From: Planctomycetota bacterium
GTDB taxonomy: Bacteria; Planctomycetota; Phycisphaerae; Phycisphaerales; SM1A02
NCBI GenBank assembly: GCA_014381305.1
Contig: JACNLW010000072.1
Location: 1-32,973 of the forward strand
DNA length: 32,973 bases
Reading direction: 5' to 3'
The translations under genes were made by a program, and so were the position numbers. This document shows positions 1-32,973 of the stretch, one piece after another (positions within the stretch are counted from its first letter, which is position 1; each line of letters begins with the position of its first letter). The notes below the pieces were generated by a model. It did no database searches. It saw only the letters and a program-made list of their open reading frames with translations, and was not told the origin of the DNA.

Positions 1-795
1 GGCTGGATTACAGCAAAAACTGCTGATATTAATGATCTATATGAACGATCTGTGCAATGCCCAGAATCTGAAGTTGAACTTATTTATCAAGCGTGGAATG
101 AATTACGCGAGAGAAAACCAATTGTTATTCGCGAAGATTTTTGCGGAACCTCTGCAGTAGCGCGCGAGTGGGTAAAACAAAACGAGATTAACAATGTTGT
201 TGGTATTGACCTTGATCCATCCGTGCTTGCGTGGGCAAACAATAAAATACTTTCAGAGTTAACAGAGTCACAAGTCTCTAGAATAAACCTGATTGAACAT
301 GATGTGTTTACTGTTGATGTACCACAAGTGGATTGCACGCTTGCTATGAACTTTAGTTATTACGGTTTTAAAAAACGTAAGCAACTGCTTCGTTATTTTG
401 AAAGCGTGCTAAAGGGCCTCAAAGATGATGGGGTTTTTTTGTTAGACGCGTATGGGGGAAGTGATTCTTTTCTAGAAATGGATGAAGAAAGGGATATGGA
501 CGGATTCACTTATGTCTGGGATCAACACCTTGTTAACCCAATAACTGGCGATATTGTCAATTATATTCATTTTGAATTTCCAGATGGTTCAAAAATTAAG
601 CGGGCCTTTACATACGAATGGCGATTTTGGACGCTTCCAGAAATTAAGGATATTCTCCTTGAAGCAGGATTTAGTAGTGTTTGTGTATATTGGGAGGGAA
701 CCGATGAGGATGGGGACGGAAACGGTGTGTGGAAAATTGATGATCGTGGCGAAGCGTGCGCTGGGTGGGTTGCGTACATTGCGGCTCTAAAATAA
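1..795 (+). CDS. Class I SAM-dependent methyltransferase (5' partial)
   Basis: Probable SAM-dependent methyltransferase of unknown substrate. The reading frame is open from the first base of the window, and the residues before the first possible start (GTG at 52) look like part of the protein (a DLYERSVQ-type segment), so the true start lies upstream. Visible motifs are a glycine-rich motif I variant (EDFCGTSAVAREW), an acidic SAM-ribose motif (GIDLDPSVL) about 25 residues later, and a hydrophobic motif IV/post-IV region (CTLAMNFSYYGF ... GVFLLDAYGG). These fit a Rossmann-fold class I methyltransferase. A polyprenyl synthase gene follows after 2 nt, which suggests an operon. That pairing resembles quinone-biosynthesis neighbourhoods, but the protein is not a clear UbiE/MenG, so a quinone role is speculation. 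The fold is secure and the substrate is unknown. Confidence 0.8.
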   Translation, partial: GWITAKTADINDLYERSVQCPESEVELIYQAWNELRERKPIVIREDFCGTSAVAREWVKQNEINNVVGIDLDPSVLAWANNKILSELTESQVSRINLIEHDVFTVDVPQVDCTLAMNFSYYGFKKRKQLLRYFESVLKGLKDDGVFLLDAYGGSDSFLEMDEERDMDGFTYVWDQHLVNPITGDIVNYIHFEFPDGSKIKRAFTYEWRFWTLPEIKDILLEAGFSSVCVYWEGTDEDGDGNGVWKIDDRGEACAGWVAYIAALK

Positions 796-797
796 AC

Positions 798-1775
798 ATG
801 AATTCGCTGTTAAATATGACAACAGAAACAGGAACGTGGCTTTCTGACGAGCTTGGTTCTGTTGGATTATTGTTAGAAAATCACCTTAAAAATAAACACG
901 AAGCGGTGAATGAAGTTTGTCAATACCTTTCTGGTTATAGAGGGAAAATGTTACGGCCTTCACTTGTATTGTTATCGTGGAGGTCTGTACAAAACAAGTG
1001 TGATGTTCCACGCGACGTACATCGCGCTGCGGGCGTTGTTGAGTTGATTCATCTGGCAACCCTTGTGCACGATGATGTTCTTGATGAGGCGGATATTCGT
1101 CGCGGCGGTCAAACAATCAATTCGTTGTGGGGAAACGAAGGCGCTGTCATGCTAGGTGATTATCTTTTATCAAGCGCCTTTCACCTTTGTTCAACGATTC
1201 GAAATCCAGACCTTAATATTTTGTTAGGCGAAGTCACAAACACGTTGTGCGCCGGAGAACTTGTACAGTTGTATCACAGAAATGATGTGGAACTTGAATT
1301 ATCTGACTATTATCAAATCATTCATGATAAAACCGCCTCGCTTATTTCTGCTGCATGTAAAATTGGTGGAATTCTGGGTGATGCAGACAAAAAAACTGTT
1401 GGCGACCTTGGTGTTTTTGGAAAATCAATCGGAACGGCTTTTCAAATCAAGGATGATTTGATTGATATTTTATCTGACGTAGACTCAGCTGGAAAACCGA
1501 CGGGGAAGGATGTTGCGAAGGGCAAAATGACGTTGCCAGCAATATTAATGTTAAAAGATGATCCAAACTGTTTGCAACAATTGCAAAAAGCGTTAGAAAA
1601 TGATGATTTGTCTTACCTTAAAAAAATGCTCATTGAAAGTTTGTCAATTGCCAAGGCCGAGGACGTTATTTGTGGGCTTGTTGATAGTGCGGTCAACTCA
1701 ATTGATCATCTTCAAAAAAATTCCTGTGGAAAATTATTGGTTCAATTAGCGAAACAACTTTCTGAACCTGTTTGA
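798..1775 (+). CDS. Polyprenyl (trans-isoprenyl) diphosphate synthase
   Basis: Predicted to condense isopentenyl diphosphate units onto an allylic diphosphate, making a long-chain polyprenyl diphosphate such as a quinone side-chain precursor. The first aspartate-rich motif is HDDVLDEADIRRG, with a preceding LIHLATL helix. The second is IKDDLIDI, followed by the KPTGKD...KMTLPAIL segment typical of octaprenyl/heptaprenyl/solanesyl synthases. Length is 325 aa, normal for the family. I chose ATG 798, which follows the upstream stop codon (793-795) by 2 nt. A GTG at 756 would add residues that only mirror the upstream gene in another frame. Chain length cannot be read reliably, so I give no gene symbol (ispB, hepT and sdsA are all possible). 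Likely cotranscribed with the methyltransferase. Confidence 0.88.
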   Translation: MNSLLNMTTETGTWLSDELGSVGLLLENHLKNKHEAVNEVCQYLSGYRGKMLRPSLVLLSWRSVQNKCDVPRDVHRAAGVVELIHLATLVHDDVLDEADIRRGGQTINSLWGNEGAVMLGDYLLSSAFHLCSTIRNPDLNILLGEVTNTLCAGELVQLYHRNDVELELSDYYQIIHDKTASLISAACKIGGILGDADKKTVGDLGVFGKSIGTAFQIKDDLIDILSDVDSAGKPTGKDVAKGKMTLPAILMLKDDPNCLQQLQKALENDDLSYLKKMLIESLSIAKAEDVICGLVDSAVNSIDHLQKNSCGKLLVQLAKQLSEPV

Positions 1776-1803
1776 TTTTCAACTCACGATTTCTTTTTTG
1801 GGG

Positions 1804-1809
1804 TAAAAT
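1804..1809 (+). promoter_or_regulatory. Candidate -10 box for the tRNA-like gene
   Basis: TAAAAT lies 9 nt before the predicted 5' end of the tRNA-like element, as expected if transcription starts only a few bases upstream of it. I see no convincing -35 element at 16-18 nt spacing, so this rests on one hexamer and its position. Confidence 0.3.
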
Positions 1810-1818
1810 AGTATCAGC

Positions 1819-1892
1819 GTTCCGTTCACCTTAAGGCTGAGGATCTGGTGTTTTTTACACAGGAAGTAGAGGTTCGATTCCTCTTCGGAACA
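1819..1892 (+). tRNA. tRNA-Glu-like element with UUU at the anticodon position (possibly a pseudo-tRNA)
   Basis: A cloverleaf can be drawn. The acceptor pairs GTTCCG with CGGAAC; a seventh position is T-T mismatched. The T arm is perfect, AGAGG/CCTCT around loop TTCGATT. The D loop contains GG, and a 7-nt anticodon loop TTTTTTA sits on a short stem. The discriminator is A and no CCA is encoded. The acceptor, U8-C9 and D-arm layout resemble bacterial tRNA-Glu, but the anticodon position reads TTT (Lys), base 37 is a pyrimidine, the D-stem and anticodon stem each contain one mismatch (or the anticodon stem has a bulged G1848), and position 14 is T instead of A. These defects suggest a decayed or divergent tRNA rather than a standard one. 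An RNase Z-type gene follows 46 nt later. Confidence 0.45.
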
Positions 1893-1938
1893 TTCATGTA
1901 GCCAAGTTGCACGAAAGTGTTACTTTTGGAGTTTTGAT

Positions 1939-2850
1939 ATGTTGCCTCGACGACCGTTCTCTTCTGGAAAAATGGGGTTTTTATATGTTCCGCCGTATCG
2001 AATTCAGGGAATAAGTGTTGCTGGGGAACAAACGGTTATTCATATTCCTGAATTAGATCTCGCTTTTGATATCGGTTTGTGCCCTCGGCCAGCGCTTTCG
2101 GCGTCCGTTGTGGCTATCACACATGGACACATGGATCATGTTGCTGGTCTTCCCTATTATTTCAGCCAACGATCTTTCCAAAAGATGGGGACGGGCACTT
2201 GTGTTTGTCATGAAGAGATTGCCGGTGCAATTCAAGGAATGATGGGTGGGTGGGTTGATTTGGAACAACAAAATACACCCCACAACATTGTGGCGCTTGC
2301 ACCAAATGAGGAGTATGAGATAAAACCAAATATCATGCTCAAGGGTATTGAGGCCGACCATGGTGTTCCGGCAATGTCGTATGCCGTCCTTGAATATCGC
2401 AAAAAACTTCTTGAAGAGTTCCGAGATGTGCCGCAATCTACACTTCGAGATATAAAACTCTCTGGGAAAGAAATAACACAAACACTTCAGTTGCCAATTG
2501 TTGCATTCACTGGTGATACTGAAATGGGTGACCACTTGTGCCGCCAAGAGTTTGTTCGATCGCCCATTGTTATAAGTGAGTGCACCTTCTTTGAAAAAGA
2601 CCACCGCTCAAGGGCCTCTGTTGGAAAACACCTACATATAGATGACATTGCAGAGTTGCTCACAATATGGAGTGCTGAGGATGTTGTTCTTGTCCACATG
2701 AGCAGAAGAACAACTATCGATCAGGCTCGCGCAGCAATCGCTGAAAAAATTAGCCCCAGTGACCAATCGAGAATTCATATTCTTATGGACCACCGCACAA
2801 ACCGTGACAGATATGAAAAACAGATTGAGCTTGTTGGCGACGGTGGTTAA
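1939..2850 (+). CDS. RNase Z-type metallo-beta-lactamase-fold hydrolase
   Basis: A 303-aa metallo-beta-lactamase-fold protein most like RNase Z, the endonuclease that trims tRNA 3' trailers. The zinc motif THGHMDHVAGLPYY (about residues 61-74) supplies H62, H64, D66 and H67. Further metal-ligand segments are ADHGVP, FTGDTEMGD and, near the C-terminus, GKHLHIDD. The N-terminal segment (RIQGISVAGEQT, then an IPELDLAFDIG strand) matches short-form RNase Z proteins such as those of plants, as I recall them. A ribosome-binding-like TTGGAG lies 8 nt before ATG 1939. The position just after a tRNA-like element without CCA fits a tRNA 3'-processing role, since RNase Z is the standard route for tRNAs lacking encoded CCA. 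Another MBL hydrolase activity remains possible. Confidence 0.8.
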   Translation: MLPRRPFSSGKMGFLYVPPYRIQGISVAGEQTVIHIPELDLAFDIGLCPRPALSASVVAITHGHMDHVAGLPYYFSQRSFQKMGTGTCVCHEEIAGAIQGMMGGWVDLEQQNTPHNIVALAPNEEYEIKPNIMLKGIEADHGVPAMSYAVLEYRKKLLEEFRDVPQSTLRDIKLSGKEITQTLQLPIVAFTGDTEMGDHLCRQEFVRSPIVISECTFFEKDHRSRASVGKHLHIDDIAELLTIWSAEDVVLVHMSRRTTIDQARAAIAEKISPSDQSRIHILMDHRTNRDRYEKQIELVGDGG

Positions 2851-2931
2851 TTTGTTGGTTTTATAAATTTTTATAATTTCATAGCGCAAAGTATTGTTTG
2901 TTTTGTTTTTTTTGATTACACTTTTTTCTCT

Positions 2932-4296
2932 ATGAAAACAACCAGCATCGACGCCCCGCAGTTACGATTGGATTTGCTGTCACAATTGCGCAAAGAACAC
3001 CCAAGAATGTGTCGAAAGTGGTTTGAAGACATTGATGTTCTAGGAATTTCTGATGGGTCTATTGTTATTTATCTGCAAGAAGATGTGCAATTAAATTATC
3101 TTGAAAAAAAATGTAAAAAACAATTTGTTGAAGCCGCGCAACTTGTTACTGGTCACTTGCTTGGTGTGAGTTTTGTAAATAGTAGAGATATTGTTTGTCA
3201 AAATACATCTGTGCAACACTTTAACCCGTCTGGATCTGTTATTACCGACGATGTTTTTGGCGACATGTTGATCAGCCCAGACTATAGTTTTGATAACTTT
3301 GTTGTAGGACCCGGAAACCAACTTGCACACGCAGCTGCTATTGCTGTTGCGAAGAAGCCCGCCCAAGCGTACAACCCTTTGTTTATACATAGCGGGGTTG
3401 GTCTTGGAAAGACGCATTTGTTACAAGCAATTTGTCAAACTGCTATGCAGTCGAACAATTCGATGAAAATTTATTATGTTTCTTGTAATGGTTTTTTAAC
3501 GCAATTTTTGGAATCAGTACAGGCGGGTAAAATGTCGGACTTTCGTCATAAGTTTAGGGCGTTTGACATGCTCATCATTGACGATATTCACGATCTCTCA
3601 AACAGAGAACAAACACAAGAAGAGTTTTTTCATACATTCAATACGTTGTTTCAATCTGGAAGACAGGTTGTGTTAAGTTCAGATGCTCCACCAAGCGAAA
3701 TTCCTCAACTTGAGGACAGGCTGATAAGTCGCTTTAGTTGTGGGCTTGTTGCGGGTATTGATCCACCTGGGTTCGAAACGCGAGTTGCAATTATTAAAAA
3801 GAAGGCCGCGCTTCGACACATTGATATTCCAGATGATGTGTCAAATTATATTGCTGCTCGGTTAGATCAAAATATTCGCCAGCTTGAAGGCGCAATTACA
3901 AAACTTCAAGGACTCTCTTTGTTGGATGGGTCCCACATTGATTTAGCAATGGCAAAAGCTGCGATTTCAACTGGGGGGGGGTTGATAAACTCGCCAAAAC
4001 ACCTCTCCATTCAAGATATTCTTGACGCAATTAGTGCTTTTTATGACGTAAAACTCGTAGATTTACTCTCAAAACGAAGAAATAAGTCAATTACGATGCC
4101 AAGGCAGGTTGGTATGTGGCTCGCAAGACACCACACGCGGTTTAGCCTTGAGGAAATTGGCGGTTATTTTGGTGGGCGGGATCACACCACAGTCATGCAC
4201 GCTATCAAGAGCGTGGATTCTAAAAAAACAACAAACGATCAACTCGATCAAGATCTTGTAAGACTGCAGAACCAACTCTCATTAGACACCGAATAA
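2932..4296 (+). CDS. dnaA: Chromosomal replication initiator protein DnaA
   Basis: A full-length 454-aa DnaA. It has an N-terminal domain I (residues 1-85, MCRKWFEDI ... VIYL pattern), a short linker, and an AAA+ domain with Walker A GVGLGKTH (155-162) and Walker B IIDDIH (215-220). Sensor/arginine-finger segments include EDRLISRF and the IDPPGFETR motif. The C-terminal box-binding helix-turn-helix has the DnaA signature GGRDHTTVMHA (about 414-424). It binds DnaA boxes and melts the origin. The usual partner dnaN is not adjacent. The 81 bp upstream are very AT-rich and could be a promoter or unwinding region. Downstream, 4297-4603 carries DnaA-box-like sites and a potentially structured segment. 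The start at ATG 2932 lacks a strong Shine-Dalgarno, but it places domain I at the expected distance. Confidence 0.97.
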   Translation: MKTTSIDAPQLRLDLLSQLRKEHPRMCRKWFEDIDVLGISDGSIVIYLQEDVQLNYLEKKCKKQFVEAAQLVTGHLLGVSFVNSRDIVCQNTSVQHFNPSGSVITDDVFGDMLISPDYSFDNFVVGPGNQLAHAAAIAVAKKPAQAYNPLFIHSGVGLGKTHLLQAICQTAMQSNNSMKIYYVSCNGFLTQFLESVQAGKMSDFRHKFRAFDMLIIDDIHDLSNREQTQEEFFHTFNTLFQSGRQVVLSSDAPPSEIPQLEDRLISRFSCGLVAGIDPPGFETRVAIIKKKAALRHIDIPDDVSNYIAARLDQNIRQLEGAITKLQGLSLLDGSHIDLAMAKAAISTGGGLINSPKHLSIQDILDAISAFYDVKLVDLLSKRRNKSITMPRQVGMWLARHHTRFSLEEIGGYFGGRDHTTVMHAIKSVDSKKTTNDQLDQDLVRLQNQLSLDTE

Positions 4297-4331
4297 ACCT
4301 GTTTTTTTACCCCTTATTGGTGCGCGACAGC

Positions 4332-4542
4332 CTTGTTGATAAGTGGTGGATATCGTTTTCTGCCTTGGTTGGTTCAACTATGAAACGAGACCCTGTGATC
4401 CAGCCCCACGCCGCGTTTGTAGGTATTTATGGCGATAAACAACAGTGGTTTTGACAGGTTGTTAGGGGCTAGTTTGCGGCGTAAAGCATTGTTAATACAG
4501 CCCTTCTGTTTGTGCGGCGCACGCTGTCCACATATCAACAGG
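4332..4542. ncRNA. Candidate structured RNA (or structured origin DNA) between dnaA and trpD
   Basis: This occupies most of the 307-bp gene-free gap 4297-4603. Segment 4332-4346 (CTTGTTGATAAGTGG) is complementary to 4528-4542 (CCACATATCAACAGG) in 14 of 15 positions, counting one G-U, which would close a domain of about 210 nt. Inside it, ACGCCGC (4408-4414) pairs perfectly with GCGGCGT (4476-4482). AGCCCC (4402-4407) can pair with GGGGCT (4465-4470), giving an H-type pseudoknot geometry. Local hairpins are TTTAT-GGCG-ATAAA (4426-4439), ACAG-CCCTT-CTGT (4497-4509) and GTGC-GGC-GCAC (4512-4522). No open reading frame of note is present. It does not match the conserved cores I know for RNase P, SRP or tmRNA, and 6S RNA is not convincing. 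Strand, promoter and terminator are unresolved. Confidence 0.35.
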
Positions 4543-4593
4543 ACATACAACGAAGAAGACGAATATTTTATGTAACTAGGTGTCTAATTGTTG

Positions 4594-4602
4594 TGTGGAT
4601 AG
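4594..4602 (-). promoter_or_regulatory. DnaA-box-like site
   Basis: TGTGGATAG on the plus strand matches the reverse complement of the consensus DnaA box TTATCCACA at 8 of 9 positions. Weaker 7/9 matches occur at 4524-4532 (CTGTCCACA) and within GGTGGATAT near 4345-4353. Their position directly behind dnaA would suit autoregulation or an origin, but three scattered imperfect boxes are weak evidence. Confidence 0.3.
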
Positions 4603-4603
4603 A

Positions 4604-5653
4604 TCATAAAGAAAAACTAATATCCATCCAATTTGATAAAGTCTTTGCCCCGCGGCCAGAGTCGACGGTTTCCTTTGCCATTTGAATCCCAACAGAGAGA
4701 TCTGGGACGCGATCTGCAAGAAAAAGACCCACAGACACATTCACCAAAACCATGTCTCTTACGGCGCCGTGGAGAGTTCCAGAGAGCGTGTCTCGAACAA
4801 ATGCTGTTGCCTGTTTTAGGTCACTTGCAACAACATCTTCCATTTTTGAGAGGGGAAGCCCGAGCTCTTCAGGATTGATAACTGATTCCACAAGTTTTCC
4901 ATTTTCAACGAGCACCATTCTTGTTGGTGCTGAAATTGAAACCTCATCTAGGCCGTCGCTCGAATGCACAACCGCAGATTTTGTTGTGGAACTTTGAAGA
5001 AGGGATTCTGCCATTGGCATGACAAACCGATCATCCCAGACCCCGAGCAGTTGTCTGCCAGCATTGCACGGGTTTGAAAGTGGTCCAAGTAAGTTAAAAA
5101 TAGTTGGAAACCCAAGTTGTTTTCGAACGGGCATGACGCTTGCAACTGCTTTGTGATGGTTTGGTGCGAAGCAGAAGCAGATATTTTCTTTTTCAAACGA
5201 TGCTTGTTGTTGTTGTTCGGTCGCGTGGATATTTACGCCCAGCGATTCAAGAACCTCAGCTGATCCCCTGCCCGTACGAGAACGGTTTCCATGTTTCGCA
5301 ATTTTTACGCCACATGCAGCAAGCACAATTCCAGCAGCAGTTGAAACGTTAAAAGTTTTTGGAGCACCCCCAGTTCCACACGTATCCAAAAACATCGTGT
5401 GATCACCCTGAAGGTTTACTTTTTGGGCAAACTCCCGCATTATTGAAGCGGCCCCAAAGAGTTCATCGCCCGTTGGATTGCGCGTTGCAAGCGAAGCAAG
5501 GAGCGCGCCAATGAGCCCGTCTGGAGCCCCTCCCGACATCAGAATGCGCCACGCATCAGCAATTTCTTTGGCAGTAAGCGTGTGACCAGATCGGACACGA
5601 TCAACAGCGTAGCGAAGTGGTTCGAGTTGTTTGATATCGAGCATTTCAGTCAT
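4604..5653 (-). CDS. trpD: Anthranilate phosphoribosyltransferase
   Basis: Transfers the phosphoribosyl group of PRPP to anthranilate in tryptophan biosynthesis. Diagnostic motifs are DTCGTGGAPKTFNVS (PRPP-binding glycine loop), KHGNRS, the GRGSAEVLESLGV stretch, and the metal-binding DGLDE followed by VS. With the start at ATG 5653 (MTEMLDIKQL) the protein is 349 aa, the usual size. An upstream start at 5719 would add 22 residues with no family counterpart and would run into the divergent lgt gene. No other trp gene is adjacent, so this is an isolated pathway gene. It is divergent from lgt, with only 39 bp between the two chosen starts, so their promoters must overlap or extend into each other's 5' coding sequence. 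Confidence 0.95.
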   Translation of the reverse strand: MTEMLDIKQLEPLRYAVDRVRSGHTLTAKEIADAWRILMSGGAPDGLIGALLASLATRNPTGDELFGAASIMREFAQKVNLQGDHTMFLDTCGTGGAPKTFNVSTAAGIVLAACGVKIAKHGNRSRTGRGSAEVLESLGVNIHATEQQQQASFEKENICFCFAPNHHKAVASVMPVRKQLGFPTIFNLLGPLSNPCNAGRQLLGVWDDRFVMPMAESLLQSSTTKSAVVHSSDGLDEVSISAPTRMVLVENGKLVESVINPEELGLPLSKMEDVVASDLKQATAFVRDTLSGTLHGAVRDMVLVNVSVGLFLADRVPDLSVGIQMAKETVDSGRGAKTLSNWMDISFSL

Positions 5654-5692
5654 AATCTGCAAATCATACGCAGGTGCGGATACTATTGCATC

Positions 5693-6715
5693 ATGCTTGC
5701 CGATGCATACATTCACCAACTCAGCCCATTTGCCATTCAGCTCACAGATACTTTTGGTTTACGGTGGTACGGGCTCGCCTATATCGCAGGTTTTATTGTT
5801 GGATGGTGGTTTATTCGATGGATGGCAAGAACGGATCGATCGCCACTGACGCCAGATCAAGCGGGCGACCTTTTGTTTGCAGGTGTCTTGGGCGTGCTTC
5901 TAGGTGGTCGAATTGGGTATGCACTTTTTTATGACCCGCAACTTCTCATCAGTTTTTCTTCAGAATTTCCTTGGTGGGATTTATTGGCGATCAATCGCGG
6001 CGGCATGGCGAGCCACGGCGGAATTATTGGCGTTCTTTTCGCATTTATTATTTGGGGTCGCAAACACAAAATACCGGTCATGCACCTTGCAGATTTGGCG
6101 AGCGTTGGAGGCACCGCGGGTCTGTTTTTTGGACGAGTTGCAAATTTTATAAACGGTGAACTTTGGGGAAAACAAATACCAAATCAACAAGAACCGCCTT
6201 GGTGGTCCGTTAAATATCCCGCAGAAATTACAGAGGTTTGGCTTTACAACCCGGATCAATATGGGAACCAACTCGCAGCACTAGAACCCCTTCGGACAAC
6301 TGTAGTAAGTGGTAGCGATGCGTTCCTTCAACAAATTGTTGCAGAGGCATACAAAGGAAACACGGTTGTAATCGAAACCATTGCCCCACAATTGACAGCA
6401 TGGTACCCATCCCAACTTTTTCAAGCGATAAGTGACGGCCCCCTCTTACTCGGAGCGCTGATCGCAGTTTGGTTTGTTCCAAGAAAGCCGGGTGTTGTGA
6501 GCGGCTGGTTTTTAGTTGTCTATGGACTGCTCCGCATGGTGACAGAAGTTTTCCGCCAACCAGACGAAGGCGTGTCAATTATTATTGGCCTCTCAAGGGG
6601 ACAACTACTAAGCGCTGGAATGGTGCTTGCGGGCGCAGCGATGATTTTGATTTGCGCGAAAAGGAATTCAAAAAAATACGGTGGAATTATTCGAGCGAAA
6701 CAGGCACAAGCGTAG
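5693..6715 (+). CDS. lgt: Prolipoprotein diacylglyceryl transferase
   Basis: Inner-membrane enzyme that moves diacylglycerol from phosphatidylglycerol to the lipobox cysteine of prolipoproteins, the first step of lipoprotein maturation. The chosen ATG 5693 gives 340 aa; an upstream in-frame start at 5582 would overlap trpD on the other strand. Hallmarks are RWYGLAYIAGF in the first membrane segment, GGRIGYALFYDP, NRGGMASHGG with the conserved His-Gly-Gly, FGRVANFINGE (the Lgt signature), WYPSQLFQ, and the C-terminal RMVTEVFRQPD. Several hydrophobic spans are evident. There is an insert of roughly 60 residues after the signature (about residues 165-230) before YPSQ, so it is longer than a 270-290 aa minimal Lgt. 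Likely substrates nearby include the TolC-type lipoprotein at 22335-24011. Its 3' end overlaps holB. Confidence 0.95.
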   Translation: MLADAYIHQLSPFAIQLTDTFGLRWYGLAYIAGFIVGWWFIRWMARTDRSPLTPDQAGDLLFAGVLGVLLGGRIGYALFYDPQLLISFSSEFPWWDLLAINRGGMASHGGIIGVLFAFIIWGRKHKIPVMHLADLASVGGTAGLFFGRVANFINGELWGKQIPNQQEPPWWSVKYPAEITEVWLYNPDQYGNQLAALEPLRTTVVSGSDAFLQQIVAEAYKGNTVVIETIAPQLTAWYPSQLFQAISDGPLLLGALIAVWFVPRKPGVVSGWFLVVYGLLRMVTEVFRQPDEGVSIIIGLSRGQLLSAGMVLAGAAMILICAKRNSKKYGGIIRAKQAQA

Positions 6716-7742
6716 CGTCCCCGCCACACAGGTGCACCCAACGCACCGCGAGAGATTCTAAAAGCACCTTGATCGATATATTTGTTCGGACTTGGCCCTC
6801 GATATCAGCAAGAATTGCAGCAGCCCGAATACCCAAAGAAGAACTATCCCTTTCATCGCCAAGTAGCGCCCTAACCTCCATGCCCAAAAGTTGTAAAACA
6901 ACAGAAAAAGCCTGCCTGTTTGCAGCTTCTTTACTACAAAGTGTATTTTTTTCAAGTTGAATTTTTACGAAAGATTCAACATAGTGAATCATCAAAGCAG
7001 CGGCTTCGGGGAACACTTTTGATCCACCGACTCCGCGCACGAAGCCATGCAAAGACCCCGCAAGATTTGGGAGATTAGTTTCAATAGAAACACATACATC
7101 ACCAGGAGAACCAGAGGAAAAAGCAACAGACCATTCCAAATCCGATTTAGAAACACTAAAGTCCATGCTCTCTAGCCACTGATTCATTTCATGCTGATCA
7201 AGTAACGAAAAGTTTACAGTTTGGCATCTGCTTTGAATAGTAGGCAAAAGTAAATCATCTCTTGAAGTAACAAGAATGACGAAGGTACCAACGGGCGGTT
7301 CTTCAAGTGTTTTTAACAGCGCGTTTTGCGCGGTTTCATCAAGCAATTCCGCTTCGTCAATAATAAAAACCTTGTGACCGCCAGAAACAGAAGTTTTAAA
7401 AGCAACGGAGTCGTGTGTTCGGTCGTCACCCGTTCTGCCGCCAATCATTCGTTCTCGCAACAAATCAACTGGAATGTTCGTTTGTTTTCTTCTCGCAAGC
7501 GCCGCGTTTTTTGACCAAGAAGCATCTTCTTTTCGAATAACGTGAAGATCATTATGTTGAAAAATACCGGCGGTTATTCCAAACTCTTCACCAGAGAGAA
7601 GAGAGCGGGCAAATTCGACCGCCGCAGTACACTTCCCAACGCCCGTGGGCCCCTGAAATATCCACGCGTGATGCGTTCTGCCGTGGCACAAGGCGTTTTT
7701 TAGCGTGTTTTTAGCTGTTTCTTGACCAACGATGACTGTCAT
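6687..7742 (-). CDS. holB: DNA polymerase III delta' subunit (clamp loader)
   Basis: A 351-aa AAA+ protein of the clamp-loader family, most like delta'. The start MTVIVGQETAK (ATG 7742) is preceded by a GAGG ribosome-binding site on the minus strand (plus-strand CCTC at 7746-7749). The P-loop reads GPTGVGKCT, with Cys where ATP-hydrolysing members have Ser/Thr. The four-cysteine zinc module of E. coli delta' is not visible. IIDEAELLDETAQNALLKTLEEPP-type Walker B/box V sequence and the IQSRCQ (SRC) motif are present. The degenerate P-loop with intact SRC is what is known for delta', whose arginine finger acts in trans. The reading frame stays open far upstream through a tandem-repeat island, but that extension (FFSGVCFF repeats) is an artefact. 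The last 29 nt overlap the end of lgt in antisense. Confidence 0.88.
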   Translation of the reverse strand: MTVIVGQETAKNTLKNALCHGRTHHAWIFQGPTGVGKCTAAVEFARSLLSGEEFGITAGIFQHNDLHVIRKEDASWSKNAALARRKQTNIPVDLLRERMIGGRTGDDRTHDSVAFKTSVSGGHKVFIIDEAELLDETAQNALLKTLEEPPVGTFVILVTSRDDLLLPTIQSRCQTVNFSLLDQHEMNQWLESMDFSVSKSDLEWSVAFSSGSPGDVCVSIETNLPNLAGSLHGFVRGVGGSKVFPEAAALMIHYVESFVKIQLEKNTLCSKEAANRQAFSVVLQLLGMEVRALLGDERDSSSLGIRAAAILADIEGQVRTNISIKVLLESLAVRWVHLCGGDATLVPVSLE

Positions 7743-7792
7743 ATCCTCATAATACCCTTCCCGCAAGAGTGATGCCTTTTGGCGAAAAAAAG

Positions 7793-7902
7793 AAAAAAGG
7801 CACACCCCAGAAAAAAGGCACACCCCAGAAAAAAAAGCACACCCCCGAAAAAAAAGCACACTCCCGAAAAAAAAGCACACCCCCGAAAAAAAGCATACCC
7901 CG
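7793..7902. repeat. A-rich/C-rich tandem repeat island (6 units)
   Basis: Six head-to-tail units of 17-19 bp lie between the divergent holB and comEC genes: 7793-7810, 7811-7828, 7829-7847, 7848-7866, 7867-7885 and 7886-7902. The consensus is a run of 6-8 A followed by (G)GCACACCCCCG, with CAG in place of CCG at the ends of the first two units. The repeats leave several reading frames open on both strands, producing spurious Lys-Pro-rich or Phe-Gly-Val-Cys-rich peptides and false 5' extensions of both neighbouring genes. A related island occurs at 19025-19106. Function is unknown. Confidence 0.9.
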
Positions 7903-7940
7903 ACCGAATACCTCAATCAAGCGAGGAAAATGGAACGGCA

Positions 7941-10292
7941 ATGCGTTTTACAAAACTTAAAATAAAACCACCCCCCATCAACATTCCACAAGGAGTGTAC
8001 ATTTCCACCACAGCAGTACTCGGAACATTGACAGGTCTTGTGCTGTCAAAAAACTTCGCGCTTACTTTTGTAATAGGAAGCGCACTGGTAATTTCAATAA
8101 GCATTATTGGGATGAGTTTGCGACCCCAAAGTCAAAAAACAACGCTGTTGTTTATCGCAATGTTTGGATTATTTTTTTCAAGAACACTCTATGTTACTAA
8201 TACAACCCCACCGCCATGGGTAGTTCTGGGCAACGGCGATCTCGTTGAAGTTCAGGGAGTTGTTGTTTCAAATCCATCAACAAAACCTCGAACAGAAGGG
8301 TATTTGTCTAACATTGACGACAGACCACCAGTTACTTCATTTGATATTTTTGCGTCACCACCAACGCGACCTTTGGAACGAACAATGCTCACAATAGAGG
8401 TCGACGGGGAAACACATGTAAACAAGGGGGATGAGATAATTACGATTGGACGAATACGACGTCACCTTTTTGCAGACAATAAACCACCCACTATTTTTGT
8501 CCAGCAACGATCTCTTGTCAAAGCAATTCACAAAAACACCAATACTTATTTTGAAGCAGAACAAATCATAAAACAACGGATCGTGGGTGGAATGCAGGGA
8601 GAAGAAAAAACACTTGTTTCCGCATTGTTTTTTGGTGAAAGAGAGGTTGGGTGGAGAGAACTTACAACTACATTTCGCATCGCAGGACTCGCCCACATTC
8701 TTGCTGTAAGCGGCCTTCATATTGCCATTGTTCTGATCGCGATTATTTGGATTGTTCGGGTGGCGTCTCTTGGAAAAGTACTGTCATTTATTATTGTTTG
8801 CGCCATTTCCATTTTTTTACTTTCGTTAATAGAATCTCGCCCACCGGTTTTTAGAGCAATTCTGATGGTTGTCATTGCCTCTACACTTCAGTGTAGGGGC
8901 CAGAGATTTAGCGGGTCAGGAATTCTCGCAGTTGTAGCGATGATCTTCATGTGGATTGATCCGGCAGTGATTAAGACAATTGGCTTTATCTTAAGTTTTA
9001 CGGTTGTGTTTGGGCTTTGTGTTTTATTACCCACAATGCAATGGAAGCTACTGGGCCCACGAGACAATTACTCACCAATGTCAGAAACAATTCGCTACAC
9101 CATGTCATCTCTTTGGGTTGTTGGATTTTGCGCGGTGTTGATTGCCGCGCCTCTCGTAATGCACTTTTTCGGAACAGTTGCACCCATTGGATTATTAAGC
9201 AGTATTGGAGGAATATTTTTTTTGGTAGCAGTTTTATTTTTAGGATTGTTTAGACTAGCAGTTGGCTGGGTTCACCCATTTATAGACGAGCAACTGTTGT
9301 GGTGTATGAAACATTTATCATCGCAAATGATAGAAACCGTGAAACAGTACGGTGATTTGCCATTGTTTTTTCGCGTACACCCACCAGATATGTTGTTCGT
9401 TGTATTACTACTATTGTTTTTATGTTTTGTGATCATAACCACCGGTAGGGTGAAGATAAAAATAACCATAGGCATGTTGTTAGCAGTGAGTTTGTTGGGT
9501 ACATTTCAAAATAACAACGTGGTTATATCCACGCTTAATGTTGGGCACGGTACGTCACACATTATTCAAGATGGAACAACAACCGTTCTTGTAGATGCGG
9601 GGTCAAGGGCCGACCTTGATATTGGATTGCACAAAGTGTTGCCATCTCTACGTAAGCTCGGAATAACTAAAATAAACACGCTTGTAGTTACACACAACGA
9701 CCTTGATCATTGCTCGGCGATTTTAGATTTAATACACGAGATTGAAATAGTCGAAATATGTATGACCCCCTATGCTTTGGCGCACCAAACAAAGGTGATA
9801 GGCAAAATAGTACAAGTTGCAAAAGCAAAACAGATTGAAGTGAATGAAATCACAAAGGGGTGGGGCGTGAGAACAGATAACACAACGATTACGGCAATGT
9901 GGCCTGAAAAAGGCGCCGATTACACCTCTTCAAACGAGGCTTCTGTTGTATTGTCAATCAAATCAAACGGGCGATCTGTTTTACTCACTGGCGATATTAA
10001 TGAGAAGACAATATCCACATTTTTATCACAACCTATGGACAACGTAGACGTGTTGGAAATGCCACATCATGGGCAATGGAGCACCGAGTCCGCAGCTTTG
10101 TTGCACAAACTTCAACCATCAGTTGTGATTCAATCGACAAGCAAGTCTCGTTTCGCACGCGACGAGTGGATTATTCAACCAAACACAGAGCGCCTTGTGA
10201 CATGTGTTGATGGAGACATCACTACAACAATAAAGAAAGATGGTCAGGTTGAAATAAACACCTCTTATACAAAACTAAACCTTGCTCCCTAA
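7941..10292 (+). CDS. comEC: ComEC/Rec2-family DNA uptake channel protein
   Basis: Predicted inner-membrane channel that passes single-stranded DNA into the cytoplasm during natural transformation. With ATG 7941 it has 783 aa. The order is N-terminal membrane segments, a soluble OB-like/DUF4131 region (about residues 85-200), a central Competence domain with the AHILAVSGLHIAIV hallmark and many transmembrane helices, then a C-terminal metallo-beta-lactamase-like domain. That domain has LNVGHGTSHII, VTHNDLDHC, LLTGDINE and EMPHHGQWST, so a nuclease-type site looks intact. The frame is open upstream into the repeat island from a TTG at 7779, but that Lys-Pro repeat peptide is not part of the family and ATG 7941 is preferred. 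No other competence gene is in the window. It converges on the VKOR/DsbA gene with only 9 bp between stops. Confidence 0.93.
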   Translation: MRFTKLKIKPPPINIPQGVYISTTAVLGTLTGLVLSKNFALTFVIGSALVISISIIGMSLRPQSQKTTLLFIAMFGLFFSRTLYVTNTTPPPWVVLGNGDLVEVQGVVVSNPSTKPRTEGYLSNIDDRPPVTSFDIFASPPTRPLERTMLTIEVDGETHVNKGDEIITIGRIRRHLFADNKPPTIFVQQRSLVKAIHKNTNTYFEAEQIIKQRIVGGMQGEEKTLVSALFFGEREVGWRELTTTFRIAGLAHILAVSGLHIAIVLIAIIWIVRVASLGKVLSFIIVCAISIFLLSLIESRPPVFRAILMVVIASTLQCRGQRFSGSGILAVVAMIFMWIDPAVIKTIGFILSFTVVFGLCVLLPTMQWKLLGPRDNYSPMSETIRYTMSSLWVVGFCAVLIAAPLVMHFFGTVAPIGLLSSIGGIFFLVAVLFLGLFRLAVGWVHPFIDEQLLWCMKHLSSQMIETVKQYGDLPLFFRVHPPDMLFVVLLLLFLCFVIITTGRVKIKITIGMLLAVSLLGTFQNNNVVISTLNVGHGTSHIIQDGTTTVLVDAGSRADLDIGLHKVLPSLRKLGITKINTLVVTHNDLDHCSAILDLIHEIEIVEICMTPYALAHQTKVIGKIVQVAKAKQIEVNEITKGWGVRTDNTTITAMWPEKGADYTSSNEASVVLSIKSNGRSVLLTGDINEKTISTFLSQPMDNVDVLEMPHHGQWSTESAALLHKLQPSVVIQSTSKSRFARDEWIIQPNTERLVTCVDGDITTTIKKDGQVEINTSYTKLNLAP

Positions 10293-10301
10293 AAGTTGTT
10301 T

Positions 10302-12089
10302 TTATTTCGACGCCTCGTTAATGATTTGCAGAAGTGTTTCTTTAGGCGTCGTTCCCTCCATCTGCCAACGAGGAATAAAACGACCATCAATCACAAGCAC
10401 TGGGACGCTTCGCCTCCAGACACTTAGTTTTGAACGGATATCACTCTGTATGCGAGCAGCAACATCAGCACTAGAAGCCACATCTGCAATGGTTTCACTT
10501 GATTGAGAACAAACTGTGGCAGCCACTTTGGCTAGCGCCTCTAGAGTTGTTGAAGGTTGTGGTGACATAAACAACTGATGCACCCTCCACCTTGCTTCAT
10601 CGCCACATAAAATGTCAACAGCCTCAACAACCTTCGCCATCTCGCACGATCCGGGATATTGTTTTGAATAGTTTTTCACGCCAGAATTACAACTCGGGTC
10701 AATAGGAAAATGCCTGAATGCGTATTTTGCCCGCGTCCCATCATTTAAAATGTCCTTAAGAATTGAATCAAGTTTCACCGTAGGTTCTGTTTGATAATCT
10801 CCCCACACAATAATTTCAACATCACCATCCCCCGACCAAGAAAGCCTGTCGCGATCTTGAATAGAATGAACCCTACCAACCCGCCAGTCAGCAACAAGTT
10901 TTTCGACAGCAGAGGGCGGTGCAATGACAGAAGATTCTCCAGAAGCAACAGCATTTCCAACAGTGTCAATAACTTTCGCGAGCGACTCCTGTCCCCCGTA
11001 ATACCAAAGATACTCAACGCCGTTGATAAATATCATTGGAGTAAACCAAATTCCTAGCGCCTTTCCGTCGGCGGCGTCCTCTTTTACGCCTTGCAACGTC
11101 ACGGAAGTCTGCATTGTTTGAACAAATAAATGTGGATCAAATCCGAGCATTATTAAATCATCATTAAAAGTCGCGTCAGTAAACGAACCACTGTTTGCAA
11201 ACAACCAAGCGTGCATTCGTTCCCACCCGTCTTGTCCACCGAGAATAAACGCGGTTTCCGCAGCACGCGCAGCCCAACACGCGTTTGAATGCATTTTCAT
11301 TTTCCCAATTTCATCATTACAATCGTAGTTAAGCGGAAAATGCTTAACCACAACTGAAACATCACTTCTTTGTTCATAAATACGCGCCAACTGTGTTTCT
11401 AGTCTCTTGCAGTCGGGGCACTGATAATCTGTAAACATAACAACTTGTATTGGCGCGCTTGGACTTCCAAAACGATGATCTGATTCAAGTAGTTTCAGCG
11501 TAGAATTATCAGCGCCGCCCTCTACGATTTGCTTTGTATTTTCGTCACTAGACTTTTGATCAGCACCCATCTTTAACACGTACATCGAACCAAGAATCAC
11601 ACTCACTAACACAAAACCGAACACGAAACTTTTACCAAGACACTTATTACAAACGTTTTTACTCGAACGGATTTGGAGTTCGGCGCAAATCCAAAGAACT
11701 ACATTGCAAAAGTGAACCAAGGCGCACCACTTACAAAAATGTCCACTTGCAATCATTGCAATTACAAACCCAAGTGATCCCAACATGCCGAGGCGAACGA
11801 GCCATAGAAGTGGTTTAGAGTTTCCTTTTGTGCTTTTCCAAAGCCAAGAAATTGTCATAAACCACGCAAGCCCAACAAATGAAACGGGCCACAAAAATGA
11901 ACCAAATGGAATATTTCCAAGCGGACCATTGGTGACAGCATCGCACCCACTCTCTGGCCCACATCCCGGCATAGTGGTCCACAGCCCAAGTTTTGGTCCA
12001 GCCAAAACAAGCGAGGCGATTGAAGCAACAGCAGCGGCGAGCATGCCAATCCAGAAAAATTTAGACGGTTGTGTTTTGTTTTCAGTCAT
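10302..12089 (-). CDS. VKOR-DsbA fusion with a second, CxxC-less DsbA-like domain
   Basis: A 595-aa membrane-anchored disulfide-forming protein. Residues 1-175 are a vitamin K epoxide reductase-type quinone-linked oxidase with about five membrane helices, loop cysteines C43 and C49 (CGPESGC) and the active C119-K-W-C122. Residues 205-385 form a DsbA/thioredoxin domain with C224-P-D-C227 (DYQCPDC), an extra cysteine pair (C257, C271) and a cis-proline at TP351. Residues 420-590 are a second DsbA-like domain. It keeps the DYQ strand, an extra cysteine pair (C467, C482) and a cis-Pro VP563, but reads TEPT (434-437) in place of CxxC. Expected role: quinone-coupled oxidation of exported proteins. 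It starts 6 nt after the argS stop codon, so it is probably cotranscribed with argS. Confidence 0.9.
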   Translation of the reverse strand: MTENKTQPSKFFWIGMLAAAVASIASLVLAGPKLGLWTTMPGCGPESGCDAVTNGPLGNIPFGSFLWPVSFVGLAWFMTISWLWKSTKGNSKPLLWLVRLGMLGSLGFVIAMIASGHFCKWCALVHFCNVVLWICAELQIRSSKNVCNKCLGKSFVFGFVLVSVILGSMYVLKMGADQKSSDENTKQIVEGGADNSTLKLLESDHRFGSPSAPIQVVMFTDYQCPDCKRLETQLARIYEQRSDVSVVVKHFPLNYDCNDEIGKMKMHSNACWAARAAETAFILGGQDGWERMHAWLFANSGSFTDATFNDDLIMLGFDPHLFVQTMQTSVTLQGVKEDAADGKALGIWFTPMIFINGVEYLWYYGGQESLAKVIDTVGNAVASGESSVIAPPSAVEKLVADWRVGRVHSIQDRDRLSWSGDGDVEIIVWGDYQTEPTVKLDSILKDILNDGTRAKYAFRHFPIDPSCNSGVKNYSKQYPGSCEMAKVVEAVDILCGDEARWRVHQLFMSPQPSTTLEALAKVAATVCSQSSETIADVASSADVAARIQSDIRSKLSVWRRSVPVLVIDGRFIPRWQMEGTTPKETLLQIINEASK

Positions 12090-12095
12090 AGATAC

Positions 12096-13934
12096 CTACA
12101 TTTTTTGTGGGACTTCAATCCCTAAGAGATCAAGCCCATCAACAATAACCCTTCGGGTTAACTCAGAAAGACGAAGCCTCGAACCCTTTATTGCTTCGTC
12201 TTCAACTTTTAGAACAGGACACGCTTGATAGAACGAACTAAACGCACCAGTTAACTCATGTAACCACAAACAAAGGAGGTGTGGTTCTAGGTGCTGTGCA
12301 ACACTTTGTATAACATTTCCATACTGCAACAGCTTTAGAATCAACAGCCGCTCTTGGGGCGTGTTAATAAGGATACGAGAAGAAAAAGAGGTTTCTCCAG
12401 ACTTTTCTAACAATGAAGCGATTCTTGCACAGGCGTATTGAATATACGGACCCGTGTTTCCCTCAAACGAAATCATTCTATCCATATCAAAAACATAATC
12501 AGAGACCAAATCATTTGAAAGATCTGCATATTTAATCGCCCCAATTCCAATTTGTCTGCCGATGGTGGATAACTCCTTAGAACTCATCCCATGTGTTTGC
12601 GACTTTTCATCTTCGCTTCGCCGGCGCACTTCTGCTCTACCACGAGCAATTGCTTCATCAAGCAACGAAGAGAGCGTAACACTTGAACCACTTCTTGTTT
12701 TCAGTGGTTTTTTATCATCACCCAAAACAGAACCAAATGGGATATGTTTGAACATAACATCCGCACCGTCTGGTGTTTTGTTCCACCCAATTAAGGCTGC
12801 GGCATCAAACAAATCCTTGAAATGATCTCGCTGCCTTGCATCAACGACATATATAACACTGTCACACTTCAACTCTTGTGTTCTAAAATAAATTGCGGCA
12901 AGATCAGTCGTCGCATAAATAAAACCACCATCTGATTTTTGAATAAGAAGCGGGCGTTTCCTGTCTTTAAAGCGCACGATGAGCGCCCCGTCATCCTCTT
13001 CGGAAAGTTTAGCGTTTATAAACGCATCAACAGTGTCAGCAAGGCGGTCGCGATAAAAAGATTCACCTCGGTTGTGCTCCGGTCCAAGTTTTACATTAAG
13101 TAAATCAAGGGAAACATATACCTCTTTCATTGTGCAGTCGATTAACTTCTCCCAGTTTGAAAGAAGATCAGCATCGCCTTGTTGCAGCCGTACAAGCGTA
13201 GACTTCGCCCTTTCTTGTGCAGGAATAGCCTCTGCATTTTGTTCTTCTAGTTCAGTAATTCTGTGCGGCCCAGCAGAAATATTTTTTGCTGTTTCAAGAC
13301 CAGCGACATCATCCTTCGCAATAAATTGCGCATCTTTATAGGCTGTATTAAGATCCTCGATTGAAATTGCATGTAGATCAACGCCAGTGCTGAGCAGGTT
13401 TTCAAGAACCTTTGCAATCGGTAAACCCCAGTCACCCAAATGATTTTCTCGGTATACCTTTCGCCCAAGCCGCTCAAAAACTCTTGCGAGCGAATCCCCA
13501 ATAATAGTTGACCGAAGGTGACCAACGTGCAACTGTTTGGCAACGTTGACCCCACAGAGATCTATTGCAATCGGGTGAGAATCTTCAGACTTATGAACAC
13601 CAAGGGAGTCCGTATCCATTTCCTCGCAAAGTGTTATGAGCGCTGGCAGCGAGAGTGTTACATTGATGAAGCCCGGACCCGCAACCTCAAGAGATTCTGC
13701 AAAACTAGCAAGATCCACACTGTCTTTGATTTTTTCAGCAAGCTCTCTTGGGTTCTGACCTAACTTTTTAGCAAGCCCCATAATGCCGTTGATTTGATAA
13801 TCCCCAAACTTTGGGTTTTGCGAAAGACGAACCACAGGGTTTGCGTCTTTATATTGCTCACCAAGCACAGACGAAAAAGCCTCTTGTACGGCTTTGGAAA
13901 TGGTTTGCTTAGGATCTTTGGTCATATTTTGCAT
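12096..13934 (-). CDS. argS: Arginyl-tRNA synthetase
   Basis: Class I aminoacyl-tRNA synthetase charging tRNA-Arg. It has the ArgRS N-terminal Add-1-type domain (roughly residues 1-100), VAKQLHVGHLRSTIIGDSLAR carrying the HIGH-type motif HVGH, the ArgRS-typical KMSKS replacement GDDKKPLKTRSG, and the anticodon-binding helical domain beginning near FDMDRMISFEGNTGPYIQYA. It is about 612 aa, somewhat longer than the 550-590 aa common form. Candidate starts are ATG 13934 (used here), ATG 13925 and TTG 13943; none has a strong Shine-Dalgarno. It is the first gene of a two-gene unit with the VKOR-DsbA gene and is divergent from the cobalamin-GTPase fusion at 13994. Confidence 0.96.
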   Translation of the reverse strand: MQNMTKDPKQTISKAVQEAFSSVLGEQYKDANPVVRLSQNPKFGDYQINGIMGLAKKLGQNPRELAEKIKDSVDLASFAESLEVAGPGFINVTLSLPALITLCEEMDTDSLGVHKSEDSHPIAIDLCGVNVAKQLHVGHLRSTIIGDSLARVFERLGRKVYRENHLGDWGLPIAKVLENLLSTGVDLHAISIEDLNTAYKDAQFIAKDDVAGLETAKNISAGPHRITELEEQNAEAIPAQERAKSTLVRLQQGDADLLSNWEKLIDCTMKEVYVSLDLLNVKLGPEHNRGESFYRDRLADTVDAFINAKLSEEDDGALIVRFKDRKRPLLIQKSDGGFIYATTDLAAIYFRTQELKCDSVIYVVDARQRDHFKDLFDAAALIGWNKTPDGADVMFKHIPFGSVLGDDKKPLKTRSGSSVTLSSLLDEAIARGRAEVRRRSEDEKSQTHGMSSKELSTIGRQIGIGAIKYADLSNDLVSDYVFDMDRMISFEGNTGPYIQYACARIASLLEKSGETSFSSRILINTPQERLLILKLLQYGNVIQSVAQHLEPHLLCLWLHELTGAFSSFYQACPVLKVEDEAIKGSRLRLSELTRRVIVDGLDLLGIEVPQKM

Positions 13935-13978
13935 ACGATACAACCACCAATCAATTTTCGCCGCAGTGTAGTTTTTGG

Positions 13979-13984
13979 TATTAT
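13979..13984 (+). promoter_or_regulatory. Candidate -10 box, near-leaderless start of the cobalamin-GTPase gene
   Basis: TATTAT ends 9 nt before the ATG at 13994, so a transcript from it would begin at or a few bases before the start codon. No Shine-Dalgarno is visible ahead of that ATG. The -35 region (TTTTCG near 13955) is poor. Confidence 0.3.
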
Positions 13985-13993
13985 CGCCCTGTT

Positions 13994-15106
13994 ATGGCAT
14001 CACCGACAACTGAACCAACCACACAACTCGAGAAAAAAGATCGCTGCGGCGATCTTGATCATCGCCCAAGAGTACTTCTGGGCAAAATGGGACTTGATGG
14101 GCACGACCGAGGCGTCAAACTCATCGCTAGGGCGCTGAGAGATAGCGGCATACATGTGATTTATTCTGGGCTTTGGCAAACCCCAAGGTCACTCGCAATT
14201 TCTGCGCGCGACGAAGATGTTGACATGATGGCGTGTTCTATGATGAGCAACTCTCACCTTGTACTTGTTCCAAGAATGATGGACGAGATGAAAAAAGTTG
14301 GTCGCGCTGATTTAACAGTCGATGTTGGTGGAATTATTCCACAGGAAGACATACAACCACTTCTTGATAGCGGTGTTCGAGGCGTGTATCACACCGGCAC
14401 AAGTATGCTTGATATTGTCGAAGCAGTTCGATCCGCAACAAAACCACAAGAACCAATTACATCCGAAAACCATATTGCCACGCTTGCAAGAAATATCAGC
14501 CTTGTTGAATCTGGCAAGAGCGTGGAAGCACCAAAAAAACGACCGGTAAAAATTGTTGGGTTCACCGGTTCGCCCGGCGCCGGAAAATCAACGCTTTCCG
14601 CCGCAATGGCCGCGGAAATTGTTCGAAGGGGAGAAAAAGTAGCAATTGTTGCATACGACCCAATGAGTCCAATCAGCGCCGGCGCACTTCTTGGGGATCG
14701 CCTTCGGGTCGATTTTAATGCGGTTGATGAAAACGTTTTTTATAGAAGCCTTGCAAGAGTGGGCGAAGACTATGACACACTTCCAGAAATTTTAGATCTT
14801 GTTGGTGGCGCTGGTTTTGAGAACGTGATTGTTGAAACAGTCGGTGCTGGTCAAAACGATGTCGCAATTCGCACGCTTGTTGATGAAACAGTTGTGGTAG
14901 TAGTTCCAGGTATGGGGGATTCAGTACAAATGGACAAGGCGGGCATCTTAGAGATAGCAGATATTTTTGTTGTGAACAAAGCAGATTACGACGGCGAAAG
15001 CGCGCTGGTTCGCGAGTTGTTAGATATCGCAAGTGGTCGCGAAATTTTCGAAACAATTGCAACGCAAGGCAAAGGCGTGATTGCGTTGTTAGAACACTTG
15101 TTTTGA
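13994..15106 (+). CDS. Cobalamin-binding domain fused to MeaB-type GTPase (IcmF N-half-like, no mutase domain)
   Basis: A 370-aa fusion. Residues 24-148 are the B12-binding module of acyl-CoA mutases, with DGHDRG (35-40) providing the lower-ligand His37 and the downstream SMMSNSH and GGIIPQED loops. Residues 185-370 are a MeaB/ArgK-type G domain: Walker A GSPGAGKST (192-200), a YDPMSP switch, ETVGAGQND (281-289) and NKAD (328-331). This is the N-terminal order of the isobutyryl-CoA mutase fusion IcmF, but the catalytic TIM-barrel mutase is absent and the gene simply ends, followed by 91 bp and a convergent gene. The usual MeaB C-terminal dimerisation arm also seems missing. It probably acts as the B12 subunit plus chaperone for a separately encoded mutase. 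I do not see the partner in this window. Confidence 0.88.
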   Translation: MASPTTEPTTQLEKKDRCGDLDHRPRVLLGKMGLDGHDRGVKLIARALRDSGIHVIYSGLWQTPRSLAISARDEDVDMMACSMMSNSHLVLVPRMMDEMKKVGRADLTVDVGGIIPQEDIQPLLDSGVRGVYHTGTSMLDIVEAVRSATKPQEPITSENHIATLARNISLVESGKSVEAPKKRPVKIVGFTGSPGAGKSTLSAAMAAEIVRRGEKVAIVAYDPMSPISAGALLGDRLRVDFNAVDENVFYRSLARVGEDYDTLPEILDLVGGAGFENVIVETVGAGQNDVAIRTLVDETVVVVVPGMGDSVQMDKAGILEIADIFVVNKADYDGESALVRELLDIASGREIFETIATQGKGVIALLEHLF

Positions 15107-15197
15107 TTAGATTTTCATAGCAACGGTCAGTTTATTGTGTATTTTTTACAACGAACGAAACCTAAAATTAAATCAAAATTTAACTAACCCAAGTTCA

Positions 15198-16760
15198 TTA
15201 ATCTCGGTACACAGGGCGGTCGGCGAGTTCAAAGCTCCACAGGTTTTGTATATCTTCTGGATTCAGTTCTGCGACACCCATACAACTTTTAATAACACTC
15301 GAGGGATTGTCCATTGCGATATCTCCATGCATTTTGAATTTTGCAACAAGAATATCATCAAGATTAGCCACAGTGTTTCTTGCATGCCCAGCAGGGTACA
15401 TAACAAAACCACTATCTAACACAGTTCCATCAGTAAGAGTAATTTTCATAGATGTTGGAATACCGTCTGGATATTTTTCATCATATTCTTTTCCACCATG
15501 TTCAAATGAAATTGTTTCCATAATGGCGCGTGCGGTTGGATGAGAAATTGCATCCGCATCAAAATCATACGGTGTGAGCATGAGCCGTTTCCAAACCTCA
15601 TCATTTGACCGATTGAAAAACTCTGCCCCCTCTTGTTTTGCAACCTCTTGCGCTTTTCGCAACATTGCGGAAACAATGTACACCATAGAATGATCAGCAG
15701 ACTGTCGAGTTTTTGGATCACGCTTGGCAGGATCACCAATGATTCCAAACGCAGGTTCATACGCGGTGATATGAATAGATGTAATTTTTTCAGGTTCAAC
15801 AGCAATGCTTGGGTTTTGTTGAATAAGATCGAGTAAACCTTGCAGTGCACCAGCAGATTGGTGTTCGTATAACCCTATTTTGAAATGCATTCCCATCACA
15901 GCAAAATCATCACCACTATGAGATAAAACCAAATCAAAAGGTGAGTCGCCATTTGTGGGCTCAAACTGCCTAAACACTGACTCTGGATTTCTGAAAATAT
16001 CACGGGGACCCCTAAACCCCTTCATTGATCGTTGCATTGAAAGAATTGCAACCTCTGTACTAATTGCCGCCGACGAACCTTTAGAATCAGAAAGTTGCTT
16101 TCCCGCCCGAATTGCCCGCCAAGGAATGTAATGTGCAACGGTCATTCCAATAGCAGACTCAATCTGTTCTGCAGTTGCGCCGCACATCGCACCGTACACA
16201 GCTGCTGATGCAATTGCACCATGTACAACATGATCTATTTTGTACGTTTTTAAACTAAACACTTCAGCAAGTCTCCCCCGAATCTCGTCAAGCAAGATCA
16301 TTCCGCGAAGCGCATCCCCACCGTCAAGCTTCATTATTTGTGCGGCTGCGATTGGAACAGCATAAAAATCATTGTGTCCAAACTCACCCGCAGTGTGGCC
16401 AAGATCAGGATTAAAACCAAAATTTGTTCCGTTTGAATCCCACTCCCGCACTGCGGCGGCGTTTGCCAAAATAGCTTTTTCTGGTCGCACGCACACACTT
16501 GATCCAAAGACAGTCGCGCCTTCTTTCATCGTGTATTCAAGCGCTTCGTTTTGTAACACAATAGGCGCGTTCGTTTTTACCGAGAGTGCGGAAAGGCCGC
16601 AAAGCACAGCGTCTGTAAAAAACAACGCCGTTCGATCGAGAACCGTGTTGGATGGTTCTCCAATTGACCTGTTCATAAAATCAACGGCGAACTCCCCAAT
16701 TCCGAGCGCTTGATTAGAATTTTTTGGGAGGGTTACAAACGTTTCAGTAACTGTTGTCAT
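15198..16760 (-). CDS. MmgE/PrpD family protein (2-methylcitrate dehydratase-like)
   Basis: A 520-aa member of the MmgE/PrpD family, whose best-known members dehydrate 2-methylcitrate in propionate degradation. Recognisable segments include NAAAVREWDSNGTNFGF, the DLGHTAGEFGHND region (with family-typical histidines), YKIDHVVHGAIASAAVYGAM, and TRQSADHSMVYI near residue 350, a strongly conserved PrpD motif (SADHS). It is a little longer than the 480-aa PrpD of enterobacteria. Its ATG overlaps the fbp stop codon in an ATGA junction (16757-16760), which implies translational coupling. No prpB or prpC is adjacent, so substrate assignment rests on the family alone; related proteins include cis-aconitate decarboxylase and iminodisuccinate epimerase. 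The nearby cobalamin-GTPase fusion would fit propionyl/acyl-CoA metabolism. Confidence 0.85.
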   Translation of the reverse strand: MTTVTETFVTLPKNSNQALGIGEFAVDFMNRSIGEPSNTVLDRTALFFTDAVLCGLSALSVKTNAPIVLQNEALEYTMKEGATVFGSSVCVRPEKAILANAAAVREWDSNGTNFGFNPDLGHTAGEFGHNDFYAVPIAAAQIMKLDGGDALRGMILLDEIRGRLAEVFSLKTYKIDHVVHGAIASAAVYGAMCGATAEQIESAIGMTVAHYIPWRAIRAGKQLSDSKGSSAAISTEVAILSMQRSMKGFRGPRDIFRNPESVFRQFEPTNGDSPFDLVLSHSGDDFAVMGMHFKIGLYEHQSAGALQGLLDLIQQNPSIAVEPEKITSIHITAYEPAFGIIGDPAKRDPKTRQSADHSMVYIVSAMLRKAQEVAKQEGAEFFNRSNDEVWKRLMLTPYDFDADAISHPTARAIMETISFEHGGKEYDEKYPDGIPTSMKITLTDGTVLDSGFVMYPAGHARNTVANLDDILVAKFKMHGDIAMDNPSSVIKSCMGVAELNPEDIQNLWSFELADRPVYRD

Positions 16761-17743
16761 GTTGTGTGTTTCAAAAATTGATCTACTTGATCGGTTGATC
16801 CAAGGACCACACTTGTTCGTTCGTGTAATCCTGTTGGATGAATGTCGAGAATACGATCGCCCAGCGCGGTCGCCTTTCCCCCCGCCTGTTCAATAATCAT
16901 AGCCATTGGGTTTGCTTCGTACATCAGGCGAAGTTTCCCCTCGGGTTTATCACTTGTTGGCGGGTATATAAATACTCCGCCTTTCAATAATGTTCGGTGT
17001 ACATCCGCGACCATAGAACCAATGTACCTACTCGAGTAATTGTTTTGATGAGCCCACTCCAAATATGACTGAACCCCATCACTAAACCTTGCTGTGTACG
17101 CTTCATTAATCGAATACGTCTTGTTTCCGTTTGGAATTTGAAGTTTTGCTTCGACAAGCACAAAAGATCCAATTGCTTGATCAAGCACAAACATATTGAC
17201 ACCATTGCCTGTTGTTAAAACAAGAATGGTTGATGATCCGTACAAGACATACCCAGCAGCGACCTGCTTGTTGCCCTTTTGCAGAATGGCATCCTCTCTT
17301 GTTCCACCATCTGGAAGACGAAGTACACTAAAAATAGTTCCAACCCCAACCGAGACATCGATATTTGACGACCCATCAAGTGGATCAAAAAGAACAGCGT
17401 ATTTTCCACCCTCTGTTCTTTTGCGAAGAAAAAATGGCGTTTCATTTTCTTCACTCGCAAGAATCCCGACATTGTCACGATCTCCAAGACACCGCAAAAT
17501 GAGTTCGTTGGAAATAACATCAAGTTTGTGTTGCATTTCACCCTGCACATTTTCAGAACCAACCTCCCCCACTACATCTTCAATTCTTGCACAGCGAACC
17601 TTGTTTCCAATGGCCTTGGTCGCAAGCGAAATGGCCGAGAGTATCCACGAAAACTCACCAGTGGCATCTTCGTACTTTTGTTCTTCTGCCAAAATATGGC
17701 TTTGCAGGCTTGTTAGATTGTCGCTTGTCCAATTGTGTTCCAT
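16757..17743 (-). CDS. fbp: Fructose-1,6-bisphosphatase, class I
   Basis: Hydrolyses fructose-1,6-bisphosphate to fructose-6-phosphate in gluconeogenesis. The 328-aa protein has the class I metal/substrate motifs: ASEENE, the FDPLDGSSNIDVSVGVGTIF block around residue 120, YIGSMVADVHRTLLKGG, and the C-terminal KLRLMYEANPMAMIIEQAGG active-site signature. Length and order are normal. The start at 17743 is divergent from the thiolase gene, with 101 bp between them that contains a perfect inverted repeat (17772-17818). The 3' end overlaps the PrpD-family gene by 4 nt, so both are probably made from one mRNA. Pairing a gluconeogenic enzyme with a propionate-type enzyme is functionally sensible for growth on organic acids, but that link is inference. 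Confidence 0.96.
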   Translation of the reverse strand: MEHNWTSDNLTSLQSHILAEEQKYEDATGEFSWILSAISLATKAIGNKVRCARIEDVVGEVGSENVQGEMQHKLDVISNELILRCLGDRDNVGILASEENETPFFLRKRTEGGKYAVLFDPLDGSSNIDVSVGVGTIFSVLRLPDGGTREDAILQKGNKQVAAGYVLYGSSTILVLTTGNGVNMFVLDQAIGSFVLVEAKLQIPNGNKTYSINEAYTARFSDGVQSYLEWAHQNNYSSRYIGSMVADVHRTLLKGGVFIYPPTSDKPEGKLRLMYEANPMAMIIEQAGGKATALGDRILDIHPTGLHERTSVVLGSTDQVDQFLKHTT

Positions 17744-17771
17744 AGTGTTTCACATGACCTTGATGTGTTTA

Positions 17772-17818
17772 GATAGAATATGTGCCCTCGCAGTGGGTTA
17801 CAGATAACATATTCTATC
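17772..17818. promoter_or_regulatory. Perfect 12-bp inverted repeat in the fbp/thiolase divergent region
   Basis: GATAGAATATGT (17772-17783) is the exact reverse complement of ACATATTCTATC (17807-17818), separated by 23 nt. Each arm carries TAGAAT, a good -10-like hexamer. The plus-strand copy points toward the thiolase gene and the minus-strand copy toward fbp, so the two would face each other. Each would give a leader of about 60 nt. No clear -35 elements are seen. It could alternatively be a two-half-site operator or an RNA/DNA cruciform. Confidence 0.6.
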
Positions 17819-17844
17819 CACCTCAGAAAATAAGGCACAGACAC

Positions 17845-19026
17845 ATGACAACTACAGATATATCAAAACAACCCGTTATTCTTGCAGCCCGCCGCACCGT
17901 CGTTGGGCGTTTTTTAGGCGGACTTTCACGGGTTCCATCCCCAGAGATTGGTTCATGGGCTATTGGGGCGGCTGTAGAAGATTCCGGCGTTGATCCGGCA
18001 TCAATTGACGAATGCATCATGGGGTGCGTACTTCAAGCGGGTGTTGGGCAAAATCCATCCCGCCAAGCAGGTTTAATGGCAGGTTTGCCAAGTTCCCTTT
18101 CGGCGGTAACCGTGAACAAGGTTTGCGGCAGCGGGTTGCAGTCTGTGATGCAAGGGGCACAATCAATCAAGGCGGGAGACACAAACATTGTTGTTGCGGG
18201 CGGTATGGAAAACATGTCAAACGCACCGCACCTCGCACACATAAGAAACGGGATTAAATTTGGCGAAGGAAAACTTATTGACCACATGCAACACGACGGT
18301 CTTACTTGTCCATTCGAAAACTGGGGCATGGGATCTGCTGCTGAGTGGACCGCAAATGAGTTTGATATTTCACGCGAAGCACAAGACGCATATTCCGCGC
18401 AATCTCACCAACGCGCAGCGCACGCAATAAGCGAAGGTTGGTTTAATGATGAACAAATTACTTTCGAAGCCAAACAAGTAAAACAACGCGCTGATGTCAC
18501 CCAAGACGAAGGTGTTCGTGCAGATTCAACCGCTGAATCACTAGGAAAACTTCGCCCTGCATTCGCAAAAGAAGGAAGTGTAACCGCCGGCAACGCATCA
18601 CAAATTTCTGATGGCGGCGCAGCTCTCATTGTTGCTTCCCCAAACACAGAGGGTGAAGTTCTTGCACGTATTGTTGATTACAACACGCAAGGTGTCGACC
18701 CAAAAGAAATATTCACTGCCCCCGGAAAAGGCATTGCCACACTGCTTGAGCGAAACAGCCTATCTGTTTCAGATATTGATTTGTTTGAAATTAACGAAGC
18801 GTTCGCTGTGCAAGTGTTGCAAAACCTCGCACACTTGGGCTTAGATCAAACGAATGTAAATGTATGTGGCGGAGGGATTGCACTTGGTCATCCAATTGGT
18901 GGTTCTGGCGCGCGCGTCCTTGTGACGCTCGTTCACCAAATGCGTCGCCTTGATGCAAAACGCGGCGTTGTGAGTTTGTGCCTCGGTGGCGGCAATGCAG
19001 TTTCCATGTTGCTCGAGCGAGATTAA
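17845..19026 (+). CDS. Thiolase (acetyl-CoA acetyltransferase)
   Basis: A 393-aa thiolase that condenses or cleaves acyl-CoA/acetyl-CoA. The catalytic residues are visible: the nucleophilic Cys in NKVCGSGLQSVM, the NEAFAVQ loop, His in GGGIALGHPIGGSGARV, and the second Cys in CLGGGNA. Length and motif order match biosynthetic acetoacetyl-CoA thiolase as well as degradative types, so direction is not decided. ATG 17845 is preferred over 17782 because the upstream residues do not resemble the family and would overlap the inverted repeat; an AAGG lies about 10 nt before it. It has no cotranscribed partner downstream; instead a tandem-repeat island begins at its stop codon. Confidence 0.94.
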   Translation: MTTTDISKQPVILAARRTVVGRFLGGLSRVPSPEIGSWAIGAAVEDSGVDPASIDECIMGCVLQAGVGQNPSRQAGLMAGLPSSLSAVTVNKVCGSGLQSVMQGAQSIKAGDTNIVVAGGMENMSNAPHLAHIRNGIKFGEGKLIDHMQHDGLTCPFENWGMGSAAEWTANEFDISREAQDAYSAQSHQRAAHAISEGWFNDEQITFEAKQVKQRADVTQDEGVRADSTAESLGKLRPAFAKEGSVTAGNASQISDGGAALIVASPNTEGEVLARIVDYNTQGVDPKEIFTAPGKGIATLLERNSLSVSDIDLFEINEAFAVQVLQNLAHLGLDQTNVNVCGGGIALGHPIGGSGARVLVTLVHQMRRLDAKRGVVSLCLGGGNAVSMLLERD

Positions 19027-19106
19027 CTCACCCCCGAACCCCCGAATCCTCAAAGCAAGTTCACCCTCGAAATAAGTTCACCCCCGAAATAAACTCACCC
19101 TCGGTT
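19025..19106. repeat. Second C-rich tandem repeat island, related to 7793-7902
   Basis: It begins at the thiolase stop codon. Two clean 17-bp units, AAGTTCACCC(T/C)CGAAAT at 19057-19073 and 19074-19090, are followed by a third diverged unit (19091-19106, AAACTCACCCTCGGTT) and preceded by degenerate copies of CTCACCCCCGAA and CCCCCGAA (19025-19043). The core CACCCCCGAAA is shared with the island between holB and comEC, though the A-run and unit length differ. Function is unknown; it is not a canonical terminator because no stem-loop followed by a T-run is evident. Confidence 0.75.
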
Positions 19107-19112
19107 AGTTTT

Positions 19113-19244
19113 TTACCTCGAAGAACCAGTGGGTCTGGTTGCTTTCGCTGTATTTGACGCTGGCCGTCTAACTTTTACTGATGCTCGCGAAGTAATGCGC
19201 GGTCTATCTGTTTGCGATCGTTTTGGTGATATTGGTCGTTTCAT
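19113..19244 (-). CDS. Candidate 43-residue highly basic peptide
   Basis: A short open frame on the minus strand. ATG 19244 is preceded by a perfect GGAGG (complement of CCTCC at 19253-19257) with 8-nt spacing, and the frame ends at TAA 19115-19113. It starts 16 nt after the deaminase stop codon, as the possible last gene of that operon. The product begins MKRPISPKRSQT and is almost entirely Arg, Lys, Ser, Pro and Thr with hardly any hydrophobic residues, so it would be disordered and nucleic-acid-binding if expressed. I do not recognise a family. An opposite-strand frame (from GTG 19129) is also open here, so coding character is not proven. The best support is the ribosome-binding site and operon position. 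Confidence 0.42.
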   Translation of the reverse strand: MKRPISPKRSQTDRPRITSRASVKVRRPASNTAKATRPTGSSR

Positions 19245-19260
19245 TTATCACGCCTCCTTA

Positions 19261-19704
19261 TTACAGGCCTATGTCTTCGGCCCACAAATCAGGTTTTTCA
19301 TGCTTCAGCCGCTGCATCAACGCAACACAACGCGCATCATGAATCACCTGTATCTCAACACCATTCGAACATAAAAGTTCTTCTGCGCCAAGAAAATTCT
19401 CATTTTCTCCAATAATCACGCGTGGAATGCCAAAAAGAAGGGTTGTGCCAGAGCACATAATGCACGGACTGAGTGTTGAAACAAGCGTAAGTGATTTCCA
19501 ATCCCTTCTTCTTCCAGCATTTCTAATACATACAACTTCAGCATGGGCGGTCGGATCCCCGCTTTGAACTCGCATATTGTGGCCACGAGAAACAATGGAT
19601 CCGCTTTCATCAACAAGTGACGAGCCAATTGGTATTCCACCCTCTTCCCACGATTTTTCAGCCTGTTCAATAGCAGCATCAAGCCACGCTTGTTCGAAGT
19701 TCAT
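19261..19704 (-). CDS. Cytosine deaminase, yeast FCY1 type (nucleoside/CMP deaminase family)
   Basis: Zinc-dependent deaminase of 147 aa from ATG 19704. Zinc and catalytic residues are H54-A-E56 and C81-x-x-C84 (TLSPCIMC). Beyond the generic fold it matches what I recall of fungal cytosine deaminase almost along its length: EGGIPIG, RGHNMR, STLSPCIMC, a GIPR...GEN-NF segment, and the C-terminal tail D/LWAEDIGL. That makes cytosine-to-uracil conversion the best guess, and upp in the divergent operon would use the uracil. Yeast has HGE where this protein has HAE. The start overlaps the preceding gene's stop in an ATGA junction (19701-19704), which fixes it; a longer frame starting at 19803 adds only out-of-family residues. 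Confidence 0.85.
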   Translation of the reverse strand: MNFEQAWLDAAIEQAEKSWEEGGIPIGSSLVDESGSIVSRGHNMRVQSGDPTAHAEVVCIRNAGRRRDWKSLTLVSTLSPCIMCSGTTLLFGIPRVIIGENENFLGAEELLCSNGVEIQVIHDARCVALMQRLKHEKPDLWAEDIGL

Positions 19705-20207
19705 TCTGTCTCGACGATGGCGGTTTGTTCGGTAGCAACATAATTTGGTGCAGGTGCCTGTGCAACTGGAATCAACCAGATTCGTTCTCGGTTTACTTTC
19801 CAAGGATTCGACAATGATTTTGATAAGTACAAAGTTGCAGTTTCGTATCCACCACCAGCGCGAGGAAAGGTAATATCTGCTTCTGCTTTTAGTCCCCGAA
19901 CACGCAATTCAGTGATGTGATATGCCTGATCACCTTCGATTTGTAACGGAGCAGAGTCCGCAACCCGCGCCGTTACGATGTCGTATGTTTCACCCACCAT
20001 TCCTTCAGGAAGGTTGTACACAGCTGTTTCCATACCACCATAACGATTGTGTGCGTATTCGATAGTGGTGACTAAAATTGTTGGAACAGGCTCATAAGAA
20101 GAGTTAGAAAAACTAACTGCAGAATCAACTTCAATTGGTGGATATGTTGCAATTGGTGAGCAGCAGCAAAGAATTGATATGACGATAAGTGTGAGTAGGT
20201 ATTTCAT
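19701..20207 (-). CDS. Small exported or lipoprotein-like hypothetical protein
   Basis: A 168-aa protein of unknown function. From ATG 20207 it begins MKYLLTLIVISILCCCSP, a signal peptide with three consecutive cysteines (14-16). It is probably lipidated, although the residue before each candidate cysteine (Leu or Cys) is not the usual Gly/Ala/Ser. The mature part is beta-rich with no motif I recognise. It lies 26 nt after the ubiX stop codon and its stop overlaps the deaminase start by 4 nt, so it is translated from the tolC-hlyD-ubiX-deaminase mRNA. An earlier in-frame start at 20243 would add 12 residues and overlap ubiX; the signal peptide argues for 20207. Confidence 0.75.
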   Translation of the reverse strand: MKYLLTLIVISILCCCSPIATYPPIEVDSAVSFSNSSYEPVPTILVTTIEYAHNRYGGMETAVYNLPEGMVGETYDIVTARVADSAPLQIEGDQAYHITELRVRGLKAEADITFPRAGGGYETATLYLSKSLSNPWKVNRERIWLIPVAQAPAPNYVATEQTAIVETE

Positions 20208-20233
20208 GCGTAAAGTGTAACAAAGAGTGTCCA

Positions 20234-20809
20234 CTAGCACCATCGAACCGGCAAATCATGGTGTATTCCAACAAGATCGACGATCTTTCCAGCCATAAAA
20301 TCAACCAAATCATCTATGGTTTTAGGTTGCATATAAAAACCGGGCGATAATGGTGCAATTGTTGCGCCAGCCCTCGAGAGTGTTGCGAGATTTTCTACAT
20401 CAATCCCACTAACAGGAGTTTCCCTGTGCGCCAAAATTAATTTTCTACCCTCTTTTAAAGTGACCGCTGCTGCTCGCTGGACCAACGTGTTTGTTATACC
20501 GCTTGCGACCGCGCCAACACTGTTACTTGAACAAGGAACAATTATCATTCCATCGTGTAAAAAACTTCCAGATGCGACCGAAGACCCCAAATTTTTATCG
20601 TTGTGTATGACAAGAAGTTGCTCATCTACTTTAAAATGCTCAGCGCACAATGTTGTGATGTTTGATTCTTCAAACAATAACCGCCGTCCCATTGTAGAAA
20701 CAACGAGGTGTACCTCTACCCCGTATTCAATAAGCAACTGTATAACTCGTACGGAATAAGGTGCGCCCGATGCGCCTGTAATTCCAACTACTATTTTTTT
20801 GGTTGTCAT
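20234..20809 (-). CDS. ubiX: Flavin prenyltransferase UbiX
   Basis: Makes the prenylated FMN cofactor used by UbiD-type decarboxylases. The 191-aa protein has the N-terminal VGITGASGAPYSVRV flavin loop, a CSSNSVGAVASGITNTLVQRAA block typical of UbiX, the LILAHRETPVS phosphate-binding segment, and the conserved PLSPGFYMQPKTIDDLVDF C-terminal region. Its ATG overlaps the hlyD stop codon (ATGA, 20806-20809). No ubiD is adjacent, so the partner decarboxylase must be elsewhere. The placement inside an efflux-type operon is unusual and gives no obvious functional link. Confidence 0.95.
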   Translation of the reverse strand: MTTKKIVVGITGASGAPYSVRVIQLLIEYGVEVHLVVSTMGRRLLFEESNITTLCAEHFKVDEQLLVIHNDKNLGSSVASGSFLHDGMIIVPCSSNSVGAVASGITNTLVQRAAAVTLKEGRKLILAHRETPVSGIDVENLATLSRAGATIAPLSPGFYMQPKTIDDLVDFMAGKIVDLVGIHHDLPVRWC

Positions 20810-22338
20810 TGTTTTTCACCAGAATCCAATGTGCCAGTTACCATGCTAGGTGGCGGATCTCGCAGAAGAACAATATCTCCTTCAACAAGCCCATCATTTA
20901 TAACCGTAAACGATTCACTAAACTCCCCAATCGTAACTTCTCGTTGTACAAAGCCACCATCTTTTTGTAACCACACCCAAATAACCCCCCTTTTTCTGTG
21001 TATGGCATGTATAGGTACAAAGAGTTGATCTTCAGCCATACCCACCAATATTTCAGCCGAACATCGCATTGAAGGTTTGAGACCAACGGTGTTTTCTTCT
21101 GTCAATTGGATTTTTATTGTGTAATCGCGCCGGTTCGGATCTCTCCACCCACCGCCAGATGCAAGGACGCCAACTGAAATCACCTCACCATTAAAGACCC
21201 CGTCTGGAAAAGCGTCACAAATCACAGACGCTTGTTGACCAATTTCAATGAGTCCACTGAGCGCCTCGTTCACTTTTACTTCTGCCACCATGAGTTCAGT
21301 GTTTGGAATAATCATGACTAACTCGTTGCGATAGAGTTTTTTCCCAACACCGATTGGCTCACCCTCTCGACCCCGCTCTTCTCCCAAACTTGATGCGTAC
21401 ACCACCATTCCGTTTGCTGGGGAAGTAACGACACACATATCGAGCTGGTCTTCAAGTTTTTGAAGACCCTCTTGTTTGTTTGCGAGCCTTTTTTCTGCAG
21501 CCAATACATTTGATTCAGCACTTCTGGTTTCAGAAGCGAGCCGCTCAACAGCCCGTTCCAATTCATCTTTCGCTTGTTGTAGATCAGACTCTTTTTTCTG
21601 CTTGTCTTGTTTAAACGTGTAATTGTTGTAAACATCAACATCAAGAAGCGCTTTTTTTAGTTGTGCGTCTGCTTTTAAAAGCGCAATCTCATCTCGATCA
21701 AGTTCGTCTTTGCTCAAAAACTCTTTTTCATAGAGTTTTACAGATGATTCGAACTTTCCAGAAAGTCGCGTGAAATCTTTCTGCGCAGTTTGCACAGCCA
21801 AATCAAGCGATTGTCTTCTTGCTACCACCTCACCCTTTTCCCAAGATTGCAGGGCAAGCTCGGCAAGATCAACAGCAAGCTGTTTTACTGCTAACTCAGA
21901 GTCTCGTTTTTTCTTTAAAATAACAAGATTTGCCGTAGATCCATCTAAATTATTAATACTGGTTGTCACACTATCTTGCGAACTTCTAATTGCATTTTGT
22001 ATCGATTCGTCGTTGAGTCGAAGCAAAACATCGCCAGCCACAACCTTAGATCCTTCGTCAACCAATTCGATAATGACGGCATTTGCTTCCAGTGCGTTGT
22101 GGATGTTTACTTGTTCGAGTGCCGCAAGTTCCCCAGAAGTTGGAACAGTAATCTCAAAGCTACCAACCCCAACCTCATACAAAGCTCCAGCCCCAAGCGA
22201 GCCATTGTCCGAAGACTTATTTGTTGGAATAGCCCAAACAATGAGAATACATACAGCGATTAATGTTACAAGAATTGCTGAAATAGAAACGCCGCGTTTC
22301 ATTGGCACAGGTTGTAATTGACTTTTGAATATACTCAT
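20806..22338 (-). CDS. HlyD-type periplasmic adaptor (membrane fusion protein)
   Basis: A 510-aa adaptor joining an inner-membrane pump to an outer-membrane channel. It has one N-terminal membrane anchor (about residues 17-37), then a beta-barrel/lipoyl half (SGELAALEQVNI ... VDEGSKVVAGDVLLRL), and a long Lys/Glu/Gln-rich coiled-coil hairpin (about residues 105-300). The returning lipoyl half follows (VTSPANGMVVYA) and C-terminal beta domains end near GDIVLLRDPPPS. The coiled coil is long for the MacA/HlyD class. Its start overlaps the TolC-type gene stop (22335-22338). No transporter gene is in the operon, so it may serve a pump encoded elsewhere. Confidence 0.9.
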   Translation of the reverse strand: MSIFKSQLQPVPMKRGVSISAILVTLIAVCILIVWAIPTNKSSDNGSLGAGALYEVGVGSFEITVPTSGELAALEQVNIHNALEANAVIIELVDEGSKVVAGDVLLRLNDESIQNAIRSSQDSVTTSINNLDGSTANLVILKKKRDSELAVKQLAVDLAELALQSWEKGEVVARRQSLDLAVQTAQKDFTRLSGKFESSVKLYEKEFLSKDELDRDEIALLKADAQLKKALLDVDVYNNYTFKQDKQKKESDLQQAKDELERAVERLASETRSAESNVLAAEKRLANKQEGLQKLEDQLDMCVVTSPANGMVVYASSLGEERGREGEPIGVGKKLYRNELVMIIPNTELMVAEVKVNEALSGLIEIGQQASVICDAFPDGVFNGEVISVGVLASGGGWRDPNRRDYTIKIQLTEENTVGLKPSMRCSAEILVGMAEDQLFVPIHAIHRKRGVIWVWLQKDGGFVQREVTIGEFSESFTVINDGLVEGDIVLLRDPPPSMVTGTLDSGEKQ

Positions 22339-24011
22339 AAACTTTGATTTATTGTACCAATTGGATACATGTTTCCGTTTTGTTGAATCCGAAGTTGTCC
22401 TGCTTGTAGTAAAAAATCGACAATAGAAAGCTCTAAATCTCGCCGAGCGCTATCTCTCGCGTCTTGCGCACTCTGTAATTCAGAAATAGCCCTTGTTTGA
22501 TCCAGAACCGAAACGCGGTCAGGATCCGCGGTAATGGAATGAAGACCAAGTTGTGCAATTTCAACATTTCTTTCTTGCAAGTCAAGCGTGAACTGAAACA
22601 CTTCGATATTTCGAAGTGAAGAACGAACTTCAATTGCCACAGATTCTTTTGAAGTTCTAAGCGAACGTTTCGCACGTTCTAACAAAATTTGGTTTTGACG
22701 CACGGAAATCCTGTCCCTTTCTCTATCAAGTGGCACGCCAAATGTTATACCAACCAAATAGTCAACGTCTCTGCTATCAAAATCTGCGATGGTATTGTTT
22801 TCAGATGGTAACGAAGCGCTTGCCGTAAAATCTAAATCGGACAATATTCCGTTTTTCGCATTTTGAACACGGCGGTAGGCGTCACCAACCTTGTTTTCTT
22901 CTGTTTGCAAGTCAAGTCGATATTGCAACGCTTGTGTCACCGCTGTTTTCATTTCAACCTCAAGAGGGCGAAGACCGAGTGTGGCGGGTTCAATACGAAC
23001 AATTTCCTCAATTGGCCAACCAATTTTTACTTTAAACCGGTCAACCGACAAGCGGTATCGTTCCCACGATTGACTTAGTCTTGCAACCGAAGCAAGCGCT
23101 TGGTTTTCTGCGTCAGCAGAATCATACAATCGAGTTCTTCCAGATTCATACAGCGCTTTTTGTCGACTAGCGAGTTGTCTCAATGATTCGACACCCCGCT
23201 GCGCATTTGCGAGCGACTGTCTTTGTACTACAAGATTTAAATAGTCACCTGCGATAGACCTAAAAAAAGTTCTTCGAAAACGTTCGAATGTACGCGCACC
23301 ATAAACAAGATTTCGTTTTGATTGAATAAGTGTTTCTCTCGCAACAATTCCCGCTCCACGAAGCAAGGGTATTTCTAATGATAAACCAGCCGTTGTTCCT
23401 TTGGAACTACTCGACGTGGCTGAATGCAGCGTGTTTGCAAAATTTGTAAGGGCTGTGGCAGATACCGAACCCCCATACGGGAGCCGGTGTGTAACTTCAA
23501 AGTCATGGACAACACTTAAAGAAGTATCATAAAAACCACCCGTAGAATCTGCATCTGTTGTGGCGCTTACGCTTTCAAAAAATCGCGGTCCCCATAAATG
23601 CAACTCGCTAAGTAAAGAGAGCGTAGTACTGAGATAATCATATTCAGCAAACAGGTATTCCTGCGCATGCCCAGTTGCCCACACGAGAGACTCTTCAAGT
23701 GAGAGAAGTGTTCCGTTTTCTTCAAGTTCTACGGCGGCAGCATCAAGTTTCTTGCCAATTGTTTTACTATCAGCACCCGCAGAAGGCACCAGCGCGAGTT
23801 CGTCAATAGTAGGGTTATCTGTTGATGGAAACGGGTTGTCTGGTGAAGAAGATGGTGTTGCAGACCAGTCAACTGACTCTGGGAGCACTACATTTTCACC
23901 AAGAGAACTGTTTGCTTCGGCCATTAAAGCCTCAACCCGATGGTCAATAGCCTGAAACCCAGAGTCGCAGGCTTGAAGAAAAAATAGACACAAAGCAAAT
24001 AATCGCCACAT
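22335..24011 (-). CDS. TolC-family outer-membrane efflux lipoprotein
   Basis: Outer-membrane factor forming the exit duct of a tripartite export system. From ATG 24011 it has 558 aa with a lipoprotein signal MWRLFALCLFFLQAC (lipobox LQAC, Cys15), so it is predicted to be acylated through the pathway that includes the nearby lgt. The body shows two alpha-rich repeats typical of OEP proteins, with coiled-coil segments around RRTFFRSIAGDYLNLVVQRQSLANA and ERNVEIAQLGLHS, and an RLYDSADAENQALA-type motif. An extra region of about 120 residues precedes the first OEP repeat. A longer start (24071) is possible but would overlap the divergent upp start. First gene of the overlapping operon with hlyD and ubiX. 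Confidence 0.88.
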   Translation of the reverse strand: MWRLFALCLFFLQACDSGFQAIDHRVEALMAEANSSLGENVVLPESVDWSATPSSSPDNPFPSTDNPTIDELALVPSAGADSKTIGKKLDAAAVELEENGTLLSLEESLVWATGHAQEYLFAEYDYLSTTLSLLSELHLWGPRFFESVSATTDADSTGGFYDTSLSVVHDFEVTHRLPYGGSVSATALTNFANTLHSATSSSSKGTTAGLSLEIPLLRGAGIVARETLIQSKRNLVYGARTFERFRRTFFRSIAGDYLNLVVQRQSLANAQRGVESLRQLASRQKALYESGRTRLYDSADAENQALASVARLSQSWERYRLSVDRFKVKIGWPIEEIVRIEPATLGLRPLEVEMKTAVTQALQYRLDLQTEENKVGDAYRRVQNAKNGILSDLDFTASASLPSENNTIADFDSRDVDYLVGITFGVPLDRERDRISVRQNQILLERAKRSLRTSKESVAIEVRSSLRNIEVFQFTLDLQERNVEIAQLGLHSITADPDRVSVLDQTRAISELQSAQDARDSARRDLELSIVDFLLQAGQLRIQQNGNMYPIGTINQSL

Positions 24012-24051
24012 GTGGGTGATGATACTTGATGTCAACGACCTACTCACCTTG

Positions 24052-24057
24052 TAGAAT
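24052..24057 (+). promoter_or_regulatory. Candidate -10 box for the upp operon
   Basis: TAGAAT ends 12 nt before the upp ATG (24070), giving a predicted leader of only about 5-6 nt. A TGTCAA at 24030-24035 sits 16 nt upstream as a poor -35. The hexamer is part of a small inverted repeat, AGAAT-TGATTT-ATTCT, and is the same hexamer found in both arms of the fbp/thiolase inverted repeat. Confidence 0.35.
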
Positions 24058-24069
24058 TGATTTATTCTC

Positions 24070-24717
24070 ATGCCAACACAATCACCAAACCATCCAAACG
24101 TGTGGGTTTTTGAACACCCAGTCATTCAGGACAAATTGACCCGAATAAGAGATTCTAAAACAGACCATGCTACATTTAGAGCACTACTCAATGAAATTGC
24201 GGGGCTCATGTTTTTTCAACTTTCCAGAAACTTTAAAACAATCGATGTTGATGTGCAAACACCAGTAGAAAAAACCACAGGTCAAAGGTTGGCAGACCCC
24301 ATCACCCTTGTTCCAATCCTGCGAGCGGGAGTAGGAATGACTGATGGTATTCTTGGGATGATTCCAGAGGCAAGGGTTGGGCACATTGGGTTGTACCGAG
24401 ACGAAGATACAAAAGAACCGGTCCCATACTATTGCAAACTTCCAACCGACATTGCCAGCGGGCCCGTGTTACTCATTGACCCAATGCTCGCAACGGGCGG
24501 ATCAGCTTCTTACGCCGCAACAGTTCTGCGAGATCATAAGTGCGAAGATATCCAAATGGTTTGCCTCGTTGCTTCACCCGAGGGTGTTTCAAGAATGGAG
24601 AAGGATCACCCAACCTTAAAAATATCAACCGCATCTGTAGACAGGTGTTTAAACAAGAGCGGTTACATTGTTCCCGGCTTGGGTGATGCGGGCGACCGTA
24701 TTTTTGGAACAGTATAA
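24070..24717 (+). CDS. upp: Uracil phosphoribosyltransferase
   Basis: Converts uracil and PRPP to UMP in pyrimidine salvage. The 215-aa protein has the full-length UPRTase pattern: an HP-V-DKLT-like N-terminus (HPVIQDKLTRIRDSKT), VPILRAGVGM, GLYRDE, the PRPP loop IDPMLATGGSA (136-146), and the C-terminal uracil-binding YIVPGLGDAGDRIFGT. The DNA methyltransferase gene follows after 2 nt. It is divergent from the operon that ends in an FCY1-type cytosine deaminase, so the two products would form the cytosine-uracil-UMP salvage route known in fungi. The very short spacing between promoter-like box and ATG suggests a near-leaderless mRNA. Confidence 0.97.
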   Translation: MPTQSPNHPNVWVFEHPVIQDKLTRIRDSKTDHATFRALLNEIAGLMFFQLSRNFKTIDVDVQTPVEKTTGQRLADPITLVPILRAGVGMTDGILGMIPEARVGHIGLYRDEDTKEPVPYYCKLPTDIASGPVLLIDPMLATGGSASYAATVLRDHKCEDIQMVCLVASPEGVSRMEKDHPTLKISTASVDRCLNKSGYIVPGLGDAGDRIFGTV

Positions 24718-24719
24718 AA

Positions 24720-25718
24720 ATGACAAAGAAAAAGAGCAGCTCGTTTGATAGGCATGGTGGATACTCAACCCCAGTTGGGGCAATGGCGTCACAACGACAT
24801 AACCTTGAACTTGAAAACATAAAAATGCTGGGCGATGAATCTCCAAAATTCACACCCTCATCCACCGAAACAATTGAACCAACTTTTTCTGAAACAAATC
24901 CTGACACATCTTTATATATTGGAGATTGCAGAGAGGTACTGCCAAGATTAACCGAACAAAATGAAGTTGATCTTATTTTTGCTGACCCACCGTTTAACTG
25001 GGATGTCCCGTACGACGGATGGAAAGATGGCATGTCAAGGGACGAGTACGAACGTTTCACGTTTGATTGGCTCGACGGTTGTATTAACTTGCTTTCTCCT
25101 ACAGGGGCTTTGTGGGTGAATATTCCAGACGACACGGCCGCAGAAGTGGTGATGCACTTGAAACGCCGCGGATTAACCATGGTGAACTGGTGCGTTTGGC
25201 ACTTCAGGTTTGGACAATGTAGGACGGGCTCTTTTATCATGAGCAAGGTACACGCGCTGTATTTTGTAAAGGATGAAAATAATCGGACATGGAACAGCGA
25301 CGCGATTCTTGAGCAAAGCGATCGCGCAAGTATTTATAAAGATCAACGGACACACAACAAAGAAAACAACAAGGGAATGCGAGTGCCAATGGATGTTTGG
25401 TATGGGAAGTTTTGGGGGCGTATTCAGGGGAATAATAAAGAGCGAAGACATGGGCATCACAACCAAATTCCAGAGGTGTATTTAGAACGAGTCATCCTTG
25501 CATGTTCAAACGAAGGTGACCTCGTACTTGACCCATTTGCTGGAAGCGGCACAACAAGCACGGTTGCGAGATCTCACAACCGAAGATCTATTTCTATTGA
25601 ATATTCTGAACACAACGCAGAGAGTGCGTGGAATAGGATTATAGATATCGGAATGGTGAGAAAAAACTGTTCCATAGGTCAAAGTTCTGCTATTTTTCAA
25701 GGCAGAAAATCAACATGA
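24720..25718 (+). CDS. DNA (N6-adenine or N4-cytosine) methyltransferase, beta-type, orphan
   Basis: A 332-aa site-specific DNA methyltransferase. The catalytic motif IV DPPF (89-92, ADPPFNWDV) comes before the SAM-binding motif I FAGSGTT (273-279, LVLDPFAGSGTT), which is the beta-class order shared with MboII/RsrI/CcrM-like enzymes. The N-terminal 60 residues are polar and low in recognisable structure. No restriction endonuclease or specificity subunit is adjacent, and it lies 2 nt after upp and overlaps the next gene by 4 nt (ATGA at 25715). It therefore looks like an orphan, possibly regulatory, methylase in a housekeeping operon. DPPF is compatible with either N6-adenine or N4-cytosine methylation; recognition sequence unknown. 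Confidence 0.88.
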   Translation: MTKKKSSSFDRHGGYSTPVGAMASQRHNLELENIKMLGDESPKFTPSSTETIEPTFSETNPDTSLYIGDCREVLPRLTEQNEVDLIFADPPFNWDVPYDGWKDGMSRDEYERFTFDWLDGCINLLSPTGALWVNIPDDTAAEVVMHLKRRGLTMVNWCVWHFRFGQCRTGSFIMSKVHALYFVKDENNRTWNSDAILEQSDRASIYKDQRTHNKENNKGMRVPMDVWYGKFWGRIQGNNKERRHGHHNQIPEVYLERVILACSNEGDLVLDPFAGSGTTSTVARSHNRRSISIEYSEHNAESAWNRIIDIGMVRKNCSIGQSSAIFQGRKST

Positions 25719-26611
25719 CAAAGATACAAACAGTCAATATGTCTGACCCTATTGCGGCGAGTGAAATTTTATTACAAGCAGCAGTAGTTATGGAAAACGC
25801 AAAAGGTCGTATTGGGGCCACGCAACACATACCAAGTACTGGCAAAATTTTAATCACAGGTGATTTGCACGATAACCCATTTAATTACAGCAAAATTATC
25901 AAGCTTGCAGAATTAGATCAAAACGAAGACAACCACCTTGTGCTTCAAGAATTGATTCACAGCGACAAACTTATTAATGGTGTTGATATGAGTTATCGAA
26001 TGCTTATTCGGATTGCCGCGCTTATAGTTGCATACCCAACACAAGTTCATCCGATTCTTGCAAACCACGAGTTATCACAATTGACACGCCGTGGAATTAC
26101 AAAGGGTAAAGGTAACATTGTTGAACTGTTTATTGATGGAGTTGAGTGGGTGTTTGGAAATGAATCGGACTGTGTCTTTGAAGCAGTCGACGCGTTTTTC
26201 TTGGCAATGCCACTTGCCGTAAAATCAGCAAGTGGTTTGATGTGTTGCCACAGTTTGCCAAACGCGCCTCTCATGCACGTGTTTGATATAGACGTTTTGA
26301 ACAGACCACTAACAGGCGCAGATCGTAACAATTTCGATGGTTCTGCTACTTTGATGGTGTGGGGAAGAGTACACACAGAAACACAGGTTTGTGCATTAGC
26401 AAAAGCGTGGGATGTAAAATTGTTTTGTTTGGGACACGCCTTTGTACCAGATGGAATAGAAATGTTAATGCCAAATGTGCTTCTCTTAAACAGCGATCAC
26501 GAACAAGGCGCAGTTTTACCAATTGATTTAAGTGACATTCCTACTGCCGAAACAGCGATGTGGTCTGCAATCAAACTCGCATCGCTACCACACGTACCCG
26601 ACCATGCCTGA
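25715..26611 (+). CDS. Calcineurin-like metallophosphoesterase
   Basis: A 298-aa protein with the metallophosphoesterase pattern: GDLHDNPFNYSKI (GD-H-N type first metal motif), a spacer including VLQELIHSD, then ANHELSQL in place of the classic GNHE, and later CCHSLPN and GHAFVP histidine segments. Substrate unknown; family members hydrolyse phosphomonoesters, diesters or nucleotides, and some dephosphorylate proteins. The first metal motif's usual second aspartate region (GD..D) is altered, so activity should not be assumed. ATG 25715 overlaps the methyltransferase stop in an ATGA junction; an alternative start at Met9 would lose that coupling. Its last 8 nt overlap tsaB. Confidence 0.75.
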   Translation: MTKIQTVNMSDPIAASEILLQAAVVMENAKGRIGATQHIPSTGKILITGDLHDNPFNYSKIIKLAELDQNEDNHLVLQELIHSDKLINGVDMSYRMLIRIAALIVAYPTQVHPILANHELSQLTRRGITKGKGNIVELFIDGVEWVFGNESDCVFEAVDAFFLAMPLAVKSASGLMCCHSLPNAPLMHVFDIDVLNRPLTGADRNNFDGSATLMVWGRVHTETQVCALAKAWDVKLFCLGHAFVPDGIEMLMPNVLLLNSDHEQGAVLPIDLSDIPTAETAMWSAIKLASLPHVPDHA

Positions 26612-27296
26612 CAATAAACCCCTCGCTATCTCTATCGAGCTCTCGCAACAGAGCGGATCGGTCGCGGCAATAAGGGGTGGTGGAGATATCGTTGAGACAT
26701 CTGCGATACAAGGTGACCGCGACAGAGACACAGTCATGCCCGCAATTGAACGAGCCGTGTTGAAGGTGGGCGGAACACCAGACGAGGTGAATACAATATT
26801 TGTTTCCATTGGTCCCGGCAGTTTCACAGGTCTACGAGTAGCAACCGCGACAGCAAAAATGATTTCGTTTGTAACAGGAGCAATTGTTGTTTCTGTGGAA
26901 ACTGCACTCGGAGTTGTGTTTGCCGATAGTGACCATGTTTCAAGATCCATAGTTGTTTCTGCAATCAAAAAAAATACATGTTGGTTGTCGATTGTGACAA
27001 ATGATCCAACGTGGTGTTGCGAGGGGCGGCTTGTGAATATTTCTGACGTACCTACATATATGGAACAAAACACTGTTTTGTATAGCGATTCTTTTTTGCC
27101 AGACGAAATTACGAAGGCGTGCGAAGAGTTTCAAGTATCGAGACGGGAAATGCAATCATCAGCGAGATCTATTTTGGAAGCCGGGAAAGTGTGTGGTATT
27201 GAAAATAATATTGATCCAATAGAACTATTGCCCCTCTATCCCCGCGAACCAGAGGCGGTTCGCAAGTGGAAAGAAGTGCGATCGCGACGTAGGTGA
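26604..27296 (+). CDS. tsaB: tRNA threonylcarbamoyladenosine biosynthesis protein TsaB
   Basis: Partner of TsaD in forming t6A37 on ANN-decoding tRNAs. The 230-aa protein has the ASKHA-type N-terminus, the diagnostic SIGPGSFTGLRVATATAKM segment (GPGSFTGLR at 69-77), and a C-terminal PLYPREPEAVRKW motif that matches the P-Y-R-PEA ending of TsaB. ATG 26604 is chosen; a frame-open start at 26532 lies well inside the phosphoesterase gene. The 8-nt overlap with that gene suggests coupling and makes tsaB the last gene of the upp operon. TsaD, TsaE and TsaC are not in this window. Confidence 0.93.
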   Translation: MPDNKPLAISIELSQQSGSVAAIRGGGDIVETSAIQGDRDRDTVMPAIERAVLKVGGTPDEVNTIFVSIGPGSFTGLRVATATAKMISFVTGAIVVSVETALGVVFADSDHVSRSIVVSAIKKNTCWLSIVTNDPTWCCEGRLVNISDVPTYMEQNTVLYSDSFLPDEITKACEEFQVSRREMQSSARSILEAGKVCGIENNIDPIELLPLYPREPEAVRKWKEVRSRRR

Positions 27297-27348
27297 TAAC
27301 AATTGGATTAGGGTTCTAGGGCTGTTTTTTGGGAAACAAACAACATAT

Positions 27349-27378
27349 TTGATGATATTAGTTGTCTATTTTTACAAT
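27349..27378 (+). promoter_or_regulatory. Candidate sigma70-type promoter for the HTH/receiver pair
   Basis: TTGATG (27349-27354) and TACAAT (27373-27378) are separated by 18 nt and match the -35 and -10 consensus at 4/6 and 5/6. Transcription from here would give a leader of about 90 nt before ATG 27474. It lies in the 177-bp gap after tsaB, which holds no other gene I can see. Confidence 0.5.
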
Positions 27379-27434
27379 TTTGAGCAAATTTGAGAAGTTG
27401 GGTGAAGTGGGGTATTCGCGTTGTCGAAGAAACA

Positions 27435-27456
27435 GTCACGCGGGGAAGAACGTGAC
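27435..27456 (+). promoter_or_regulatory. Leader hairpin or operator before the HTH gene
   Basis: GTCACG and CGTGAC form a perfect 6-bp inverted repeat around the 10-nt spacer CGGGGAAGAA. It ends 17 nt before ATG 27474 and just upstream of the AAGG ribosome-binding site. It could be an mRNA hairpin affecting translation or an autoregulatory binding site; no T-run follows, so it is not a terminator. Confidence 0.4.
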
Positions 27457-27473
27457 CAATTGAAAGGCAATAC

Positions 27474-28040
27474 ATGACAGACACACAAGACACAGCAGAT
27501 CTCAAAGACAAACAAGTTTTTACAACTGGCGAGGCCGCAAAAATTTGCAAGGTTTCGCAACAAACAATCATTCGCTGTTTTGACAGCGGAAGGCTTCATG
27601 GATTTAAGGTTCCCGGATCACGGTTTCGAAGAATTCCTCGTTCAGAGTTGATTCGTTTTATGCAACACAATGACATGGACATGTCCCAACTTGAATCCGG
27701 ACCACTCCGCGTTCTTGTTGTTGGCGTTTCGCCAGCACAGAGTGATCCAGTCATTAAAGAATATGCTCAGGAACGAAAAGTGGAAATTTGCCACGCCGAT
27801 GATGCGTGGACAGCTGGGTACATCACACACGCATTCAAACCAAACCTTGTGCTACTCAATCCAACATCTTCTGGTGTTGAAGAATCAGCAGTACAGAACA
27901 CAATTAACAGCAACCCAGAACTGGTAAACACAAACGTGGTTACTGTCGTGCCAACGCAACAGGCTTCAGGCACTTCTTTTGGTACTAGCAACCATGCGGA
28001 TGCAATTAAGCAAGCCGTACAACAACTTATGAGCGCGTGA
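27474..28040 (+). CDS. Excisionase-type HTH protein with pseudo-receiver domain
   Basis: A 188-aa regulator. Residues 15-65 form a MerR/excisionase-type winged helix-turn-helix (FTTGEAAKICKVSQQTIIRCFDSGRLHGFKVPGSRFRRIPRSEL pattern). Residues 78-188 have a response-regulator-like alternation of strands and helices (RVLVVGVSP ... PNLVLLNP), but the position of the phospho-accepting Asp is Asn129 and the N-terminal acidic pair is missing. It therefore looks like a receiver domain that cannot be phosphorylated. A Shine-Dalgarno AAGG is 6 nt before ATG 27474. The stop codon overlaps the next ATG (TGATG at 28038-28042), so it is coupled to the GAF-containing protein. This architecture is one I associate with Planctomycetes. 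Target genes unknown. Confidence 0.82.
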   Translation: MTDTQDTADLKDKQVFTTGEAAKICKVSQQTIIRCFDSGRLHGFKVPGSRFRRIPRSELIRFMQHNDMDMSQLESGPLRVLVVGVSPAQSDPVIKEYAQERKVEICHADDAWTAGYITHAFKPNLVLLNPTSSGVEESAVQNTINSNPELVNTNVVTVVPTQQASGTSFGTSNHADAIKQAVQQLMSA

Positions 28041-29146
28041 TGGAAGGCGTACATACAATGAAAAATTTTGAACAATCACAAAAAATCCTACTCATTGGCG
28101 AGGCGAACGAACAAACAACAGCTATTCGTGCTTCAATTGAAGTTTCTGGATACAGCGTCGTGCACGCAGGAACAATGAAAGCCGCCGAGATAGCACTTGA
28201 ACAAGGAGTGTATGGACTCATTGTTGTAGATTGTGACACCAGTAATTTTGTTGTCGAATCAATTTCAGAGTTTACATCTCTTCTTTCACCAAAAACCCCA
28301 ACAGTTGGGTTTACTACCTCTCGTTCACAAACACTAGTAATGAACATGATGCGAAATGGTGCGTCGGACGTCTTTTGTTTGCCACGCGATCTTGGTGTTA
28401 TAAAAGAGCGCATTGAGTTAGTGATGTCAAAAAACACCACATCACAACTTGCAGAAAAAAAGAACAAAGAGTTTAAACGCCTGTACGAAGAGGTTCATCA
28501 AGCACACGGCGCAGCTGTTGAAGAAATAGAATCACTTAGCCACACACTTGCGAACGGGCAATGTGACCAAGAGCAGAAAATGCGTCTTGTTGCAATGGCT
28601 GCAGAGTTCAGAACACTTGTAAACCAAGAGTTAGAAGTAGAATCAATGCTTCGAACATCACTCGAGTACTTGTTGCACCGGCTCGGTCCAACAAACGCAG
28701 CCGTGTACATCCGCGAAGGAGATGTGGGCTGGGGAATTGGTGCATATATTAACTACGACCGACAAGGTGAAAACTACTCTGAATTTTTACAAACACTTGG
28801 AGAACAAGCGTGTTCTACCATTGCACAAGAAAAGACACTCCGTGTTTTTACAGATGGATCTTCATTTACCAATTGGATTGATACAGATGAATTAGACTTT
28901 GATGGAAACGAAGTTATTTCTGTTGGTTGTTTTGATGGCGATAAATGCATGGCAATTATTGTGTTTTTCCGAAGCGATTCAAAGCGGTTTGACAACGAGT
29001 CATTGAAAATAGTAGAAACCATTTCCCCACTCTTTGGTGCGCAACTTGGTTCGATACTAAAAATTCACAGACGCGCTGAAACAACATGGCCATCAGAATC
29101 ACTCGATAGCGAAGATGATGACTGGTCATTTGGAAACGCCGCCTGA
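28040..29146 (+). CDS. Receiver-like/coiled-coil/GAF signalling protein
   Basis: A 368-aa cytoplasmic signalling protein with no evident output enzyme. Residues 14-130 resemble a response-regulator receiver with a candidate acceptor Asp64 (LIVVDCD), but the acidic pair is reduced to one Glu (GEANEQ) and the conserved Lys before Pro is replaced (FCLPRD), so phosphorylation is doubtful. Residues 135-200 are polar and likely coiled-coil. Residues 205-350 fit a GAF-type sensor domain. The tail is acidic (SLDSEDDDWSF). Two starts are plausible: ATG 28040, overlapping the HTH gene stop (TGATG), and ATG 28058 with GGAAGG 10 nt upstream. Gene order suggests it works with the HTH protein, perhaps by domain-domain binding. 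Confidence 0.8.
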   Translation: MEGVHTMKNFEQSQKILLIGEANEQTTAIRASIEVSGYSVVHAGTMKAAEIALEQGVYGLIVVDCDTSNFVVESISEFTSLLSPKTPTVGFTTSRSQTLVMNMMRNGASDVFCLPRDLGVIKERIELVMSKNTTSQLAEKKNKEFKRLYEEVHQAHGAAVEEIESLSHTLANGQCDQEQKMRLVAMAAEFRTLVNQELEVESMLRTSLEYLLHRLGPTNAAVYIREGDVGWGIGAYINYDRQGENYSEFLQTLGEQACSTIAQEKTLRVFTDGSSFTNWIDTDELDFDGNEVISVGCFDGDKCMAIIVFFRSDSKRFDNESLKIVETISPLFGAQLGSILKIHRRAETTWPSESLDSEDDDWSFGNAA

Positions 29147-29156
29147 GTAAACGGGC

Positions 29157-32100
29157 TTAGTTTTTAGATATCACCCGAATGTTGTTCTTGCCAACAACAC
29201 CGCCGAGTTGTTCTAACAATTTTGGTTCCACAACAACCCTTCGTTGACTTCTGATTGTTGCCACGTGTTTACCAGTGTGTACATGTACAACCACTTCAAC
29301 AGGCGTAGCCCCCGCGGCAACTCGAGAAGCACCCGCCTGCTTGAGTAACCCCGATGCCATTTCCATCCTAGATTTTGTGTCCCCACGCTCAGGGCCATTC
29401 GTGAAGGTTAACTCTAACCTTCTTGCTAAATGTAAAGAAGCGTCTTTGATTGGAATTACTCTATTGATAAGCAGCTGCAAATCACCGCGAGATCGATCTA
29501 CTTTTCCCATTACAATCACAGCCTCGTCTTGTTGCAATAATTCAGCGTACCGCTGGTATGCGTCAGAGAAAATAACACCATCAACATTTCCACCGCGATC
29601 TTGTAGCGTAATAATCGCCATTTTTTTCCCAGCACTTCTGCCGTTCCGCACAACAGTGAGTCGCACAGAAGACAGTATTCCACCAACTGTTGCTTCACTC
29701 CCCTCCGATTTTTCTTTGAGTGAGTTTGTTGTATTGCTACACCACAACCCCAAAGATTCCTCGTACTGTTCGAGTGGATGACCAGAAACATGAATACCCA
29801 ATACATCTTTTTCGTATCCCAAGGATTCGTTTTGGGTCCAAGGTGTAGTCTTCGGCAATTTCCACTCTGGCTCGGTTGCGGTGTTACTCCCCGTGCTATC
29901 ACCACCAAACAAACCACCCTGCCCACTTTCGCGATCACGTGCCGCAGACGCGCCAGCAGAAATTGCTTGATCGAGTCCTGAAATAATTGCAGCGCGGCTT
30001 TCAACACCATGAACAGAATCAAACGCCCCGCCCCTTACAAGTGCTTCGATCGTTCCCCTGTTGACGAGCTTCCCACTCACGCGCGAACAAAAATCATAGA
30101 CGGAAGTAAACGGACCACTTTCAGTACGCTCTTTTACAATTGCGGAAACCGCTGCGCTTCCAGACCCCTTTACTGCACTTAGGCCAAATCGAATGTGACC
30201 ATTGCAATTAGTTTTTTCTTCACCATCTTCAAAAACAACAGAAAACAACGCATCAGACTGATTGATATCTGGTGGCCCAACGGTAAAACCTACATGCGGC
30301 GCATCAGTTGTGTGATTTGAAAACCTAGTTTTTCCACAATCTCCAATGTATGGTGCCCAATCTTCAGTCTTCTTTGCTCCACTTTCAAACGTGAGGACAG
30401 CAGCCATAAATTGAACAGGGAAATATGTTTTTAGATAAGCAGTTTGAAATGCAATGATCGAATACCCAGTTGAGTGGCTTTTATTAAATCCATATCCAGC
30501 AAACTTTAGAATCAAATCGAACAAATCGTTTGCTTTGTTTTTATCCATTCCTTTTTCAACCGCGCCGTTAACAAATTTAGGGCGGTTTGCATTGATAACT
30601 TTTACCTTCTTTTTGCCAATAGCCTTAATTAACGTGTAAGCATCGCGTAGTGGAATGTCCCCGAGTCCATGCACGATTTGCATCACCTGTTCTTGATACA
30701 CCATAATTCCATATGTTTCTTCGGTGAAGTGATCAATGATTTGGTGTACTTTTGGAACTTTTTCTAGACCGTTTTTTCGGCTACAAAACTCTGGGATAAG
30801 ATCCATGGGTCCCGGCCTAAAGAGTGCATTTGCTGCAATAAGATCTTCTAACCGGGTTGGTTTCATTTCTCTGAGCAACCGGCGCATGCCACCAGACTCA
30901 AATTGGAAGATTCCCGCAGTGTCTCCCCTTGTAAAAAGATCAATTACTTTTGTATCAACTAAATCAATTCGTTCTAAATCAAGTGGGTGTGGCCCGCTGT
31001 CAACATTCCGATTAACCGCAGCCCATATATCTGTTTCGTCGAGCGTAGACAAAACAAGTTGTCTACATAACTCAATTGTAGAGAGTGTTCGAAGACCTAA
31101 AAAGTCCATCTTCAACAAACCAATTTGTTCACAAGTTGGACCGTCCCATTGGGTCACAGTTTCCGCAGTTCCAGTTGCTCTGCAAAGAGGAACAATGTTG
31201 TCTAACGGCTCGGTTGCAATGACAACACCCGCGGCATGCACACCAATGTGTCTTGCGTGGTGTTCAAGATCCCTCGCCGTATCAACAATTGTTTTTGTTT
31301 CATTTGATTCTTCGTACGCTCCGCGAAACTCATCATTTTGCTCTAACGCCGCATCGATGGTGATGTTAAGTTCTTCTGGGATTAGGTTCGCCAACCTTTG
31401 CCCATCACCCGGAGAGAGACCGTGCACCCTTGAAACATCCTTGATTGCTGCGCGAGCTTTGAGCCGACCAAACGTCACAATTTGTGCGACATACCCATAT
31501 TTTTCGCGAACGTATTCTAGAACTTCACCTCGCCCGTTTTGGCAAATATCAATATCAATATCGGGATACTCAGATCGATCAGGATCTGTAAAGCGCTCAA
31601 AAAGTAAACCATATTTAACGGGGCAAGCGTTTGAAAGCCCGAGAACGAATCCAACCATTGTCCCAACACCAGAGCCCCGAGCGTTTGCTGGAATACCTCG
31701 TTGTCTTGCCCAATCTACAAAGTCCCACACAATGAGAAAGTAAGCACTGATGTTTTTATCACTAAGAATTTTTAACTCGCGCTCCAAGCGAGCACGAATT
31801 TCATCTGTCACACCATCGTTGCCATATCTCCAAATAAGCCCACCCTCACAAAGGCAGCGAAGAGCATTATCGCAGTCGACTTTGAGGTCTTTCTCCGAAA
31901 CACTTTCATTAGCACTTGAATCGAATGGGTGAAGTTCAAATTTTCTGCAATGTTCTTTGAACCATTCGGTCACATCCCCGCCACTAAAAGGTTCTACGGT
32001 GTTTGGACCAGTGACTCGAACAACCGGAGCGTGACTTTGAGAATCATCGAGTTCGACGTTGCACCTTCTTGCAATATGCACAGTGTTTTCTACTGCTTCT

Positions 32101-32945
32101 GGAACATCTTCAAAGAGCGCACACATTTCTTCGGGAGATTTCACATACAACTCGCGAGGATACGTTATTCGATCTGGATCACTCTTTGTTTTTTGCATTG
32201 AAATACAACAAAGTGTGTCGTGGGAATCCCAGTCATTTTCAGTTAAATAATGCGCATCGTTATCACACACAAGCGGAAGATCAAGTTCTTTTGCAAGTTT
32301 GATTAAATGAGGATTGATTGCTAATTGTTCTTGCACACTGTGTCTTTGTAATTCAATGTAAAAACACGGCTCTCCGTTTTTGTTTGGAGCAAAAACTTTT
32401 TTATGCCACTTCGCTTCTTCAACAGCAGCTTGCCAGTGTTCGTCCTTACCACTTTCAACAAACTTGCAAAGATAATAAGCAATCGACGAACCGAGATGAC
32501 CATTGATCGCAATGATTCCATTGCCATACTTTTCAAGTGTGGAATGATCCATTCGAGGTTTGTAATAAAATCCCTCTAAAAAAGCGTCAGAACTTAGCTT
32601 AACGAGATTGTTCCATCCCAATATATTTTCAGCTAACAACACAAGATGAAAACCACCATCACGAACACCAGTTGGTTTTCTTTCTTTTCGATCTGTCGGA
32701 GCAACGTACGCCTCGATTCCAAAAATTGGTTTTACGCCGTGTTTTTTTGCTTTGTTAAAAAATTCAAATGCGCCGTGGAGGTTGCCGTGGTCTGTGATTG
32801 CCACAGCGCCCATGCCAAACTCTTTGACTTTCTCAAGAAGCGGATCAATTTTGTTTCCCCCATCTAAAAGCGAGTATTCGCTATGTAAATGGAGGTGGAT
32901 AAATGACCCAAGTTGCGCTGTTGTGCTTTTTTCTCGTGCATCCAT
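29157..32945 (-). CDS. dnaE: DNA polymerase III alpha subunit
   Basis: Replicative DNA polymerase of 1262 aa, longer than the 1160-aa E. coli DnaE. An N-terminal PHP domain starts at HLHLHSEYSLLDG (H17/H19) with ITDHGNLHG (D52, H53), GIEAY (E78) and CDNDAHY (D228, D230, H232), so its metal site looks largely intact. The catalytic core has NARGSGVG, YPDIDIDIC (D464, D466) and LKMDFLGLRTLS with the third carboxylate. Then come NKSHSTGYS, helix-hairpin-helix sequences, and an OB-fold near residues 1090-1175 (VGGILSSVRLTV ... GVIFSDAYQRY). The start at 32945 places the PHP motif at the usual distance; 28 nt remain before the window edge. It converges on the GAF gene with a 10-nt gap. Confidence 0.97.
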   Translation of the reverse strand: MDAREKSTTAQLGSFIHLHLHSEYSLLDGGNKIDPLLEKVKEFGMGAVAITDHGNLHGAFEFFNKAKKHGVKPIFGIEAYVAPTDRKERKPTGVRDGGFHLVLLAENILGWNNLVKLSSDAFLEGFYYKPRMDHSTLEKYGNGIIAINGHLGSSIAYYLCKFVESGKDEHWQAAVEEAKWHKKVFAPNKNGEPCFYIELQRHSVQEQLAINPHLIKLAKELDLPLVCDNDAHYLTENDWDSHDTLCCISMQKTKSDPDRITYPRELYVKSPEEMCALFEDVPEAVENTVHIARRCNVELDDSQSHAPVVRVTGPNTVEPFSGGDVTEWFKEHCRKFELHPFDSSANESVSEKDLKVDCDNALRCLCEGGLIWRYGNDGVTDEIRARLERELKILSDKNISAYFLIVWDFVDWARQRGIPANARGSGVGTMVGFVLGLSNACPVKYGLLFERFTDPDRSEYPDIDIDICQNGRGEVLEYVREKYGYVAQIVTFGRLKARAAIKDVSRVHGLSPGDGQRLANLIPEELNITIDAALEQNDEFRGAYEESNETKTIVDTARDLEHHARHIGVHAAGVVIATEPLDNIVPLCRATGTAETVTQWDGPTCEQIGLLKMDFLGLRTLSTIELCRQLVLSTLDETDIWAAVNRNVDSGPHPLDLERIDLVDTKVIDLFTRGDTAGIFQFESGGMRRLLREMKPTRLEDLIAANALFRPGPMDLIPEFCSRKNGLEKVPKVHQIIDHFTEETYGIMVYQEQVMQIVHGLGDIPLRDAYTLIKAIGKKKVKVINANRPKFVNGAVEKGMDKNKANDLFDLILKFAGYGFNKSHSTGYSIIAFQTAYLKTYFPVQFMAAVLTFESGAKKTEDWAPYIGDCGKTRFSNHTTDAPHVGFTVGPPDINQSDALFSVVFEDGEEKTNCNGHIRFGLSAVKGSGSAAVSAIVKERTESGPFTSVYDFCSRVSGKLVNRGTIEALVRGGAFDSVHGVESRAAIISGLDQAISAGASAARDRESGQGGLFGGDSTGSNTATEPEWKLPKTTPWTQNESLGYEKDVLGIHVSGHPLEQYEESLGLWCSNTTNSLKEKSEGSEATVGGILSSVRLTVVRNGRSAGKKMAIITLQDRGGNVDGVIFSDAYQRYAELLQQDEAVIVMGKVDRSRGDLQLLINRVIPIKDASLHLARRLELTFTNGPERGDTKSRMEMASGLLKQAGASRVAAGATPVEVVVHVHTGKHVATIRSQRRVVVEPKLLEQLGGVVGKNNIRVISKN

Positions 32946-32973
32946 GCTTGTGCCATCATAGCAACATGCTGGG

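Follow-up and report, generated by a model that had tools for sequence, protein, structure and literature searches.

A most likely chromosomal origin between dnaA and trpD in a planctomycete, with an unusual variant of the Bacillus-type strand-opening motif

The intergenic DNA that separates dnaA from trpD in this planctomycete is most likely an ordinary chromosomal origin, which carries an unusual variant of the Bacillus-type strand-opening motif. That this gap is oriC we consider very likely on the strength of its sequence, and we hold with good confidence the fuller explanation, in which the origin would be opened via the right-hand DnaA sites and a triplet tract on the lower strand. The sequence itself displays a box cluster, a layout like that of Bacilli, a triplet periodicity and conservation of these elements in relatives, and from them we infer where DnaA would bind, which strand it would take, in which direction it would run and what it would unwind. 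The DNA analysed (the window, 32,973 nt in all) is contig C20 of a 1.88 Mb genome in 114 contigs, and among the named entries of the genome collection its DnaA is matched best by that of Phycisphaerae bacterium SI047_bin83 (88%).

The gap and its right-hand module

The gap is bounded by convergent genes, dnaA (2932-4296, plus strand; 454 aa, Pfam Bac_DnaA and Bac_DnaA_C), whose product is the presumed reader of the origin, and trpD (4604-5719, minus strand; Pfam Glycos_transf_3), which leave 307 nt between them (4297-4603). In 11 of the 12 loci of the genus trpD likewise lies downstream of dnaA, the contig of the twelfth stopping 211 nt past dnaA. The first DnaA box after dnaA (TTATCAACA, 4334-4342, minus strand) has 1 mismatch to TTATCCACA, and a box within two mismatches occupies this place in all 12 aligned genus members; a second, weaker box (ATATCCACC, 4345-4353, minus strand) has 2 mismatches and a far-side box (CTATCCACA, 4594-4602, minus strand) has 1. 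Elsewhere in the window, positions 1819-1892 (plus strand) score barely over the Rfam tRNA threshold (30.2 bits against 29), with no tRNA from ARAGORN.

Between these boxes stands a compact module. Core box 1 (CTGTCCACA, 4524-4532, plus strand, 2 mismatches) is accompanied by a box-like site 2 (ATATCAACA, 4532-4540, plus strand, 2 mismatches) lying 8 nt after it, as in Bacilli cores, and the two are followed by a linker, GGAC (4541-4544, plus strand), and by a triplet tract (4545-4565, minus strand) which on the lower strand, 3' to 5', runs TAT GTT GCT TCT TCT GCT TAT, with the central bases A T C C C C A. The tract forms the beginning of the AT-rich, presumed unwinding region (4545-4593), which extends from the core boxes to the far-side box. 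The same succession of DnaA box, box-like site, linker, triplet tract and AT-rich DNA, a second core, recurs in 11 of the 12 genus members, the contig of the twelfth ending there, and within the source genome the core is single-copy within 3 mismatches.

The frame of the linker, and with it that of the tract, was fixed by a matrix of Bacilli cores. The Bacilli set comprised 59 loci (L052-L110, nearly all with Bacilli titles, one titled Pseudomonas), of which 58 gave a core, and the matrix was built from the first 21 nt of these (box, second site and linker); since the trio tract was excluded, the triplet frame is set from outside. Against a null of mononucleotide shuffles, three per locus, with a 99% quantile of 4.58, the window scores 16.6, and 30 of 99 planctomycete gaps downstream of dnaA exceed the same quantile. 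In one of the 30 (L049), probably a false hit, no tract can be seen, and one genus member (L008) falls narrowly under the threshold (3.4 against 4.58) with a tract that looks alike. At triplets 3-6 of the 30 planctomycete cores the upper strand reads NGA in 58 of 120 cases and NTA in 23, NGA dropping to 17 and 5 in the shifted frames, whereas in Bacilli 174 of the 232 corresponding triplets are NTA and 8 are NGA. When one locus was kept per DnaA group at >=75% identity (13 loci), NGA still accounted for 19 of 52 triplets, where 5000 shuffles averaged 3.2 and never exceeded 12. Triplets 1-3 of the 30 cores have a lower-strand central A in 70, 67 and 60% of cases, so that the tract on the strand presumably bound by DnaA is mostly 3'-NCT-5' after the first triplets.

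The published rule for the B. subtilis basal unwinding system (BUS), given in PMC8287927, asks for three or more consecutive A-centred triplets, (.A.){3,}, and for a box with at most 2 mismatches, often one of a tandem, that precedes the tract by at most 16 nt. Two sites in the window lie within that distance, the tract starting 12 nt past box 1, while the longest A-centred run is 1; among planctomycete cores a run of three occurs in 11 of 30 (shuffling gives 24%), as against 56 of 58 in Bacilli. Because the window departs from the A-centred rule, its module may be described as BUS-like, and not as a BUS member by that rule. The resemblance to the B. subtilis BUS, as described in PMC6669920, PMC8287927 and PMC10721633, lies in the near-contiguous tandem box sites, the short linker, the AT-rich DNA, the adjacent dnaA and a fixed start of the tract, with order and spacing the same as in the 58 Bacilli cores; unlike the B. 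subtilis BUS, the window has triplets that are mostly C-centred after the first ones, fewer than three consecutive A-centred ones, and a DnaA in which Glu183 and Asn187 are replaced.

The gap could also be an oriC in which DnaA, loaded from the far-side box (4594-4602), reads the upper strand of the tract, or in which the tract is no DnaA site at all. On the upper strand the tract offers 5'-GAA GAA GAC GAA-3', every triplet of 4549-4563 being A-centred, and 9 of 11 genus gaps, counted by hand, have a far-side reverse box with at most two mismatches. However, the near boxes are oriented and spaced relative to the tract as in Bacilli, and the far-side box stands about 30 nt from it, beyond the 16-nt limit stated in PMC8287927; we regard this arrangement as unlikely.

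In the preferred, lower-strand reading, DnaA would bind the left inverted boxes and the two tandem right sites (4524-4540), and from the latter a DnaA oligomer would pass over the short linker and be loaded on the triplet tract (lower strand, from 4545). Leaving the boxes behind, this oligomer would run along the lower strand 3' to 5', the direction taken in the basal unwinding system of Bacillus, stretching that strand and opening the AT-rich DNA. In this lineage many triplets would offer C at the captured central position, to a DnaA whose pocket for that base differs.

Box clustering and skew around dnaA

The preliminary description had raised, as one option, origin DNA with inverted box-like ends, and this option has fared well: the ends are inverted DnaA-box clusters and are kept by relatives. 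The gap contains 2 boxes with at most one mismatch, against a shuffle mean of 0.13, and 6 with at most two, against 1.00, and 9 of the 11 full-length genus gaps contain a perfect box. Over the whole window there are 14 boxes with at most one mismatch where 9.04 are expected, a number that 6 of 100 shuffles equal; this is not a clear enrichment, and the clustering is thus local to the gap. The AT content in 40-nt windows is 0.68-0.70 over 4530-4619, as against 0.40-0.62 from 4290 to 4559. Two of the features by which an oriC is recognised, an intergenic DnaA-box cluster near dnaA and an AT-rich unwinding element beside the boxes, are present.

DnaA-box clusters with regulatory or titrating roles are known, and the boxes could in principle constitute such a cluster with the origin situated elsewhere. 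The GC skew of two single-contig relatives bears on this alternative in different ways. In one of them (G034), as sampled, the skew is too noisy for a reading, shows no clear turn at dnaA and so does not single out the gene, as a titrating cluster would allow. In the other (G021) each of the 9 coarse stretches of 0-1.405 Mb has negative skew and each of the 9 between 1.6 and 3.2 Mb has positive skew, the summed skew being lowest at 1.445-1.465 Mb (24 sampled stretches, 1.20-1.70 Mb) with dnaA at 1.402 Mb; the turn of the cumulative skew, as sampled, falls within about 60 kb of the gene. This turn, the position of the gap after dnaA and not at its promoter, and the ordering of boxes, linker, triplet tract and AT-rich DNA as in the Bacilli unwinding core all speak against a titrating or regulatory cluster, which we consider quite improbable.

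Pairing arms and conservation in relatives

The region originally singled out (4332-4542) owed its interest to its pairings, and these are present in the sequence: two 15-nt arms (4332-4346 and 4528-4542), separated by 181 nt, form 13 Watson-Crick pairs and one G-U, which makes 14 of 15 positions, the remaining one being an A-A mismatch, a perfect 7-bp stem joins 4408-4414 to 4476-4482, and a competing 6-bp GC stem joins 4409-4414 to 4514-4519. As a mark of RNA these pairings do not stand up, for shuffles often give 14 of 15 and relatives lose the stems; among 300 dinucleotide shuffles of the gap (307 nt), 184 yield a 15-mer in which 14 or more positions pair (G-U allowed). Just 7 of the 300 yield one with 13 or more Watson-Crick pairs, so that the closing arms, which pair the left box cluster with the right one, are somewhat unusual as a DNA inverted repeat. 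The right-hand boundary at 4542 was misplaced, since it cuts through a conserved block that continues to about 4570, and a further DnaA box lies at 4594-4602.

The other option of the preliminary description, an unassigned structured RNA transcribed from the gap, closed by the 15-nt stem and perhaps pseudoknotted, was examined by folding both strands, by Rfam at two thresholds, by RNAalifold, by pair counts and by z-scores in 11 genus members. The proposed comparison of folding energy with shuffles gave an MFE z of -0.96 for the plus strand, with 35 of 200 shuffles folding as well, and of -1.98 for the minus strand, with 10 of 200. In the 11 genus members the mean z is -1.35 (plus) and -1.69 (minus), with a range of +0.66 to -3.54, and two members (G004 and G007) fall below -2.8 on both strands. 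Values so similar on both strands would fit DNA repeats better than a single RNA. The suggested Rfam search, 6S RNA included, assigns no family to the gap at the gathering score, and permissive settings return two sub-threshold matches within it (E 0.9 and 2.1).

In an alignment of 12 genus members, one of them cut off at its contig end, the closing stem keeps 6-12 of 15 pairs across the 10 relatives that have both arms, and the inner stems break up, the 7-bp stem keeping 1 to 5 of 7 pairs in the 11 aligned relatives. Over the 12 rows 69.6% of the cells of the closing stem pair, as against 67.7% after shuffling. The covariation score of this stem is reached by only 24 of 500 shuffles, but both-sided change, for which the preliminary description had proposed to look, occurs in 2 of 14 pairs, a number that 408 of 500 shuffles reach. 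RNAalifold retains 8 pairs, with both-sided changes in none, and these set DnaA box against DnaA box, a pairing that inverted boxes produce by themselves. Given stems lost in relatives, both-sided changes no commoner than in shuffles, no promoter-like or terminator-like site found within the dnaA-trpD gap and flanking genes that converge, the structured RNA was rejected despite its mildly negative mean z on both strands, and we find it very hard to credit.

Conservation across the 12 genus rows is largely confined to the box right after dnaA, a middle motif within 4442-4460 and the core at about 4524-4570, the interior of the proposed RNA being poorly conserved even against the 88% relative. 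In the middle motif (window 4442-4463) ACA at 4442-4444, ACAG at 4454-4457 and TT at 4459-4460 are invariant in the 12 rows, and GACAGG recurs near boxes in other planctomycete gaps; the motif may be a weak DnaA site or a site for another protein.

The central-base pocket and the reach of C-centred trios

In PMC10721633, Glu183 and Asn187 of B. subtilis DnaA are reported to bond the central A of a trio, and Arg202 and Glu228 the first base. Aligned to the B. subtilis DnaA of PDB 8btg, without gaps in the pocket stretch, the window DnaA has Asn186 at the position of Glu183 and Thr190 at that of Asn187, and keeps the first-base residues (Arg205 for Arg202, Glu231 for Glu228). The first-base pair is nearly invariant among planctomycete loci (Glu228 in 99 of 99, Arg202 in 98 of 99), while the central-base pair varies. 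All 59 loci of the Bacilli set have Glu183 and Asn187, and all 12 genus loci have Asn at 183 and Thr at 187. The 32 loci of L013-L046 have at 183 Ser (10), Asn (9), Asp (8), Glu (3), His (1) or Ala (1) and at 187 Asp (18), Asn (6), Thr (3), Ser (3), Glu (1) or His (1); in the 55 other planctomycetes position 183 is Glu in 43 and Asp in 12, and position 187 is Asn in 51. A strict coupling of C-centred triplets to the loss of Asn187 was rejected, for three loci (L014, L181 and L192) combine Asn187 with C-centred triplets, and L181 and L192 also have Glu183.

The same genome encodes a second DnaA-like protein (G000:C111:7122-8363, 29% identity), and such a paralog occurs in many related genomes among those searched; one of the same genus (G006, listed as 97% complete) has the paralog only and no close dnaA match, perhaps owing to an assembly gap.

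That C might serve as a central base has experimental precedent. According to PMC10721633, changing the central A of the trios to C gives a similar opening rate in vitro, cells with C substitutions grow better and initiate more than cells with G or T, and the possibility is raised that DnaA homologs read a range of sequences. The window resembles those engineered B. subtilis origins in its C-centred triplets; it differs in that the engineered C stands in trios 1-3 with Asn187 present, whereas here C is natural, occurs from triplet 3 on and is accompanied by Thr at 187. C-centred opening in the lineage of the window is, from these sequences, plausible. A broader proposal would be that origins of this Phycisphaerae lineage are opened via 3'-NCT-5', a naturally occurring alternative to the usual DnaA-trio, which is captured in a pocket of changed specificity (Glu183 to Asn, Ser or Asp; Asn187 to Thr or Asp), code and reader having drifted together while the boxes, the linker and the first-base pocket stayed unchanged. 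We advance this tentatively, as something short of probable, because loci outside the lineage lack a fixed-frame excess: outside L001-L046 a matrix from 26 cores recovers the core in 8 of 55 loci at a 95% null, probably by chance in some of them, and these 8 have NGA in 7, 6 and 5 of 32 triplets in the three frames. For this reason no claim is made for the phylum as a whole.

In the open-licence literature we found no paper on DnaA-trios in Planctomycetes or Planctomycetota. PMC8287927 puts origins without DnaA-trios at 15% and suspects deviant trios that lack the central A. The present lineage would supply natural candidates for such trios, together with changes at the two residues reported to touch the central base, and in genomes of this kind rule-based origin finders may miss the tract.
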